Below, piece after piece: positions 1 through 64,000 of a stretch of DNA of 64,000 nucleotides; within the stretch, counting starts at the first letter, position 1; each line of letters starts with the position of its first letter. The DNA comes from Comamonas odontotermitis (GTDB taxonomy: Bacteria > Pseudomonadota > Gammaproteobacteria > Burkholderiales > Burkholderiaceae_C). A program made the translations under genes and the position numbers. The notes under the pieces were generated by a model, which was not told where the DNA came from, searched no databases, and saw only the letters and a list, made by a program, of their open reading frames with translations. The stretch covers positions 2,480,001 to 2,544,000 of the forward strand of contig NZ_CP083451.1 of NCBI RefSeq assembly GCF_020080045.1, read 5' to 3'.

Positions 1-719
1 GCCACCAGCAGCACCGACAGCGCCAGCAAGGCAATCTGCTGCACGGCAATACCTGCATCGTTCGAGCCAGCGCGGCTGAGCAGGCGCGAAGGCGCCAGCT
101 GGCGCTGCACCAGAAGCATTTGCAGCACAAGCAAGGGCAGCAAGGCCCCGAAAGCGAGACGCCAATGGCCCGCCTGGGCAAACAGGCCGCCCACCGCTGG
201 CCCGCTCAGGGTGGCGATGCCCCACATGGCCGAAATCAGCGCAATGGCACGCGGCCACAGCGCAGGCGGAAACACGAGGCGGATCAGCGTGTAGCTGAGC
301 GCGCCCACGGTGCCGCCACCCAGGCCCTGCACGGTTCTGCCTGCCAGCAGCAACGGCATGGAACTGGCCATGGCGCACAGCAAGGTGCCCAGTGCAAACA
401 CCAGCAGGGCAGCCAGCATTGCCGCACGCGCACCGTGCCGCGACAGCAACCGCACAGACAGTGCGGCCCCCACAATGGAAGCCACCACGAACAAGGTCGT
501 GCTCCATGCGTACCATGCCATGCCACCGATCTCCTGCACAACCGACGGCAGGATGGTGGTGACAATGTGCACATTGATGGCATGCATGGCGACGGCGCCG
601 GTCAAGGCCAGGGCCGTGAGGCCGTGCTGGCGGCCGAGCAACTGGCCCCAGCTGGCGGGGGCCAGTTGCGCATCCGCAGTGCTGCCGGGTGCTGATGCCG
701 AAGAAGTGGTGGTTTCCAT
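1..719 (-). CDS. MFS transporter, 3' end outside the window
   Basis: The gene starts at the ATG ending at 719 and is still open at base 1, so only the first ~239 residues are visible. After a ~40-residue cytoplasmic start (METTTSSASAPGS...) the protein shows alternating hydrophobic helices typical of the first half of a major facilitator superfamily permease. The stretch RTVQGLGGGTVGALSYTLI resembles the fourth-helix region of drug:H+ antiporters. It is divergent from the HTH regulator at 808, with about 90 bp between them that carry inverted repeats, so that regulator probably controls it. Substrate unknown. Family is clear; export of a toxic compound is inference. Confidence 0.85.
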   Translation of the reverse strand, partial: METTTSSASAPGSTADAQLAPASWGQLLGRQHGLTALALTGAVAMHAINVHIVTTILPSVVQEIGGMAWYAWSTTLFVVASIVGAALSVRLLSRHGARAAMLAALLVFALGTLLCAMASSMPLLLAGRTVQGLGGGTVGALSYTLIRLVFPPALWPRAIALISAMWGIATLSGPAVGGLFAQAGHWRLAFGALLPLLVLQMLLVQRQLAPSRLLSRAGSNDAGIAVQQIALLALSVLLV

Positions 720-740
720 GGATATCCTTGCCGATAGATA

Positions 741-801
741 ATGCAAGTATTCTCTTTGAAAATTACCCACCCTCATCAATAAAACAAGTTATCACTTGCA
801 T
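741..801. promoter_or_regulatory. candidate operator between MFS gene and HTH regulator
   Basis: The divergent gap holds the half-site ATGCAAGTAT (741-750) and, 35 bases on, the inverted repeat CAAGT-N4-ACTTG (785-798) running into ACTTGCAT (794-801). Three related half-sites (CAAGT/ACTTG) in a short AT-rich gap between a regulator and its presumed target suggest an autoregulatory operator. No experimental site is known to me; the protein bound is inferred from position. Confidence 0.4.
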
Positions 802-807
802 AAATAA

Positions 808-1467
808 ATGCAATCCCATTCCGCCACCACCGAACACTCCTCCACCATGCGCATGCTGGAGGCGCTCAAAAAGCAGGCGCCAGCCAGCACCGCAGAGCTG
901 GCCCGCACCTTGCAGATGACCTCCGAGGCGGCGCGCCAGCAGATCAACCGGCTCGCTGAGCAGGCGCTGGTGCAGGCCCACATGCAAAAGCCCGCCGGTG
1001 CCGGCAGGCCCCGCCAACTGTGGACCCTGACGGCCGCAGGCCAGCGCCATTTTCCGGATGCCCATGCGCAGCTCACCGTGCAGTTGATCGGCTCCATCCA
1101 GAAGTTGTTCGGCCAGCAAGGCATGGACAGCCTGATCAGCGAGCGCGAAGCACAATCGCGGACACGCTACCAGGCGCACTGCACGGCCCCGCAACTAGCA
1201 CAGCGCCTGGCCCAACTGGCCGCCATCCGAACGGAAGAAGGCTATATGGCGCATGTGGAACCACATGGCCAGGGCTGGCTCCTGGTCGAAGACCACTGCC
1301 CCATCTGCGCGGCGGCAAGCGCCTGCCGTGGGTTCTGCCGCTCGGAGCAAGCCCTGTTTCAGGAGGTGCTGGCAGATGTAGCCACCCTGGAGCGCAGCGA
1401 ATACCTGCTGGAAGCAGGCCAGCGCTGCGTGTATGTGGTGCAACCGCTGCAGCAGCCAGGCCACTGA
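808..1467 (+). CDS. HTH transcriptional regulator with C-terminal cysteine cluster (SufR/ArsR-like)
   Basis: A 219-residue protein. Residues ~14-75 form a winged helix-turn-helix (MRMLEALKKQAPASTAELAR, then QMTSEAARQQINRL) of the DeoR/ArsR-like group. Near residues 160-175 sits a cysteine cluster, HCPICAAASACRGFCRSE, spaced C-x2-C-x5-C-x3-C. Such a cluster is seen in SufR-type regulators that carry an iron-sulfur cluster or metal. It is divergent from an MFS exporter, so it probably represses that gene in response to a redox, metal or drug signal. The start could instead be the ATG at 847, since no good ribosome binding site precedes 808. Confidence 0.75.
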   Translation: MQSHSATTEHSSTMRMLEALKKQAPASTAELARTLQMTSEAARQQINRLAEQALVQAHMQKPAGAGRPRQLWTLTAAGQRHFPDAHAQLTVQLIGSIQKLFGQQGMDSLISEREAQSRTRYQAHCTAPQLAQRLAQLAAIRTEEGYMAHVEPHGQGWLLVEDHCPICAAASACRGFCRSEQALFQEVLADVATLERSEYLLEAGQRCVYVVQPLQQPGH

Positions 1468-1477
1468 ATTTCAGCGT

Positions 1478-2938
1478 TCAGGCCGACGCAGCCACCCTTG
1501 CTGCGGCGCGCTCAGGCCTGGCCATGGCCGCGCAGACCAGCAGTGCCAACAAGGCCGGCAGTGCAGCGCCCCATTCCGCGTACTGCAGGCCCTGCGCATT
1601 GGCCTGGCGCCAGGCTTGCTCGCCGGCATCATGCAGGCCGGCCAACGGCGCTGCCGCCACCATCACCAGCACCGCCAGCCCCAGGGCAGCGCCTACCTGC
1701 TGGGCCGTCGCGGCCACGCCCGATGCCACACCCTGCTGCCCGGGCGCAATGCCCTCGCCCACCAGCACCCACATCCCCGTCCAGCTGGCACCCTGGCCGA
1801 TGCTCATCACCACAAAGCCGGGCACCAGCCACCAGTAGTTGGCCGCCTGTGGCAGCACAGCTGCCGTCCACACCATGCCCAGCAAACCTGCCACCCAACC
1901 GGCCAGCAGCACGGATCGCGCGCCGTGCCGCACAAGCCCACGCTCGGCCAGGCGAATGCCCACCGTGCAGACGATGGTGGGCAGCACGAAGGCCAGACCC
2001 GCCTGCATGGGGCTCCAGCCCAGCACCTGCTGAAAGTACAGGCCCAGAAAGTAGTACTGCACGCCATAGCTGCCCATGAAAAGCATGGCCAGCAGCATGG
2101 CCGTCTGTAGGCCGCGCACACGCAGCATGGCCAGCGGCATCAGGGGTGCCGCGACACGCTTTTCGATGGCGACAAAGGCCGCCAAGGCCAGGATGGCGAG
2201 CAGCAGCACCGTGGCGGTGCGCCAGTCCGTCCACCCCCACTGCGGGCCTTGCACCAGCGCCGCCACCAGCAGACTGCTGCCCACGGTGACACTGACGCAG
2301 CCAGCCACATCAAACCGGCGCCGCGCACGCGGCACACTGGGCATGGCAGGCAGATAGCGCAGCGCCGCCACGGCGCAAGGCCAGGCAATCGGCACCAGTA
2401 CCCACAGCACCCAGTGCCAGCCCAGGGTTTCGGTCAGCACGCCGCCAAGCAAGGCCCCTGCGGCAAGGCCTGCAGCACTGGCCATGCTCCAGACGGCCAG
2501 CGCGCGGTTGCGCGCAGCGCCTGCGGCGTACAAGGTATTGATCATCGACAAGGTGGCCGGGAACAGCAAGGCCGCGCCCACGCCCTGCCCGGCGCGCGCA
2601 GCCACCAGTTGCCAGGCCTCGGCGGCAAAACCGCCCGCCCATGAGGCGAGCCCGAACAGCGCCATGGCAGCCACATACATGCGCCGCTGGCCCAGCAGGT
2701 CGGCGCAACGCCCGCCCAGCAGCAGGCAGCCGCCAAAGGCCACGCTGTAGCTGCTGATCACCCACTGCAGGTGGCGGGCATCGAGTTGCAGCTGCTTGCC
2801 CATGGCATCGAGCGCCACGAAGACGATGGTCGCATCCAGCGCGATCAGGAGCTGCGCGAGCGACAACAGCGCAAGCGCGGCACGGGGATGGCGCAGCACG
2901 GTTGGTGCTGCGCTGCTTGAAACAGATTCTCTAGGCAT
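1478..2938 (-). CDS. MFS transporter, DHA2 (EmrB/QacA-like) family
   Basis: A protein of about 486 residues with roughly 14 predicted transmembrane helices, the DHA2 drug:H+ antiporter layout. Recognisable elements are ALDATIVFVALDAMGKQL in helix 1 (motif D1-like), LLGGRCADLLGQRRMYVAAM (motif A) and ARAGQGVGAALLFPATLSMI (motif B). I chose the ATG ending at 2938 because the longer frame begins at a GTG with a non-hydrophobic lead. It is divergent from the LysR gene at 3121 and ends 10 bp from the preceding regulator's stop. Likely an efflux pump in the inner membrane; substrate unknown. Confidence 0.9.
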   Translation of the reverse strand: MPRESVSSSAAPTVLRHPRAALALLSLAQLLIALDATIVFVALDAMGKQLQLDARHLQWVISSYSVAFGGCLLLGGRCADLLGQRRMYVAAMALFGLASWAGGFAAEAWQLVAARAGQGVGAALLFPATLSMINTLYAAGAARNRALAVWSMASAAGLAAGALLGGVLTETLGWHWVLWVLVPIAWPCAVAALRYLPAMPSVPRARRRFDVAGCVSVTVGSSLLVAALVQGPQWGWTDWRTATVLLLAILALAAFVAIEKRVAAPLMPLAMLRVRGLQTAMLLAMLFMGSYGVQYYFLGLYFQQVLGWSPMQAGLAFVLPTIVCTVGIRLAERGLVRHGARSVLLAGWVAGLLGMVWTAAVLPQAANYWWLVPGFVVMSIGQGASWTGMWVLVGEGIAPGQQGVASGVAATAQQVGAALGLAVLVMVAAAPLAGLHDAGEQAWRQANAQGLQYAEWGAALPALLALLVCAAMARPERAAARVAASA

Positions 2939-3120
2939 GGCTTCATCACTCAGGAGGAAAAGGCCTGCAGCGCATGGCGCCACGCAGGCAGTGATGACCG
3001 GTCAGGCAGGATCGTATTTAATTCACCAGCAAAGATAAATACGAAAAATATCTTTTACTTATGCAAAAATGAATCAATCAATTACCAATCAATTCCCAGA
3101 CAGACGATGAGACTGATGCC

Positions 3121-4011
3121 ATGGACCTGAATGCCGTACACATGCTCGTCAAGGTGGCCGAGATGAAGAGCTTCACCCAGGCTGCACACTGCCTGGGCAC
3201 GACGCAGTCGCGCATATCGCGCGCCATTGCACAGCTGGAGGCTGAGCTCGGCACCCGGCTGCTGCACCGCAATACGCGCAATGTCTCGCTCACCCCCGAT
3301 GGCTGCACGCTGGTGGACCGCAGTGCCGAGCTGATCGCCGGCCTGGACGAGGCCCGCAAGCTGCTGCTGGACCGCCGCTGCGAGCCCACGGGCGTGCTGC
3401 GCATGACGGCGCCCTCGGTGCTGGGGCGCGTAGTGCTGACACCGCTCCTCGGCCAGTTGCTGGAGCAATACCCGGCCTTGCAGATTGATGCCAGCTTCAC
3501 CGACCGGCTGGTTGACATGGTGGACGAGGGCTTTGACGCGGCCCTGCGCATCGGCCCGCTGGCCGACAGCCGCATGATCGCCCGCAGCCTGCCGCCGCTG
3601 CATTGGGTGACGGTGGCCTCTCCGCAGTATCTGGCCCGGCACGGCACGCCGCAGACGCAGGAGGCGCTGGCCGAGCACCGCTGCCTCTCCGTCTACAACC
3701 ACTACCGGGGTTTTCTGGTGCCCTGGCAGTTCAAGCTGGCAGAAGGCAAGGCCGAAGACTGGCTGCCGCCCGTCAGCATCAGCTTTGACAGCGGCGACCC
3801 GCTGATTGAAGGCGCCTTGGCCGGGCTGGGCGTTGCACAGGTCATGGAATTTGCCGTGCGCGAGCACATTGCCAGCGGGCGCCTGGTGCGCGTGCTGCCC
3901 CAGCTCGAAGGCCGCAGCCGTGAGCTTTCCCTGGTCTACCCCCGCACACGCCATGCCTCCCCCAAGATCAAGGCGCTGGGCGCGCTGCTTTTGGCGCACA
4001 GCCACTGGTAA
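3121..4011 (+). CDS. LysR-family transcriptional regulator
   Basis: 296 residues, the usual LysR length. The N-terminal winged HTH covers residues 1-60 (FTQAAHCLGTTQSRISRAIA is the recognition region). It is followed by a linker helix and a periplasmic-binding-protein-like effector domain (~90-290). The substrate domain resembles the CrgA/DmlR-like subgroup common in Burkholderiales. The gene is divergent from the DHA2 MFS exporter across an AT-rich gap (2939-3120), the standard arrangement for a LysR activator and its target. Inducer unknown. Confidence 0.9.
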   Translation: MDLNAVHMLVKVAEMKSFTQAAHCLGTTQSRISRAIAQLEAELGTRLLHRNTRNVSLTPDGCTLVDRSAELIAGLDEARKLLLDRRCEPTGVLRMTAPSVLGRVVLTPLLGQLLEQYPALQIDASFTDRLVDMVDEGFDAALRIGPLADSRMIARSLPPLHWVTVASPQYLARHGTPQTQEALAEHRCLSVYNHYRGFLVPWQFKLAEGKAEDWLPPVSISFDSGDPLIEGALAGLGVAQVMEFAVREHIASGRLVRVLPQLEGRSRELSLVYPRTRHASPKIKALGALLLAHSHW

Positions 4012-4053
4012 CAGTGTGGGCCCTGCAGTGCCCCGGGGCATCCCGCCCTTTTT

Positions 4054-4100
4054 GCTATTAATTTCAAAGTTAAAGCGCTTTACCAGCAAGCGCTGTAAGC
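4054..4100 (+). repeat. dispersed ~50-bp palindrome, copy 1
   Basis: In the 317-bp gap between the LysR gene and wrbA lies GCTATTAATTTCAAAG followed by AAAGCGCTTTACCAGC and AAGCGCTGTAAGCC. This matches the general plan TTGATAGCTGCTNGCGC / loop / AAGCGCYAGNGGC seen at other places in the window. Apart from this copy and the promoter of wrbA, the gap shows only a short direct repeat, CGTTCAAAT, twice near 4139-4170. Confidence 0.6.
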
Positions 4101-4328
4101 CGGTTTACGCACGAGTTTCGGCGCCAGAGCGCACGCGTCGTTCAAATTCATGCAACGCTGCGTTCAAATCGCGCATCTACTGCGCACAGTGGATCTGGCT
4201 ACAGTTGTGTTTCAGGAAATCACACAGAGCCGGACATCCAAAAGCAGGTCCATGTCCATGTGGTTTTCATGTTCTGGCGCCGTGCCCGCTTCCCGGGCCG
4301 GCCACTCACTCACACAAAGGAAATCGCA

Positions 4329-4928
4329 ATGGCTAAAGTTCTGGTTCTCTACCATTCCATGTACGGTCACATCGAAACCATGGCCGCCAAGATTGCCGAA
4401 GGCGCCAAGAGCGTGCCCGGCACCGAGGTGACGGTCAAGCGCGTGCCCGAAACCATGCCTGCAGACGCTTTCAAGGCTGCCGGCGGAAAGACGGACCAGG
4501 CAGCCGCTGTGGCCTCGCCTGCCGAGCTGGGCGACTACGATGCCATCATCTTCGGCACCCCCACTCGCTTTGGCAACATGAGCGGCCAGATGCGCAGCTT
4601 TCTCGACCAGACCGGCGGCCTCTGGGCCAAGGGCGCGCTGGCAGGCAAGGTTGGCAGCGTGTTCACCTCCACCGGCACGCTGGGCGGCCAGGAAACCACC
4701 GTCACCTCGTTCTGGAACACCCTGGCCCACCACGGCATGGTGATCGTGCCCGCTGGCTTTGGACTGCCTTCGCAGTTTGACCTGTCGCAAGTCAAGGGCG
4801 GCTCGCCCTACGGCGCCGCCACCGTGGCAGGCGCCGACGGCTCGCGCCAGCCTTCCGCTCCCGAGCTGGATCTGGCCTTTGCCCAGGGCGCCAAGGTCGC
4901 CACCCTTGCTGCCAAGATCGCAGCTTAA
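4329..4928 (+). CDS. wrbA: NAD(P)H:quinone oxidoreductase, type IV (WrbA)
   Basis: 199 residues, the same length as E. coli WrbA, and nearly collinear with it. It opens [18 protein letters not shown], the flavodoxin-like FMN phosphate loop, and carries the family signatures [19 protein letters not shown] and HHGMVIVP. The product is a soluble FMN enzyme that reduces quinones by two electrons, limiting semiquinone and oxidative stress. The start at 4329 is set by AAGGAAA just upstream and by homology; an in-frame ATG at 4260 only adds an unconserved tail. Monocistronic by context: a LysR gene lies upstream and dkgB converges from downstream. Confidence 0.97.
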
Positions 4929-4989
4929 GAACGTGTTCACGATCTCTACGCAGCCGTCTGCTTCCTTGCAGCGGTTGCGTTGAGTTCCA

Positions 4990-5021
4990 GCGGGCCCGCC
5001 CTCACTGCAGGGTGGGCTCGC
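4990..5021. terminator. GC-rich hairpin between convergent wrbA and dkgB
   Basis: A 13-bp stem (4990-5002 with 5009-5021, two G-U pairs) closes a 6-nt loop. There is no T tract on either side, so this may be a stabilising or bidirectional stop structure rather than a classical intrinsic terminator. It lies midway between two convergent genes. Confidence 0.4.
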
Positions 5022-5031
5022 CTGCAAACGC

Positions 5032-5838
5032 TCAGTCCCAGGCTGGTGCCAGGCCTTCGGGGTTGACTTCGCGGCCGTTGCGCTCCAGTGGCGCGATCAG
5101 GGCCATGTCCTCGGCGTCCAGTTTCAGATCACGAGCCAGCAGGTTACTGACCAGGTTTTCGCGCTTGGTCGACGACGGAATCACCGCATAACCCAGTTGC
5201 AGTGCCCAGGCCAGCGCCACCTGCGCCACCGTGGCCTGGTGCTTGTCGGCAATCCTGGCCAGCACCGGATCCTTGAGCACTTTGCCATAGGCCAGGGTCA
5301 TGTAGGAGGTCACCTGGATGCCCTGCTCCTGGAGGAAAGCCGTCAGCTTGTGGCCCTGCAAATAGGGGCTCAGCTCGATCTGGTTGGTGGCAATTTCGCC
5401 CTTGCCCACCGCAGCAATCGCCTGGCGCGCCAGTTCGATATTGAAGTTGGAGATGCCGATCTGGCGGGTCAGGCCCAGCGCCTTGGCCTCGGCCAGCGCC
5501 TCCATGAATTCGGGCAGTTCCACGCCGTTGCCCGGCGCAGGCCAATGGATCAGCGTCAAGTCCACATGGTCGGTGCGCAGCTTTTTCAGGCTCTCACGCA
5601 GGCTGGGCACCAGCTTGGCCCTGCCGTAGTTGTCGGTCCAGATCTTGGTGGTCACGAAAAGATCAGCACGCGGCACACCGCTCTCGGCAATCGCCTGGCC
5701 AACCTCGGCCTCGTTGCCGTAAATCTGCGCGGTATCGATGGCGCGGTAGCCCACGTCCAGCGCATTGCGCACCGAATCGATGACGGTCTGGCCGGTCAGG
5801 CGGAACGTGCCGACGCCAAAGGAAGGGATAGGGTTCAT
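5032..5838 (-). CDS. dkgB: 2,5-didehydrogluconate reductase B, aldo/keto reductase
   Basis: 268 residues, matching E. coli DkgB (YafB) almost end to end: [54 protein letters not shown], and the C-terminal EGLAPAWD. It is a cytosolic (beta/alpha)8 barrel using NADPH. The catalytic Asp and Tyr lie in [10 protein letters not shown], the Lys in TTKIW and the His in TLIHWPAPG. It reduces 2,5-diketo-gluconate and various aldehydes such as methylglyoxal. It is divergent from a LysR gene with a palindrome in between, so probably under that regulator. Confidence 0.95.
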
Positions 5839-5974
5839 GAAAGGACTCCTCAGTCAGGTGAATGGAACGCAAAGGACAGGATGCAGCCGTGCTGCAGTTG
5901 GGCCGTCGCGCTTGATGGATGACAGTGTGCCCGGTTAATATTTGCAGATTAAGCCCCTTATTCACCAATGTCTC

Positions 5975-5989
5975 TTGATTAAAAATCAA
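5975..5989. promoter_or_regulatory. palindrome just before the LysR start codon
   Basis: TTGATT-AAA-AATCAA is a perfect 6+6 inverted repeat ending 2 bases before the ATG at 5992. A second T-N11-A-type element (TAATATTTGCAGATTA) lies at about 5937-5952. Both lie in the dkgB/LysR divergent gap and fit LysR autoregulation plus target control. Confidence 0.45.
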
Positions 5990-5991
5990 TA

Positions 5992-6906
5992 ATGAAAACC
6001 ACCCTCGATGAATTGCAAGCCTTTGCGGCCGTGGTGGACACGGGGTCGATCACGGCAGCCTCCGAACTGCTCGGCCTGACGATCTCTGCCACGAGCCGCA
6101 CCCTGGGACGGCTGGAGGAGAAGCTGCAGACCACCCTGCTGCGCCGCACCACGCGCAGGCTGGAACTGACCGAGGAAGGCGCCACCTTTTTGCAGCGTGC
6201 CCGGGCCATCCTGTCCCTGGTGGACGAAGCCGAAGAGCAGATGGCCGCCCGCCGCGTGCGGCCTGCGGGTCGGTTGCGGGTGGACGCGGCCACGCCTTTC
6301 ATGCTGCATGTGCTGGTGCCGCTGATCGAAGGGTTCAGCAAGCGCTACCCCGAGGTGGAGCTCGAGCTCAACTCCAACGAGGGCATCATTGACCTGATCG
6401 AAAAGCGCACCGATGTGGCATTCCGCATCGGGGTGCTGAAGGACTCCACCCTGCACGCCCGCCCCATCGGCACCAGCCGCGTGCGGGTGCTCGCGAGCCC
6501 CGCCTATCTGGAGCGCCACGGCATGCCGGCCGAGCCCGCACAGCTCACCCAGCCGGGCGCGCCGTACACCTTGCTGGGCTTTACCCAGCCCGAGTCACTG
6601 AATGACTGGCCGCTGCGCGGTGTCGATGGCAACGCCCTGCACATCCAGCCCGCGATTAGCTCATCCAGCGGAGAAACGCTCAGGCACATGGCCCTTGCAG
6701 GCCTGGGCATTGCCAGTCTGTCGGATTTCATGACGCGCGAGGACCGCCGCAGTGGCCAGCTCGTGCAGCTCTTTGCAGCGCAGACATTGGACGTGCGCCA
6801 ATCCATCCATGCGGTCTACTACCGCAACACCGCCCTTGCGGCACGCATCACCTGCTTTGTGGACTACGTGGCCCAGACCCTGGGCCAGCAGGCGTTCGAG
6901 GATTGA
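5992..6906 (+). CDS. LysR-family transcriptional regulator
   Basis: 304 residues. HTH at the N-terminus (ITAASELLGLTISATSRTLG, residues ~18-37), then an effector-binding domain from ~90. It is typical of the family in length and order. It is divergent from dkgB by 153 bp, with the operator-like palindrome overlapping its own leader, so autorepression and control of dkgB are likely. The effector is unknown; a carbonyl compound would be a reasonable guess given the neighbour, but nothing in the sequence shows this. Confidence 0.9.
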   Translation: MKTTLDELQAFAAVVDTGSITAASELLGLTISATSRTLGRLEEKLQTTLLRRTTRRLELTEEGATFLQRARAILSLVDEAEEQMAARRVRPAGRLRVDAATPFMLHVLVPLIEGFSKRYPEVELELNSNEGIIDLIEKRTDVAFRIGVLKDSTLHARPIGTSRVRVLASPAYLERHGMPAEPAQLTQPGAPYTLLGFTQPESLNDWPLRGVDGNALHIQPAISSSSGETLRHMALAGLGIASLSDFMTREDRRSGQLVQLFAAQTLDVRQSIHAVYYRNTALAARITCFVDYVAQTLGQQAFED

Positions 6907-6976
6907 ATCCGCCCTTCACAGTCTTCACAGCGCTTTCGGGCGGCCATGGCAGACGCATTCGCCCTTCATTAGCGAA

Positions 6977-7006
6977 CATGCCCAGCTGCTGATGCAGCCG
7001 GGCATG
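6977..7006. terminator. strong hairpin between LysR and the DUF11 surface-protein gene
   Basis: Arms 6977-6989 and 6994-7006 pair over 13 positions with one mismatch and a TGAT loop. It lies in the 140-bp gap between two convergent genes. No T tract follows on either strand, so termination function is only suggested by position. Confidence 0.4.
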
Positions 7007-7046
7007 CCTGGAATGTGCTTGCAGTCTCTATATCTATAGCAAGCGA

Positions 7047-10000
7047 TCAAATGCGGCGCTGGCGTGAGGCACAGCAGGCCCCCAACCAGCCCACCATCAG
7101 CGCCAGCAGCAGATACCCCAGGGGCCCGCCCGCCGGAACCGGCTTTGGTGTGGGCTTGCTACCACCATCGCCACCACCGTCGCCATTGTCCCCGCCGCCA
7201 TCACCACCGCCGGTCAGCGGGTTGATCACTTCGGCCTGTGCATTGCCCCCTGTGGGAACGACAACCGGATTGCCGGTGTAGCTTGGTGCTCCCCAATTGA
7301 ACTTGGCTGGCGCAGCGGCCTTGCCGGTTTCGGTGATCGTGCAGGAGGCATTGGCGGGCAGCGCCGCCAGGCTGACCGAGGCCGTCTGGCCATTGACCAC
7401 GGCAATGCTGGCAGTGCGCACACCGTCCACACCGCAGTCCAGCGAGAAATCGAATGTGCCATTGACCGAAGCCACGGCTGCCGCATCTCCGGTGATCCGC
7501 TTGGTCAGTTGCAGCCCACCGGTCTGGCGCTGCACCCGGTTGGTGACTGTAAAGCCCGTATTCTGCGCGCTGACCTCGGGCGTTCCCACCCAGATGTAGC
7601 CTGTAGGTGCTGCTGGCGGGGTGTCTTCGGTTGCGGTGCAGGTGTCGCCGTCAAAGAAAGAAAGCGGGGTGCTGGTGCCGCTGGTGGCGCCCGCAGGCAC
7701 AGTGGCCGACCAGGCCTGCGCAGGCTGCGAGCCGCACACCATGGTGCCGGTGAAGGTCATCGGGCTGGCCAGACCCGTGGTCAGGCCTTCGATCACCTTG
7801 GTCACCGTCCGGGCCGTACTGGTGTTGAAGATCTGCAGATTCACATGGCTCTCGTTGGAGGCCAGGATGGGATCGACCACGCCGGAAGCCACGGCGGCAT
7901 AGCCGGTATTGGTGTAGGTTCCGGGCAGATAGCCTGCAGTGGTGCGGATCACGAACTGCACCGCCCCCCCGTTGCCCAGGGATGCAATGGTGCTGCTGAC
8001 CGTGCGCGTTGCTGCATCGTAATTCACCGAAGCACCGCAGGCAGCCGGAGCCGTCAGCACGGAGCATGCTGCATCAACGAAAGTCACGCCCTGGGGCAGC
8101 GGATCGGAGAACAGCACATTGGCGGTATCGGAGGGGCCGGCGTTGTAGACATCCACGGAATACGTCACCATGGCGCCGCGATTGGCCGTAACCGGCGCCA
8201 CCGATTTGTTGACCGAGACGTTGGAGCAACTGAAACGCGACATGGTCACGGTGGCAACGTTGTCCGAAGGTGTCTGCTCATCCGTGCCATCGGGCGGTCC
8301 TGCAGAAAACTCATTGACCAGATAACCCGAAGGCCAGTTGCAGCCGCTTTGCGAGTAGCCATAGGTCAGCGAATAGGTGATCGTCAGCGAGCCGCCGACG
8401 GGCAGCTTGGGAACCGCGGCCTGGAAGGGCAAGGAAAAGCCGCTGATGCTGCCTGAATATGGCGCAGGAAAGGCCGATGCATCCGGGCACACGGCGCCAT
8501 TGGCCGCCGAGCAATTGATCACCGATGACTGCACATCGAGGCTTGAACCCAGCTCAAAAGGGATCAGGCGATCGGCGATGCTGGCGCCATCGGCCGGGTT
8601 GGGCCCCTTGTTGGTCACCGTCACGGTGTAGGTGACAGGAACGCCCGGCTGGTAGGCGTCGGAGCTTTGTGTCTTGGTCACTGCAAGATCGGTTCTCGGG
8701 CAATCCGGCGTTGCTGGGACGATGATGGGCACTGACACAAAATTGTTGCCGGTATTGGAGTCCTCCAGGCCGTCTGGCGGATTCGCAGCGAACTCGTTGT
8801 TCAGCCCCCCAAGCGTTCTGCCGCATGGAATCGGGGCATTGATGCGCGTCTGCACCTCATAGACGATGGTGAGGCGCCCGTTGACCGGCAGGACCGGCAC
8901 CTGCGTATTGAACAGCGTGGCGCCTGACGCATTGCCCGATGGATTGAGGAATTCGGAATTCGCAGGGCATACCGCGCCGAAATCCGCCACGCAGCTTTGG
9001 AACTGCGCTGTCGCATCGAAATATGCGGCAGAGCCGCCGTGGGTTCTGATCACGTCGGAGATGTACGCGCCGTCGGCAGCCTCTGGCCCCGCATTGGTCA
9101 GCACCATGGTGTAGGTGACGAGGTCTCCCATCTGTGGCGTGACCGGGTCCTGGGTCTTGAGCACCTGCAAGTCTGTCTGCCGGCAAGGGGGCGTGCCGGG
9201 CACCTGCAGGATGGCCGCTTGCTGGTTGTTGTTGGGGCTGGTGTCATTCATCCCGTCGAGCAACTGGATCGAAGCGGTGTTGAACAGCTGCCCGGCAGGC
9301 CTGCCGCAGGCGGCATTCGGCAGCAGATAGGGTGTCATGGTGTAGGTCACCGTCACGGCGCCGCCCGGTGGCAGCGCCGGAATGGTGGCGTTGAACACCG
9401 GGCTGTAGCTGCCCTGCCCGGAACGGTTGGGAAAACTTGCGTTGTCCGGGCACTGCGCGCCGCCGGTTGCCGTGCACTGGTTGAACACCAGATCGGCCGC
9501 GATATGGCTGATGAAGCTGTTGGAGAGCGTATCCCACAACACCACGCCGTCTGCGGCGCCCGGCCCGTTATTGGTGAGCCTGATGGTGTAAGTGAGGGGC
9601 ACGCCAGATTGGTAGGTGTCTGTACTCTGCGACTTGGTAACCTCCAGGTCCACCTCGTAGCGCATGGCGGTGCTGACGGAGCTGGTGTTCGAATTGGGCA
9701 AGGGGTCCGTCACACCGGCGGGCGGGCTGATCGTGGCCGTATTCGTCAACGTGGTCGGGCCGGTGACACCGAACCGGCCTGTGATCTCCACCCGCACCTT
9801 GCCCAGGTTGGGAAATGTCGACAGCGTGCCAGACACCGTTCCATTGACGACCGACAAATCGGCGGGGCATACCGCGCCACCCGTTGCCAATGTACATGTC
9901 GCCTGCACATTGGTAACCCCGGCCGGCAATGGATCCTGGAAGCTCGCACCATTGGCGGCATCCTGGCCGTTGTTATCCATTTCCAGGGCATATGTAAAAC

Positions 10001-10157
10001 CTGTACCACCGATACCCGACGAAGGGCCGAATTTGGTGATTTGTACATCGGCTGTCTGCGCCCAGGCGTGCAATGGTGACGTTACCAGCACCAGCGCAGA
10101 AAAAATATATTGAGCAGCCGTCAACAAAATACTGAAAAGTGGATTTTTTTGTGCCAT
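7047..10157 (-). CDS. large secreted surface protein: five DUF11 and two DUF5979 domains, C-terminal anchor
   Basis: 1036 residues. A signal peptide ends near residue 33 (SPLHAWAQ). Five ~130-165-residue repeats follow, each opening with a D(V/L)xVTKxQ-like strand and carrying xYTxxVTNxGPxxADG: DUF11 domains at roughly 34-165, 166-322, 323-487, 488-650 and 651-780. Two shorter domains (~780-890, ~890-985) with TCTATED and SCTITETG motifs fit DUF5979. A Gly/Asp linker (~985-1003), a Pro-rich spot and a hydrophobic helix (GPLGYLLLALMVGWLGACC) ending in SRQRRI form a tripartite anchor like the exosortase CTERM signals. Paired cysteines recur in repeats 2-4. The likely role is an adhesin or structural cell-surface protein; the function is not established. 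Monocistronic, behind a long AT-rich leader. Confidence 0.85.
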   Translation of the reverse strand: MAQKNPLFSILLTAAQYIFSALVLVTSPLHAWAQTADVQITKFGPSSGIGGTGFTYALEMDNNGQDAANGASFQDPLPAGVTNVQATCTLATGGAVCPADLSVVNGTVSGTLSTFPNLGKVRVEITGRFGVTGPTTLTNTATISPPAGVTDPLPNSNTSSVSTAMRYEVDLEVTKSQSTDTYQSGVPLTYTIRLTNNGPGAADGVVLWDTLSNSFISHIAADLVFNQCTATGGAQCPDNASFPNRSGQGSYSPVFNATIPALPPGGAVTVTYTMTPYLLPNAACGRPAGQLFNTASIQLLDGMNDTSPNNNQQAAILQVPGTPPCRQTDLQVLKTQDPVTPQMGDLVTYTMVLTNAGPEAADGAYISDVIRTHGGSAAYFDATAQFQSCVADFGAVCPANSEFLNPSGNASGATLFNTQVPVLPVNGRLTIVYEVQTRINAPIPCGRTLGGLNNEFAANPPDGLEDSNTGNNFVSVPIIVPATPDCPRTDLAVTKTQSSDAYQPGVPVTYTVTVTNKGPNPADGASIADRLIPFELGSSLDVQSSVINCSAANGAVCPDASAFPAPYSGSISGFSLPFQAAVPKLPVGGSLTITYSLTYGYSQSGCNWPSGYLVNEFSAGPPDGTDEQTPSDNVATVTMSRFSCSNVSVNKSVAPVTANRGAMVTYSVDVYNAGPSDTANVLFSDPLPQGVTFVDAACSVLTAPAACGASVNYDAATRTVSSTIASLGNGGAVQFVIRTTAGYLPGTYTNTGYAAVASGVVDPILASNESHVNLQIFNTSTARTVTKVIEGLTTGLASPMTFTGTMVCGSQPAQAWSATVPAGATSGTSTPLSFFDGDTCTATEDTPPAAPTGYIWVGTPEVSAQNTGFTVTNRVQRQTGGLQLTKRITGDAAAVASVNGTFDFSLDCGVDGVRTASIAVVNGQTASVSLAALPANASCTITETGKAAAPAKFNWGAPSYTGNPVVVPTGGNAQAEVINPLTGGGDGGGDNGDGGGDGGSKPTPKPVPAGGPLGYLLLALMVGWLGACCASRQRRI

Positions 10158-10893
10158 GGAACCGATCCTTTATCTTTGTATAAAGGCCTCTCCAAAAATA
10201 AATAAAAATGCACAATCCACGATTTCCACATATATTAACTGCGTGCAGAAATCAAATACCCAACATTCCAATGGAAGTGCGCCCCCCGAAGATCTCTCAC
10301 TGGCTCTTCAGGAAGCACAATTATCCAGACCAATAGTCTTCACGAGAAGACTTAGTAATTTTAAAAAATCTTAAAACAACATTTGTTTACACTTATACCC
10401 AATAAGCCTTACAACACTCATTGCGGCCTAACACACAATGGAAGAAGTTGCAACATTCATTCTGACAGGAAATAATTTAATAGAGTATTTGTATAATGCA
10501 TCGAGGCATACATGGTAAATCAATAAACTCATGCAGATTTTTTATTATTGATTTTACACATGCATTATTGATATTTTCAGAAATTCTCTTTTAAAAAAGA
10601 AAATCACATTCTTTATATTCTCGGATTTTCTTACGCACAGCAAGGCAGGGGCTATGAAAGACGCTTGCCATTGCGACCCGTCGCACTACCACCGATACGC
10701 CATTGCTTCGTTGGGGACGCCTAGTTGGGGACGCCTGGTTGGGGACGCCAAGTCTCGTCATGCATTGGCATTGCCCGTGACACCGCCTGACATGGCCCGG
10801 CCTGACGCGGCACTGTCTGGCACCGCATGACATCCGTCGCCGCCGCAAGGCTGCCAGGTGACGTTGGCAGCTCTCAAACCGCCATGGGCCCGT
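10158..10893. other. 736-bp AT-rich intergenic region upstream of the surface-protein gene
   Basis: I see no convincing gene here. Bases ~10,190-10,640 are far more AT-rich than the rest of the window, with runs such as TTTTTTATTATTGATTTT and CATTATTGATATTTTC (a loose direct repeat) and an AAAA/TTTT-flanked hairpin near 10,590. The promoter of the surface-protein gene must lie here. The 10,650-10,890 part returns to normal composition and carries a 14-bp tandem repeat, listed separately. The sharp composition change suggests imported DNA or a region kept AT-rich for silencing by H-NS-like proteins; that is inference. Confidence 0.5.
10711..10752 (+). repeat. 14-bp tandem repeat, three units
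   Basis: Three head-to-tail units of TTGGGGACGCCTAG: 10711-10724, 10725-10738 (ends GG) and 10739-10752 (ends AAG after GCC). It lies in noncoding DNA between the AT-rich segment and the Lrp gene. The unit length is not a multiple of three, so copy number is free to vary here. An 85-codon minus-strand frame spans it but looks spurious. Confidence 0.85.
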
Positions 10894-11355
10894 TCACACA
10901 CCCAGTGGCAGATCTGCCTTTTTCAGCGTCCGCAACACGAAGCTCGACTGGCTGTGACGGATGCCCTTGATCTTGTAGAGCTTCTCGCGCAGCAGGCGCT
11001 CGTAATCGCGCGTGTCTTTCACCACCACCCGCAGCAGGTAGTCGTACTCGCCGGAGACGAGGTGCGCCTCCACCACCTCGGGGATGGTGGCCAGCATTTC
11101 GCCAAACTTCTCCAGCGTGTTGTCCGAGTGGCTGTCGAGCGTGACCTGCACCAGCACCGTATCACCCAGGCCCAGGGCCTGTGAGTTCAGCCGCACGGTA
11201 TAGCCTTCAATCACGCCCGCCTCCTCCAGCTTCTTGATGCGGCCCCAGCAAGGCGAGGAGCTCAACCCCACGGCATGGCCGATGTCCTGCAGGCTGGCGC
11301 GGCTGTTGGACTGCAGCACCGCAAGAATTTTTCGATCCAGACGATCAAGCAGCAT
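10894..11355 (-). CDS. Lrp/AsnC-family transcriptional regulator
   Basis: 153 residues. Winged HTH at residues 4-60 (LDRLDRKILAVLQSNSRA... IGHAVGLSSSPCWGRIKKLE) followed by a RAM ligand-binding domain (~70-145) with VSGEYDYLLRVVVKDTRDYE. That is the standard architecture and length for leucine-responsive regulators, which form dimers and octamers and respond to amino acids. The sequence SSPCWGRIKKLE is typical of the Lrp rather than the AsnC branch. The target is not obvious: the divergent neighbour 366 bp away is a membrane hydroxylase, so the two may be unrelated. Confidence 0.93.
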   Translation of the reverse strand: MLLDRLDRKILAVLQSNSRASLQDIGHAVGLSSSPCWGRIKKLEEAGVIEGYTVRLNSQALGLGDTVLVQVTLDSHSDNTLEKFGEMLATIPEVVEAHLVSGEYDYLLRVVVKDTRDYERLLREKLYKIKGIRHSQSSFVLRTLKKADLPLGV

Positions 11356-11721
11356 ATTTTTCCACCATCGTTCATTGATAAGAATTTTTTTCTGATTTTA
11401 TGAAAATTATCAGACAAAACAAAAATTCTTCCCAGCGACCCAGGCCCATACTTTGGGCATCGAAACACTTTTACCGAAGCCGCTTTCTTGCAGAGCCTGC
11501 TTACCGGCAGTCCCTCTCACCGCCCGCCCCCAGGCAGTTACCGCTGCCGTGGGGGCGAGTTGTTTTGCAGCTGTTGCACGCCGTCAACAGTGTTCCTGCA
11601 GGCTCCAGGTCCGCTCCCCGGACGTAACAGAACTGTTGCAATTAGAGGACCACGGCATTCTGTCCTACAGCTGCTGCCCGTGGCATAGTGGCGCCAAATC
11701 ACAAACGACAACGAAGCAGCT
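11356..11721. other. 366-bp intergenic region
   Basis: Divergent gap between the Lrp gene and the sterol-desaturase-family gene. The first ~60 bases are AT-rich (AAAATTATCAGACAAAAC), consistent with promoter and Lrp-type autoregulatory DNA. The rest is of normal composition; I see no gene, repeat or clear hairpin in it. Confidence 0.4.
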
Positions 11722-12846
11722 ATGTTCAAGCGACTCAATGATCTGTCTGAAAGCCACGGCTCCCTGCAGGCTGGCAAGGGGATGGTGGCAGGGGTGATCG
11801 CCCTCATCCTGGCGGCACTGTGTTTTCTGGGGGTCATGGCATTTCACTTTCCGCAGTACCTGACGACACCCGAGCTGCGCCGCAGCTATAACGTGGATGT
11901 CATGCGGCAGCTGCTGTTCTGGTGCATGGTGATCTCAGGCGGCCTGTCGGTGGCACTGATCGTGCTTGGCCGTGTGCGCTGGCTGGCTGCGTCGGCTTTC
12001 GGGCTGGTGGTGCTGTCGGCGCTGCTGGGCGGCCACAAGGTGCCGGTGGGCGAATTTGCCACCAACACACCCTATATTGGCCTGGACTGGTTCATCCTCG
12101 ATCTACTGGGCAGTTCGCTGATCTTCATCTTCATCGAGAAGCTGTTTGCACTGCGCAAGGATCAGCCGGTGTTCCGCCCCGAATGGCAAACCGACTTCCA
12201 CCACTTTCTCGTCAACCACATGGTGGTGGGCTTCATTCTGCTGGCCACCAATCTGATGGTGCACAAGCTGTTTGGCTGGGCCGCCAACGACGGTATCCGT
12301 GGCTGGGTGGCCAACCTGAACTTCTGGGTGTCGCTGTTCCTGATCATCCTTGTGGCCGATCTGGTGCAGTACTGGACACACCGTGCCTACCACGAGGTGC
12401 CGCTCTTGTGGCGCATTCACGCCGTGCACCACAGCGTCAAGAGCATGGACTGGCTGGCCGGTTCGCGCCAGCATATCCTGGAGCTGCTGATCACCCGCAC
12501 CCTGGTGCTGGCCCCCATCTATGTGCTGGGTTTTTCGAAGGAAGTGATTGATGCCTACATCATCATCGTCGGCTTCCAGGCCGTGTTCAACCACGCGAAC
12601 GTGAGCGTGCGCCTGGGGCCGCTGCGCTACATCATCGTCACGCCCAACTTCCACCACTGGCACCACAGCCAGGACCAGGAGGCGCTGGACAAGAACTATG
12701 CGGCGCACTTTGCCTTTCTGGACTACCTGTTTGGCACCGCAGTCAAGAGCGACAAGCTCTGGCCCCAGGCCTACGGCGTGCTGGGGGACTATGTGCCCAA
12801 CGGGTTCCTCAAGCAGCTGAAGTTTCCCTTCACCTGGAAAGGCTGA
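11722..12846 (+). CDS. sterol desaturase / fatty acid hydroxylase family membrane protein
   Basis: 374 residues with about six hydrophobic helices in the first 250. The di-iron histidine boxes are HRAYHE (~residue 222), HAVHHS (~234) and HHWHHSQD (~314), the signature of the fatty-acid-hydroxylase superfamily. It acts in the membrane as an O2-dependent hydroxylase or desaturase on a lipid; the substrate cannot be read from sequence. It begins at the ATG at 11722 and ends with a clear intrinsic terminator, so it is transcribed alone. A second family member lies at 59168-60226 in this window. Confidence 0.88.
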   Translation: MFKRLNDLSESHGSLQAGKGMVAGVIALILAALCFLGVMAFHFPQYLTTPELRRSYNVDVMRQLLFWCMVISGGLSVALIVLGRVRWLAASAFGLVVLSALLGGHKVPVGEFATNTPYIGLDWFILDLLGSSLIFIFIEKLFALRKDQPVFRPEWQTDFHHFLVNHMVVGFILLATNLMVHKLFGWAANDGIRGWVANLNFWVSLFLIILVADLVQYWTHRAYHEVPLLWRIHAVHHSVKSMDWLAGSRQHILELLITRTLVLAPIYVLGFSKEVIDAYIIIVGFQAVFNHANVSVRLGPLRYIIVTPNFHHWHHSQDQEALDKNYAAHFAFLDYLFGTAVKSDKLWPQAYGVLGDYVPNGFLKQLKFPFTWKG

Positions 12847-12866
12847 GCGCCCACCCCCATCCACAC

Positions 12867-12895
12867 AGAGCCTCCCTATCGGAGGCTCTATAATT
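12867..12895 (+). terminator. intrinsic terminator of the hydroxylase gene
   Basis: AGAGCCTCC and GGAGGCTCT pair perfectly around a 5-nt loop (12867-12889), followed by ATAATTTT. The weak T run overlaps the start of dispersed-repeat copy 2. Confidence 0.75.
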
Positions 12896-12937
12896 TTGAT
12901 AGCTTGCTGCGCCCTACGGGCAAGCGCCAGAGCCACT
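12891..12937 (+). repeat. dispersed ~50-bp palindrome, copy 2
   Basis: TAATTTTGATAGCTTGCTG, then GCGCCCTACGGGCAAGCGCC and AGAGCCACTTTTGC. It fits the consensus closely and lies immediately upstream of murU, so it forms most of that gene's leader. Confidence 0.75.
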
Positions 12938-12950
12938 TTTGCAGATAACC

Positions 12951-13757
12951 ATGTCATCCACCACCGAATTCCGTGCCCAGGCCATGGTGCTGGCCGCAGG
13001 CCGGGGCGAACGCATGCGCCCGCTCACCGATCACACGCCCAAGCCGCTTTTGCCGGTGCTTGGCAAACCGCTGATGCAGCACAGCCTGGAGCAACTGGCC
13101 GCAGTCGGTGTGGACCGCATCGTCATCAACACCGGCTGGCTGGGCCAGCAAGTGGCGGATGCCTGGCCTGCCACGACCGACATGGACGGGCATGCCGTGC
13201 AGATCCGCTACTCGCGCGAAGACCTGGACTTTGGCGGCGGCATTGAAACCACCGGCGGTATCAGCCGCGCGCTGCCGCTGCTCGATGATGCGTTCTGGCT
13301 GGTATCAGGCGATGTATTCATCCCCGGTTTCCCATTTGATGAGGCTCTGCGCCAGCGCTTTGCCCAGTCGAGTGACCTGGCCCACCTGTGGTTGGTGCCC
13401 AACGCGCCACACCACCCCAAGGGGGACTTTGTGCTGACGGAGGATGGCCGCGCCGATGCTGGCCGCGCCTTTGCTGGCCGCGCCTATACCGGCCGTGCCT
13501 ATGCAGGCCGTGCCGAGACCCCTGCCGCAGACGACGGCCGGCCGCGCCTGACCTACTGCTCTGTCGCCCTGCTGAAAAAGGAACTGTTCGCGCCACCGTT
13601 CTGCGACATTCCGACCGGCAACCCACAGGGCCTGAAGATGCCCCTGGTCAACCAGTTGCGTGCGGCCATGCTGGCGGGGCGTTGCGGTGCCAGTCGCTAT
13701 GACGGGGTCTGGGTGGATGTGGGTACACCCGAGCGCCTGGCGGCCATCGGGGGATGA
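12951..13757 (+). CDS. murU: N-acetylmuramate alpha-1-phosphate uridylyltransferase (MurU-like)
   Basis: 268 residues from the ATG at 12951 (a TTG 12 bases earlier is possible). It has the nucleotidyltransferase fingerprint MVLAAGRGERMRPLTDHTPK, then LVSGDVF and a C-terminal GVWVDVGTPERL. It is a soluble sugar-1-phosphate nucleotidyltransferase. In Pseudomonas putida MurU makes UDP-MurNAc from MurNAc-1-phosphate in peptidoglycan recycling, giving fosfomycin tolerance. Between residues ~166 and 190 it carries five in-frame five-residue repeats (GRADA GRAFA GRAYT GRAYA GRAET), an expansion that lengthens the protein by about 25 residues. The kinase partner amgK, usually adjacent, is not next to it here. 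A broader NTP-transferase role cannot be excluded. Confidence 0.82.
   Translation: MSSTTEFRAQAMVLAAGRGERMRPLTDHTPKPLLPVLGKPLMQHSLEQLAAVGVDRIVINTGWLGQQVADAWPATTDMDGHAVQIRYSREDLDFGGGIETTGGISRALPLLDDAFWLVSGDVFIPGFPFDEALRQRFAQSSDLAHLWLVPNAPHHPKGDFVLTEDGRADAGRAFAGRAYTGRAYAGRAETPAADDGRPRLTYCSVALLKKELFAPPFCDIPTGNPQGLKMPLVNQLRAAMLAGRCGASRYDGVWVDVGTPERLAAIGG
13446..13520 (+). repeat. 15-bp coding minisatellite inside murU, five units
   Basis: Units start at 13446, 13461, 13476, 13491 and 13506, each beginning GGCCG(C/T)GCC. The unit is 15 bp, so each gain or loss adds or removes five residues (GRAxA) without a frameshift. Confidence 0.9.
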
Positions 13758-13891
13758 TGGCGCCAGCACGCAGGCGGCTGAGGCGGTCTCTGCCGTGACA
13801 GCCTTGGCTTGGCGCTGTTCACATTCCAGCAACAATTGGGCGGTAAACGCAGCGCGCTCACCGCGCCCCCTTCCCCACCCTTTTGATTGCC

Positions 13892-15151
13892 ATGAAAAAA
13901 ACCTTGCTGGCCATCGCCGCTGCTGCGGCGCTTTCCTTGACCGTATCGGGCTGCTCCGACAGCAGCGCAGCCTCCATCAGCTACAACGCCACGCTCGACC
14001 AGGCTTCGCAGGCCGAGAAGGCGGCGGTCCTCAAGACGCTGCAGGAACTGGTCAACATCGAAACCGGCACCAATGACGCGGTCGGCATTCCGCAGATGGG
14101 CAACTACCTCGAAGCCCGCCTGCAGGCGCTGGGCGCCAACGTCGTGCGCCACAAGGCAGAAGCAGGCGTGGTGGGCGACAACATCGTCGGCACCTTCCAG
14201 GGCAGCGGCACCAAGAGCCTGCTTTTGATGGCACACATGGACACCGTGTATGCGCGCGGCATCCTGGCCACGGCTCCGTTCAAGGTCGAGGGCGACAAGG
14301 CCTATGGCGCAGGCATTGCCGATGCCAAGGGAGGCATCGCCGTCATCCTGCACAGCCTGGGCTTGCTCAAGGCGCAGAACTTCAGCAAGTTCAAGACCAT
14401 CACCGTGATGTTCAACACCGATGAGGAAAAAGGCTCCTTCGGCTCGCGCGACCTGATCCAGAAGCTCGCTGCTGCCCATGACTATGTGCTGTCGTACGAG
14501 CCCTCGGGCCTCGAAGAAGGCTTTGGCACGGCCACCTCGGGCATTGCCTATGTACAGGCCGTTGTGCACGGCAAGGCATCGCACGCGGGTGTGGCACCTG
14601 AAGCGGGCATCAACGCGCTGACCGAGGCATCGGCCCTGGTACTGCGCACGCAGGATGTTCAGGACAAGTCCAAGGAGCGCGGCTTCAACTGGACCACCAT
14701 GACCGCCGGCGGCACCGCCACCAACATCATCCCGGACAAGGCCGTTGTCAACGCCGATGTGCGCTACGGCAAGAACGAGGACCTGGAGCTGATGAAGGGC
14801 ATGCTGGACAAGGCAGCTGCCACGCCCCACGTGCCCGGTGCCACCATCGACATCAACCTGACCCGCGGCCGCCCGGCCTTCAATGCCACCGATGACGGCG
14901 TCAAGCTCATCCAGAAGGCCATCACCATCTATGCCGACGTAGGCGGCAAATCGCAGATGTACACCACGCGCGGCGGCGGCGGATCGGACGCGGCCTACGC
15001 TGCCCTCTCCGGCAAGCCGGTGATTGAAGGCCTGGGTCTGCCCGGTGCCAACTACCACTCCAACCTGGCCGAATACGTGCTGACCGAGCCCATCGCGCGC
15101 CGCCTGTACCTGTCGGCGCAGCTCATCTCCGACCTGGGCCAGGGCATGTAA
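13892..15151 (+). CDS. M20-family metallopeptidase lipoprotein, glutamate carboxypeptidase-like
   Basis: 419 residues from the ATG at 13892. The N-terminus is a lipoprotein signal, MKKTLLAIAAAAALSLTVSG then Cys. The M20 zinc-site motifs are LLMAHMDTVYARG (His and Asp), GAGIADAKGGIAVIL (bridging Asp) and FNTDEEKGSFGSRD (catalytic and metal-binding Glu), with a C-terminal NYHSNLAEYV His. Order and spacing match Pseudomonas carboxypeptidase G2, which removes glutamate from folates and N-acyl-glutamates. It is probably anchored in the periplasm. A TRAP transporter operon follows 310 bp downstream, but a terminator separates them. The substrate is inferred only from the family. Confidence 0.88.
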   Translation: MKKTLLAIAAAAALSLTVSGCSDSSAASISYNATLDQASQAEKAAVLKTLQELVNIETGTNDAVGIPQMGNYLEARLQALGANVVRHKAEAGVVGDNIVGTFQGSGTKSLLLMAHMDTVYARGILATAPFKVEGDKAYGAGIADAKGGIAVILHSLGLLKAQNFSKFKTITVMFNTDEEKGSFGSRDLIQKLAAAHDYVLSYEPSGLEEGFGTATSGIAYVQAVVHGKASHAGVAPEAGINALTEASALVLRTQDVQDKSKERGFNWTTMTAGGTATNIIPDKAVVNADVRYGKNEDLELMKGMLDKAAATPHVPGATIDINLTRGRPAFNATDDGVKLIQKAITIYADVGGKSQMYTTRGGGGSDAAYAALSGKPVIEGLGLPGANYHSNLAEYVLTEPIARRLYLSAQLISDLGQGM

Positions 15152-15180
15152 CCGCCTCTGCGATACCTCTCGCTCTTCCC

Positions 15181-15207
15181 GGCGCCAGCAGACACTGGCG
15201 CCTTTTT
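15181..15207 (+). terminator. intrinsic terminator of the M20 peptidase gene
   Basis: GGCGCCAG / CTGGCGCC stem (15181-15188, 15195-15202) with a 6-nt loop and a TTTTT run. The remaining ~250 bp to the TRAP operon show no gene; a weak, degenerate match to the dispersed palindrome begins at about 15295. Confidence 0.88.
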
Positions 15208-15462
15208 CATTATTGGGATCGACCGCAAGCGGCTGTCCACCCTGCGACAGCCAGGATGAAATCCGTTTCAGGCAGCGCAACACCTAAATCCCATGCTATC
15301 AAGCACTTAGCGATTTTCGCCTCTTCTGCTCTTCAACGCTGCACCGCAGCATCATAAAAACCCCAATATGGATTCACGCTGCTTTGTCCACAATGCAAAG
15401 CTCGCGCGGACATTCCGCAGATGGCAATAACGATCAATCGGCGAGGCCGAGGAGACAAGATC

Positions 15463-16440
15463 ATGCAGATGAAGAAACTGGCTTGGGGTGTGGGATTGGC
15501 CGTGGGTCTGATGGCAGGCAGTGTTGCCAGCGCTCAGACCACCATGCGCATCAGCATCTCGGTGGCGCAGAATTCACACCAGGGCGTGGCCATTGACACC
15601 TTTGCCAAAGAGGTGGAAAAGCGCACCGGCGGCCGCTACAAGGTGCAGACCTTCTACAACGGTTCGCTGGGCGGTGAGCGTGAATCCATCGAAGCCGTGC
15701 AACTGGGCACCCAGGAGCTGGCCTTCAGCTCCAGCGGCCCCGTGCCCAACTTCGTGCCCGAGACCAAGATCCTCGACGTGCCCTTCCTCTTCCGCGACAA
15801 GGCGCATGCCCGAGCCGTGCTCGATGGCCCCATCGGGCAGGAGCTGCTCGGCAAGTTTGATTCCAAGGGCTTCAAGGCCCTGGCCTGGGCAGAAAACGGC
15901 TTTCGCCACATGACCAACTCCAAGCGCGCCATCAACAGCCCCGACGACACCAAGGGCCTGAAGATGCGCACCATGGAAAATCCGGTGCATATCCAGGCCT
16001 ACAAGGCGCTGGGCATCATCACCACGCCGATGGCCTTCCCCGAGGTATTTACCGCACTGCAGCAAGGCACGGTGGACGGCCAGGAGAACCCGCTGCCGGT
16101 GATCACCTCGGCCAAGTTCGACCAGGTGCAGAAGCACCTGTCGCTCACCGGCCACGTCTACTCGCCCTGCATTCTGGTGATGAACAAGGGCGCCTACGAC
16201 AAGCTGAGCGCCGACGACAAGAAAGCTTTTGTGGAGGCGGCCCAGGAAGCGACCAAGGCCAACCGCGCCCGCGTGGACCAGGATGACGCCAACGGCGTGG
16301 CAGAACTGCGCAGCAAGGGCATGCAGGTGATCGAGAACGTGGACAAGGCCAAGTTTGTCGCCGCGCTCACCAAGACCAACGCAGACTTCGAGAAGCAGTT
16401 TGGCAAGGCCAACCTCGACCGTATCCGCGACTACAAGTAA
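15463..16440 (+). CDS. dctP: TRAP transporter substrate-binding protein (DctP family)
   Basis: 325 residues from the ATG at 15463, preceded by GAGGAGACAAG; the in-frame ATG at 15421 lacks such a site. A signal peptide (MKKLAWGVGLAVGLMAGSV...ASA) is followed by a DctP fold with the diagnostic region GLKMRTMENPVHIQAYKALG, whose Arg normally clamps the ligand carboxylate, and ALQQGTVDGQENPL. It is the periplasmic receptor that delivers an organic acid to the membrane subunits encoded just downstream. The exact ligand cannot be told. Confidence 0.95.
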   Translation: MQMKKLAWGVGLAVGLMAGSVASAQTTMRISISVAQNSHQGVAIDTFAKEVEKRTGGRYKVQTFYNGSLGGERESIEAVQLGTQELAFSSSGPVPNFVPETKILDVPFLFRDKAHARAVLDGPIGQELLGKFDSKGFKALAWAENGFRHMTNSKRAINSPDDTKGLKMRTMENPVHIQAYKALGIITTPMAFPEVFTALQQGTVDGQENPLPVITSAKFDQVQKHLSLTGHVYSPCILVMNKGAYDKLSADDKKAFVEAAQEATKANRARVDQDDANGVAELRSKGMQVIENVDKAKFVAALTKTNADFEKQFGKANLDRIRDYK

Positions 16441-16492
16441 GCCCGGGCCGGGGGCCGCTCCTGTGCACAGGCCGGCGGCCCCTATCGATTAC

Positions 16493-16546
16493 TCTCATTT
16501 TGATAGCTGCTTGCGCTTGACTGTTGAGCGCAAACAGCTGTTTTTT
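16493..16546 (+). repeat. dispersed ~50-bp palindrome, copy 3
   Basis: CTCATTTTGATAGCTGC, TTGCGCTTGACTGTTGAGCG, CAAACAGCTGTTTTTTG: one of the best-preserved copies. It lies between dctP and dctQ. Its hairpin plus T run could act as a partial attenuator, giving more binding protein than membrane subunits. Confidence 0.85.
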
Positions 16547-16607
16547 GTTAAGAAACTGGAGGAGAGAGCCCACGCACTGCCCACGCAGGCCTGCGCTTTC
16601 GAACACC

Positions 16608-17102
16608 ATGAAAAACGCATTTCTTGCCCTGGAGCGCTGGACATCAGGCTTTGCGATGGCGGTCGCCTGCCTGATGCTCGCCGTTGCCTCCACCCTCGGC
16701 ATGTTCCAGATCCTGACCCGTTTCGTGCTGGAGGAACCCGCCGAATGGACCGAGGTACTGATCCGTTTCAGCCTGATATGGATGGTGTTCCTGGCCATTC
16801 CCATGGCGTTTCGCCAGGGCGCCATGGTGAGCGTTGACGTTCTGCGCCGCTGGAGCCCGCCCGCCTTTGGCCGCGTGCTGGACTGGCTGGTGTGCATTGC
16901 CACGCTGGCACTTCTGGCCGTGATCATCTGGTGGGGCTGGGACTACGCCCGGCGCGGCGGCGTGCAGACCATGGCCGGGCTCGAATCGCTGTCCATGTTC
17001 TGGGCCTATGTGGCCATGCCGATCGGCGGCGTGTTTGCCGTGATCGGCGTCATCGGCAACCTGCTGGACCCCAAGAATACCGAACTGGAGAACGCGCAAT
17101 GA
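16608..17102 (+). CDS. dctQ: TRAP transporter small permease (DctQ family)
   Basis: 164 residues from the ATG at 16608, with four transmembrane helices and the characteristic EEPAEWTEVLIRFSLIWMVF segment. It is the small membrane subunit that links the binding protein to the large permease. Its stop codon overlaps the start of dctM (ATGA), indicating translational coupling. A longer frame starting at 16524 runs through the dispersed repeat and is not likely to be used. Confidence 0.93.
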   Translation: MKNAFLALERWTSGFAMAVACLMLAVASTLGMFQILTRFVLEEPAEWTEVLIRFSLIWMVFLAIPMAFRQGAMVSVDVLRRWSPPAFGRVLDWLVCIATLALLAVIIWWGWDYARRGGVQTMAGLESLSMFWAYVAMPIGGVFAVIGVIGNLLDPKNTELENAQ

Positions 17103-18373
17103 CCGCCGTGATGCTTTCCACGATGGTGCTGTGCTTTGCGCTCACCGTCTCCGTCGCTGTCTCGATTGGCCTCGCCTCGATGCTGGGCATCCAGGCCAGC
17201 AACGCCAACATGCTCATCTCGGTCAAGGAGATGTTCGGCGCGATCAACAAGTTTCCGCTGGCGGCCATTCCGTTTTTCATTCTGGCTGGCAACCTGATGG
17301 AGACCGGCGGCATCTCGCGCCGGCTGGTGGAGTTCGCCAAGAGCATCGTCGGCGGCGTGCAGGGTGGCCTGCCCATGACCTGCGTGCTGACCTGCATGAT
17401 CTTTGCCGCGGTCTCGGGCTCGTCGGTCGCCACCACGTTTGCCATTGGCGCCATCCTGATCCCCGCCCTCATCAAGCACGGCTACCCCAGGAGCTATGCC
17501 GCAGCGCTGCAGGCAACCAGCGCCGAGCTGGGGGTGATCATTCCGCCATCGATTCCAATGATTCTGTATGGCGTGAGCGCCGAGGTATCGATTGGCGAGT
17601 TGTTCATTGCCGGTTTCGGCCCGGGCCTGCTCATCAGCGCCGCGCTGATGGTCTTTGTCTGGGCATATTGCAAGTACAAGGGCTGGGGCAAGAACGACGG
17701 TGAAGGCCGCCTGGGCTTTGGCAAGGCCACGCTGCAGGCAGGTTGGGCGCTCTTGATGCCGGTCATCATTCTGGGCGGCATCTACGGCGGCGTATTCACG
17801 CCGACCGAAGCATCGGCGGTGGCGGTGTTCTATGCGCTGGTGGTGGGCATGCTGATCTACCGTGAAATCAAGATCAAGGACCTGTACGCCATCTTCCGCA
17901 AATCGGCCATCTCGTCGGCCATCATCATGTTCATCATCGCCAACGCCGGGCTGTTTGCCTTTCTGATCACGCGCGCCGGCGTTCCAGAAATCATCGGCCA
18001 CTGGCTGGAACAGGTACTGCAAAGCCCTGCCATGTTCCTGCTGGGCGTGAACGCAGCCCTCTTCGTCATCGGCATGTTCATCGAGACCAGCGCAGCCATC
18101 ATCGTGCTTGCGCCCATCCTGGCGCCCGTTGCCCAGCACTTTGGCATCGACCCGGTGCACTTCGGCCTGATCATGGTGGTGAACCTGGCGCTGGGCATGA
18201 TCACGCCGCCCTTTGGCGTGAACCTGTTTGCCGCCTGCACTGTGGCCAAGATCTCGCTCGACCAGATCATCAAGTACCTGCTGCCGTTTGTCGGGGTGAT
18301 CCTGCTGTGCCTGATGGTCATCACCTATGTGCCCGGCATCTCACTGGGTCTGCGCGATCTCGTGTACCGCTGA
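17099..18373 (+). CDS. dctM: TRAP transporter large permease (DctM family)
   Basis: 424 residues, about 12 hydrophobic helices, typical DctM length. Family landmarks include IPFFILAGNLMETGGISRRL, MIFAAVSGSSVATTFAIGA and IIPPSIPMILYGV. It is the ion-motive-force-driven translocation channel of the TRAP system. The ATG at 17099 overlaps the dctQ stop. A strong terminator follows, closing the dctP-dctQ-dctM operon. Confidence 0.96.
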   Translation: MTAVMLSTMVLCFALTVSVAVSIGLASMLGIQASNANMLISVKEMFGAINKFPLAAIPFFILAGNLMETGGISRRLVEFAKSIVGGVQGGLPMTCVLTCMIFAAVSGSSVATTFAIGAILIPALIKHGYPRSYAAALQATSAELGVIIPPSIPMILYGVSAEVSIGELFIAGFGPGLLISAALMVFVWAYCKYKGWGKNDGEGRLGFGKATLQAGWALLMPVIILGGIYGGVFTPTEASAVAVFYALVVGMLIYREIKIKDLYAIFRKSAISSAIIMFIIANAGLFAFLITRAGVPEIIGHWLEQVLQSPAMFLLGVNAALFVIGMFIETSAAIIVLAPILAPVAQHFGIDPVHFGLIMVVNLALGMITPPFGVNLFAACTVAKISLDQIIKYLLPFVGVILLCLMVITYVPGISLGLRDLVYR

Positions 18374-18396
18374 TATTTCCCTCTTTGCTCCACAGC

Positions 18397-18424
18397 AAGC
18401 CGCGTCAATGGACGCGGCTTTTTT
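18397..18424 (+). terminator. intrinsic terminator of the TRAP operon
   Basis: AAGCCGCGTC / GACGCGGCTT perfect 10-bp stem with an AATG loop, then a T run. Confidence 0.93.
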
Positions 18425-18581
18425 CATGCTGCCCTCTGGCGTTCGGCACGAATTGTCAAAAAATCTTTCACACAAAGTATGAATTTGTGTCAACAGGAGC
18501 GCATCTTCATTTCGACATTATAATTTTTAAACATCGAAATTTAATTTTCGTTTGTCTTAAACTATCGATAGAGAGGGATGG

Positions 18582-20873
18582 ATGAGAGCTAGTCTTCCAC
18601 ACCGCTGCAGAACGCCTGCCGCTTCACACTCGCAATGGGTGGCCCTGGGCCTGTTAGCCTCGGCAAGCGTGCTTGCGCCCGCCGCGCATGCCGCCAATGT
18701 CGATCTGGTCACCAATATAGAACCGGTTGCCTCGAACGTTCCGGCGCAGACCTTTGTGCCTTACCAGCTCAATGTCAGTTTCTCCAATATCAATGGCACG
18801 GCCACCAACGCAAGGGGCAGCATTGTGCTCCCGGCCAACGTCACATCCGTTGCGCTGACCGCAGCCAGTGGCAATGCGCCCAGTTGCCCTGCCGCATCGG
18901 CCTTCAGCCCTGTTCCCGCAGGCACCACCGCAGGCGGCGAAACCATGAGCGCCACCCTTCCCTTGATGCTGAACAGGCAGCAATGCAATTACGTGCTCAG
19001 TGTCACACCCACCAAGGCAGATTCCGCTTATCTGATGCGGTCATCGATGGCTGCAGGCAGCGGAGATACTGAAACCACGCCATCGACCAATACCAGTGAA
19101 AACCCGTTTGCAGTGACGCAATCGAACATCACGCTCGCGGTCGACAAAAAAATCACTGGCGGCGCCACGCAGGACCCCAACGATGCAACGCATTGGATCG
19201 GCAACGCCTACAACGCGCCGATTGAATTCACGGTCACCTATACCAACAAGTCTGCAACACCGGTCTCGCTGGGCGCCATTGCCAGCAAATGGAGCGACTG
19301 GGAAGGCAGTTGGTCGCCACAGATCGTGCCCAGTGGCTCCGATGGCGGCCTGACCAGTTGCGCGAGCAGCGTGGATGGTGCCGGCAGCGCCATTTGCCAA
19401 GCGCTTGGTTTCTCCGGAGCTTCGTCGCAGGCTGGCACCAATGTCAACACCTTCCTCAACACCAACACCACGGGCTTTGGCAATGAAGTGATGCAGGCGG
19501 GTGAGAGCGTCACCATCAAATACTGGCGCTCGTTCAAGGCCCCCCTGTGCGGCAGCCCCGCGCTTGCCAACACTGCCACCTGGGCCGTCACGGCTGATGG
19601 CGTCAACCTGCAGTGGGACGGGTCAGGCAGCGACAGCAGCACGGTTTCATTCTCGTTTCCAATAGCTCTTTCTACCCAAGGCAGGGATTGCACGGCAGTC
19701 AATCTGAACGTGAAGGCAGACAAGAAGCTTCTGTCTGTTCAGGACAAGACAGGCCTCGCCAAGGCCAGCAACCTGATTGAGCAGGACGGCGATGTCGCCA
19801 TCTACGAACTGACTGTCGACTTGAGCCAGGACACCGCGCCCGCGGGCTCCAACCGTGATGGGATTGACTTCAACGTATACGACACGGTACTGCTCGCAAA
19901 GGGCAACATGCCAACGCCTGCACCCGCCAACGCCTTGCAGCTGCAGATGGAATGGATCAGTTGCCAAGACAGCAACGGCAACTGCATTCCGCCCAACAAC
20001 CCCATACAGCCGTATCGCCCATACTTCACGCCCTCGGTCAGCCAGAACATCCATGTGAAATGGGGTACCAAGGCTGTGATGCAGATCGCACTTCGCTTTA
20101 AAATTGATAGCAATCTGCAATGCATGCAGCAAAACGATGCACTGCAGAATCAGGCCGCCTTCAGCGTAGTGTCCGTATCTACCGACGGCTACACCTTTGG
20201 CCCTTCCTACATCCAGTCGCCCAGCAATGCCAACCTGCAGGCTACACAGATCAATGTGTTGCCCAATGCGCCTTATTGCGTCAACCTTACGACCAACAAG
20301 CGGGTAACCCCCATGGAAGTGCCCGATCTGGCTACTCCGGTGGTGTTTGATCTGCAGTTTGCCAACAATACCTCGCCAGACGGTCCTAAAACGGTACGCC
20401 AGGCCATCGCCAAGGACGCCTTGGGCCCTGATTTCAAGGCCACTGCCGCGTCTTGCCGTGTGAGCACCGGCAATGCCACCGTTCCCACCGGCTCGCTGCT
20501 GGGCAGTATTGCAGGGGCAAACAACGAGTTGCAGTTGCCCATCACCGACATGGAGCGCGGTGCAATCGTCAACTGCACCATCACCGGCAACCTGTTGCGG
20601 TCAGGCTCATTCAAGAATGTCGCGACCGTGGCGCTGCAAGGTTCGCCAGCCAAGGCCCTGTTGAATGACGGCGCAACCGAAGTGGCCGTGAAGGATCTGA
20701 TGCCGGAGGACGATGTCGCTACGGTCAACTACATGACCGCAGATGCAGTGATGCCCCCGCCCGATCCAGCAGCGCCCAAGCCTGCTCCAGTACCGGCCAA
20801 CGCACTGTGGAGCTTGGCGGGGCTTGGCATAGCCATTGCTGCACTGGCCCGACGCAGGCAGAGAATCTGCTGA
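18582..20873 (+). CDS. secreted surface protein with DUF11-like repeats and C-terminal anchor
   Basis: 763 residues. The signal peptide ends at about residue 38 (APAAHAANVDLV). The body is Ser/Thr/Asn/Ala-rich beta-sandwich sequence with several DUF11-like segments (ITGGATQDPNDATHWIGNAY, IEFTVTYTNKSATPVSLG, LTTNKRVTPMEVPDLATP). The C-terminus is a tripartite signal: Pro-rich PPPDPAAPKPAPVPA, then NALWSLAGLGIAIAALA, then RRRQRIC. That layout resembles the VPxxxxW CTERM group processed by exosortases. It is preceded by an AT-rich leader with the palindrome CTATCGATAG (18562-18571) and GAGAGGGA as ribosome binding site, and followed by its own terminator. A bare TTTAAAATTGATAGC stretch at ~20,097 may be a remnant of the dispersed repeat. 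Function unknown. Confidence 0.78.
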   Translation: MRASLPHRCRTPAASHSQWVALGLLASASVLAPAAHAANVDLVTNIEPVASNVPAQTFVPYQLNVSFSNINGTATNARGSIVLPANVTSVALTAASGNAPSCPAASAFSPVPAGTTAGGETMSATLPLMLNRQQCNYVLSVTPTKADSAYLMRSSMAAGSGDTETTPSTNTSENPFAVTQSNITLAVDKKITGGATQDPNDATHWIGNAYNAPIEFTVTYTNKSATPVSLGAIASKWSDWEGSWSPQIVPSGSDGGLTSCASSVDGAGSAICQALGFSGASSQAGTNVNTFLNTNTTGFGNEVMQAGESVTIKYWRSFKAPLCGSPALANTATWAVTADGVNLQWDGSGSDSSTVSFSFPIALSTQGRDCTAVNLNVKADKKLLSVQDKTGLAKASNLIEQDGDVAIYELTVDLSQDTAPAGSNRDGIDFNVYDTVLLAKGNMPTPAPANALQLQMEWISCQDSNGNCIPPNNPIQPYRPYFTPSVSQNIHVKWGTKAVMQIALRFKIDSNLQCMQQNDALQNQAAFSVVSVSTDGYTFGPSYIQSPSNANLQATQINVLPNAPYCVNLTTNKRVTPMEVPDLATPVVFDLQFANNTSPDGPKTVRQAIAKDALGPDFKATAASCRVSTGNATVPTGSLLGSIAGANNELQLPITDMERGAIVNCTITGNLLRSGSFKNVATVALQGSPAKALLNDGATEVAVKDLMPEDDVATVNYMTADAVMPPPDPAAPKPAPVPANALWSLAGLGIAIAALARRRQRIC

Positions 20874-20883
20874 CAAAATGAAA

Positions 20884-20909
20884 ACGCCCGGCAAGCCGGG
20901 CGTTTTTTT
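20884..20909 (+). terminator. intrinsic terminator after the surface-protein gene
   Basis: ACGCCCGGC / GCCGGGCGT stem with an AA loop and seven T residues. A run of A on the left side would also make it work on the opposite strand. Confidence 0.93.
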
Positions 20910-20989
20910 GCATAGAACGCATGCAGCTGCCCTGTCACAAAATTATGGGCGTGCTTTTGGGATATGCCGCGTTTACCGGTAAAATCGCG

Positions 20990-21222
20990 GCAGTCAGGAG
21001 AGAGTCTTCGCCCCAACCGGGCAGCAAGGCCGCCGAAGGCGCAGGCTTCGATGCCGAACGCTCAGGCAAAAGGACTGGCACACGCTGATGCAGGCCTTAG
21101 CGCCGCCAGCGTCCCCAGCTGGAGAGAGATGGTGCCAAGACACCATCCACCGAAGGAGCAAGCCCCCCACGCCTCGAAGGTGCGGGGTGAATCTCTCAGG
21201 TAAAGCGGACAGCAGGGCAAAC
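20990..21222 (+). ncRNA. tandem glycine riboswitch upstream of gcvT
   Basis: Two glycine aptamers lie in a row. The first, ~20,990-21,080, runs from AGTCAGGAGAGAG through GCCGCCGAAGGCGCAGGC to CTCAGGCAAAAGGACTG. The second, ~21,117-21,222, runs from AGCTGGAGAGAGATGG through CACCGAAGGAGCAAGCC to CTCTCAGGTAAAGCGGAC. The GGAGAG / CCGAAGG / CTCAGG...AAA..GGAC pattern is diagnostic for this class. Glycine binding would turn on the glycine cleavage genes that begin 52 bases later. I could not identify a clear terminator hairpin in the short spacer, so translational or antitermination control cannot be separated by eye. Confidence 0.95.
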
Positions 21223-21274
21223 AGCATGCGGCTGGCAACAGCTGCGTGGCATTGTTATTTGCCCTGGAGTTTTC

Positions 21275-22411
21275 ATGTCCGCCTCTGCTTCCGCCGCTCT
21301 GCTCTCCACGCCATTGAATGCCCTGCACCTTGAGCTGGGCGCCCGCATGGTGCCATTTGCCGGCTATTCCATGCCTGTGCAATACCCCGATGGCCTGATC
21401 GCCGAGCACAAGCACACGCGCAGTGCCGCAGGCCTCTTCGATGTGTCGCACATGGGTCAGTTGCGCCTGGTTGGCCCCGACGCCGCTGCCGCCTTTGAAA
21501 CCCTGATGCCCGTGGATGTGATCGATCTGGCGGTCGGCAAGCAGCGCTACGGCCTGCTGCTGAACGACGACGGCGGCATTCTGGACGATCTGATGTTCTT
21601 CCGCGTCTCGCAGGATGAGCTGTTCGTCATCGTCAACGGCGCCTGCAAGGTGGCCGACATTGCCCACATCCAGGCCCGTATCGGCACCCGCTGCCAGGTC
21701 GAGCCCATGCCCAGCCACGGCCTGCTGGCACTGCAGGGCCCGCAGGCGGTAACCGCCCTCTCACGTCTGGCGCCCGGCGTTGAAAAGCTGGTCTTCATGA
21801 CGGGGGGCAACTTCGATGTGAAAGGCATCCCCTGCTTCATCACCCGCAGCGGCTATACCGGCGAAGACGGTTTTGAAATCTCGGTTGCAGGCGACCAGGC
21901 CCAGGCGCTGGCGCGCCTGCTGCTGGCCCAACCCGAGGTCAAGCCGATTGGCCTGGGTGCCCGCAACTCGCTGCGCCTGGAAGCCGGCCTGTGCCTGTAC
22001 GGCAGCGATCTGGACACCACCACCACGCCCCCCGAGGCAGGCCTGAACTGGGCGATTCAGAAGGTTCGCCGCACCGGTGGCGCACGTGCTGGCGGCTTTC
22101 CCGGGGCCGAGAAGGTACTTGCACAGATTGACAACCCCGCGACGCTGCCCCGCAAGCGCGTGGGCCTGATTGCACAGGAGCGCATTCCCGTGCGCGAACA
22201 GGTGGAAATCTGCACGCCCGATGGCAAGGCCATCGGTGCCACCACCAGCGGCCTGCTCGGCCCCACCATCGACAAGCCCATTGCCATGGCCTATGTGGAG
22301 CCAGCCTTTGCAGCCATCGGCACCCGCCTGAACGCGATGGTGCGCGGCAAGCCGGTGCCGGTCGAGGTGGTGACGATGCCATTCGTGGCCCCCAACTATT
22401 TCCGCGGCTAA
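21275..22411 (+). CDS. gcvT: aminomethyltransferase (glycine cleavage T protein)
   Basis: 378 residues. Family motifs: ARMVPFAGYSMPVQYPDGL near the start, LFDVSHMGQLRL, RSGYTGEDGFEISV, and GLGARNSLRLEAGLCLYGSD (the folate-site region with the conserved Asp). It transfers the methylene unit from the H-protein-bound aminomethyl group to tetrahydrofolate and releases ammonia. It is the first gene of gcvT-gcvH-gcvP and directly follows the glycine riboswitch. Confidence 0.97.
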   Translation: MSASASAALLSTPLNALHLELGARMVPFAGYSMPVQYPDGLIAEHKHTRSAAGLFDVSHMGQLRLVGPDAAAAFETLMPVDVIDLAVGKQRYGLLLNDDGGILDDLMFFRVSQDELFVIVNGACKVADIAHIQARIGTRCQVEPMPSHGLLALQGPQAVTALSRLAPGVEKLVFMTGGNFDVKGIPCFITRSGYTGEDGFEISVAGDQAQALARLLLAQPEVKPIGLGARNSLRLEAGLCLYGSDLDTTTTPPEAGLNWAIQKVRRTGGARAGGFPGAEKVLAQIDNPATLPRKRVGLIAQERIPVREQVEICTPDGKAIGATTSGLLGPTIDKPIAMAYVEPAFAAIGTRLNAMVRGKPVPVEVVTMPFVAPNYFRG

Positions 22412-22483
22412 AGTAGCTGCTGGCGTGCGCTGTTGCGCGCCGTTCCGGACATCAGATTCACGCATACCAACTGGAGTTTTCCT

Positions 22484-22858
22484 ATGACGATCAAGTTCTC
22501 CCGCGACCACGAATGGATCAACGCCGCTGACGCTGGCGCCGCTGTTGTCGGCATCACCGTGCACGCCCAGGACGCGCTGGGCGATGTGGTGTTTGTCGAG
22601 TTGCCCGAAGTGGGCGCCTCGTTCAACCAGGGCGATGTGGCCGGTGTGGTCGAGTCCGTGAAGGCCGCCGCCGATGTGTACATGCCGGTGACCGGCGAGA
22701 TCGTCGAAGTGAACGAGGAACTGCGCAACGACCCATCGCTCGCCAACAGCGACCCACTGGGCGCAGGCTGGTTCTTCAAGGTCAAGCTTGCCGATGCATC
22801 GCAGCTCGACGCCCTGCTGGACGAAACCGCCTACAACGACTTCGCTGCCAACTCGTAA
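22484..22858 (+). CDS. gcvH: glycine cleavage H protein
   Basis: 124 residues from the ATG at 22484; a frame starting at 22433 adds only an unconserved tail. It is the lipoyl carrier of the glycine cleavage system, with the lipoylated lysine at about residue 60 in [15 protein letters not shown]. The family HEWI motif is at residues 9-12. It shuttles the aminomethyl group between the P, T and L proteins. Located 72 bp after gcvT. Confidence 0.97.
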
Positions 22859-22872
22859 ACCCTGGCCACTTG

Positions 22873-22902
22873 CATTGGCAGCATGCGTACATGCTGCCAA
22901 TG
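22873..22902 (+). other. perfect 13-bp hairpin between gcvH and gcvP
   Basis: CATTGGCAGCATG (22873-22885), loop CGTA, CATGCTGCCAATG (22890-22902), with no mismatches. No T tract follows (CTTTCACTC), so it is not a classical terminator. It could protect the upstream gcvT-gcvH transcript or cause partial attenuation before gcvP. Confidence 0.8.
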
Positions 22903-22914
22903 CTTTCACTCACA

Positions 22915-22963
22915 TATTCATAGCTGCTTCCGCCCGCCTATCCTGCGCTAGTGGCACTTTCAA
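22915..22963 (+). repeat. dispersed ~50-bp palindrome, copy 4
   Basis: TATTCATAGCTGCTTCCGCC, CGCCTATCCTGCGCTAGTGG and CACTTTC. It lies in the gcvH-gcvP gap directly after the perfect hairpin, and ends 24 bases before the gcvP start. Confidence 0.7.
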
Positions 22964-22986
22964 GCACAAACATCTGGATTCCCACC

Positions 22987-25881
22987 ATGCTGATGTCCTC
23001 CAAAGAGCCCCTGGCCGCGCTGGAAAACGCCACCGAATTCATCCCCCGCCACATCGGCCCTGACGCCAATGACCAGCAGACCATGCTGGCAGTCATCGGC
23101 AAACCCAGCCTGGACGCCTTGATCCGCGATGTGGTGCCGGCCTCCATCGCCCGCGCCAAGCCCATGGATCTGCCCGCGCCCGTGACCGAAGCGGCGGCGC
23201 TCGCCGAGCTCAAGGCCATCGCAGGCAGGAACCAGGTGCTCAAGAGTTTCATCGGCCAGGGCTACTACGGCACCTTCACACCCGGCGTGATTCTGCGCAA
23301 CATCCTGGAGAACCCCGCCTGGTACACCGCCTACACGCCTTACCAGGCCGAAATCTCGCAGGGCCGCATGGAAGCGCTGGTCAATTTCCAGACCATGGTG
23401 TGCGACCTCACCGGCATGCCGATCGCCAATGCGTCGATGCTCGACGAGGCCACTGCCGCAGCAGAAGCCATGACCCTGGCCAAGCGCTCGGTCAAATCCA
23501 AGAGCAACCGCATCGTGCTCGCGGGCGATGTGCACCCGCAGACCATCGAAGTCATCCACACCCGCGCCCAGCCGCTGGGCATCGAGGTGCTCGTGGCCAA
23601 CAGCAAGGAAGAGTGGGAAGCCGCGATGGCAGGCGACTTCTTCGCTGCCGTGATCCAGTACCCCGCCTCCAGCGGCTGGATTGTCGACTGGAAGGCCGAT
23701 GTGGACGCCATCCACGCCAAGCAGGCTGCCGCGATTGTGGCCACCGACCTGCTGGCGCTGACCCTGCTCACGCCACCCGGCGAATGGGGTGCCGATATCG
23801 TGGTGGGCAACAGCCAGCGCTTTGGCATGCCCATGGGCGCCGGCGGCCCGCACGCCGCCTTCATGGCCTGCCGGGACGACTACAAGCGCTCGCTGCCCGG
23901 TCGCCTTGTGGGCGTCAGCGTCGATGTGCACGGCAAACCCGCCTACCGTCTGGCACTGCAGACGCGCGAGCAGCACATCCGCCGCGAAAAGGCCACCTCC
24001 AACATCTGTACGGCGCAGGTGCTGCCGGCCGTCATCGCCAGCATGTATGCGGTCTACCACGGCCCGGCGGGCTTGAAGCGCATCGCCCAGCGCGTGGCGC
24101 GCTTCACGGCAATCCTGAGCCGCGGCCTGGCGCAGCTGGGTTTCAGCGCCCACCACCACGACACCGCCTTTGACACGCTGTCGCTGCACACCAAGGACGC
24201 CACGGATGCAATCCTCGCCCGGGCCCTGGCCAAGGGCGCCAACCTGCGCAAGGCCTGGAACGAATACATCTGCATCAGCCTGGACGAAACCACGACGCGC
24301 GCCGATGTGGAACTGATCTGGAGCATCTTCGCCCAGGAAGGCGCCACCCTGCCCTCCATCGACGCGATGGACCAGGGAGCCACCTCGCTGATCCCGCAGG
24401 AATTGCAACGTACGAGCAGCTACCTGACGCACCCGGTCTTCAACGCCCACCATTCCGAAACCGCCATGCTGCGCTATATCCGCAGCCTGAGCGACAAGGA
24501 CCTGGCACTGGACCGCAGCATGATTCCGCTGGGCTCGTGCACCATGAAGCTCAATGCCACCAGCGAGATGATCCCCATCACCTGGCCCGAGTTCGCCAAC
24601 GTGCACCCCTTCGCGCCTGCCAACCAGTTGCAAGGCTACGCCGAGCTGGACGCGCAGTTGCGCCAATGGCTGTGCCAGGCCACCGGTTACGCAGGCATCA
24701 GTCTGCAGCCCAATGCGGGCTCGCAGGGCGAATACGCCGGTTTGCTGGCCATCAAGGCCTACCATGCGTCCAAGGGCGAAGCGCATCGCAATATCTGTCT
24801 GATTCCCAGCAGCGCCCACGGCACCAACCCTGCCAGCGCGCAGATGGTGGGCCTGCAGGTGGTCGTCACCAAGTGCGATGACAACGGCAACGTGGACATG
24901 GCAGACCTGAAGCTGGCCTGCGAAAAGCACAGCGCCAATCTGGCCTGCATCATGATCACCTACCCTAGCACACACGGCGTGTTCGAGACCCAGGTGAAGG
25001 AGCTGTGCGAGCTGGTGCACAGCCATGGTGGCCGCGTCTATGTGGACGGCGCCAACATGAACGCCCAGGTGGGCCTGGCGGCGCCCGGAGAGTTCGGTGG
25101 CGATGTGAGCCACCTGAACCTGCACAAGACCTTCTGCATTCCGCACGGTGGCGGCGGCCCCGGCGTCGGCCCTGTCTGCGTGGTGGAAGACCTGGTTCCC
25201 TTCCTGCCTGGCCACGCCACGGCAGGCATTCCCGGCAAGGTAGGCGCCGTCAGCGCCGCGCCGCTGGGCAATGCTGCCGTGCTGCCTATCAGCTGGATGT
25301 ACATCCGCATGATGGGTGAGCCCGGCCTGAAACTGGCCACCGAGACCGCCATCCTGAACGCCAACTACATCAGCGCACGCCTCAAGGACCATTTCCCCAC
25401 GCTGTACGCAGGCGAACACGGCCACGTGGCGCATGAATGCATTCTGGATCTGCGCCACTTCAAGGAAACCTGCGGCGTGATGGCCGAAGACGTGGCCAAG
25501 CGCCTGATCGACTATGGCTTCCACGCGCCTACGCTGTCGTTCCCCGTTCCCAATACCTTAATGGTGGAGCCGACCGAAAGCGAAAGCCTGCACGAGCTGG
25601 ACCGCTTCATCAACGCGATGATCGCCATTCGCGGCGAAATCGCCCAGATCGAAGCAGGCCAGCTGCCGCAGGACGACAATCCGCTCAAGAACGCGCCTCA
25701 CACCGCCGAAACCCTGCTGACTGCCGAGTGGAACCATAGCTACAGCCGCGAAGCCGCCGCCTACCCTGTGCCCCACCTGCGCCGCGCCAAGTACTGGAGC
25801 CCCGTGGGCCGGGTGGACAACGTCTACGGTGACCGCAACCTGTTCTGCAGCTGCGTGCCGCTGGCCGACTACGAGTCCTGA
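22987..25881 (+). CDS. gcvP: glycine dehydrogenase (decarboxylating), P protein
   Basis: 964 residues from the ATG at 22987, the normal length for the single-chain P protein; a GTG at 22951 lies inside the dispersed repeat and is unlikely. Both homologous halves are present. The C-terminal half carries the pyridoxal-phosphate lysine in [18 protein letters not shown]. Other landmarks are [29 protein letters not shown] and [17 protein letters not shown]. It decarboxylates glycine and loads the aminomethyl group on GcvH. It ends with an intrinsic terminator. The fourth component (lipoamide dehydrogenase) is not nearby, as is usual. Confidence 0.97.
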
Positions 25882-25928
25882 TGGTTACAGTGGCTACAGC
25901 GCTCCTGCGCGCCAGCTACTAAGATGAC

Positions 25929-25962
25929 AAACGGCCCACACGCCCTGCGGGCCGTTTTCTTT
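25929..25962 (+). terminator. intrinsic terminator of the gcv operon
   Basis: AAACGGCCC / GGGCCGTTT stem with an 11-nt loop and a T-rich tail (TTTTCTTTT). Confidence 0.88.
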
Positions 25963-25975
25963 TATCGTTTTCATT

Positions 25976-26024
25976 AAAAAGAGCCTCTGGCGCTTAATTG
26001 ATAAGCGCTACCAGCTATGGAAAT
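25976..26024 (-). repeat. dispersed ~50-bp palindrome, copy 5 (reverse orientation)
   Basis: On the plus strand: AAAAAGAGCCTCTGGCGC, TTAATTGATAAGCGC, TACCAGCTATGGAAAT. It is the reverse complement of the common form and its outer end overlaps the ATG of the next gene at 26017. Confidence 0.8.
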
Positions 26025-26772
26025 CATAGTCATCATCCTGGGAGCGGCCCTCGCGGGCTTTGTGCAGGGCCTGTCCGGCTTTGGCTACAGCATGACGGCG
26101 ATGGCACTGTGGGCATGGACGCTGGAGCCCACGCTTGCCGCCGCTCTGGCCGTCTTTGGCGGCCTCACCGGGCAGATCATCCAGGCTTTCAGTGTGCGGC
26201 GCGGCTTTGACTGGCGCATGCTGTGGCCCTTTGTACTGGGAGGGCTGTGCGGACTGCCGCTCGGGCTGCGCCTGCTGCCTCTGCTGAATGCACAGCTGTT
26301 CAAGACCGTCCTGGGCGTGCTGCTGGTGGTTTTCTGCCCCCTCATGGCTTTTGCACACCGGCTGCCACGCATCGCCGACTGGCGCTGCATGCAGGGGGCC
26401 GTGCTGCACATCGCCAACGGAGCAGCGGGGCTGGCAGGAGGCGTGATGGCCGCCCTGGGCGGCTTCTCGGGGGTTGTGCCCACTCTGTGGTGCCAACTGC
26501 TGGGCATGGCCCGCGACCGGCAGCGCCAGGTGATCCAGAACTTCAACCTCACCATGCTGTCCGTCACCTTTGCCAGCTATGTGGCCACCGGCTTCGTCAC
26601 TTTTCGGATGCTGCCACTGTTGGCCGTCGCGCTGCCTGCCATGCTGCTGCCTTCCATCTGGGGCGGGCGACTCTACCAACGCATCAGCGATGCAGCCTTC
26701 CGCAGGGTAGTGCTGGGTCTGCTGACCCTCGCGGGCCTTGCCATGCTGGTGTCTTCGCTACAGCACCGATAG
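26017..26772 (+). CDS. TSUP-family (TauE/SafE, DUF81) membrane transporter
   Basis: 251 residues with about seven or eight hydrophobic helices. The two family repeats are visible: AGFVQGLSGFGYSMTAMALW near residue 12 and GLAGGVMAALGGFSGVVPTL near residue 140. TSUP proteins move small anionic sulfur or carbon compounds such as sulfite, sulfonates or taurine across the inner membrane. The exact substrate is unknown. The start codon lies at the edge of a dispersed repeat and there is no clear Shine-Dalgarno in front of it. Confidence 0.87.
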   Translation: MEIIVIILGAALAGFVQGLSGFGYSMTAMALWAWTLEPTLAAALAVFGGLTGQIIQAFSVRRGFDWRMLWPFVLGGLCGLPLGLRLLPLLNAQLFKTVLGVLLVVFCPLMAFAHRLPRIADWRCMQGAVLHIANGAAGLAGGVMAALGGFSGVVPTLWCQLLGMARDRQRQVIQNFNLTMLSVTFASYVATGFVTFRMLPLLAVALPAMLLPSIWGGRLYQRISDAAFRRVVLGLLTLAGLAMLVSSLQHR

Positions 26773-27029
26773 TGGTGCTATGCAGAGCCCTCCCCACATG
26801 GGCGGGACGCAGATTGCCCGGCGAAAGCCCATTGCCATTGCCCGCAGGCAGGAGGCATCTGCACGCACTATCGCCACGCAACGCCACATCTTCTAAGTGA
26901 ATAAACACAAACTTCTTCAACAAATGTAAGAACCCCTGACAGGAATGGAAACAAATAGAGACAAATTGGATAATAGCGTTTCATAGCACCCTACACTGTT
27001 CTTCATAGTCGCAATATTGCTGCGCCCGG

Positions 27030-29048
27030 ATGTCCTCCCCCGTCGCTCGATCCTTCGCCACCCCTTTGCAGGAACCTGTCGCTGTACGCGGCCCGGTCGC
27101 CTCGCGATGGCGTGCGCGCAGCCTGCGCACCTACCTGATAGTGATGATGCTTGCGGCGGCGCTGCCGGTCTTGATTGCCAGCATCTACACCGTGCAGCAC
27201 GTGGCCCATTCCTACCGCGACAACAGTCTGCGGCACATGCTGGACACCACCAAGAATCTGGGACATATCATCGAGAGCGATCTGGCCAGCCGCGCAGCCA
27301 TGCTCCAGGCCTATGCAGCCAACGCACAGTCAGAGGACGCAGAGGCCATGTCCAGATGGCTGACCCTGACGGACATGGGCTCCGACAGCACCCTCATCGT
27401 CACCACGGCCAGCAATGCTTCGCCGATCCTGGTCTCCGCGCATTCGAGCGTCAAAGGCTACGTCCCGCCGGACCTGGTGCAACAGGCACTGGAAGGCAAG
27501 ACGCCTGTGTTTTCCCAGCTGTTCTTTCATGACAACAAGCCACGCATCGCCATTGCCGTGCGCGTGCAACAAGACAGGGGCAAGGTGATGATACTGACCA
27601 CCACGCCACAGAGCCTGGTCAGCGCAGCGCAGGACACGTCTGACCAAGGTGCGCTGATTGCGGTCACCGACGGCAATGGCCGCATGCTAGCCCGTTCGGT
27701 GCAGCCGGAACGGTATATCGGCACCCCGGTACCGGACTGGCAGAAACTCAAGGAAGTGGGAGCCTCCAGCGGCGCCTTTGAGGCCGAGCGTGCCGACAAG
27801 GGCAGCGTCATCTTCGCCTTTCAGAAAATCAAGGGCACACCGGGCTGGGTCATTGTTGCCGGCGAGTCACTGGGCGCTTTCAATGCCCGCTGGCAGAAGC
27901 CCATGTTCAATATTGCCTTGGTGGGCACCCTGGCTCTCACGGTGGCAGTGCTGCTGAGCACCTGGGTATCGCGCCAGTTGCTGCGTCCCATCCGCCAGTT
28001 GACGGATGCATCCCGCACAGGTTCTGCCTACGAGACGCCTGTAACTGATGACAGCCAGGTGCTGATGGTGAAGGAATATGAAAGCCTGCGCCAAAGCCTC
28101 GTCAATGCGCGCGCGCAGCTTGAATCCGCGCTCGGCCACCAGCGCCAGATCGCCCACGCGCTGTCCGTCAGCGAACAGCGCACCCGCACGCTGGCACACG
28201 CCGGTGCTGCCGTGCTGTGGACGCTGGATGCCCAGGGGCGCGCTACCTCCATGGTCGGCTGGGAGGTGCTTGCGGGCACGCCTGACGATACGGCCCTGGG
28301 CTTTGGCTGGTTGCGCCGCATCCACCCGGCGGATGTAGCGGATCTTCGTCGCCAGGCAGCCGACCTTCTGGCCGACAGCGAACATGCGCTGGATGTGGAG
28401 TTCCGGCTGCGCACCCATGACGGCCAGTGGCGCTGGATGCGCGCGCGTGGCGCTGCCATCCTGGGTCCGGGTCGGCACATCCACGAATGGCTGGGCGTGC
28501 TCGAAGACGTGGACGACCGCAAACGCGCCCAGGCTGCCGTCGCCTACCTCGCCCACCACGACCCCCTCACCGGCCTGCCCAACCGCAGCCTGCTGCAGAC
28601 CCATATCAACAGTGTCGGCAGCGCCCGGGCCTATGGCGCCCTGCTCTATCTCGATCTGGACCGGTTCAAGCAGGTCAACGATACCCTGGGGCACGCGGCA
28701 GGCGACGCACTGCTGTGCTCCGTTGCCGAGCGCCTGCGTGGTCTGCTGCGCGACACCGATCTGGTAGTACGCCTGGGCGGAGATGAATTCTGCATCGTGC
28801 AAAAGGCATCCTCCCCGCACGCAGCCGCCAGCCTGGCCCAGCGCGTGATCGATGTGCTGAGCGCAGACTATTTTCTTGAAGGGCAGCGCGTCAACATCGG
28901 CGCCTCGGTCGGCATCACCATGCACCTGGGCCAGACACAGACGCTCGACCCGGACCGCCTGCTGCGCGAAGCCGACATTGCTCTCTACGAAGCCAAAAAA
29001 CAGGGCCGAGGGCGCTACGTGTTCTATACGCCCGAACTCTCCGCATGA
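27030..29048 (+). CDS. membrane diguanylate cyclase: extracytoplasmic sensor, PAS and GGDEF
   Basis: 672 residues. TM1 at ~35-55 (TYLIVMMLAAALPVLIASIY), a periplasmic sensor of about 235 residues (Cache-like), TM2 at ~293-312, a short HAMP-like stretch (LLRPIRQLTD), a PAS domain with PAC motif (~385-505; FRLRTHDGQWRWMRARG), then GGDEF (~510-672). The active site RLGGDEFC is intact at ~583. An inhibitory I-site RDTD lies exactly five residues before GGDEF, so the enzyme should make c-di-GMP and be product-inhibited. No EAL domain. Transcribed alone; the ligand is unknown. Confidence 0.93.
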   Translation: MSSPVARSFATPLQEPVAVRGPVASRWRARSLRTYLIVMMLAAALPVLIASIYTVQHVAHSYRDNSLRHMLDTTKNLGHIIESDLASRAAMLQAYAANAQSEDAEAMSRWLTLTDMGSDSTLIVTTASNASPILVSAHSSVKGYVPPDLVQQALEGKTPVFSQLFFHDNKPRIAIAVRVQQDRGKVMILTTTPQSLVSAAQDTSDQGALIAVTDGNGRMLARSVQPERYIGTPVPDWQKLKEVGASSGAFEAERADKGSVIFAFQKIKGTPGWVIVAGESLGAFNARWQKPMFNIALVGTLALTVAVLLSTWVSRQLLRPIRQLTDASRTGSAYETPVTDDSQVLMVKEYESLRQSLVNARAQLESALGHQRQIAHALSVSEQRTRTLAHAGAAVLWTLDAQGRATSMVGWEVLAGTPDDTALGFGWLRRIHPADVADLRRQAADLLADSEHALDVEFRLRTHDGQWRWMRARGAAILGPGRHIHEWLGVLEDVDDRKRAQAAVAYLAHHDPLTGLPNRSLLQTHINSVGSARAYGALLYLDLDRFKQVNDTLGHAAGDALLCSVAERLRGLLRDTDLVVRLGGDEFCIVQKASSPHAAASLAQRVIDVLSADYFLEGQRVNIGASVGITMHLGQTQTLDPDRLLREADIALYEAKKQGRGRYVFYTPELSA

Positions 29049-29189
29049 ACCCAGCCCCTGCAACTGCCCAAGACTGCCGCACAATCCCCCAGTCCAGGGT
29101 ACATGGCGTACACTTGGGCCTGATTCGCGGCTTCAATGGCCTCATATCGAAGCGGAACTTTTTTTGCGAATAGCCGCTCTACTCTCATC

Positions 29190-29636
29190 ATGCGCTCCTG
29201 CCTGTCCCTGCTGCTCGTTCTCACAATGGTCCTGCGCGGCCTGCTGGGCGACGCCATGGCCATGGGCATCGTGGCGCCCGTCGCCCAGACGGGAGCACAC
29301 GCCGCGCATGCTGCGCGCAGCATCACCCCGGCCGAACAGCACGAGAGCCACCATGGCAGCAGCGCCAACCATGGCGATGCAGCACTTGTCGGCCAGCAAA
29401 CGCACGAGGCAGCGGCGGCCCACTGCACTGCTGCCGAGCCCGCTCACTGCAGTGACAGCGCTGCACATGGCGCCAACTGCTCGGCCTGTGGCATCTGCCA
29501 CTCTGCGGTAGGCCTTCCCGCGATGGCAGTGCAGGCCTCAGTGCCTTCTGCGCCTCAGCAACTGGCAGACGCGGCCACGCGCTTTGCCAGCACCTTGCCC
29601 GCCTCCATCATCAAACCTCCCATTTCTGTCGTCTGA
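29190..29636 (+). CDS. small exported Cys/His-rich protein at head of copper cluster (DUF2946-like)
   Basis: 148 residues from the ATG at 29190. After a signal segment (MRSCLSLLLVLTMVLRGLLG) the body is very rich in His and Ala and carries CSDSAAHGANCSACGICHSA, a C-x2-C-x2-C-H type cluster, before a hydrophobic C-terminal stretch. This composition resembles DUF2946 and other small proteins that open copper-resistance operons in Burkholderiales. Metal binding is inferred from composition and from the copper genes that follow. Confidence 0.6.
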   Translation: MRSCLSLLLVLTMVLRGLLGDAMAMGIVAPVAQTGAHAAHAARSITPAEQHESHHGSSANHGDAALVGQQTHEAAAAHCTAAEPAHCSDSAAHGANCSACGICHSAVGLPAMAVQASVPSAPQQLADAATRFASTLPASIIKPPISVV

Positions 29637-29747
29637 CACCCTAGGTGCGTCCGCAATTGACAGCAGCCACTGTGTCTGCCGTCTGCGCCAGAAGCAAAAG
29701 CTCTGACTCTGCGGTCGTGAACATGGTTTCAACGACAGGAATTTCTC

Positions 29748-30143
29748 ATGCGCCACGCGCGTCTCCCATTCGGCACCCGAAAGTGCCTGGCCGTCGGCAT
29801 TGCCGCAGCGGCCTGGGCCATGGCTTTTCACAGCCTTGCCCAACCCAGCCAGCCAGCCGTCAACCCGGCTGAACCTGTGCCCACCCTGAGTGACCCCGCC
29901 TCGCCCCAAGCGCCCACGGCACCCCTGCGCCACCAGCCCATGGCTGCAAGCGGCACCATCGTGGCCCAGCCGGGCGATTGGAAAGAAGCCAACGCTGCTG
30001 TAGCCGACTTTCCACGCGGTCATGCCGATGTCATCCGCTGGGAAAAGGACCATGCTGCCATGCATGACCGGGCAGCCGGCGAGGCGCACGTCTGCCCGCA
30101 CCACCCGCAGCATCATCGCCACAACCCCGGAGGCCAGCCATGA
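29748..30143 (+). CDS. small His-rich exported protein of the copper cluster
   Basis: 131 residues. A signal peptide (LAVGIAAAAWAMAFHSLAQP) is followed by a Pro/Ala-rich spacer and a His-rich tail (HVCPHHPQHHRHNPGG) with one Cys. I do not recognise a named domain. Its stop overlaps the start of the TolC gene (ATGA at 30140), so the two are translationally coupled. A periplasmic metal-buffering or chaperone role is plausible. Confidence 0.6.
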   Translation: MRHARLPFGTRKCLAVGIAAAAWAMAFHSLAQPSQPAVNPAEPVPTLSDPASPQAPTAPLRHQPMAASGTIVAQPGDWKEANAAVADFPRGHADVIRWEKDHAAMHDRAAGEAHVCPHHPQHHRHNPGGQP

Positions 30144-31573
30144 AGCGCGCCATCCTCCGCCTCTCGCCGCTGCTCGCCGCCCTGGTGCTGGCCGGCTGCG
30201 CAAGCGTGTCGCCCGACGGCCTGCGCAGCGATGTCGCCCAGCGCACCGAAGGCCGCCTGCCGCCAGGGGCACAGCTCCCGCCCATCGATGCCAAGGCCCG
30301 CCAGGAAGCCAAAACGCAGATCAACCGTTGGCTGGAGACACCCGTCGACGCCGATACCGCCGTGCGCATTGCGCTGCTGAACAACCCCGGCTTGCAGGGT
30401 CAGCTCGCTCAGCTGGGCGTTGCAGACGCGCAGCGCGTGCAGGCACTCACGCTGCCCAACCCCAGCTTCACCTTCGGCCGCTTTCGCAACAGCCAGGAGC
30501 GCGAGATCGAGCGCCAGCTCAGCTTTGGCCTGGTACAGCTGATCACCCTGCCATGGCGTAGCCGCTGGCAAGGATGGCAGATGGAGCAGGCCACGCTGAC
30601 CGCTGCACAGCAGGTGCTGCTGCTGGCCGCCGATACGCGCCGCACCTGGTTGCGCGCTGTCGCCGCCGAACAGGCGCTGGCCGCCAACGAGCGCATGCAT
30701 GAAGCCGCCTCGCTGGGCGGCGAGCTCGCTGCACGCATGGCGCAGGTAGGCAACTTCAGCAAGGTGGACCAGGCGCGCGAATTGGCCCTGCAGCAGCAGG
30801 CTGCCGCGCAGTTGGCCCGTGCCCGGCTGAATGCGCAGCTCGAACGAGAGCAACTGGCCCGGCGCATGGGGCTGTGGGGCCAGCAACTGGCCTTCCAGCT
30901 ACCCGCGCAATTGCCTGAACTCCCCAAAAGCGCTGGCGACCTGCGCAGCGGCGAGGATGCCGAGGCTACCGCGCTGCGCCAGCGGCTCGACCTGGGCGCA
31001 CTGCGCCGCGACCTGGATGTGAGCGCAGGCCGCGAGGGTTGGGCTGCGATTGGCTCTATCTTTGGCGACATTGGCGCCACCTACAGCAACAACACCAGCA
31101 CCGAGCGGGACGGCGGACACAGCGACAAGACCCAGGGCTGGGAGTTTGATGTGCCGCTGCCGCTGTTTGACTGGGGCTTTGCCGCACGTGGCGTGGCACA
31201 GAACGAAGTGCTGCGCAGCGCGGCGGTGCTGCGTGACAGCGCCATCCGGGCCCGCAGCGAGGCACGCAGCCAGTGGCTGGCCTACCGCACCGCCTACGAT
31301 CTGGCCCAGCAGCAGCAGGCAGAGGTACTGCCGCTTGCACGGTTGGTGCAGGAAGAAACCGTCTACCGCTACAACGGCATGTTCGTGAGCGTGTGGCAGC
31401 TCCTGGCCCAGGCCCGTGCAACCACACAGGCCGTAGTGACTGCTACGGAGGCCCAGCGCGACTTCTGGCTGGCCGAGACCGATCTGCAACTGGCGCTCAC
31501 CGGCACATCGCCCGGCACCGCCCCCGCCATCAACACCGCAGCGCCCGCTGCCAGCACTGAACAAGGCCACTGA
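30140..31573 (+). CDS. TolC-family outer membrane lipoprotein
   Basis: 477 residues with lipobox LVLAGC at the start. Two coiled-coil outer-membrane-efflux repeats are visible, with long Ala/Gln/Arg-rich helices such as LELREQ-like QARELALQQQAAAQLARARL. It forms the outer membrane duct of tripartite exporters such as CusCBA. No CusA/CusB-type partner is in the window, so it either pairs with proteins encoded elsewhere or works with the periplasmic copper proteins of this cluster. It ends one base before the multicopper oxidase start. Confidence 0.85.
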   Translation: MKRAILRLSPLLAALVLAGCASVSPDGLRSDVAQRTEGRLPPGAQLPPIDAKARQEAKTQINRWLETPVDADTAVRIALLNNPGLQGQLAQLGVADAQRVQALTLPNPSFTFGRFRNSQEREIERQLSFGLVQLITLPWRSRWQGWQMEQATLTAAQQVLLLAADTRRTWLRAVAAEQALAANERMHEAASLGGELAARMAQVGNFSKVDQARELALQQQAAAQLARARLNAQLEREQLARRMGLWGQQLAFQLPAQLPELPKSAGDLRSGEDAEATALRQRLDLGALRRDLDVSAGREGWAAIGSIFGDIGATYSNNTSTERDGGHSDKTQGWEFDVPLPLFDWGFAARGVAQNEVLRSAAVLRDSAIRARSEARSQWLAYRTAYDLAQQQQAEVLPLARLVQEETVYRYNGMFVSVWQLLAQARATTQAVVTATEAQRDFWLAETDLQLALTGTSPGTAPAINTAAPAASTEQGH

Positions 31574-31574
31574 T

Positions 31575-32972
31575 ATGCAACGCCGCCAATTCTTCACCGG
31601 CGCGGCCACCGCAGTGGCCGCCGCCACTGCATCCGCAGCCGTCAGCAGGGTCGCCATGGCTGCCCTGCCCGAGCCTGTCTCTCAGGCCAGCGCCGATACC
31701 GCAGCACCGCTGAGTCCGCCCAATGGTAGGCCTTACCACCCGGTCGTTACCCTGAATGGCTGGACCACGCCGTGGCGCATGAACGCCGGCGTCAAGGAAT
31801 TCCACCTGGTGGCCGAGCCCGTGGTGCGCGAGGTAGCACCCGGCTTTTTCGTCAACATGTGGGGCTACAACGGACAGTCGCCGGGGCCGACCATCGAGGT
31901 GGTCGAAGGCGACAAGGTCCGTATCTTCGTCACCAACCGCCTGCCCGAGAGTACCACCATCCACTGGCATGGCCAGCGCCTGCCCAATGGTATGGACGGC
32001 GTGGGCGGACTCAACCAGCCCCACATCCCGCCCGGCAAGACCTTTGTCTATGAGTTCGAGGCACGCCGTCCCGGCACCTTCATGTACCACCCGCACTCCG
32101 ATGAAATGGTGCAGATGGCCATGGGCATGATGGGGCTGTGGATCACCCACCCCAAGGCGAAGCACCCTTTGATCGCCGATGTGCAGCGCGACTATGCATT
32201 CCTGCTCAGCGCCTACGCGGTCGAGCCCGGTGCCATGACGCCCCGGGTGGGCGAGATGACGGATTTCAACATCTGGACCTTCAACAGCCGCGCGTTTCCG
32301 GCCATCACACCGCTGGTGGCGAGACAAGGCGAGCGCGTGCGCATCCGCGTGGGCAACCTGACCATGACCAACCACCCGATCCACATCCATGGCCACGAGT
32401 TCGAGGTGACCGGCACCGATGGCGGCCCCGTGCCACGGTCTGCGCGCTGGCCCGAGGTGACGACCGATGTGGCAGTAGGCCAGATGCGGCAGGTGGAGCT
32501 GATGGCGGACGAACCCGGCGACTGGGCCTTTCACTGCCACAAAAGCCACCACACCATGGGCGCCATGGGACACGAGGTGCCGACCATGATCGGCGTCGAC
32601 CACCGGGGCCTCGTCGGCAGGATCCAGAAGATCGTGCCCGACTACATGCTGATGGGCGAGCGCGGCATGGGCGACATGGGTGCCATGCAGATGCCCTTGC
32701 CCGACAACACCTTTCCCATGATGACCGGCAAGGGCCCGTTCGGAAACATCGAGATGGGCGGCATGTTCACCACCTTCAAGGTGCGCAGCAACCTCGCCGC
32801 TGGCGACTACAAGGATCCGGGCTGGTATGCGCAACCCAAAGACACAACGGCCTATGAGTGGCAGGGTGCACCACTCGACGCGAAGGCGCCACGCCAGACC
32901 CTGCCGGGCGCGGCTCCCGGCGCACCCACGGTGCACAAGCCAGCCAATGCATCAGGCCACGCCAACCACTGA
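31575..32972 (+). CDS. multicopper oxidase (copper oxidase, CopA/CueO-like)
   Basis: 465 residues. A Tat-type signal (MQRRQFFTGAA) leads the protein. All copper-ligand motifs are present in order: TTIHWHGQRLPNGMDG (~127), FMYHPHSDE (~170), HPIHIHGHEF (~266) and FHCHKSHHTMGAMGHEV (~318), the last with the HCH-x3-H-x4-M signature. The C-terminal ~120 residues are Met/Gly-rich (ERGMGDMGAMQMPL), like cuprous-ion-binding extensions. It probably oxidises toxic Cu(I) in the periplasm. Second-largest gene of the cluster, tightly spaced on both sides. Confidence 0.93.
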   Translation: MQRRQFFTGAATAVAAATASAAVSRVAMAALPEPVSQASADTAAPLSPPNGRPYHPVVTLNGWTTPWRMNAGVKEFHLVAEPVVREVAPGFFVNMWGYNGQSPGPTIEVVEGDKVRIFVTNRLPESTTIHWHGQRLPNGMDGVGGLNQPHIPPGKTFVYEFEARRPGTFMYHPHSDEMVQMAMGMMGLWITHPKAKHPLIADVQRDYAFLLSAYAVEPGAMTPRVGEMTDFNIWTFNSRAFPAITPLVARQGERVRIRVGNLTMTNHPIHIHGHEFEVTGTDGGPVPRSARWPEVTTDVAVGQMRQVELMADEPGDWAFHCHKSHHTMGAMGHEVPTMIGVDHRGLVGRIQKIVPDYMLMGERGMGDMGAMQMPLPDNTFPMMTGKGPFGNIEMGGMFTTFKVRSNLAAGDYKDPGWYAQPKDTTAYEWQGAPLDAKAPRQTLPGAAPGAPTVHKPANASGHANH

Positions 32973-32988
32973 ATAAAGGATTAACACC

Positions 32989-33471
32989 ATGAAAACTATC
33001 AAATTCATAGCTGCTTGCGCTCTTCTTTCAAGCGCCAGTACCGTATTTGCACACGGCAATGAAAGCCATGCTTCCGTCCCTGCCACCAAAGAGCAAAAGG
33101 AATGGGGCATCGGCGGCGATGCCAAGGACGCCAAACGCACCATCACCCTGAACATGACGGACGACATGCGTTTTACCCCCTCGCACTTCAGCGTCAAAAA
33201 GGGCGAAACCGTGCGTCTGCGCGTGCTCAACCGTGGCCAGGTGATGCACGAGGTGGTGCTGGGCACCAAGGCCTCGCTCGACCAGCATGCGCAACTGATG
33301 CTCAAGTTCCCCGGCATGGAACATGCCGAGCCCTACATGGCCCATGTCGCCCCCCAGAAAAGCGAAGACCTGGTCTGGAACTTCAACCGCACGGGCAACT
33401 TTGATTTTGCCTGCCTGATTGCGGGCCACTACCAGGCGGGCATGACGGGCACCTTCACCGTCACCGACTGA
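32989..33471 (+). CDS. periplasmic cupredoxin (CopI/plastocyanin-like)
   Basis: 160 residues. The signal peptide (to about residue 21, TVFAHG) is encoded by a copy of the dispersed palindrome. The mature part is a cupredoxin fold with type-1 copper ligands H in VMHEVVLG and C, H, M in FACLIAGHYQAGM near the C-terminus. His-rich start of the mature protein. Close relatives such as CopI of Rubrivivax protect cells against copper. It sits 16 bp after the multicopper oxidase, with AAAGGA as ribosome binding site, and may pass electrons or copper to it. Confidence 0.88.
   Translation: MKTIKFIAACALLSSASTVFAHGNESHASVPATKEQKEWGIGGDAKDAKRTITLNMTDDMRFTPSHFSVKKGETVRLRVLNRGQVMHEVVLGTKASLDQHAQLMLKFPGMEHAEPYMAHVAPQKSEDLVWNFNRTGNFDFACLIAGHYQAGMTGTFTVTD
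33001..33047 (+). repeat. dispersed ~50-bp palindrome, copy 6, inside the cupredoxin signal peptide
   Basis: AAATTCATAGCTGCTTGCGC, TCTTCTTTCAAGCGCCAG, TACCGTA. In frame it encodes KFIAACALLSSASTV, that is, nearly the whole hydrophobic core of the signal peptide. Confidence 0.85.
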
Positions 33472-33508
33472 CCCCATGCACACGATGAACACCTACCCAC
33501 GACCTACC

Positions 33509-34015
33509 ATGAAACAGACTCCCACCCGCCGCCGCGCATTGCACCTGCTGGCCACTGCCGCTGCCGTTACCGCAGGCCTGTCTTCCGGCTTGCCCGCCCT
33601 TGCCGCCAGCCCCGCCCAAACGCCCATCGAAGTCTGGAAAGACCCGAACTGCGGCTGCTGCAAGGACTGGATCGTGCTGATGGAAAAGGCAGGCTTTGCC
33701 GTCACCGTGCATGACACCGGCAACAGCGCCATGCGCACCAAGCTGGGCCTTCCAGCGCGCCTGGGCTCCTGCCACACCGCATTGGTGGGCGGCTATGTGG
33801 TTGAAGGCCATGTGCCGCCGGCCGACGTGCACAAGCTGCTGCAGCAAAAGCCCAAGGCACTGGGCATCGCGGTGCCCGGCATGCCCGTGGGCAGCCCTGG
33901 CATGGACGGCCCCGAGTACGGCGGCCGCAAGGATCCGTTCGATGTGCTGCTAGTCACCAAGAACCTGATGAACAGCGATGTCTCGACCAAGGTTTTTACC
34001 AGCTACCGCAGCTGA
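33509..34015 (+). CDS. DUF411 metal-binding protein
   Basis: About 168 residues from the ATG at 33509; two earlier in-frame ATGs (33476, 33485) exist. A signal segment with twin arginines (TRRRALHLLATAAAV) is followed by a thioredoxin-like DUF411 domain with the metal-site motif DPNCGCCKDWIVLME and HTALVGGYVVEGHVP. DUF411 proteins are periplasmic and often lie beside copper genes. Role: probable copper carrier, by family and position. Confidence 0.85.
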   Translation: MKQTPTRRRALHLLATAAAVTAGLSSGLPALAASPAQTPIEVWKDPNCGCCKDWIVLMEKAGFAVTVHDTGNSAMRTKLGLPARLGSCHTALVGGYVVEGHVPPADVHKLLQQKPKALGIAVPGMPVGSPGMDGPEYGGRKDPFDVLLVTKNLMNSDVSTKVFTSYRS

Positions 34016-34044
34016 TCCCCGTTATCACCCATCTGGAGAATTTC

Positions 34045-34410
34045 ATGAAAAGCATCACCACCACCCTCGCTGCGCTGGCACTGGCCTGCGCTATGGCACC
34101 CGCGCTGGCACAGGAACACGCTGCCCACGGCAGCCCTGCTGGCTCTACCGAAAAAGCGCCTGCAACTGCCGCCACCAATGCCGACGCTGTAATGACGGCT
34201 GGAGAAATCACCCGTGTCGATGCACGCGGGGGCAAGCTGACCATTCGCCACGAAGACATCAAGAACCTGGAAATGCCCGCCATGACCATGGTTTTCGCCC
34301 TGAAAGACGCGGCGCAGGCCGCGCAGTTCAATGCGGGCGACAAGGTGCGCTTTCATGTGCAGGATGACGGCGGTACCCTGACCATCACCCGTATCGAGCG
34401 TGCCAAGTAG
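34045..34410 (+). CDS. CusF-like periplasmic copper-binding protein
   Basis: 121 residues. Signal peptide cut near LACAMAPALAQEH, a low-complexity Ala/Thr stretch, then a small beta-barrel with the CusF-type site: an upstream Ile-rich strand and NLEMPAMTMVFALKD, whose Met residues bind Cu(I) or Ag(I). It closes the copper cluster, 29 bp after the DUF411 gene. CusF normally hands metal to CusB, but no CusBA gene is visible here. Confidence 0.87.
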   Translation: MKSITTTLAALALACAMAPALAQEHAAHGSPAGSTEKAPATAATNADAVMTAGEITRVDARGGKLTIRHEDIKNLEMPAMTMVFALKDAAQAAQFNAGDKVRFHVQDDGGTLTITRIERAK

Positions 34411-34462
34411 GTCTGCGTAATTTTGCAAACGCATGCGCTGCCAGCGCCTACACTGTGCAGCC

Positions 34463-35677
34463 ATGCAAAGCCTTCAAGCATTTCACGAGCAACTGCACAG
34501 CGGCGCCCTGCTCGGCACGCGCCAGATCAAGCTGTCTGCGGGTCTGCGGGAGTTTCCGCGCGAACTTTTTGCGCTCGCAGACACCCTCGAGGTGCTCGAT
34601 CTCTCGGGCAACCAACTCAGCACGCTGCCAGGCGATCTGACGCGCTTTACCCGCCTGCGCATCCTGTTTGCGTCCAACAACCCGTTTACCGAACTACCGC
34701 CTGTGCTCGGCCGCATGCCGCAGCTGGAGATGATCGGCTTCAAGGCCTGCCGCATCCGCGAAGTGCCAGCGGAAAGCCTGCCGCCAGCCTTGCGCTGGCT
34801 CATCCTCACGGACAACCAGATTCGCCACCTCCCGGGCATGCTTGGCGAGCGCCCGCGCCTGCAAAAGCTCATGCTGGCCTGCAACCAATTGCAGAGCCTG
34901 CCCGCAAACCTTGCGCAGTGCACCAAGCTGGAACTGCTGCGCATCTCGGGCAATGCGTTTGCACAGATTCCGGAGGTGGTGTTTGCACTGCCGGCGCTGG
35001 CGTGGCTGGCCATTGCAGGCAACCCATTGACTCAAAAAAATGAGCAGCTTGCGCTTTCCAGGTCAGCGCAATCCATGCAACCGGCCATTCCCTACCAAAG
35101 CCTGGAGCCGCATGAGCTGCTGGGCGAAGGCGCCAGCGGGCACATCTACCGTGCTTCTCGCATCGGTGGTGGGGATGTGGCGCTCAAGGTCTTCAAGGCA
35201 GGCCAGACCAGCGATGGCACACCCGCGTCCGAACTGGCCGCCGGCCTGTCCGCAGGCCTGCACCCCCACCTGTTGACGCCGCTCGCCCCGGTTTCGGGCC
35301 ACCCGCAAGGCAAGCTGGCCATGGCCTTGCCACTGCTGCCACCAGGTCTGCAGGCTCTGGCCGGCCCGCCCAGCATGGACAGTTGCACGCGCGACGTGTA
35401 TGCCCCTGCCTCCCGTTTTTCGCCAGCCATCGCGCAGCGCCTGCTGCAGAGCATCGAGGGCGCTGTCGGCCACCTGCATGCGCGCGGCATTCTGCATGGC
35501 GATCTGTACGCACACAATGTGTTGTGGAATCCGGCAACCGGCGATGCGGTGCTGAGTGACCTGGGCGCTGCCGCGCTGCTGCATGGCTTGCCGCAAGCGC
35601 AGGTGCAGCAGTTGCTGCACATGGAGCAGCGCGCCATGAACATCCTCCAAAGCGAAGTCCAGGCCCGTACCGCCTGA
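34463..35677 (+). CDS. leucine-rich-repeat protein with C-terminal protein kinase domain
   Basis: 404 residues from the ATG at 34463 (another ATG at 34433). Residues ~15-205 form about seven leucine-rich repeats of the bacterial small type (LEVLDLSGNQLSTLPGDL, LRWLILTDNQIRHLPGML). From ~219 comes a eukaryotic-like kinase: glycine loop LLGEGASGHIYRA, lysine in VALKVFK, catalytic HGDLYAHNVLWN and LSDLGAA in place of DFG. Catalytic Lys, Asp and Asn are kept. The C-lobe ends only ~45 residues later, so the kinase part (~185 residues) is shorter than usual. No signal peptide, so cytosolic. It follows the copper cluster by 52 bp on the same strand but shares no visible function with it. Confidence 0.88.
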   Translation: MQSLQAFHEQLHSGALLGTRQIKLSAGLREFPRELFALADTLEVLDLSGNQLSTLPGDLTRFTRLRILFASNNPFTELPPVLGRMPQLEMIGFKACRIREVPAESLPPALRWLILTDNQIRHLPGMLGERPRLQKLMLACNQLQSLPANLAQCTKLELLRISGNAFAQIPEVVFALPALAWLAIAGNPLTQKNEQLALSRSAQSMQPAIPYQSLEPHELLGEGASGHIYRASRIGGGDVALKVFKAGQTSDGTPASELAAGLSAGLHPHLLTPLAPVSGHPQGKLAMALPLLPPGLQALAGPPSMDSCTRDVYAPASRFSPAIAQRLLQSIEGAVGHLHARGILHGDLYAHNVLWNPATGDAVLSDLGAAALLHGLPQAQVQQLLHMEQRAMNILQSEVQARTA

Positions 35678-35730
35678 CGCCACAGGCGCGCACCACTGCG
35701 CGCCGTGGTACGCGCCGCCCTCTGGCTGCT

Positions 35731-38700
35731 TCAGCGCTGCGTCTTTCCGCGACGCGCGATGGACGTGTGGCGCAGGAATGGCAGGAAGGAGAGTGCCAGC
35801 GCCAGCAAGCCCCATGCGCTGAGGGTTGGCACTGGCGTTGCCATGGCCGCCTGTGGCACCACTAGCGCCGTCGGGTCTGCAATGTTGCCATCGGCTACCA
35901 GGTCATCATCCCCCAGCCCGCCGTCCTGCAGCTCAAAGCGCACCACCTGCCCGTTCACTTCCGACGGTACACGGTACCAGTGCTTTTCCTGCCTGTCGGA
36001 TGTACGGCCCCATTTCCACAGCTGCGCGCCCTGCGGCAGCGGCTGCGCGTAGTTCATGGTGACGGAGAGCTTGCCGCCCTGCTCGCAACCGGTGGCATTC
36101 AGCACCATCAGGCCATCGGGCAAGGTGGCACCGGGGCTCGGCAGTTGGGTAATGCCCAGGCTTTGGGCGCTGACATACTGCGGAGGCGCCGCCAGCTTGC
36201 ATCCGGCTCCCTGCAATACCCCCGTCACGCTGCCGCCTGCACCCGGTGTGAGCGCAAAGCTGGTATCAGGATTGCCGGTGGCCGATGCCGTGAACGCATA
36301 GCGTGCGGTAACTGCCGTGTTCACGCCGTCGCTCAGGCTCAGGCCCACACCGGCATCTCCCGGTGCCTGTGCCACAAAGCGCGCCTTGGCCAGCTCACCA
36401 TTGATCTGCGCTGCAGTGCCCTTGAGCTGGGTTCCCGCCTGCTGCGCATCTGCATCAGCAACGCCCTGCACGCTTCCGTTGGTAGCGGTCAGCGTGAGTG
36501 TGAGCTGCTCGCTGTCTGCGTCTTCCACGCTCAGTGCAGCAAGCGGTGCGCTCTGCCCCACCGATATCAGTACCGCGCTGCCAGGAACGCCCTTGATCAC
36601 CGGCGGCTGGTTAACTGGCAGTGCATCCAGGTTCAGGCCCAGCACGATCGGGTTGTGGTCGCTGGAGCGGTAGGCCGTTGCGGCGTAGAAGGACTCGGGC
36701 TTGCCATACTCGGTGTTGTAGTCGAGTACCGTCGGTTCTTCGGCGTTGATGGCCCACTTCACCGCCTTGCCCACCTTGGAGACCAGGGTCGGGCTCACGA
36801 AGATATGGTCCAGCGAGCCCCACAGCCCGTCAAAGGAGTACGAATAGCCGTGCGTCACCTTGGTGAAGCCGTTCGACTCCAGATAGGTGACCGGGTCTTC
36901 CTTGGCATAGGCGTTGAAATCTCCCACCAGAATCACCTTGTCGGTGTCCGAGCCGGTGGGCTGCGTCGCCAGCCAATCCTTGAGCTGCATGGCTGTCTTG
37001 ACCCGCGCCGGGTTGTTGTTGCCCTGGCCATCCAGCTTGTCTTCGTTACCGCCCGTAGCCAGCAGCGAACCCTTCGACTTGAAGTGGTTCACCACAAAAG
37101 TAAGCTGCTCGGAACCTGACGCGGTAGGTACCGAGAAGGTCTGCGCAATCGGCACACGCGCACCGCCCACGCCCGGCGTGAAGGCGTCGTAGGTACCAAC
37201 GTTGGGAACCGCCGCCGCCCCCACAGGCGTAACACGGTCGCTGCGGTAGACAATGGCCACCGTGATCGCATCCGTGCCCGCTCCGGCAATCGTCGCGCTG
37301 CCTCCTTGGTTGAAAGGAGCCTTCACATAATCGTAAGTGGCGCCAGCGGGCTTGTCAGCGTTCGCATTCATGGCGTCCACCAGCAGTGCCAGCGCGCTGT
37401 CGCTGCCAAAGCCGTTGTTCTGCACCTCCATCAGGCCATACACATCGGCCTGCAAGCCAATCAGATTGGCAACGATCTTGGCCTTCTGCCTCTCCAGCTC
37501 TGCCGTATTGTTGGCGCCGCGAATACCGATGCTGTTGCCCAGCGGCGTGGTGAACACATCCTTGGTATTGGTGCTGGTATCGCCCACCTTGCTGAAGAAA
37601 TTGAGTACATTGGCCGATGCCACCTTGACCCCAGCCGCACCCACTGCCGCCTGCAGGTCGGCCACGGTGGGGCGTGCGGCGCCCGTGAAGCTCAGCTTCT
37701 GCGTCGGCTGCACGCGGTAGCTGGTCTGGTAGATTTCCGGCGGAGACGATGCCTGGTAGAACTGGTCGAGCACGCCCACGACGGCATCCACCCCGTCGCC
37801 CGCGCGCAACGTGTTCGATGCAGACAGATCGTTGCCGCCACGGCCCCGCACCACCACCGGATTCTGCTTGCTGCTCAGGTCATCCAGAATGATCTGGCTG
37901 CGCTGCATGGTGTTGGCATACTGCGCATAGCCGCTCACGCTGGGAGCGTTTTCGTCAGTGAACTGCGGCAGGATCTTGTCGGCCGACAAGGTCACATCGC
38001 CAAAGCGGCCGAGCGTGTAGTTGTCCGACACCACGAGCTTGCCGCCTGCGGTGGCCGATGCCACCTTCACCAGCATGCCTTCGTAACGCTCCCAGCTTGC
38101 CATGTCGGCAATCGGCAGCGTGATGGAGATCGGCGTCGGCAGCACGCCTGCGCCCTGCACCTGGAAGGATGTCAGGTTCTTGAGCTGCGTCTGCTTGTTG
38201 TATTCGTCCACCGTGCCACTCAGCTGCACACGCTTGCCCACCGTGCTGTCGTCCACACCGGGGTTCTGGCCGCCATAGTAGACAAAGATGCCTTCCGATG
38301 TGCCGGCATCGCTGTCGTAATTGGCCTCTTCTTCCTGCACATAGAAACCGCTCAGCCCTGGTGCAATGCCGGTCACCACCCCATTGATGGTGACGGGCTT
38401 GCCCAGCAGCGGTGATACCTCGCCAATGCCCTGGATGGCGTGGATGCGGGTGACCGTGGGCGCGGCTCCGGTCGTGAAGCCCAGATCGCCCGTAACCCAG
38501 GCATTGCCCGATGCATCCTGCACCGGCGCACCCACGGCGACAATGCGGTAGGCAGTATCCGGCGCCAGCGCCACGCCTGGGTTGAGCGTGACGGTCCGGC
38601 CGCCGAACACCACCTTGGCTGCGTCCTGTACAGACATCGTGGCGAGCACGGTGGCGCCCTGCAGCAGTTCAAAGCGCCCATCACCCGCCTGCACTGCTTC

Positions 38701-39576
38701 GGAGAAGGTCAACGAGAAGCTGCTCGTCGTGGTTGCGACGCCGGTGGCATTGCTGGCAGGCACGCTGGACTGCAGGGTGGGCGCTGCAGTGTCCGGCCCG
38801 GCCGTCTTGATCACCACGTCATCAATGGCCAACCCATTGCTTGACCCGCTGGCCGTGCGCTTCTGCACCCAGCGCAGCCTCAGCGTCTGGCCCGCGCCCC
38901 AGCCCAGGCCATGCAGATCGCCGCCCACCAGGGGCACCAGGCCTCCGCCACCGCCCTGCGTATTGCCCGCCACGGCGCCAGCGGTGCCGCCGGTCACCGG
39001 CGCTAACCAGCCAAACAGATCACCTGCAGGGTTCCAGGTCTGTACAGAGCCAAAGCTGTCGCCCAAGCCCCACTCCAGGGTCATGCCCTGTCCCGCCGTG
39101 CTGCCGCCATTGCGCCATTGCTCACCGTTGAAGCGCAGGTTCACTGCATCGATGGCCGCGCCGGTGCTGTTGACCAGCGCCAGCGCAATCCAGCCCGCAA
39201 TGGCGCCGGATCCCGGAGATCCGAAATAGGTACCGCTGGAGGCCAGCACGCCCAGTGCACGGTCTGACGCATCGGCCCCAAAGCTGTAGAAACTGCCACC
39301 GGTGCCGCCGCCGCTGCCCACGGCAATCTGCGAGATGGCCGCACCATCCTTGTTGAACAGCGACCAGCCTGCCAGCGTGCTGTCATTGACCCAGGGCGCA
39401 GTAGTGCCGGTATTGGCGAGCGTATTGAAATCCTGCGCGTAGCTGCCGCCAAACGATACCGGCGCCGCCCATGCGCTGGCGGAAACCAGGCTGAGCACCA
39501 GGCCGCTGCACAAGGCATTCAACGGAAATGGAAGACGCAGGCGTGAGGAAGATGGTGTATTTGGTTGGAGTGCCAT
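35731..39576 (-). CDS. ExeM/NucH-family extracellular endonuclease with VPTL-type C-terminal sorting signal
   Basis: 1281 residues. Signal peptide to about residue 38; an N-terminal lamin-tail/jelly-roll-like region (~39-260); a Big_5-type Ig domain (TAAPTLQSSVPASNATGVAT); an OB-type domain (INGVVTGIAPGLSGFYVQEE); then the endonuclease/exonuclease/phosphatase catalytic domain with ASANVLNFF, LMEVQNNGFGSD, VILVGDFNAYA and SSDHNPIVLGL. The C-terminus is Pro-Val-Pro-Thr-Leu (VPTLSAWGLLALALSF) plus a basic tail, the IPTLxxWG exosortase signal. It should be delivered to the outer surface and degrade extracellular DNA, as ExeM does in biofilms. It converges with the LRR-kinase gene. A cell-surface nuclease is well supported; its target is inference. 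Confidence 0.9.
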   Translation of the reverse strand: MALQPNTPSSSRLRLPFPLNALCSGLVLSLVSASAWAAPVSFGGSYAQDFNTLANTGTTAPWVNDSTLAGWSLFNKDGAAISQIAVGSGGGTGGSFYSFGADASDRALGVLASSGTYFGSPGSGAIAGWIALALVNSTGAAIDAVNLRFNGEQWRNGGSTAGQGMTLEWGLGDSFGSVQTWNPAGDLFGWLAPVTGGTAGAVAGNTQGGGGGLVPLVGGDLHGLGWGAGQTLRLRWVQKRTASGSSNGLAIDDVVIKTAGPDTAAPTLQSSVPASNATGVATTTSSFSLTFSEAVQAGDGRFELLQGATVLATMSVQDAAKVVFGGRTVTLNPGVALAPDTAYRIVAVGAPVQDASGNAWVTGDLGFTTGAAPTVTRIHAIQGIGEVSPLLGKPVTINGVVTGIAPGLSGFYVQEEEANYDSDAGTSEGIFVYYGGQNPGVDDSTVGKRVQLSGTVDEYNKQTQLKNLTSFQVQGAGVLPTPISITLPIADMASWERYEGMLVKVASATAGGKLVVSDNYTLGRFGDVTLSADKILPQFTDENAPSVSGYAQYANTMQRSQIILDDLSSKQNPVVVRGRGGNDLSASNTLRAGDGVDAVVGVLDQFYQASSPPEIYQTSYRVQPTQKLSFTGAARPTVADLQAAVGAAGVKVASANVLNFFSKVGDTSTNTKDVFTTPLGNSIGIRGANNTAELERQKAKIVANLIGLQADVYGLMEVQNNGFGSDSALALLVDAMNANADKPAGATYDYVKAPFNQGGSATIAGAGTDAITVAIVYRSDRVTPVGAAAVPNVGTYDAFTPGVGGARVPIAQTFSVPTASGSEQLTFVVNHFKSKGSLLATGGNEDKLDGQGNNNPARVKTAMQLKDWLATQPTGSDTDKVILVGDFNAYAKEDPVTYLESNGFTKVTHGYSYSFDGLWGSLDHIFVSPTLVSKVGKAVKWAINAEEPTVLDYNTEYGKPESFYAATAYRSSDHNPIVLGLNLDALPVNQPPVIKGVPGSAVLISVGQSAPLAALSVEDADSEQLTLTLTATNGSVQGVADADAQQAGTQLKGTAAQINGELAKARFVAQAPGDAGVGLSLSDGVNTAVTARYAFTASATGNPDTSFALTPGAGGSVTGVLQGAGCKLAAPPQYVSAQSLGITQLPSPGATLPDGLMVLNATGCEQGGKLSVTMNYAQPLPQGAQLWKWGRTSDRQEKHWYRVPSEVNGQVVRFELQDGGLGDDDLVADGNIADPTALVVPQAAMATPVPTLSAWGLLALALSFLPFLRHTSIARRGKTQR

Positions 39577-39710
39577 GGGTGTGTGATCTGCTCGAAGAAC
39601 GCCCCACCCTCCCCGGGTGAGATCGGGGCGATTCTTGGCAAATCACATGACCGCGTGATGACCGCTCGCAGTCAGTTTTGTGGCACCGAAGGTTCGGTAG
39701 ATGCGCACCC

Positions 39711-39738
39711 AAAAGAAAAGGGCCGCAAATGCGGCCCT
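39711..39738 (-). terminator. intrinsic terminator after the MetQ-like gene
   Basis: Read on the minus strand: AGGGCCGCA / TGCGGCCCT stem followed by TTTTCTTTT. It ends the 39769-40599 gene. Confidence 0.85.
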
Positions 39739-39768
39739 GGGTCTCGCGCCACGCATGGGCGCTACTGC

Positions 39769-40599
39769 TTACTGCAGGAATGCAGGCTTGGCGTAACCGG
39801 CAAACTTGGTATCGACCACCGTCTTGAACTCGTTGGAGCGGAAGGCCTCGGCCAGGTCCTTGGCCCACTGTGCATCCTTGTCCTTGGTCTTGACTGCGGC
39901 GATGTTCAGATAATGCTCCGGTGTCTTCTCCAGCAGCACAGCATCCTGCAGCTTGAGGCCCGAGGAGATGGCAAAGTTGCCATTGATGATGGCGAACTGC
40001 GCGTCATCAAGCGAGCGCGGCAGGTGCGCCGCATCCAGCGGCAGCAGCTTGATCTTCTTGGGGTTCTCGGCCAGATCGAGCTCCGACACGCGCAGCGGAT
40101 TCACGCCAGGCTTGAGCTTGACCAGACCCGCCTGCTGCAGCAGCAACAGGCCGCGCGCGAGGTTGCTCGGGTCATTGGGCAGCGATACCTTGTCGCCCTC
40201 TTTCAGATCGGCCAGCGACTTGCGCTGCTTGCTGTACACCCCCATCGGCGCGATCGGGCCCTGCACCAGCGCCGTCAGATCGAGCTTGCGGTCGCCCTTG
40301 AACTGGTTGAAATACACCTCGTGCTGGAAGAAATTGGCGTCCAGCGAGCCATCGGCCAGCGCCAGATTGGGCTGCACATAGTCATTGAACTCCACCAGCT
40401 TGACCTTGTAGCCCTTTTTCTGCAGCAGCGGCACGATGCCGGCCTGCAGCTGGTCGATGTTCGAGCCCGCCGTGCCACCGATCACCAGCTGCTTCTTGGA
40501 GGCATCCTGCGCGAGCGCAGGGCCTGCCAGACCCACAGATGCCGCTGCCAGCACAGCGGCGGCGATCAACGAGCGGCGGGTGGAGAAAAAGGTCGTCAT
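39769..40599 (-). CDS. metQ: NlpA/MetQ-family ABC transporter substrate-binding protein
   Basis: 276 residues from the ATG ending at 40599; a farther start at 40626 is less likely. The signal peptide ends in GLAGPALAQD and has no lipobox Cys, unlike classical MetQ lipoproteins. The mature protein follows the family: VIGGTAGSNIDQLQAGIVPL, DANFFQHEVYFNQFK, VSLPNDPSNLARGLLLLQ. MetQ binds D/L-methionine for the MetNI transporter. No metN or metI is next to it, so either another locus supplies them or the ligand differs. Confidence 0.85.
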   Translation of the reverse strand: MTTFFSTRRSLIAAAVLAAASVGLAGPALAQDASKKQLVIGGTAGSNIDQLQAGIVPLLQKKGYKVKLVEFNDYVQPNLALADGSLDANFFQHEVYFNQFKGDRKLDLTALVQGPIAPMGVYSKQRKSLADLKEGDKVSLPNDPSNLARGLLLLQQAGLVKLKPGVNPLRVSELDLAENPKKIKLLPLDAAHLPRSLDDAQFAIINGNFAISSGLKLQDAVLLEKTPEHYLNIAAVKTKDKDAQWAKDLAEAFRSNEFKTVVDTKFAGYAKPAFLQ

Positions 40600-40774
40600 G
40601 TCTACTATGCTCCTGGTGCTGCGCACCTTGTCATGGGTTGGGAATGGGCACAGTATCTGCGCAGCTCTTCACAATCCCAACGAATAATTTCTCCCATTCT
40701 TATACCGCCAAGGCATGAAGGTTTTGACGCCCCCCGAAGCTGGCTCATCAAGAATCGCCGCCTTCGCTTTTCCA

Positions 40775-40801
40775 CAAAAAAAGCCAGCGCATGCGCTGGC
40801 T
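40775..40801 (-). terminator. intrinsic terminator after the lipoprotein gene
   Basis: AGCCAGCGCA / TGCGCTGGCT perfect palindrome with an A run on the plus strand, that is, a T run on the minus strand, 35 bp after the lipoprotein stop codon. Confidence 0.9.
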
Positions 40802-40835
40802 CCCGTACCGGCCCTATACAGGGCTATCGTTTTGC

Positions 40836-41465
40836 TTATTTGTGCTTGCGCTTCTTGCCGCCTTGCTTGCGCTCCGGCTCGCAGGGGGCAGCATTGGTTT
40901 TGACCATGTGCTCAGGCCACAGGCTGTAGCTCAGGTCTTCGTCGGTGCTGCCGTTCACGTTCAGCGGGTAGAGACCAGGCGCAAACTTCTTGCATTCCTT
41001 GTACTGTTCGGCAGGGCTGGTCAGTTCGGGACGCACTTCGTAGCTCAGGTTCACCGCGCCGTCGGACTTGGGGTCCTTGGCGGTCACATCGATCTGGTTG
41101 CCGGTGCGCTTCCAGGTACCACGGTAGAGCACCTGCTTGCCGTCATCGGCCTTGGCCTTGTAGACCACACGATTACCCTTGAGGAATTGCACGCTGAAGT
41201 TGCTGTTGCCTTCGCCGTTGGCAGTGGCGTAGCTCTGCTGCACGAACTTGTTGGCCTTGGCATCGGCGAACTGGGCCGTAGCCTGAGGCACTGCAGGCGC
41301 CGGCGCGGGCTTGGCCGCTTCTGCAGCCTTGGCATCTTCCGCCTTGGCCTCCTCAGCCTTGGCAGCTGCAGCCTGTTCTTCTTTGGATGGGCCGGATGCG
41401 CAGCCTGCCAACAGCAGCGCCGCCAACAGCGCGCTGGTAGCGCCCAGTGGATTCAGTCGTTTCAT
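40836..41465 (-). CDS. lipoprotein with Ala/Lys/Glu-rich stalk, unknown function
   Basis: 209 residues from the ATG ending at 41465 (an upstream start gives an unconvincing 36-residue lead). Lipobox LLLAGC at residues ~17-22. After a 30-residue charged coiled stretch (KEEQAAAAKAEEAKAEDAKA) comes a globular part of about 150 residues with three cysteines (YKECKKF, APCEPERK). No named domain recognised. The very basic tail QGGKKRKHK is unusual. Monocistronic, with its own terminator. Confidence 0.75.
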   Translation of the reverse strand: MKRLNPLGATSALLAALLLAGCASGPSKEEQAAAAKAEEAKAEDAKAAEAAKPAPAPAVPQATAQFADAKANKFVQQSYATANGEGNSNFSVQFLKGNRVVYKAKADDGKQVLYRGTWKRTGNQIDVTAKDPKSDGAVNLSYEVRPELTSPAEQYKECKKFAPGLYPLNVNGSTDEDLSYSLWPEHMVKTNAAPCEPERKQGGKKRKHK

Positions 41466-41645
41466 AGAGACCTCAAGTAATTGGCTCTCGCCGAGCCGGA
41501 TATGGAGGAAAGCCCGCCCGCCACTCACAGCAGCACAACGGCAAACCATAGAAATTATGAATCGACGAGGCAAAAGCGAATCTTTTTACCCATCAATTTT
41601 TTGCGATGCGTTGCGCACACGCTGCATGCGGCATTCCGTCCGCGC

Positions 41646-41672
41646 AAAAAAGAAGGCCGCCCGAAGGCGGCC
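41646..41672 (-). terminator. intrinsic terminator after the 56-residue membrane protein gene
   Basis: Read on the minus strand, GGCCGCC / GGCGGCC with a TTCG loop, followed by a T-rich tail. It lies 42 bp beyond the stop codon of the small gene. Confidence 0.85.
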
Positions 41673-41713
41673 AAAAATTGCCAAAACGCGGCTTGGATGT
41701 ACCCAAGCGGCAT

Positions 41714-41884
41714 CTACCTCCCCCGCAGCACCAGCTGCAAGCCTTTGAGCATGTGAGCGAACGAGTCGGCAGCCTGCGCCGTGGTGTGGGGCCAGACCAA
41801 TACCGAAAAAGCCAGGGCCACTGCAACGATCAATCCAACGAAAGTGGCGAAATCTTGCCAGTGGTAATGCGGATGTTCCAACAT
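41714..41884 (-). CDS. 56-residue single-pass membrane protein
   Basis: MLEHPHYHWQDFATFVGL then a strong hydrophobic helix (IVAVALAFSVLVW) and a short soluble tail. The start at 41884 is set by a perfect AAAGGAGG six bases upstream; a longer start at 41923 has none. A matching terminator follows, so this looks like a real small gene rather than chance. Function unknown; the N-terminal His cluster (HPHYHW) may sit on the cytoplasmic side. Confidence 0.7.
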   Translation of the reverse strand: MLEHPHYHWQDFATFVGLIVAVALAFSVLVWPHTTAQAADSFAHMLKGLQLVLRGR

Positions 41885-42422
41885 GGAGGCCTCCTTTCGT
41901 ACAGGTTGCGTGTTATCCATCATTGGAACCCAGCAACCCGCCTTGTGGTGTCAGCCGAAATCGACAAAGCCCCCATAGCCAATTTGGCAGTTTTTGGGAG
42001 TTTTTTCTCATATTGAGATAAAAAACCACGCAACGCCTTACAAAACAAGCGCGTCAAGCTATTAATTTTGAAGCAATCGTTCCGTCTCAGGGCAGCTTCG
42101 GTAGTACGCTGGCCATGAAAGATGGCTGCAATTTCCCGCCGGATGCGCACCGCTTCCTTGCAAATCCATCTAACTTCTGGCATTTCACTGGCATCTGGCA
42201 GCCATCTTCAGGCATGCATTTCATTGTCGATGGACGCACCCGCCAGCTTGCAAGATGGCGCAGGTGCGACAATACTCGGCAACCCCACAAGCTTGGCGCT
42301 GTCGCACACCTGCCGTGAAGCAAAGCGCTTTCTGCAGTGCATTCGACCCGCACACGCCAAGGCTCCAAAGGGTTCCAAAACTGCCAAACCAGGCTATTGC
42401 TTTCAGCTTTTTTCACCTTGCC
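41885..42422. other. 538-bp intergenic region upstream of the biotin operon
   Basis: The left end carries the promoter of the small minus-strand gene, and 42031-42070 carries a copy of the dispersed palindrome. The remainder, 42,080-42,420, has no convincing gene: the frames there lack ribosome binding sites and look like chance. I looked for BirA- or BioR-type operators ahead of bioM and saw none. Confidence 0.4.
42031..42070 (-). repeat. dispersed ~50-bp palindrome, copy 7 (reverse, degenerate)
   Basis: AACGCCTTACAAAACAAGCG followed by CGTCAAGCTATTAATTTTGA on the plus strand. The left arm is worn but the CAAGCG...AGCTATTAATTTTGA half matches well. Confidence 0.55.
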
Positions 42423-43205
42423 ATGACTGCCATTCCGCCCACCCCGCCAGATACGGGCATCCACCTGCAAGACGTGCACCTGACGCGCGGCGCCCGGCCC
42501 GTGTTTGCCGGACTCAGCCTGTCGCTCACCGAGCGGCGCGTTGGCCTGATCGGTGACAACGGCGCAGGCAAGACCAGTCTCTTCCGCCTGCTGTGCGGGC
42601 TTGAAATTGCAAGCCAGGGACAGGTACACATCGCAGGCCATGATGTGCAAAAGCACCGCGAACAACTGCCCGGCTTGGTGGGCATGATGTTTCAGAACCC
42701 GGATGACCAGATCATCTTCCCCACGGTGGAAGAAGAGCTGGGCCTGAGCCTGCAGTACCAGGGCATTGCGCGCAAGGCAGCCATGGTGCGGGCCCGGCAA
42801 TTTCTGGCCGAGCGGGGCCTGGCCGAATGGGCGCCACGCGCCGTCAGCAGCCTGAGCCAGGGCCAGCGCCAGCAGGTCTGTTTTCTGGCCATGCTGATGG
42901 CTGCGCCTCGGGTAATGCTGCTTGACGAGCCCTTTGCCAGCCTTGATCTGCCCGGCCAGGCGCGCCTGGCGGCCGATCTGGACCGCACAACCGCACAGAT
43001 CGTGGTGTCGACCCATGTGCTCAGCCATGTGCGCCACTTCGAGCGTGTGGTGTGGCTCGCTGGCGGCCTGGTGCGCGGCGATGGCCCGGGCGAGGCCGTG
43101 TGCGCAGCCTACGAACTGGATGTGAAAACACGCTCTAACGCTCAGACAGAGAGCGCAGACAGCTTCGAAAACAGTAGCAAAGCCGCTGTTGCGGTACAAG
43201 GCTGA
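42423..43205 (+). CDS. bioM: biotin ECF transporter ATPase (BioM)
   Basis: 260 residues from the ATG at 42423. All ABC ATPase motifs are present: Walker A LIGDNGAGKTS, Q-loop FQNPDDQ, signature LSQGQRQQ, Walker B VMLLDEPF and switch STH. NPDD-type Q-loops are typical of energy-coupling-factor ATPases. With BioN (6 bp downstream) and BioY it forms the biotin uptake system BioMNY. Confidence 0.93.
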   Translation: MTAIPPTPPDTGIHLQDVHLTRGARPVFAGLSLSLTERRVGLIGDNGAGKTSLFRLLCGLEIASQGQVHIAGHDVQKHREQLPGLVGMMFQNPDDQIIFPTVEEELGLSLQYQGIARKAAMVRARQFLAERGLAEWAPRAVSSLSQGQRQQVCFLAMLMAAPRVMLLDEPFASLDLPGQARLAADLDRTTAQIVVSTHVLSHVRHFERVVWLAGGLVRGDGPGEAVCAAYELDVKTRSNAQTESADSFENSSKAAVAVQG

Positions 43206-43210
43206 CCGGC

Positions 43211-43804
43211 ATGGGTACGCTCTACAGTGACATTCCCAGCTGGCTGCACCGTGTGCCAGCCGGTGCCAAACTGCTGGCACTGGCCCTGTGTGGCCTGGGC
43301 CTGCTGTTTGTCGTCGATATACGCGGCCAGGCCGCTGCCTTTGCCGTGGTGCTGGTGCTGTACGCGAGCCTGGGAGCCGCCTCGCGCCCCACGCGGCGCC
43401 TGGTCGTGGCCGCGCTGGTTGCCTCGGTACTGGTAGGCGCGCTGCATGCCGCCACTGGTCAACCGCTGGTAGGCTTGGCCAGCGGCCTGCGCTTGATGAG
43501 TGCCACCATGCTGGGTGCCATGCTGACGGCGACCACGCGCTTTGGCGATCTGCTGGATGTGGCCGAATGGCTGCTGGCCCCTCTGGCCCGCTTTGGTGTG
43601 CCCGTGGAGCGGCTGGCGTTGCAGTTGGGCCTGATGATGCGGTTTGCCGAGCAGTTTTTTGTGCAGTGGCAGCGCCTGGCAGATGCCTACCGCGTGCGCA
43701 CCGGCCGCGCCGGAGGCCTGCGCCTGTTCGCGCCGCTGGCCATCCACATGCTGGTCACCGCCCGCAAGGTGGCCGATGCGCTGGCGATACGGCTCAAGCT
43801 GTGA
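43211..43804 (+). CDS. bioN: biotin ECF transporter transmembrane protein T (BioN)
   Basis: 197 residues, about five hydrophobic helices, and the EcfT coupling region (AEQFFVQWQRLADAYRVRTG). It links the ATPase pair to the biotin-binding S component. Overlaps or abuts the next gene: a GTG at 43801 could even be used for bioY. Confidence 0.92.
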   Translation: MGTLYSDIPSWLHRVPAGAKLLALALCGLGLLFVVDIRGQAAAFAVVLVLYASLGAASRPTRRLVVAALVASVLVGALHAATGQPLVGLASGLRLMSATMLGAMLTATTRFGDLLDVAEWLLAPLARFGVPVERLALQLGLMMRFAEQFFVQWQRLADAYRVRTGRAGGLRLFAPLAIHMLVTARKVADALAIRLKL

Positions 43805-43839
43805 CGCCGATCCCCGATTTGATTGATGAAAGCCTGTTC

Positions 43840-44451
43840 ATGACCATGACCTCCACCTCCCACCGCGAATCCCGCGCCCAGCGCATTGCCCTGGTGGCAT
43901 TGTTTGCCGCGCTGATGGCCGCATTCGGCATGATTCCCAAGATCGATCTGCCTTTGGGCGTGCCGATCACCGCACAGACCATGGGCGTGATGCTGGCCGG
44001 CTGCATGCTGGGCGCCAGCATGGGCTTTCAGGCGATGGCGCTGTTCCTGCTGGCCGTAGCGCTGGGCTTACCGCTACTGTCGGGCGGACGCGGCGGCATG
44101 GGTGTGTTCTTTCTGCCCTCTGCCGGTTATCTGGTGTCGTGGCCGTTTGCTGCCATCGTGACGGGTCTGGTCATGCGTGCGCTGTCGCGGCCCGCAGGCA
44201 CTGGCCCTGCTTCGCCCAAGCGCCTCACACTGGCCGCATTTGCAGCCTCGGTGGTGGGCGGTGTGCTGGTGGTCCACGTGTTTGGCGTGGTGGGCCTGAT
44301 GCTGCTGGCCAAGCTGAGCCTATTGCAGGCGGTCATCGGCACCCTGGTGTTCGTGCCGGGCGATCTCATCAAGTGCGTGCTGGTGGCCGTCATCGTGCAC
44401 ACCGTAGCCCGTGGCCTGCCCGACTGGCGCTTTGGCGGCCGGGCGCTGTGA
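43840..44451 (+). CDS. bioY: biotin transporter substrate-specificity component (BioY)
   Basis: 203 residues from the ATG at 43840. Six hydrophobic helices and the family signatures PITAQTMGVMLAGCMLGA, LPLLSGGRGGMG and LVFVPGDLIKC. It binds biotin with high affinity. Its stop overlaps the GTG start of the next gene, coupling the synthetase-like gene to biotin uptake. Confidence 0.95.
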   Translation: MTMTSTSHRESRAQRIALVALFAALMAAFGMIPKIDLPLGVPITAQTMGVMLAGCMLGASMGFQAMALFLLAVALGLPLLSGGRGGMGVFFLPSAGYLVSWPFAAIVTGLVMRALSRPAGTGPASPKRLTLAAFAASVVGGVLVVHVFGVVGLMLLAKLSLLQAVIGTLVFVPGDLIKCVLVAVIVHTVARGLPDWRFGGRAL

Positions 44452-46001
44452 GCCAGCCGGTGCTCCCCCTGCAGAATTGGCAGCGCCTCGTCCACGGCCC
44501 GCTGGCGCACTGGGCGCAGGTGCAGCCCAACGCCGTGGCCATTGACGACGGCACACAGCGCATCCGCTTTGCCCAATTGCATGCCGCAGTGCAGGCGGGT
44601 GCCGATCAGTTGAACGCCAGCGCCGCACCCAGCACACGGCTGCTGGATGCCGCGCAGTCCCCCATCGCTCTCATCACCGATTTTCTGGCCACCAATGCCA
44701 GCGGCCGCTGCGCTGCACTGGGCGATGCCGCCTGGCCTGCTGCCCAGCGCGCCACTGCAGCGCAATGGATTGGCGACCTGGCAAGCCAGACGCCGGTCTG
44801 CGCAGACACAGAAAGCGCAGACCGCTATCCTTTTTATATTGGCTTCACGTCGGGCAGCACCGGAAAGCCCAAGGGGTTCCGGCGGCACCACCAGTCATGG
44901 GCCGAGAGCTTTCGCGTCTGCGTGGATACATTCGGCACGGCAGCGCAAGGCCCCGTAATGGCGCCGGGCAACCTGTCGCATTCGCTCTTTCTGTTTGGCG
45001 CTCTTCTGGGGCTGTGGACGGGCGGCGGCGTTCAATTGCAGCCGCGCTTCTCGGCCAGCCAGTGCCTGCGCAACCTGCAGTGCAATGCCACGCCCTGCTT
45101 GGTAGCCGTGCCCAGCCAGTTGCTGGTGATGCTGCAACTGGCCGAGCGCCGCGCGCTGGCGCCCATCGCGTCGCTGCAACTCGTCCTGATCAGCGGCGCA
45201 CGCTGGATGCGCCAGCACACCCCTGCGCTGCAGACGCTGTTTCCCAATGCGCGGATTGTGGAGTTCTACGGAGCATCCGAAGCCAGCTTCATCGCCTGGA
45301 TGGATGCCGATGTCGCAGCCCCACCGCAGGTGGTGGGCCGGGCCTTCAGCAATGTGCAACTGCAGATTCGCAGCGAGACAGGCGCCGCCTTGGCCGGAGG
45401 CCAGACCGGCCAGATCTGGATCAAGAGCCCGATGCTCTTCATGGATTACGTGGGCGACAGCCATGATGCCACCGCCGCGCTGCAGGATGGCGAATGGTTG
45501 AGCGTGCGCGACATGGGCAGCCTGGACGCGAGTGGCCAGCTCACCCTGGTAGGCCGCGAAAAGCGCATGATCGTCACCCAGGGCAAGAACCTGTTCCCCG
45601 AGGAAGTGGAAAACCTGCTGTGCGAGCACCCGCGCATCGCCGCCGCATCGGTGCACGGCGTTGACGACGCACTGCGTGGCAAACAGGTATGGGTGGCGTT
45701 GCAACTCAAGGATGCAGCGCCCGCGCCATCTGCGAGCGGCGCGCCACGGCAGGTACAGCCGGCGCTGGATACGCTCGACGCCGCACTGGCCGCAGAACTC
45801 TCCGCCTGGTGCCGCAGCCGGCTCGAAGCCTACAAATGCCCGCGCCGCTGGCTGGGCTGGTTCGCGGTCGCACCCGCTGCGCCATGGCCGCAAACTGCCA
45901 GCGGCAAGACCGACCACACGGCGATTGCAACACTGCTGCAAAGCAGCATGGATCCACCCATGGCATCCGTGGTTGCAACAGCAGACACGGCGACACGTTA
46001 A
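44448..46001 (+). CDS. AMP-forming acyl-CoA synthetase-like enzyme in the biotin operon
   Basis: 517 residues from the GTG at 44448, overlapping bioY. ANL-family motifs: YIGFTSGSTGKPKGF (P-loop), EFYGASEASF, GEWLSVRDMG, VGREKRMIVTQGKNLFPEEVE and catalytic lysine region PQTASGKTDH. It should activate a carboxylic acid as acyl-AMP and then acyl-CoA. The N-terminal third is shorter than in long-chain ligases. Given its overlap with bioY, a pimelate-like or other biotin-pathway acid is a fair guess, but the substrate is not shown by sequence. Confidence 0.85.
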   Translation: MSQPVLPLQNWQRLVHGPLAHWAQVQPNAVAIDDGTQRIRFAQLHAAVQAGADQLNASAAPSTRLLDAAQSPIALITDFLATNASGRCAALGDAAWPAAQRATAAQWIGDLASQTPVCADTESADRYPFYIGFTSGSTGKPKGFRRHHQSWAESFRVCVDTFGTAAQGPVMAPGNLSHSLFLFGALLGLWTGGGVQLQPRFSASQCLRNLQCNATPCLVAVPSQLLVMLQLAERRALAPIASLQLVLISGARWMRQHTPALQTLFPNARIVEFYGASEASFIAWMDADVAAPPQVVGRAFSNVQLQIRSETGAALAGGQTGQIWIKSPMLFMDYVGDSHDATAALQDGEWLSVRDMGSLDASGQLTLVGREKRMIVTQGKNLFPEEVENLLCEHPRIAAASVHGVDDALRGKQVWVALQLKDAAPAPSASGAPRQVQPALDTLDAALAAELSAWCRSRLEAYKCPRRWLGWFAVAPAAPWPQTASGKTDHTAIATLLQSSMDPPMASVVATADTATR

Positions 46002-46028
46002 AGTAGCCCCTGTCGCGCTGCGAAAGGC

Positions 46029-46081
46029 GCTATCAAAATAAAAGCTGTCAGCGTCCTCTTATAAAGCGCTAGCGGCCGTTT
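46029..46081 (+). repeat. dispersed ~50-bp palindrome, copy 8
   Basis: GCTATCAAAATAAAAGCTGT, CAGCGTCCTCTTATAAAGCG, CTAGCGGCCGTTT. It fills most of the 89-bp gap between the synthetase and thiolase genes and ends 9 bases before the thiolase start. Confidence 0.75.
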
Positions 46082-46090
46082 CCTTCCAAA

Positions 46091-47269
46091 ATGCCTGCAC
46101 ACCCCGTCTACATTGCCAGCTACGCCCGCAGCGCCGTGGTTCCGGTGGGTGGCGCCTTCAAAGCCCTGCATGCGCATGAGATCGGCGCGCCCGTGCTGCA
46201 TGCGCTGCTGGCCAAGGCAGGTGTGCCCGCCAGCCAGGTGCAGACGGTGGTACTGGGCAATGCGCTTGGCGCTGGCGGCAACCCGGCACGCATGCTGGCC
46301 CTGGCTGCGGGCCTGCCCCAGACCTGCGCTGCCTACACGGTCGACACCCAGTGTTGTGCGGGGCTGGATGCGGTAGCGCTTGCCGCCAGCCTAATTGCCA
46401 GCGGCCAGGCCGATGTGGTGGTTGCGGGCGGCGCAGAAGCCTGGAGCCGCGCGCCCATTCGCGCCACACGCCCTTTGCATGCCGGTGATGTGCCCGTGCC
46501 CTACGAGCGCCCCGCTTTTGCGCCGCCTCCGCATGACGATCCAGACCTGCTGCTGGCCGCCGCCCGCTATGCGGCAAGCCAGGGCCACACCCGCGCCGCA
46601 CAGGATGCCTACGCCGCCGCCAGCCACGCCCGTGCGCTGCAGGCCGCGCACGTGTTGGCCGCAGAGATCGTGCCCATCCAGGGTGTAGCGCAAGATGCCT
46701 TTGCGCGCAGGTTGGGAGCAAGGCAGCTGGCTCGCCTGCCCGCCATCGCCCACACTGATGCCGATGTGGACACCACCACACGCGCAGAGCACGCCGTCAG
46801 TGCTGTTGCGATCTCGCCCAAGGCCGATGGCGCGGCACTGGTGCTGCTGATGAGCGAAGCCGCCTGCTCGCGCCTCCACACAAGGCCCCGCGCCCGGTGG
46901 CTAGGCCATCAATCGGTGGGCGGCACGCCTGCCATGCCCCTGGTGCTGGCCGCAGAGGCAGCCCGCGGCCTGTTGCAGGCCCACCAATGCCACTGGGCGG
47001 AGCTGACAGCCATCGAGTTGCACGACGCCTTTGCCGTGCAAGGCCTGCAGTGGCAGGCTCTGCTGCAGTCAGAAGGTGCGAGCGCAGATGTGCTGAACCG
47101 ACACGGCAGCGGTATCGCGCGCGGACATCCGATTGGCGCGTCGGCCACCGTTGCCTTGGTGCGGGTGCTGGCGGAGCTGGAGCAGGCACCACCCGGAGGG
47201 CTGGGATTGGCAGCAATAGCAGGTGCTGGCGGACTGGGGAGCGCAAGCCTGGTGCAGCAGTTGCTCTGA
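46091..47269 (+). CDS. thiolase-family protein with altered active site
   Basis: 392 residues, normal thiolase length. The nucleophile Cys is present (DTQCCAGLDAV, ~88) as are ELHDAFAVQ and the His in GSGIARGHPIGASA. The usual C-terminal CxGGGxG motif reads AIAGAGGLGSA, so the second catalytic Cys is missing and the acid-base step must differ. Follows the synthetase across a dispersed repeat. It may condense or cleave a CoA thioester made by its neighbour; chemistry and pathway are inference. Confidence 0.85.
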   Translation: MPAHPVYIASYARSAVVPVGGAFKALHAHEIGAPVLHALLAKAGVPASQVQTVVLGNALGAGGNPARMLALAAGLPQTCAAYTVDTQCCAGLDAVALAASLIASGQADVVVAGGAEAWSRAPIRATRPLHAGDVPVPYERPAFAPPPHDDPDLLLAAARYAASQGHTRAAQDAYAAASHARALQAAHVLAAEIVPIQGVAQDAFARRLGARQLARLPAIAHTDADVDTTTRAEHAVSAVAISPKADGAALVLLMSEAACSRLHTRPRARWLGHQSVGGTPAMPLVLAAEAARGLLQAHQCHWAELTAIELHDAFAVQGLQWQALLQSEGASADVLNRHGSGIARGHPIGASATVALVRVLAELEQAPPGGLGLAAIAGAGGLGSASLVQQLL

Positions 47270-47276
47270 TGCATTG

Positions 47277-47708
47277 ATGAATGTCGACCGTATGAAATAC
47301 ATACTGAACACATTGCTGTATCTATTTGCAGCGATCGGGGTGCTGAACACTGGGGTGATGGCCTACGCCCATTTCGGGCGTCCCCTGACCTGCACGCAGT
47401 CTGCAATGGCCAAAGCCAATGCGCCCGACAACAGCCAGTGGGCAGAGATCTCCTGGCAACAATGCGACAGCCAGGCAGACCCGGAGCTGCGCCTGTCCCT
47501 CTACACCAATGGAGGGAAACGCGGCTACAGCACACGCATCGGCGACCCCACCACTACCGAAGTAGGCCTCAACTGGACCGCCAACCAAACGCTGGAAGTA
47601 ATCTACCCCGCGTCATACGCGCCCACGCAAATGGCGACACACCTGGCAGGCATTCAACTGCACTGGAAAAAGCGCGCAGCCAGTGGTGATTCAGCAACCG
47701 CCCCCTAA
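47277..47708 (+). CDS. small exported protein, unknown function
   Basis: 143 residues from the ATG at 47277 (an ATG at 47292 is equally possible). One N-terminal hydrophobic helix (LNTLLYLFAAIGVLNTGVMA) and a soluble part with two cysteines (LTCTQSAMA, WQQCDSQAD). No named domain recognised. Its 3' end overlaps the convergent nitroreductase by 18 bp. Confidence 0.6.
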   Translation: MNVDRMKYILNTLLYLFAAIGVLNTGVMAYAHFGRPLTCTQSAMAKANAPDNSQWAEISWQQCDSQADPELRLSLYTNGGKRGYSTRIGDPTTTEVGLNWTANQTLEVIYPASYAPTQMATHLAGIQLHWKKRAASGDSATAP

Positions 47709-48419
47709 GCGCTGAAAGTACTCGCCAAGGGCTGCCCGCGCAGTCACCGTCTGGTTCACTGGCGCATCGGTGTCTTCATACCCCATGGCCATGCCGCACA
47801 CCACCGTTTGCGATGTCGGCAGTTGCAGCACCTCGCGGATCAGGCCCGGGTACGAGGCCATCGCGCCAATGGCGCAGGTCGCCAGGCCGCGCGACTGGGC
47901 AGCCAGCATCAGCCCGTAGATCGCCATGCCCAGGTCCATGTAGCCGCCCGGGCCAAAACCGCTGTCGATGGTAATGATGAGCGCCACCGGCGCCTGGAAG
48001 AACTGAAAGTTGCGGCCAAACTGCGCGGTGCGACCAGCGGCATCCCCCCGCTCCACACCCAGCGCGCCATACAGGGCCTGTGCGGCAGCCACCTGGCGCT
48101 TGCGCAGCGACATGGGCAGCGGGTTGGGGAAATAGCCGTAGTCTTCCGCCTCCTGCGCACCCGCCTGATAGGCCTGCTGCAGGCGGCCAGACAGTTGTTC
48201 GCGCAGATCGCCGCATACCTGCCAGAAATAGCCAGGCTGCAGGTTGGCGCCACTGGGCGCACGGCGAGCCTCCTGCAACACGGCGTGCAGCACAGCATCG
48301 GCCACCAGCTGCGGAGTGAAGGCGCGCGCCGAGCGGCGCAACATGGCGGCTTGCGAGGCAACCCCCTCTGCGGAAGCAAAAGAAAGGAAATCAGGCTGTT
48401 TCATGGCAGTGGGCGCCAT
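47691..48419 (-). CDS. nitroreductase-family FMN oxidoreductase
   Basis: 242 residues. Nitroreductase fold signatures: AMLRRSARAF at the N-terminus (FMN phosphate site), EARRAPSGANLQPGYFWQV, and a C-terminal GLATCAIGAMASYPGLIREV. Cytosolic NAD(P)H-dependent flavoenzyme acting on nitro compounds or quinones; the true substrate is unknown. The start may instead be the ATG at 48404. It converges with the small exported protein. Confidence 0.87.
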   Translation of the reverse strand: MAPTAMKQPDFLSFASAEGVASQAAMLRRSARAFTPQLVADAVLHAVLQEARRAPSGANLQPGYFWQVCGDLREQLSGRLQQAYQAGAQEAEDYGYFPNPLPMSLRKRQVAAAQALYGALGVERGDAAGRTAQFGRNFQFFQAPVALIITIDSGFGPGGYMDLGMAIYGLMLAAQSRGLATCAIGAMASYPGLIREVLQLPTSQTVVCGMAMGYEDTDAPVNQTVTARAALGEYFQRLGGGC

Positions 48420-49018
48420 TGTAGACAGTGATGGGCCGGCGATCCGTTTTCAACGGCTGGGCTTTTTCGCACCGATCCTTGACCCTACGGCAGTCAGGAA
48501 ATGGCAACATCTGACCCATCTCCAATGAAACTGTTCATTCATACAGTATTTTTTGCTATACTGATTTTCCATACAGTATCAACAACCGCACCAAAGGCAC
48601 GCGGCAATCCATATAAAAAACCATCAGTTCTTCGACACATACCGCTTCTGACACTCGAAATACCCGTGTCATGTTCGCGTTGCAACCTGTCTGCCCCGGC
48701 CTTGTACCCCTGCCCCCATGTGCATGCTGTCCGGATGAAATTTTTTGAGCGAAAGCGGATGCTGGTGCGCCCCATGCACCGGATGCAGCGAGTAGCTCCC
48801 CTTCTCCTTCGGCGCCAGCGCTTACTGAGCGTCGTTCAGCCACCCTTGCGGTGGCTTTTTTTTGCCATCAGGAGCGTGCCTGCGCCGGTACCCTGCCAGC
48901 AACAGCCTTTGCGTCACCCACCCGGCGCGCGTGCTCTACACTTGGCCCATTGCAATGCGCTGTGCGTTGCCCATCCATGGCCTCGCCATGGAAATGGATG
49001 AAACGGAATTTCTGAGAT
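48420..49018. other. 599-bp gap with an orphan terminator; possible small RNA
   Basis: No credible protein gene. Two CATACAGTAT direct repeats flank TGCTATACTGAT near 48,540-48,580. Near 48,780-48,837 there are hairpin-prone GC-rich segments. A strong plus-strand terminator follows at 48838-48863 although no plus-strand gene precedes it. Together these suggest a short noncoding transcript; the promoter and exact ends are uncertain. Confidence 0.4.
48838..48863 (+). terminator. intrinsic terminator without an upstream gene
   Basis: AGCCACC / GGTGGCT stem, CTTGC loop, eight T residues. No protein gene on this strand ends nearby; the nearest upstream gene on the plus strand ends at 47708. Confidence 0.85.
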
Positions 49019-49795
49019 ATGCAAATTGCCACCTGGAACGTCAACTCCCTCTCCGTCCGCCTGCCGCAGGTGCTGGACTGGCTGGCAGCCAATCCAGTCG
49101 ATGTGCTGGGGCTGCAGGAGCTCAAGCTCACCGATGACAAGTTTCCGCACGATGCCTTTGCGGCTGCCGGCTACCAGGCGGTGAGCTTCGGCCAGAAGAC
49201 CTATAACGGCGTGGCCCTGCTGGCCCGGAGTGTCATTGCCGATGTGGTGCGCGCCAACCCGCACTTTGAGGACGAGCAGGCGCGCGTCATTGCAGGCACC
49301 ATCTCCAGCCCCGCAGGCGACATCCGCGTGGTCAACTGCTATTTCGTCAATGGCCAGGAGCCAGGATCGGAGAAATTTGCCTACAAGATGCGCTGGCTGG
49401 GCGGGCTGGAGGCCTATATCAAGGCCGAACTGGCCGCACACCCGCGCCTCGTGCTGGTCGGGGACTTCAATGTGGCCCCGGAAGACCGCGATAGCTACGA
49501 CCCCGATGGCCTGCGCGAAACCATCCACCACACGACCGAAGAACGCAACCACTTCCAGGGCCTGCTGGCCCTGGGACTGACGGATGCCTACCGTATGTTC
49601 GAGCAGCCCGAAAAAAGCTACAGCTGGTGGGACTACCGCATGCTGGGCTTCCAGAAGAACCGTGGTCTGCGCATTGACCACATTCTCGTGAGCGAGGCGC
49701 TCAAGGGCAGCGTGAGCGCCTGCATGATCGACCGCGTGCCGCGCAAAAACAAGCAGCCGAGCGACCACGCACCGGTGGTGATCACCCTGGGTTAA
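49019..49795 (+). CDS. xth: exodeoxyribonuclease III
   Basis: 258 residues, the usual length. Opens MQIATWNVNSLSVRLPQVLD; catalytic LQELKLTDD (Glu), YFVNGQE, VGDFNVAPEDRD (Asp/Asn), DYRMLGFQKNRGLRIDHILV and the C-terminal SDHAPVV (Asp-His). It is the Mg-dependent AP endonuclease / 3'-exonuclease of base excision repair. Monocistronic, with a terminator at 49919. Confidence 0.96.
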   Translation: MQIATWNVNSLSVRLPQVLDWLAANPVDVLGLQELKLTDDKFPHDAFAAAGYQAVSFGQKTYNGVALLARSVIADVVRANPHFEDEQARVIAGTISSPAGDIRVVNCYFVNGQEPGSEKFAYKMRWLGGLEAYIKAELAAHPRLVLVGDFNVAPEDRDSYDPDGLRETIHHTTEERNHFQGLLALGLTDAYRMFEQPEKSYSWWDYRMLGFQKNRGLRIDHILVSEALKGSVSACMIDRVPRKNKQPSDHAPVVITLG

Positions 49796-49918
49796 TCAAG
49801 ACCAAAGCCATGGAGACGCCTTCCGCAGGCGCTTGATGGCGCCAACGCTGCAAACTGCGGTTTTTCGGCACTGCCTGAACGGCGGCGCAGGCTCCCTGGA
49901 AAAACAGACCGACAATGA

Positions 49919-49953
49919 AAACGGGCGCTGCATGAACTGCGCGCCCGTTTGTT
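49919..49953 (+). terminator. intrinsic terminator after xth
   Basis: AAACGGGCGC / GCGCCCGTTT stem with a 12-nt loop, then TTTG. It could also serve the convergent symporter gene. Confidence 0.75.
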
Positions 49954-50001
49954 CTATGGCTTGATCAATCTCTGCCAGCAGCCAGGTTGCCTCAGCCTGC
50001 A

Positions 50002-51330
50002 TCAAGCCTTCTCAGGCTCCTGCACCGCGTGCATGGCGAGCGCAGCTTCCTCATCGAGCTTGCGCGCCAGCGCCTCGGCATCTGCCTCCGACAGCAATTC
50101 GCCTTCCCATTTGGCGACCACGGCCGATGCCAGCGAATTGCCAACCGCATTGGTGGCCGAGCGGCCCATGTCAAGGAAAGTGTCCACGCCCAGGATCAGA
50201 AGCAAACCTGCTTCCGGAATATTGAAGTGGCCCAGGGTGGCAGCAATCACTACCAGCGATGCGCGCGGCACGCCAGCAATCCCCTTGGAGGTGAGCATCA
50301 GCACGAGCAGCATGGTCACCTGGGTGGCCAGCGACAGCTCGATGCCGTAGGCCTGTGCGATGAACAGCGTTGCAAAGGTGCAGTACATCATCGAGCCGTC
50401 CAGGTTGAACGAGTAGCCCATGGGCATGACAAAACTCGAAATCTTGCGTTTGACGCCAAAACGGTCGAGCGCATCAAGAATCTTGGGGTATGCAGCCTCC
50501 GAACTCGCGGTGGCAAACGACACCATGAAGGCCTCCTTGATGAGTGCCAACAGCTTGAACACGCGCTTGCCAAGGAAGGCGAGGCCCGCCAGCACCAGAA
50601 TCGACCACAGGATGAACAGCCCCAGATAGAACTCGCCCATGAAGACCGCAAATTTCAGCAGAATGCCCAGGCCGTTGACCGCCACGGTCGACGCCATGGC
50701 CGACAGCACCGCCAGAGGCGCGAGCTTCATCACATAGCCGGTGATCTTGAGCATGACGTGCGACAACTCGTCAATCGCCGCGAGCAAGGTCCTGGCCTTG
50801 TCGCCCAGCGCCGCCATCGCCACGCCAAAGAACATCGAGAACACCACGATCTGCAGGATCTCGTTGTTCGACATGGCTTCGGCAAAGGATTTGGGCACCG
50901 TGTGGTTGATGAACTCACGCAGCGTGAACTTGCCCGTGGCCAGGTTGGTGGCCGCGCTCACATCCGGCAGCGGCAATCCCAGGTTGTGGCCCGGTTGCAG
51001 CACATTGGCCAGCACCATGCCCAGCAACAGCGACACGAGCGATGCTGTCAGAAACCACAGCATGGCCTTGAAGAACACCCGGCCAACCGAAGCGGCATCG
51101 CCCATGTGTGCAATGCCCACGACCAGGGTAGAGAACACCAGCGGCCCGATCAGCATCTTGATCAGGCGCAGAAAGATATCGGAGACCAGGGAGATATAGC
51201 CGGCGACTTCCTTGACCTCGGCCGGGTCCGACACGCTGGCATGGACGATATAGCCCACCACGATACCCAGCACCATGGCGGCCAGAATGACCAGGGCCGA
51301 CGACATGCCCTTTTTGCCCGTTAGAGCCAT
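50002..51330 (-). CDS. dicarboxylate/amino acid:cation symporter (DAACS family)
   Basis: 442 residues from the ATG ending at 51330 (a TTG 15 bases earlier is less likely; GAAGGTAA precedes the ATG). Typical hydrophobic plan with two re-entrant hairpins. Motifs: SFATASSEAAYPKILDALDR (first re-entrant loop), MPMGYSFNLDGSMMY (metal/substrate site), SKGIAGVPRASLVV and VDTFLDMGRSATNAVGNSLA. It imports C4-dicarboxylates or acidic amino acids with Na+ or H+. DctA-like and GltP-like proteins cannot be told apart here. Confidence 0.93.
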   Translation of the reverse strand: MALTGKKGMSSALVILAAMVLGIVVGYIVHASVSDPAEVKEVAGYISLVSDIFLRLIKMLIGPLVFSTLVVGIAHMGDAASVGRVFFKAMLWFLTASLVSLLLGMVLANVLQPGHNLGLPLPDVSAATNLATGKFTLREFINHTVPKSFAEAMSNNEILQIVVFSMFFGVAMAALGDKARTLLAAIDELSHVMLKITGYVMKLAPLAVLSAMASTVAVNGLGILLKFAVFMGEFYLGLFILWSILVLAGLAFLGKRVFKLLALIKEAFMVSFATASSEAAYPKILDALDRFGVKRKISSFVMPMGYSFNLDGSMMYCTFATLFIAQAYGIELSLATQVTMLLVLMLTSKGIAGVPRASLVVIAATLGHFNIPEAGLLLILGVDTFLDMGRSATNAVGNSLASAVVAKWEGELLSEADAEALARKLDEEAALAMHAVQEPEKA

Positions 51331-51717
51331 AACGATTACCTTCAATCAGAGCGGTTGTTGGTGCCATCAACGCTCCTAGCGGGGCTCTTGATGCACATCG
51401 GCGGTTGTTGTTCTCGTGATCCGGATGTACACATTCCTCTCCGATACCGCGCAGTCTGGCGCGCCAAGGCGCATGCAGGACGCCAGCAGGAGGGAAACCA
51501 TGAGCCCGCTTTTGACAGCAGGAATGCAATATTCTGCGGGTGCGATTGTAATCGCAACCTCCTGCCTCCCACGGCGCAGGGGGGCCGAATTCCCGTGCGC
51601 CCAGCAGGTATCTTGCCTGCCGGAATGCGCATGCGCTCTACCGAAAATAATCAGGTAAAAATGGCTGCAAGCGACCAGCTGGTAGGCGTACAACCTTCAA
51701 ATTCAATAGCGATAAAA
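51331..51717. other. 387-bp intergenic region
   Basis: Leader of the minus-strand symporter and the 3' flank of the 51718 gene. It holds a small inverted repeat (GCAGG...CCTGC near 51,606) and a worn TTCAAATTCAATAGCGAT near 51,697 that may be a dispersed-repeat remnant. No gene seen. Confidence 0.35.
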
Positions 51718-52644
51718 TCAGCGGGCACGTGCATCCTGCATGTGCTGCAACTCATCGATATAGCGGCGCAATTGCTGGGCCTGGCCCTGCAGCAGCGGGC
51801 GCAATTCCAGTGGCAGGGCAGATTCCAGCACACGCTGGTAGCGCTCCGCAGCCAGCACCAGGCACAGGCTGCATTCGGCGATGAGGTCGCGGTCGGTCAC
51901 CATGTTGGCGCGCTGCTTGAAATCCGTCCAGCGCCGGTGCAGGCAACCGGCTGCGCTCTGGCCGGGACGCTCCACCAGCGGGCCGCTTTCGGGCAAGGCC
52001 AGCAGCACATCCTGCAATTGCCAGTTCAGCGCACGAAACTGCTCGGCCAGTGCATACAGATAGGTGCGCAGCGCAATGGCACGGGCCTGCTCGCTGCCAG
52101 CCACCAGGCATTCCTCGCAATCCTTCAGGCCAGTCTGCAGCACCCGCAGCGCATGCTGTACTTGCGCGGCCGACAGCTCCTCGCCGCGAATGCCTTGCAG
52201 CGCGTGCTCATACGCGGCGCAGGCAATTTCGCGCGCCTGTGGCCAGGTGAGCGTGCTGCTGCCGCGCACGTGCTGCCACTGCACTTCCAGTTGCGGTGCC
52301 ACTTCGTCAAAGCCCTGCGGATTGCGCTGCGCGGCAAACCAGCCAAGCGACAGCGCGAGGCGGTATGTCTCAAACGGCTGGCCCACCACGTAAAAATCCA
52401 TGCCCTGGTAATGGCTGCGCCAGTAGGCCTCTTCCCGCGCGGGATTGCCCCACTGCCCCTTGGCCTTGGGCGGCAGACCTCCGGCCAGCAGGCTGTGCAC
52501 CACGTCGCCCGCCACATGGGCCATGCCATTGGCTGTGGATACCGCCAGCCGCACGGTATTGAGCATGGCTGAGCGCTGGCGCCCTACCCGCTCCGGCGAG
52601 TTGCGGTAGGCCTGGGCCGTGAACACCGAAGACATTTTTTGCAT
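51718..52644 (-). CDS. hypothetical protein with DUF2383-like helical C-terminus
   Basis: 308 residues, soluble, largely helical. The last ~80 residues (TDFKQRANMVTDRDLIAEC ... LRRYIDELQHM) look like the four-helix DUF2383/PA2169 ferritin-like group. The first part is unrecognised. A start at 52635 is also possible. Function unknown; it follows the ntrC gene by about 158 bp on the same strand but a hairpin lies between them. Confidence 0.6.
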   Translation of the reverse strand: MQKMSSVFTAQAYRNSPERVGRQRSAMLNTVRLAVSTANGMAHVAGDVVHSLLAGGLPPKAKGQWGNPAREEAYWRSHYQGMDFYVVGQPFETYRLALSLGWFAAQRNPQGFDEVAPQLEVQWQHVRGSSTLTWPQAREIACAAYEHALQGIRGEELSAAQVQHALRVLQTGLKDCEECLVAGSEQARAIALRTYLYALAEQFRALNWQLQDVLLALPESGPLVERPGQSAAGCLHRRWTDFKQRANMVTDRDLIAECSLCLVLAAERYQRVLESALPLELRPLLQGQAQQLRRYIDELQHMQDARAR

Positions 52645-52759
52645 GCTTGTACACGTAGGAAAGCTGTTTCAGCCCATTGTGACATGCTCCAACGAGAGCC
52701 GCCCACGGCCCGCTGCCTTCGCTGGCTTCATCGTTCACCGCAGTAGGCCTAAAGGCAAT

Positions 52760-52782
52760 ACAGCCCGCATGCTGCGGGCTGT
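52760..52782. terminator. hairpin after ntrC
   Basis: ACAGCCCGCA / TGCGGGCTGT 10-bp perfect stem with a TGC loop, between ntrC and the next minus-strand gene. No T tract, so it may be a pause or stability element rather than a full stop. Confidence 0.5.
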
Positions 52783-52802
52783 GCTTCAAACCACCAAGCC
52801 GC

Positions 52803-54365
52803 CTACTCGTCGCCTGCTGCGAGACCCAGTTCCTGGATCTTGCGCGTGATGGTATTGCGGCCAATGCCCAGGCGCTGCGCGGCTTCGATGCGTTTGCCGT
52901 GCGTGGCAGCCAACGCTGATCGGATCAGTTGGGATTCAAACCGGCGGCTGAGAATGTCCCACACTTCGGTGCTGCCCGACTGCAGCAGCGCATCGGCCTC
53001 CCGCGCCAGATCGGATTCCCATGGTGGTGCGGAACCTGAGGTAGCTGCAATGGAAGGGCGAGGTGCTTCTGCAAACGGTACAGCATTGCCATTTGCTACT
53101 GAATTAATAGCTACTGACGCTTGTGGAACAAGCGCAATAGGCGTCTCTGGCATCAGGGCCTGCGGTACCGGTGCAGCGGATATGCCAGGCCCAGCCGTGC
53201 TTTGCAGCACTTCGGGTGGCAAATCCTGCTCGGACACACGCTGGGCTGGCGCCATCACGGTGATCCAGTGGCAGATGTTCTCGAGCTGCCGCACATTGCC
53301 CGGAAACCCGAACTGCGCCAGCCGTGCCAGCGCGCCTTCGGACAGCTGCTTGGGCTCCACCCCCAGCTGGCGGGCACTGGCCGCCAGAAAATGGCGAGCC
53401 AGCATCGGAATGTCTTCCTTGCGTTCGCGCAGCGGCGGCAGCCGCAGACGGATCACGTTCAGGCGGTGAAACAAGTCTTCGCGGAACACGCCCTTTTGAA
53501 CGCGCTCTTCCAGGTTTTGGTGCGTGGCGGCAATCACCCGCACATGCGATTTGACTGGCACATGGCCGCCCACCCGGTAGAAATGCCCGTCGGAGAGCAC
53601 ACGCAGCAGACGGGTCTGCAGATCGAACGGCATATCGCCGATTTCGTCGAGAAACAGCGTTCCGCCCTCGGCCTGCTCAAAGCGACCCCTGCGCTGGGTC
53701 TGCGCGCCGGTGAAGGCGCCGCGCTCATGGCCGAACAATTCGGATTCGAGCAGGTCCTTGGGAATGGCTGCGGTATTGATGGCCACAAACGGTCCGCCCG
53801 CCACCGGAGAGTGCTTGTGCAGCGCGCGCGCCACCAGCTCCTTGCCCGATCCGGATTCGCCGGTCACCATCACGGTCACATTGCTTTGCGACAGGCGCCC
53901 GATGGCACGAAAGACATCCTGCATGGCGGGCGCCTGGCCCAGCATCTCGCCGCTGCCCGCAGACTGGGCCGGGTCCGGCATCTGGCTCTGGCTTTGTTGC
54001 ACGGCACGCTGGATCAGCTCCACCGCCTTGGGCACGTCAAATGGCTTGGGCAGGTACTCGAAAGCACCGCGCTGAAAGGCTGACACCGCGCTGTCGAGGT
54101 CGGAGTACGCCGTCATGATGATGACTGGCAACTCGGGCTGGGCTGCATGCAACTGCTCCAGCAGCTGCAAGCCGTTGCCGCCCGGCATGCGGATGTCGCT
54201 AACCAGCACGGACGGTGCCTGCGATGGATCCTCGTTCGAGGCGAGCGCCTCCAGTACCTCCTGCGGATGCACAAAGCTGCGCGTGGGCAGTTGCTCGCGC
54301 GCCAGCGCCTTCTCGAGTACGAACCGGATCGAAGGGTCGTCGTCCACTATCCAGATGGGTTTCAT
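52803..54365 (-). CDS. ntrC: nitrogen regulation response regulator NtrC (GlnG)
   Basis: 520 residues from the ATG ending at 54365. Receiver domain (MKPIWIVDDDPSIRFV; phospho-Asp in VLVSDIRMPGGNG ~residue 57), AAA+ sigma-54 activator domain with GESGSGKELVARAL and the sigma-54 contact GAFTGA in ERGAFTGAQTQRRGRFEQ, and a C-terminal Fis-type HTH (AAQRLGIGRNTITRKI). The linker between the AAA+ and DNA-binding domains (~410-470) is longer than usual and partly encoded by a dispersed-repeat copy at 53094-53142. It activates nitrogen-starvation promoters such as that of glnA upstream. Transcribed with ntrB. Confidence 0.96.
   Translation of the reverse strand: MKPIWIVDDDPSIRFVLEKALAREQLPTRSFVHPQEVLEALASNEDPSQAPSVLVSDIRMPGGNGLQLLEQLHAAQPELPVIIMTAYSDLDSAVSAFQRGAFEYLPKPFDVPKAVELIQRAVQQSQSQMPDPAQSAGSGEMLGQAPAMQDVFRAIGRLSQSNVTVMVTGESGSGKELVARALHKHSPVAGGPFVAINTAAIPKDLLESELFGHERGAFTGAQTQRRGRFEQAEGGTLFLDEIGDMPFDLQTRLLRVLSDGHFYRVGGHVPVKSHVRVIAATHQNLEERVQKGVFREDLFHRLNVIRLRLPPLRERKEDIPMLARHFLAASARQLGVEPKQLSEGALARLAQFGFPGNVRQLENICHWITVMAPAQRVSEQDLPPEVLQSTAGPGISAAPVPQALMPETPIALVPQASVAINSVANGNAVPFAEAPRPSIAATSGSAPPWESDLAREADALLQSGSTEVWDILSRRFESQLIRSALAATHGKRIEAAQRLGIGRNTITRKIQELGLAAGDE
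53094..53142 (+). repeat. dispersed ~50-bp palindrome, copy 9, inside ntrC
   Basis: Plus strand: TGCTACTGAATTAATAGC, TACTGACGCTTGTGGAAC, AAGCGCAATAGGC. On the coding (minus) strand it translates in frame as about 17 residues (PIALVPQASVAINSVA) within the NtrC linker. Confidence 0.8.
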
Positions 54366-54432
54366 TGTCGCTATCGCCCTTCCAAATCTACAAACCATGA
54401 ATCGTGGTCCTGGCCGGGCTGCGCCATGCAAG

Positions 54433-55515
54433 CTAATCCGTCAACGGCAGCATGATGCGAAAATCCGTGCGCCCAGGCTCGCTCTCGCATTCAATCAGAC
54501 CTTCGTGCCTTTGTACAAAGGTCTGTGCCAGCGGCAAGCCCAGGCCCGTGCCGCCATCGCGTCCGGTCACCAAGGGGTAGAAGATCCGCTCCTTGATGTC
54601 CGGCTCGATACCAGGACCATTGTCGATGACATGCAATTCCAATGCCAACTTGTGGCGCTTGCGGCCCAAGGTGAGCTGGCGCGCAATGCGCGTGCGCAGA
54701 ATGATGCGCGCCGTTCCCTGTGCCATCTGCGGCTCCAGCACCTGCGCGGCATTCTGCACAATGTTGAGCAGCGCCTGGATGAGCTGCTCACGGTCGCCTC
54801 GGATCTCAGGCAGCGAGATATCGTAATCGCGCTCGATCTTGAGGCCGTTCGGATATTCCAGCAGCACCAACTGGCACACGCGCTCGCATACTTCATGGAT
54901 GTTCACATCACCTACGGTGTGCGGATGGCGGTGCGGAGCGAGCAACCGGTCCACCAGGGCCTGCAGGCGATCGGCCTCGTGGATGATGACGTCGGTATAT
55001 TCTTTGAGCTGGCGGTCCGGCAGCTCCATGTCCAGCAACTGCGCAGCGCCTCGAATGCCGCCCAGCGGGTTCTTGATCTCGTGCGCAAGGTTGCGGATCA
55101 GCTCTTTGTTGGCCAGAGCCTGCTCACGCACGCGCTCTTCGCGATCCTGGCGCACCTGCTGCTCCAAAGGCCACAGCTCCACCAGAATCTCGGCATCTTC
55201 CTGCCACCATGACAGGTTCACATGCACCGGAAAGGCGTCCTGCAGGCTGCGACGCAACTGCGCCTCGAACCTCAAGGACGAAAAGCGCTGCGCCCGCGCA
55301 TCCACCAGCGCCTTGTGCAGGAGCTCATCGTCCTGAAAGAAAACACCCAGCTCGTGGCCCAGAATGCTTTTGCGCGATACGCCCAGCGCGTTTTCCAGTG
55401 CGGCGTTGACACGCACGGCAGCGCCATCGAGCCGAATGACCGCCACCAGGGTTGCGATGTGCTCCAGCGCTTGCCACTCGCGCCATTCGCGGTCGGCTGC
55501 GGTCAGGTCAGGCAT
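54433..55515 (-). CDS. ntrB: nitrogen regulation sensor kinase NtrB (GlnL)
   Basis: 360 residues, cytosolic. N-terminal PAS domain (EHIATLVAVIRLDGAAV), HisKA with the phospho-His in NLAHEIKNPLGGIRG (~residue 145), and HATPase with N and G boxes (LLNIVQNAAQVL, GTGLGLPLAQTF). It phosphorylates NtrC under nitrogen limitation and is switched by PII. 67 bp before ntrC and 27 bp after the DUF4124 gene, so probably one operon. Confidence 0.96.
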   Translation of the reverse strand: MPDLTAADREWREWQALEHIATLVAVIRLDGAAVRVNAALENALGVSRKSILGHELGVFFQDDELLHKALVDARAQRFSSLRFEAQLRRSLQDAFPVHVNLSWWQEDAEILVELWPLEQQVRQDREERVREQALANKELIRNLAHEIKNPLGGIRGAAQLLDMELPDRQLKEYTDVIIHEADRLQALVDRLLAPHRHPHTVGDVNIHEVCERVCQLVLLEYPNGLKIERDYDISLPEIRGDREQLIQALLNIVQNAAQVLEPQMAQGTARIILRTRIARQLTLGRKRHKLALELHVIDNGPGIEPDIKERIFYPLVTGRDGGTGLGLPLAQTFVQRHEGLIECESEPGRTDFRIMLPLTD

Positions 55516-55542
55516 GGGTTGGGCAGCAGGAAGAAAGTGGGA

Positions 55543-56070
55543 TCAAGGTGCAGGCAGACGCTGCAGCTCTCTTTGAATACCGGCGATATCGCTGTCCATG
55601 CGGGTTATCTCCGCCTTCAGGTCTTCCACACGCTTGTTGTAGAAGGCCGGGTTGCGCATCTCCAGCGCATTTTTTTGCGGCTCGCCATTGTTGTACTCAC
55701 GGGCCAGATCCGCCTTGCGCGTCTCGGCCTTCTTCAGTTCGGTCTCTAGGATCAGTCGCGCATCGGAATCGCGCGCGCGGCCCTCTGCCGAGGTGGAACG
55801 TGGCGCAGGCGTTGCGGCTGCCGGCGCGCGGGCCGGACGTGGCGCGGCTGCAGACGGCGCGGGCGCCGGGCTGGCCGCCCCTGCGCCACCTTGCGGGCGC
55901 GTGCCCTGCACGATGGTCACATTGGCAGCCTCGATCTGGGCACACCCCCGCTGGCGCGCCTTGGCCGCGTCATTGGTGTACTCATTGCCACAGCGATAGA
56001 TGCGATCCTGCGCCACAGCGCCCTGTGCACCCGCCATTGCAACCGCCAAAAACAACCACTTGATATGCAT
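55543..56070 (-). CDS. DUF4124-type periplasmic protein
   Basis: 175 residues from the ATG ending at 56070. Signal peptide (MHIKWLFLAVAMAGAQGAVA) then the DUF4124 start DRIYRCGNEYTNDAAKARQR, an Ala/Pro-rich spacer and a C-terminal coiled coil (LILETELKKAETRKADLARE). Function unknown. Its place between glnA and ntrB is seen in other Burkholderiales to my knowledge, but no role in nitrogen control is shown. Confidence 0.75.
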   Translation of the reverse strand: MHIKWLFLAVAMAGAQGAVAQDRIYRCGNEYTNDAAKARQRGCAQIEAANVTIVQGTRPQGGAGAASPAPAPSAAAPRPARAPAAATPAPRSTSAEGRARDSDARLILETELKKAETRKADLAREYNNGEPQKNALEMRNPAFYNKRVEDLKAEITRMDSDIAGIQRELQRLPAP

Positions 56071-56415
56071 AACCTCGATTCGCCCATTCACTCCACAGTG
56101 GCAAGTATCACGCCAATCTGTACATCAAAGATTCCAGCACCCCATTGCAACAGCAAACAAATACCAGCTGCAATCACGTTTCATAACGCGGGCAACTGCT
56201 GCGGCGTGCACAGGCAGTGTATAGACAAACAGAGGCTGACCATGAATAACAGTTCCTTCTGTTACAGATTCGCAGCACCTTCACCACACATCGCACGGCC
56301 CGTGCCATAGTCTTGCTATCAACTTCATATCGAAACGAGACAGAAAAAACGGCCTGTGCAATACAGGCCGTTTTGCAGCAGGACAGCAACAATGCCGCCC
56401 TTGCTTCCTGGTGCT
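56071..56415. other. 345-bp gap between glnA and the DUF4124 gene
   Basis: Holds the bidirectional terminator of glnA (56346-56374) and, toward 56,071-56,250, AT-richer DNA that should include the promoter for the DUF4124-ntrB-ntrC group. I saw no NtrC-type palindrome here. Confidence 0.4.
56346..56374. terminator. intrinsic terminator of glnA
   Basis: AAACGGCCTGT / ACAGGCCGTTT, GCAAT loop, with A and T runs on both sides so it would work in either direction; it closes glnA on the minus strand. Confidence 0.92.
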
Positions 56416-57831
56416 TTACAGCGAATAGTACATGTCGAACTCGACAGGGTGCACCGCCTGGCGGAAGCGGGTCACCTCGCTCATCTTCAGCTCGATGTAG
56501 GCGTCAAGCATGCTGTCGCTGAACACGCCGCCCTTGGTCAGGAAAGCGCGGTCTGCATCCAGGGCTTCCAGTGCCTGATCCAGGCTGTGGCACACGGTAG
56601 GCACCAGCTTGTCTTCTTCGGGTGGCAGGTGGTACAGATCCTTGGTGGCTGCTTCACCTGGGTGGATCTTGTTTTCCACGCCGTCGAGGCCAGCCATCAG
56701 CAGTGCAGCAAAGCCCAGGTATGGGTTCATCAGCGGATCGGGGAAGCGTGCCTCCACGCGGCGGCCCTTGGGGTTGCTCACGTAAGGAATGCGAATCGAT
56801 GCCGAGCGGTTCTTGGCCGAGTACGCCAGCTTCACTGGAGCCTCGTAACCAGGCACCAGGCGCTTGTAGCTGTTGGTGCCAGGGTTGGTGATGGCGTTCA
56901 AGGCACGGGCGTGCTTGATGATGCCGCCGATGTAATACAGCGCGAAATCCGACAGACCCGCGTAGCCGTCGCCAGCAAACAGGTTCTTGCCGTCCTTCCA
57001 GACGGACTGGTGCACGTGCATGCCGGAGCCATTGTCGCCAGCGTAAGGCTTGGGCATGAAGGTTGCCGTCTTGCCGTACGTGTCAGCCACGTTCCAGATC
57101 ACGTACTTTTGCACCTGCGTCCAGTCAGCGCGCTCAACCAGGGTCGAGAAACGGGTGCCCAGCTCGTTCTGGCCGGCGCCTGCCACTTCGTGGTGGAAAA
57201 CTTCGACGGGGATGCCCAGCGATTCGAGCAGCAGGGACATTTCCGCGCGCATGTCCTGCGTGCTGTCGACAGGAGGAACGGGGAAGTAGCCGCCCTTGAC
57301 GCGTGGACGGTGGCCACGGTTGCCGGAGTCGAACTTGGTGCCGCTGTTCCAGGGGGCTTCGTATTCTTCGATGTCGTAGAACGGGTTGTTGGGTTCGGTG
57401 CTCCAACGCACGCCATCAAAGATGAAGAATTCTGGCTCGGGACCGAAGTAGGCCGTGTCGCCCAGGCCAGAGGCCTTCAGGTAGGCTTCGGCGCGCTTGG
57501 CGATGGAGCGGGGATCGCGGTCATAGGCCTTGCCGTCGCCTGGCTCGATCACGTCGCACTGCAGGAACAGTGTGGTTTCGTCAAAGAATGGATCGATGTT
57601 GGCGGTGTTCGGATCGGGCATCAGCAGCATGTCCGAGGCTTCGATACCCTTCCAGCCGGCAACCGAAGAGCCGTCGAAAGCGTGGCCCGAGGCGAACTTG
57701 TCTTCGTCAAAGTGCGAGATCGGCACCGTGACGTGTTGCTCCTTGCCACGGGTATCGGTGAAACGCAGGTCAACGAACTTGACCTCGTTCTCGTCCAACA
57801 TGCTCATCACATCTGCAACGCTCTTGGCCAT
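56416..57831 (-). CDS. glnA: glutamine synthetase, type I
   Basis: 471 residues, typical GSI. Landmarks: [19 protein letters not shown] at the N-terminus, [19 protein letters not shown], the ATP/metal part [15 protein letters not shown] and the adenylylation site [10 protein letters not shown] (Tyr). It makes glutamine from glutamate and ammonia. Expression should depend on NtrC and sigma-54, see the sites upstream. Confidence 0.98.
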
Positions 57832-57879
57832 CTATAGCTCCAAAGAAAAACATCAATAAAAAGACTGTGGCAAGACTAA

Positions 57880-57895
57880 AGCAGATTGCGTGCCA
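57880..57895 (-). promoter_or_regulatory. sigma-54 promoter of glnA
   Basis: On the minus strand: TGGCACG-CAAT-CTGCT. It matches the -24/-12 consensus TGGCACG-N4-TTGCT with one mismatch (C for the first T) and lies about 50 bp upstream of the glnA start. Confidence 0.85.
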
Positions 57896-58045
57896 GTTTT
57901 ATGACATCTGCCCGGTCCATGTTGCCGGCAACTACCCGGCCCGGCCTGCCACCGTACCGAGCGTGACTGTACCGCGCTTTGCCAGCTTGGGACAGCCGTT
58001 GCAGGGGAATTTGTACAACTCCCTGGCCTGCCCCCACCCTGCTAT

Positions 58046-58062
58046 CGCACCACCTCGGTGCA
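58046..58062. promoter_or_regulatory. NtrC binding site (weaker)
   Basis: CGCACCA-CCT-CGGTGCA, one arm mismatch from the TGCACCA-N3-TGGTGCA consensus. About 185 bp upstream of the expected glnA start point. Confidence 0.75.
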
Positions 58063-58113
58063 ATTTACCGCCCACGCACAAGCCTCGGCAGGATGCACAG
58101 TTTTGACGCTAAA

Positions 58114-58132
58114 TTGCACCAAATTGGTGCAA
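58114..58132. promoter_or_regulatory. NtrC binding site (perfect palindrome)
   Basis: TTGCACCA-AAT-TGGTGCAA, an exact match to the NtrC consensus, about 250 bp upstream of the expected glnA start point and 28 bp beyond the stop of the EI24 gene. It lies upstream of glnA together with the weaker site, as expected for an enhancer pair. Confidence 0.88.
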
Positions 58133-58159
58133 TGTATATTCTACCGCGCACCGATTTGG

Positions 58160-59053
58160 TCACTTCTCTGGCTGCTCGCCTGCAGGAAGCGCGCCCTCCA
58201 AGGCCTTGCCATCGCCCCATTGCGCTTCCGCCACCGGCATCTCGTCCTGCTCTGCACGCAAGGCCTGCAGGGCAGCCAGCCCGAAATGGATGAACCACAG
58301 CGAAGAGAATGCAAAGGTGATGGCGTAGATCCATACCGCCAGCGGCACCAGCACCACAAAGCCGATGGTGAAGACGATGCCCGAGGCCCAGACGATGCTG
58401 GGCGCAATGCCGATATAGCCGCTGATCACGCCCATCAGCAGGAGCGGCCAGCGATGGCGCTGCAGCAGCGCATCGCGCTCGGACTTGCTCGCGTGCTCAG
58501 CCAGTGCGTCGACACTCATGACCCGGTAGGTCAGCCAGCCCCAGATGACGGGCGGCACCACCAGCACAAGGGGAGGAATCAGCCACAACGGCATCGTCAC
58601 CACAAAGGCAACCACGGCTACGGCTGATGTGCCCAAGGCCCACACTACACTGGCCACGAGGCCTGTGCCGTGCTTTTTGGCCAGCGTGGCAAAGCGCTGC
58701 TCCGTCACCATGCGCAGCAGCGCCGGTGTCATCAGCAAGGCGATGATGAGCAGTGCCAGCACGGCCGCCATCGGGGTCATCAGCACCAGCACCACAAATG
58801 GCGCCACGCCAGCGGCAAAGCCTTCGGTGCCGCTGCCACCAAACCAGCTGAACATGGTGCGCAGCCAGCCGATGGTCTCCACCCAGTGCTGCACCGCTGC
58901 CACGCTGGCCGTCCAGTAGAAGTAGCTCCAGCCGCCCAGCACCAGCAGCATCACGACCAGCGGCACCAGCGACAGCGCAATCACCTTGGGGCGAAAGCAG
59001 TACGCTGCAGCGCGCCAGAAAGAATCAAGCATCAGGCTGGAGCCTTGGGACAT
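58160..59053 (-). CDS. EI24-domain membrane protein (CysZ-like)
   Basis: 297 residues with about six hydrophobic segments and the EI24/CysZ layout (FWRAAAYCFRPKVIALSLVP at the start). CysZ relatives conduct sulfate or related anions; this divergent member may do something else. The start may also be the ATG at 59032. Upstream of glnA and read in the same direction. Confidence 0.78.
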   Translation of the reverse strand: MSQGSSLMLDSFWRAAAYCFRPKVIALSLVPLVVMLLVLGGWSYFYWTASVAAVQHWVETIGWLRTMFSWFGGSGTEGFAAGVAPFVVLVLMTPMAAVLALLIIALLMTPALLRMVTEQRFATLAKKHGTGLVASVVWALGTSAVAVVAFVVTMPLWLIPPLVLVVPPVIWGWLTYRVMSVDALAEHASKSERDALLQRHRWPLLLMGVISGYIGIAPSIVWASGIVFTIGFVVLVPLAVWIYAITFAFSSLWFIHFGLAALQALRAEQDEMPVAEAQWGDGKALEGALPAGEQPEK

Positions 59054-59167
59054 AGGAGGGGTTCCTTATGCATTAAAAACCGATGATCATGCTAACCGGC
59101 AACGGCCAGCCCTGTCGATTCAGCGCCCCACAGCCCCCAGGCGCGCCTGTAAGCACCGGGACAAGTA

Positions 59168-60226
59168 TCAGGCCTTGTTCAGCAGGCGGAGCACCCCGCG
59201 CCACTGCTGGCTCCAGAAACCGCTGCCGTAGTCGCGCAACTGGCCTTGCCTGTTGGGCTGCACCTGGTCGCGGATGCCGGTCGGGTCGTAGCGCAGCTCA
59301 AAATTGGCAGTGCCAAACAGCATGTCCCACCAGGGCAGCAACACACCGAAGTTGCAGCCTCCCAGGCGCGGGCGGGCTTTTGTAGTGTTGATTGCTTCTT
59401 TTTTGATAGCATTCTGCGCTTGACTGTCTTGCGCTGTAGACGTATTTCCCTCCAAACCCTTGGCTGGCGACTCATGCCCGATGCCAATCGCATGGTGGCG
59501 GCGGTGAAAGCGTGGGCTGATCCACAGCCGCTCGCCCAGCGTGCCAAACCATACGCGCAGATTGGCATGTTGCAGGCTCTCGCTCAACTGGGTGATGGCG
59601 ACGATGGCCACAAACTGGCTCGGGGCCATACCGATCAGCACGGCGACCAGCACCAGAATGCTGTCGGTCAGGATATCGTCCAGCAGGTGGTTGCGGTTGT
59701 CGCTCCACATCGTCATCTGGCGCTGCGAATGGTGCAGTGCATGCAGCTTCCACCACCAGACGAAGCTGTGCTGGCCACGGTGGATCCAGTAGGCCACAAA
59801 GTCGAAAATCACCAGATAGATCAAGAGGCTGACCCAGGCCACATCGGTCACGCCCGGCCAGAGTGCGTCCACATGCCAGGTCTCAAACCCTTGCATGCGC
59901 AGGCTGCCTACCAGCCAGTCCCACAGGGGGTCGATGGTAAAAAAGAGCGCCAGGCGGAACAGCCCCAGGCGGTGGATCAGCGTGTAGAGAATATCGATGC
60001 GGATGGCGTGCTTGTCGGTCACCGCCTCCACCGGGCGCCAGCGCTGCAGCGGCGCAATCACCAGCACCATGATGACAATCTGCAGGCAGCCCACCAGAAA
60101 CCAGCCAGCGGCGGTGTAGCCATCTTCCAGAAAGTTGGCCAGGCCCATATTGAACAGGAGCGGCTGGAACACCTGTTCAAACACCCATTGCTGGGCATTG
60201 TCAAAAAGAGAGCTGAAGAATTCCAT
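59168..60226 (-). CDS. sterol desaturase / fatty acid hydroxylase family membrane protein (second copy)
   Basis: 352 residues. Di-iron His boxes HRGQH (~170), HALHHSQ (~182) and HRRHHAIG (~243). After GIGHESPAKG it carries an unusual hydrophilic stretch (EGNTSTAQDSQAQNAIKK ... KARPR) that is encoded by a dispersed repeat (59391-59448); the family pattern resumes at CNFGVLLPWWDMLFG. The start codon lies in TTCCATAGCTAGAAAT, itself a remnant of the same repeat. O2-dependent lipid-modifying enzyme; substrate unknown. Confidence 0.87.
   Translation of the reverse strand: MEFFSSLFDNAQQWVFEQVFQPLLFNMGLANFLEDGYTAAGWFLVGCLQIVIMVLVIAPLQRWRPVEAVTDKHAIRIDILYTLIHRLGLFRLALFFTIDPLWDWLVGSLRMQGFETWHVDALWPGVTDVAWVSLLIYLVIFDFVAYWIHRGQHSFVWWWKLHALHHSQRQMTMWSDNRNHLLDDILTDSILVLVAVLIGMAPSQFVAIVAITQLSESLQHANLRVWFGTLGERLWISPRFHRRHHAIGIGHESPAKGLEGNTSTAQDSQAQNAIKKEAINTTKARPRLGGCNFGVLLPWWDMLFGTANFELRYDPTGIRDQVQPNRQGQLRDYGSGFWSQQWRGVLRLLNKA
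59391..59448 (+). repeat. dispersed ~50-bp palindrome, copy 10, inside the second hydroxylase gene
   Basis: Plus strand: ATTGCTTCTTTTTTGATAGC, ATTCTGCGCTTGACTGTCTT, GCGCTGTAGACGTATTTC. Translated on the minus strand in frame, it gives about 19 hydrophilic residues. Confidence 0.82.
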
Positions 60227-60296
60227 AGCTAGAAATTACCTGTGCCTGCGCGCGGCAAGCCCATTCAGTGTGCCAAAAAACCGCTGATCAAGGCAG

Positions 60297-61106
60297 TCAA
60301 TGGCTGCGAATCCATTCACGGTACTGGGGGTGATCGCGCAGGGTGGCAAAGCAGAAGCCCTGTGCCTTGAGGCCCTGGATCAGCGGCTGCAGCACGGCAG
60401 GCGCCCAGGGATCCTTGCGGTCCCAGATGCCCAGGTGCGCCAGAAGAATGTCGCCGGAGCGGATGTTTCTGAGCGCCTTGTCCAGCAGCATGGCATTGGG
60501 ATATTTGTCGCTGGGCAATTCATCGCCCAGAAAACCGGCGGGCGACCAGCCTACGTGGGCGTAACCGCAGCTTTGCGCCGCAGCAATCAGCGCGGGCGAA
60601 GTCTTGCCGCCAGGCGCGCGAAACAGCGGCAGTGGCTTGGTACCGGTGATCTGCTGCAGGCGGTCTTCGGATTTCTTGATTTCGGCACAGTATTGGGGCA
60701 CGGTCATCACCGCAGTCTTGCCCGCAAGAGGCCCCTGCGATGGGCGCACCGTGAAGCTGCGCACAGCGCCCTGCTCCGTCTTCCCATCGGCACGCCAGTA
60801 CACATGGTCCCAGGTATGCGAGGCAAAGGCATGGCCTTCAGCCGCGCGCGCCTTCCACCAGGGGGTCCAGTGCTCGCCCAGGCTTCCGTCACCCTCCTTG
60901 GTGCGCTCGTTGGCGGCAAAAAAGGTGACTTTCACATCTTCCTGCTGCAGCACCTCGGCAATCCTGTCGGCCACTCCCATGTGGCCGGTATCCAGCGTCA
61001 GATAGACGGGTTTGCTGCAACTGGCTGCCGAGTTTGCATGATTTTTCGCTCCTACGCCCATAGGCAGAGCGCCAGCAGCTATCAAAAATAGAGTGCTCAG
61101 ACGCAT
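60297..61106 (-). CDS. exported polysaccharide deacetylase-family protein
   Basis: 269 residues. The signal peptide MRLSTLFLIAAGALPMGV is encoded by a dispersed repeat. The NodB-type catalytic motifs are YLTLDTGH (metal Asp, with the second Asp of the usual TFDD replaced by Thr), ASHTWDH (two His) and FRAPGGK. Further C-terminal: GDILLAHLG. It probably removes acyl groups from a cell-wall or exopolysaccharide. It follows the beta-propeller gene by 12 bp in the same direction. Confidence 0.85.
   Translation of the reverse strand: MRLSTLFLIAAGALPMGVGAKNHANSAASCSKPVYLTLDTGHMGVADRIAEVLQQEDVKVTFFAANERTKEGDGSLGEHWTPWWKARAAEGHAFASHTWDHVYWRADGKTEQGAVRSFTVRPSQGPLAGKTAVMTVPQYCAEIKKSEDRLQQITGTKPLPLFRAPGGKTSPALIAAAQSCGYAHVGWSPAGFLGDELPSDKYPNAMLLDKALRNIRSGDILLAHLGIWDRKDPWAPAVLQPLIQGLKAQGFCFATLRDHPQYREWIRSH
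61041..61091 (-). repeat. dispersed ~50-bp palindrome, copy 11, inside the deacetylase signal peptide
   Basis: Plus strand: ATTTTTCGCTCCTACGCCC, ATAGGCAGAGCGCCAGCAGC, TATCAAAAATAG. Translated on the minus strand it supplies LFLIAAGALPMGVGAKN, i.e. the hydrophobic core of the signal peptide, in the same frame as copy 6. Confidence 0.85.
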
Positions 61107-61118
61107 GCGCGGCCCGTA

Positions 61119-62096
61119 TCAGCGCGGAGCATGGTCCAAGGTCCAGATGCCGTGCGGCGACTTGCCAACCTTGACCTGGTTCACCACCTTGCGTTCCTTG
61201 GTGTCGATCACGCTCATCTTGCCCGCCCAGCGGGAGCTTAGATAGATATAGCGCCCGTCAGGCGTCACATCCATGCAATCGGGACCGCTGGGGCCCGGGT
61301 ACTTGTCCACCACGGTCTGGCTTTGCATGTCGAGCTTGCTGATGGTGTTGGCCACGCGGTTGCTGACAAACAGATGGCGGCCGTCACCCGTGGCACGGAA
61401 AGCGTGCGCGCCCTTGTCCGTCTTGATGGAGTTGACCAGTTTGGGCTGTGCACCTGCCACGTCGAACACCTGTACACCCTCGCCGCCGGTGAGCGCCACA
61501 AACACGAACTTGTTGTCGGGGCTGCCGTACAGATCGGCCGGCATGGGGCCGGTCTTGATGCGCCACTTCAATGTCTGGCTGGCGATATCGATGGCGACCA
61601 GCTCATCACTGTCCTGCATGGTGGAGTAGATCGTCGTGCTCTTGCTGTCGATCCACAGGTGGCTGGGCGTCTTGCCGGTGGAAATGCGCTTGACCAGCTT
61701 CGGGTCGGTGCCGTTCCAGCTGTAGATATCGATATGGTTCAGGCGGTTGGCCGCGGTGACAAACCACTTCATGTCGGGCGAGAAGCGCAGATGGTAGGGA
61801 TCGGAGATGCCCTGGATCACACGCTGCACATCTGCAGTCTTGGGGTCGACAAAGGTCAGCGAGTCACCCGTGGCATTCGCCACGATGACGGATTTGCTGT
61901 CGGGGGTGAGGTACAGGTGGTGCGGCTCCTTGCCTGTAGGAATGCGCTTGACCTCTTTCCAGGTCGCAGGATCAACGACGCTGATATTGGCATCCAGCGA
62001 ATTGAGCACCAGAATGGGGTTTGCCGCCTGGGCGGCCAGCGCTGCCGCTGCCGAAGCGGCCACCAGCAGGGAGCGGGCGAGATTAAAGGGCTTCAC
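61119..62096 (-). CDS. exported YncE-like beta-propeller protein
   Basis: About 325 residues from the GTG ending at 62096 (a TTG at 62111 is the alternative; there is no ATG). Signal peptide ending AALAAQAANP, then seven blades with repeated PTGKEPHHLYLTPDSKSVIV and PDGRYIYLSSRW motifs, the YncE/cytochrome-d1-like propeller. Periplasmic, role unknown. It lies 12 bp upstream of the deacetylase in the same direction, suggesting one transcript. Confidence 0.83.
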   Translation of the reverse strand: MKPFNLARSLLVAASAAAALAAQAANPILVLNSLDANISVVDPATWKEVKRIPTGKEPHHLYLTPDSKSVIVANATGDSLTFVDPKTADVQRVIQGISDPYHLRFSPDMKWFVTAANRLNHIDIYSWNGTDPKLVKRISTGKTPSHLWIDSKSTTIYSTMQDSDELVAIDIASQTLKWRIKTGPMPADLYGSPDNKFVFVALTGGEGVQVFDVAGAQPKLVNSIKTDKGAHAFRATGDGRHLFVSNRVANTISKLDMQSQTVVDKYPGPSGPDCMDVTPDGRYIYLSSRWAGKMSVIDTKERKVVNQVKVGKSPHGIWTLDHAPR

Positions 62097-62234
62097 AAGC
62101 AATCCGTACAAGTAACGCAGCGAGTGTAGCCGCCCGCAAGGCGGTTACCCACAGTACCCGAATGGCGGCAATGTAAATATTCGTCGACTTCGGGCAGGAG
62201 CGCCCGTTCTCAGCGCGCGCAATGCAAGTGCACC

Positions 62235-63317
62235 TTAATATTCGTCAAAGATTCGCTGCAGCTCCTTGGGATCGCTCGTCCGGGTGAGGGCCAGCATCAG
62301 GAGAATGCGGGCCTTTTGCGGCGAGTGCATCATCGAAGCGACAAAGCCCGCTTTCCTGAACTCTCCGGTTGGCGTCACGATGCCGGTCGTCACACGCGAG
62401 CCGGTAACGACTGCAACGCCTTTTTTCTGGGCTGCTACCAAGCTGTTCATCGTGGCGACCGGCATATTGGCGTGCCCTGTTCCTGCATTGACGATGCCAC
62501 GTGCACCGGCCGCCACTGCCGCATCGACCAAAGTGCCGTCCGAACCCAGGGTCGTGTAGTTGATATCGACGCGCGGCAAGCTCTCGAGCTGGCTGACGTC
62601 GAACTCGCTGTGGGAGGTATGCCGCTTGAGCGGGCTGGAGATGAAGAAAGGCTCGGAGTTCTGCATGTAGCCCAGTTCTCCCCCATCCGGGCTCTTGAAC
62701 GTGGCCGCATTGGTGGTATTGGTCTTCATTACCCCGAAGGCGCTGCTGATCGTGTCGTTCATGCTCACCAGAACGCCCTTGTCCTTGGCCGCAGGGCTTG
62801 CAGCCAGCGCCACGGCATTGACCAGATTCAATGGTCCGTCAGCACTGATGCCGGTGCTGGGACGCATGGAGCCGACCAGAACCACCGGCTTGCTGGTCTT
62901 GACCACCAGATTCAGGAAATACGCTGTCTCCTCCAAGGTGTCGGTGCCGTGGGTGATCACCACGCCGTCCACATCCTTGGTCGCCAGGAGTTCATTCGTG
63001 CGTCTGGCCAGCGCCAGCCAGTTGGCAATGCTGATCTTGGAGCTGCCCACGTTGAAGAGTTGTTCACCAGAGATATTGGCGAACTTCTCGATCTCCGGAA
63101 CTGCAGCCACCAGCGCCTGAATTCCCACCTGTTTCATGCCTGCACCCGGCCCATAATCGGTCAGCGCCAGGCTGTCAGCACCGCGGCTGGCGATGGTGCC
63201 ACCCGTGGCCAGAATGGCAACATTGGCTTTGCCAGGGGTTTGTGCCAAAGCTGGCGCTGCACTCACAGCGAGTGCAGTGGCGCTCAGCACGCAGGCTGCG
63301 AATTTCTTGAGATTCAT
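62235..63317 (-). CDS. ansB: type II L-asparaginase
   Basis: 360 residues from the ATG ending at 63317. Signal peptide (FAACVLSATALAVSAAPALA) marks it as periplasmic type II. Catalytic motifs: ILATGGTIASRG (Thr), VITHGTDTLEETAYFL (Thr-Asp) and VGSMRPSTGISADGPLN. It hydrolyses asparagine (and often glutamine) to the acid and ammonia. Followed at a distance by an N-carbamoylase-like gene on the same strand; both release ammonia from organic nitrogen. Confidence 0.96.
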   Translation of the reverse strand: MNLKKFAACVLSATALAVSAAPALAQTPGKANVAILATGGTIASRGADSLALTDYGPGAGMKQVGIQALVAAVPEIEKFANISGEQLFNVGSSKISIANWLALARRTNELLATKDVDGVVITHGTDTLEETAYFLNLVVKTSKPVVLVGSMRPSTGISADGPLNLVNAVALAASPAAKDKGVLVSMNDTISSAFGVMKTNTTNAATFKSPDGGELGYMQNSEPFFISSPLKRHTSHSEFDVSQLESLPRVDINYTTLGSDGTLVDAAVAAGARGIVNAGTGHANMPVATMNSLVAAQKKGVAVVTGSRVTTGIVTPTGEFRKAGFVASMMHSPQKARILLMLALTRTSDPKELQRIFDEY

Positions 63318-63513
63318 GATGAAGAGCTTCCGTGGGGCTGTTGAAAAATGGGGACAGATATGTGCTTTCCTGGTGGTGTGCCATGCAGGTTGATGCGCTG
63401 CGCCATCGGACGGCTTGAGTGAAACAGTCTCTGGATGCTTCAACACAGACTAGCCAGCCGCCCCACCTTCAAACCAGCGCAGCACAAGGTATCGAGGTTG
63501 AGGTTTCAAGCGC

Positions 63514-64000
63514 TCAGGGCAGCGGCTCTCCTGCCCCCACCCGATCCACGATCAGGCGGTAGTGCTCCGGCCGGCGATGTTTGGCAAAATTGAAGACGTG
63601 CTGGCGGAAATGCTCGCCCAGCGAGAGATCGGCGCTGACACAGATCACTTCGTCCTCTTCCGTCAGCGTGCAGGCCACAATCTCTCCTGTCGGTGCCACG
63701 ATGACGGAACTGCCGATCATGTGGTGCCCGTCTTCGGAACCGCATTTGCCTGCTGCAGCCACCCAGACCCCGTTCTGGTAGGCATTGGCCTGCAGCGAGA
63801 TCAGGTGGGTAGAGGTGCGCAGGTGCACCGGCTCGTTCCAGTGAATGTTGAGCGAGGGCGTGTTATAGCCCAGCATGACCACCTCGGCACTCTGCAGCGC
63901 AAGGACCCGGTAGGTTTCAGGCCAGCGACGGTCGTTGCACAGGCACATGCCATACTTCACGGCCTCCGATTCAAACACCCTGAAACCCAGATTGCCCACA
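63514..64000 (-). CDS. N-carbamoyl-D-amino-acid hydrolase-like, 5' end outside the window
   Basis: Only the last ~161 residues are present, ending at the stop at 63514. The nitrilase-type catalytic Cys is in GMCLCNDRRWPETYRV, followed by VMLGYNTPSLNIHWNEPVH and VFNFAKHRRPEHYRLI, which match Agrobacterium D-N-carbamoylase closely. It splits N-carbamoyl-D-amino acids into the D-amino acid, CO2 and ammonia. Partial at the right window edge. Confidence 0.87.
   Translation of the reverse strand, partial: VGNLGFRVFESEAVKYGMCLCNDRRWPETYRVLALQSAEVVMLGYNTPSLNIHWNEPVHLRTSTHLISLQANAYQNGVWVAAAGKCGSEDGHHMIGSSVIVAPTGEIVACTLTEEDEVICVSADLSLGEHFRQHVFNFAKHRRPEHYRLIVDRVGAGEPLP

Follow-up and report, generated by a model that had tools for sequence, protein, structure and literature searches.

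The window, by which we mean the whole stretch of 64,000 nucleotides analysed here, carries copper genes in the order multicopper oxidase, CopI-like cupredoxin and DUF411 protein, together with a gene for a polysaccharide deacetylase family protein. The cupredoxin scored 104.7 bits against the NF051440 CopI model, under the cutoff of 280 of that model, and scored above the cutoffs of PF00127 and PF13473. Both the cupredoxin and the deacetylase begin with a signal peptide encoded by a copy of a dispersed palindromic element, described here by the covariance model R1. The genes concerned and the copies of the element in the window are as follows.

31575..32972, plus strand: multicopper oxidase, 5' of CopI, with the element-free signal peptide MQRRQFFTGAATAVAAAT..., used as codon control (PF07732, 134.6 bits)
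32989..33471, plus strand: CopI-like copper cupredoxin, 160 aa, signal peptide followed by AHG... (PF13473, 29.4 bits; PF00127, 28.9 bits)
60297..61106, minus strand: polysaccharide deacetylase family protein, 269 aa (PF01522, 72.4 bits)
32986..33054, plus strand: element at full R1 length in the CopI signal peptide, codons 2-21 (R1 52.1 bits, E 2.6e-11)
61035..61103, minus strand: element at full R1 length in the deacetylase signal peptide, ATA being codon 9 (R1 36.2 bits, E 6.1e-7)
16482..16550, plus strand: best dispersed copy of the window and one of the 27 rows of R1, outside called genes, or overlapping by a few bases if one gene extends further upstream (R1 68 bits)
25971..26039, minus strand: dispersed copy adjoining a gene start (R1 39.1 bits)
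22899..22967, plus strand: dispersed copy 5' of a gene (R1 33.4 bits)
12878..12946, plus strand: dispersed copy (R1 32.7 bits)
53086..53154, plus strand: copy within an opposite-strand coding sequence, polar linker LMPETPIALVPQASVAINSVANGN (R1 29.7 bits)
45994..46054, minus strand: dispersed copy (R1 28.3 bits)
59385..59453, plus strand: copy within an opposite-strand coding sequence, LEGNTSTAQDSQAQNAIKKEAINT (R1 25.9 bits)
43119..43187, minus strand: weaker copy at the 3' end of an opposite-strand coding sequence (R1 24.6 bits)

The window also holds two adjacent glycine riboswitch aptamers at 20985-21222 (62.4 and 47.9 bits), 5' of an open frame at 21275, and at 58044-58133 a separate near-palindrome, whose 27-nt arms are 81% complementary and lie 36 nt apart. 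A leucine-rich-repeat protein with a protein-kinase-like domain (34433-35677; PF13855, PF00069) is an unusual companion of the copper genes.

The element and its model

R1 has 69 positions and 14 pairs and was derived from 27 of the 30 loci that the 14-mer ATAGCTGCTTGCGC located in the Comamonas genome of the window. The cupredoxin locus (L008), a locus at the same place as another (L004, identical in place to L003) and a locus that was not copy-like (L001) were left out, and the deacetylase copy was absent from the 30 loci; R1 was thus built without either of the two copies that the sequence-only reading had described. The full-length matches of R1 to both signal peptides uphold what that reading had claimed, namely that the palindrome encodes the core of the cupredoxin signal peptide and that another copy provides the signal peptide of the deacetylase. 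The place of the cupredoxin copy was also read correctly, and only its extent, given as 33001-33047 or about codons 5-20, was too short. Similarly, the two copies do share a reading frame, as had been stated, but not their distance from the start codon, since ATA is codon 7 in CopI and codon 9 in the deacetylase. Positions 32989-33051 read ATG AAA ACT ATC AAA TTC ATA GCT GCT TGC GCT CTT CTT TCA AGC GCC AGT ACC GTA TTT GCA, which translates as MKTIKFIAACALLSSASTVFA.

In the 4.83-Mb Comamonas genome the element is an imperfect palindrome of about 60 nt with at least 140 distinct R1 matches. R1 was scored there on 150 of 4890 first-look candidates, all 150 matched at E<0.02 and 140 were distinct; as the scoring covered 150 first-look candidates per genome, every copy number given here is a lower bound. 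The 14-mer, allowing one mismatch, had 83 matches in this genome, and the reversed pattern, used as a control, had none. Conservation across 59 flanked copies starts about 7 positions inside the 5' end of the model and stops a few nt past its 3' end, which sets the length of the unit at about 60-66 nt, and no conserved flank was seen outside the unit in these copies. Within the window, the element gave no Rfam match above a family threshold. The genomes differ in their mix of the element's variable doublet, which is TT, CA or TG.

Read in the sense direction, frame 0 of the element is ..TTN ATA GCT GCT TGC GCT.., so that its left half encodes the hydrophobic core F/L-I-A-A-C/S/G-A, while frame 2 gives SCLR or variants of it and the third frame contains a stop. 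The left half is also the better kept one: identity to the consensus of the dispersed copies is 0.76 in the left and 0.58 in the right half of 20 CopI copies, and 0.76 and 0.40 in those of LolA, as against 0.71 and 0.62 for the dispersed copies and their own consensus. The palindrome is weakened in the CopI and deacetylase coding copies, the fold z being -4.92 in one intergenic copy and -1.97 and -0.54 in two coding copies, and arm-to-arm pairing is slightly better in dispersed copies (0.73) than in those of CopI (0.65) and LolA (0.67). A main role as transcription terminator between convergent genes was rejected, as 15 of 90 intergenic copies lie in convergent gaps, no excess over the 135 of 847 gaps that are convergent.

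Copies in coding sequences of the Comamonas genome

All 140 distinct matches were covered by sequence and sorted with a strict home-made coding filter, which placed 129 outside coding frames, a figure that is too high because the filter missed at least one copy inside a called gene (L269), and 11 within coding frames, two of them doubtful. (The home-made gene caller set the start of the deacetylase too far downstream.) The 11 comprise six N-terminal copies in sense frame 0, one N-terminal copy in sense frame 2 (a doubtful case 5' of an EamA gene), three antisense N-terminal copies and one antisense internal copy. Exported-type proteins account for four of the six frame-0 copies: CopI, the deacetylase, a DsbD-like protein (MAYDGKRLPLRALFFTLLFIATSALWTGANAQ...; PF11412, 62.9 bits; PF02683, 71.5 bits) and a cupin (..LWLSASVLIAAGALLLGEKAHSE..; PF07883, 57.8 bits), the last two of which would likewise use the element as export signal, to judge from the encoded peptides. 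The other two frame-0 cases are a doubtful open reading frame (L473) and an internal position in a short-chain dehydrogenase (L511). Against these four of 140 matches, about 0.19 in-frame, right-strand signal-peptide matches would be expected, a rough figure that assumes signal peptides in 15% of genes, and the earlier judgement that use of the element in unrelated exported proteins exceeds chance is therefore sustained.

A sample of 34% of the genome (80 evenly spaced stretches plus the window, 1.664 Mb) held 118 distinct matches at E<=0.3, 71 of them between called genes, and signal-peptide copies in this sample were limited to the two window genes, the four of 140 stemming from the scored list of the whole genome. 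Most copies are not signal peptides, and recruitment is therefore rare. By Pfam, copies are translated in the unrelated genes for HemD, CobU, Lon-like, NUDIX and DsbD-like proteins, and in the first four of these the antisense copies read as mostly polar, Ala/Gln-rich stretches, that of the NUDIX protein being FEQNQPLASVQKAQTAIKK. Antisense copies in coding sequences were noted in the window (53086-53154, 59385-59453 and 43119-43187) and at L492, L493, L495, L304, L269 and L273.

Element-encoded signal peptides in related genomes

The pattern ATG-N(3,33)-ATAGCTGCTTGCGC was present in 38 of 150 genomes of the family. Reading frames were surveyed in 90 loci among the matches listed (30 given and 60 in-frame open ones) and in 60 loci from two sister patterns. 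N-termini that have an ATG no more than 16 codons away numbered 81 in frame 0 (57 from the first set and 24 from the sister patterns) and 31 in frame 2 (24 and 7), and those open for at least 50 codons numbered 26 and 14 in frame 0 and 6 and 0 in frame 2. Pfam was run on 25 of the 81 frame-0 proteins, 15 of which had a family, and on two of the 31 frame-2 proteins, neither of which had one. Twelve of the frame-0 proteins were taken to be of exported type and to have the element as their signal peptide, namely SCO1 (L318, L440), LolA (L334, L323), TctC (L214, L419), SIMPL (L343), DctP (L212), a deacetylase (L352), DUF3047 (L355), SLT_2 (L348) and M16 (L418). R1 was scored on the nine of them that come from the first set, and each gave a full-length match of 23-48 bits. 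Twelve of 81 in frame 0 compared with none of 31 in frame 2 gives a Fisher two-sided P of 0.035, a moderately significant result for candidates pre-selected by the exact 14-mer and an upstream ATG.

Signal peptides were called by eye from the translations and Pfam domains, with assumed start codons, and on that basis the counted peptides show a positively charged start, a hydrophobic core, a cleavage-like AXA or a lipobox, and a mature domain of exported type. Several candidates were rejected: in L337 the element precedes the likely core, in L433 a second start and a signal peptide lie downstream, and L417, which has a frame-0 start, is a DUF934 protein (117.7 bits) for which no export is expected. 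L350 and L221 look exported and, having no family, were not counted; nor were L473, L349, L313, L322, L315, L436, L446, L420 and L414, also without a family. Frame 0 is thus not exclusive to exported proteins, as L417 with its N-terminal copy and L511 with its internal copy demonstrate. The TctC protein L419 starts MTLSRRNTIKFIAASA, with the element inside the signal, which we take to be Tat-like from its SRR motif, so that Tat-type signals may form too. Strings of two genomes, G015 and G095, resemble the L419 signal, and the one in G095 belongs to SCO1 (L440).

A further gene was found beside CopI. In all 11 Polaromonas-type loci with a match about 600 nt 5' of CopI (L136-L140, L143, L158, L168, L171, L176 and L199), the element lies in frame 0 at the beginning of the gene before CopI, nine codons after an ATG or GTG (e.g. 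MTTRFTLKLIAASALLVGAGGTFGQ), and CopI itself is free of it. The three preceding genes that were scanned resemble PF13801 Metal_resist with 34.1, 31.6 and 27.0 bits, the third lying below the cutoff of 29.2. Taking the window's own genome and those of the family together, the element is carried by about 13 unrelated protein families. The proposal that mobile non-coding palindromes can be recruited as export signals therefore gains support from the encoded peptides, which would extend it to more proteins and genomes than originally claimed.

The element in a signal peptide goes with a dispersed family in the same genome. Among 30 CopI loci of family genomes, 12 carry the element (E<=10, weakest match 13.8 bits), and one (L088) has lost its start at a contig end. 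All 12 carriers have other copies in their genomes, ten by the pattern and two (G035 and G099) by R1 alone, whereas the pattern located other copies in four of the 17 genomes of non-carriers, most of which were searched by pattern alone. The resulting P of 6e-5 mixes two search methods, and that for the pattern alone (10 of 12 compared with 4 of 17) is 0.0025, both being confounded by descent. In five family genomes without the pattern, R1 matches at E<=0.1 numbered at least 136 in G035, at least 85 in G099, 3 in G132 and none in G147 and G018. G035 and G099 thus hold the family without showing the pattern, and a genome that lacks the pattern need not be free of the family. G147 has a CopI that is 72% identical, with neither the element in CopI nor dispersed copies elsewhere, and six other family genomes without the ATG-plus-14-mer pattern had 0, 0, 0, 0, 0 and 1 R1 matches at E<=0.1, the single match showing no convincing signal peptide. 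The exception is the LolA signal peptide of G018 (L382), a weak match of 23.5 bits in a genome otherwise free of matches at E<=0.1, which may be a decayed relic or chance. Signal-peptide DNA of this kind in a genome that lacks the element elsewhere, which would point to plain sequence conservation, was accordingly not found among the CopI carriers and was found, as a weak match, in this LolA.

Age and silent sites of the element-encoded signal peptides

Comamonas, Acidovorax, Paenacidovorax and several further genera have the CopI element at identical codon positions, and R1 found no match at the CopI signal-peptide position of Polaromonas, Variovorax, Diaphorobacter caeni, G147 and three Comamonas genomes. 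When the element label is mapped on a tree of 109 mature CopI proteins, it needs 7 changes compared with 22.8 after shuffling, although 139 columns are few for 109 rows and gains are not safely told apart from losses. The three element-free Comamonas CopI are nested among carriers, which suggests decay. At E<=1, R1 matched the gene start in 16 of 30 LolA loci (L372-L401) and 11 of 30 deacetylase loci; the LolA of the window's own genome (L520) has, by eye, no element-like signal peptide, and at E<=0.001 the deacetylase has matches, some weak and incomplete, in 104 of the 150 genomes of the family. The element in LolA, CopI and the deacetylase is therefore old and common to several genera, and it was probably passed on mainly by descent.

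The silent sites of these signal peptides are frozen. In 20 CopI carriers third-position GC amounts to 0.415 within the signal peptide, the remainder of the gene having 0.856. ATA occupies codon 7 in 19 of the 20 carriers and GCT occupies codon 8 in all 20; ATA makes up 2.9% of Ile codons in sampled genes of the window's own genome. We measured the sharing of rare codons as the probability that, where a partner has the same residue, it also has the same unfavoured codon. Across 27 CopI orthologues, all at least 64% identical and chosen without the model, the signal peptide gave 0.61 and the mature part 0.128, an initial value of 0.753 having been discarded as inflated by taking model-positive genes only. 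The corresponding values were 0.633 and 0.187 for LolA (26 of 30 loci) and 0.453 and 0.149 for the deacetylase (27 of 30 loci). The multicopper oxidase with its element-free signal peptide gave 0.096 and 0.193 (22 of 28 loci; one row, L141, is misplaced), which rules out frozen silent sites as a general property of signal peptides. The 98% identical cupredoxin of L121 (Comamonas odontotermitis) differs at 6 of the 66 signal-peptide nt and at 26 of 414 elsewhere; relative to 32989-33054 of the window it has ACC for ACT, ATC for ATA and GTT for GCT at element bases, so the match can decay. The frozen silent sites may mean that the copies decay slowly, that selection acts on the DNA or RNA close to the start, or that captured copies exchange with dispersed ones.

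Discussion

We propose, with a probability of about 0.85 as judged from sequence, that a dispersed, mostly intergenic palindromic repeat of the Comamonadaceae repeatedly became the export signal of unrelated proteins. A copy that came to lie just behind a start codon and before a mature export domain would supply or replace the signal peptide, the left half of the repeat offering a ready hydrophobic core of the type F/L-I-A-A-x-A and the drifted right half presumably forming the stretch before the cleavage-like site. The copies would have arrived by transposition or copying, and the peptides that they encode would export their proteins. Element-encoded and element-free CopI signal peptides are about equal in length, so capture looks like replacement; pre-existing signal peptides may thus have been replaced rather than lengthened, or lost after capture.

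An unlikely alternative is that random insertions near gene starts merely survive where the encoded peptide is harmless, with no gain to the host; it differs from our proposal in emphasis, not in fact. The antisense copies in coding sequences are mostly polar, so that filtering by the encoded peptide seems general, and the cytosolic protein L417 carries the same frame at its N-terminus, both of which fit such tolerance. In the counted genes, on the other hand, the element is the hydrophobic core and no other core was seen behind it by eye, and export would therefore depend on the element. With a still smaller likelihood, the stretch could be kept for its DNA or RNA, as a target of a regulator or of a small RNA or to leave the translation start unstructured, the hydrophobic reading being a by-product. 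The frozen silent positions of CopI codons 7-8 and the better kept left half in CopI and LolA are what this would predict, whereas the 25 scanned frame-0 N-termini comprise 12 of exported type and one that is clearly cytosolic, neither scanned frame-2 protein has a family, and the L121 signal peptide changes at least as fast as the rest of its gene.

Two further explanations can largely be set aside. Chance resemblance of Leu/Ile/Ala-rich signal peptides and A/T-rich gene starts to the repeat draws on the codon usage of codons 2-21 in the window's own genome, where third-position GC is lower than in the remainder (0.69 compared with 0.77) and ATA is more frequent (5.9% of Ile codons compared with 2.9%), and on the weak LolA match of G018; it is very improbable, given that the best matches span all 69 positions of R1, non-hydrophobic flanks included, that the eight family genomes made up of the six pattern-free ones, G147 and G018 yielded a single R1 match at E<=0.1, their ordinary signal peptides included, and that the element-free signal peptide of the same loci lacks frozen rare codons. 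That an old signal-peptide gene instead gave rise to the dispersed repeat would agree with the occurrence of the element in LolA, CopI and the deacetylase of several genera and is hardly credible in view of the about 13 unrelated carrier families, the slightly better arm pairing of dispersed copies and their common boundaries without start codon or mature domain.

Recruitment of a dispersed repeat as export signal remains the reading that we prefer, and a bolder, rather doubtful extension of it is that the dispersed family forms a standing, self-refreshing stock of export signals, in which captured copies exchange with dispersed ones by conversion or re-insertion. Such exchange would account for silent sites that stay fixed in a gene that is otherwise saturated. 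Of 17 signal-peptide copies from LolA, CopI and the deacetylase whose doublet could be recognised, 15 were used, and their doublets track the mix among the pattern matches of the genome that holds them better than after shuffling, 93 of 20000 shuffles being as good, in a small set in which the genome counts include a few signal-peptide copies and descent confounds; the test leans towards exchange, with the same confounding.

REP elements and REPINs, which are linked to RAYT transposases, are short, palindromic, high-copy and mostly located between genes, as is the element described here. Membership in this group was rejected, as the one match to a Y1-type transposase in the window's own genome (PF01797, 47.8 bits) lies in a 3.3-kb locus (L402) without an R1 match at E<=1; neither this match nor its locus ties a transposase to the element. 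Correia/NEMIS and other small bacterial MITEs are described as small inverted repeats dispersed in the genome, and some contain open frames that are fused to genes (PMC2229807). The present element resembles them in being a dispersed small inverted repeat and differs in that no terminal repeats outside the hairpin and no target duplication were established for it. Rickettsia palindromic elements are described as occurring in intergenic DNA and, in frame, within unrelated protein-coding genes (PMC2229807, PMC10969869), which holds for the Comamonas element too; those accounts give a length of about 100-150 bp and inserted peptides for the Rickettsia elements, unlike the about 60 nt and the N-terminal export signal of this betaproteobacterial one. 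For the enterobacterial repeats RU-2/YPAL and RU-1 (Delihas 2007, 2008) a role as source of export signals has been proposed (PMC2759123, PMC2229807), in cases that are, in the sections available, few and mostly putative short proteins, as compared with about 13 families here that include LolA, DsbD-like and SCO1 proteins. As far as these partial sources go, both signal peptides derived from repeats (Yersinia RU-2) and in-frame repeats (Rickettsia RPE) have hence been proposed before; what is new relative to earlier repeat work is the recurrence in conserved genes, across about 13 families and several genera, and the frozen silent sites. No paper on this repeat was found by its sequence strings or by topic, supplementary files lying outside the scope of the search.

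A repeat with a built-in hydrophobic core would represent a traceable source of new signal peptides. Conserved envelope and copper genes (LolA, DsbD-like, SCO1, CopI and Metal_resist) have adopted its DNA and kept it across genera, the frozen silent sites call for explanation, and the turnover of export signals is made directly testable in cultivable environmental bacteria.
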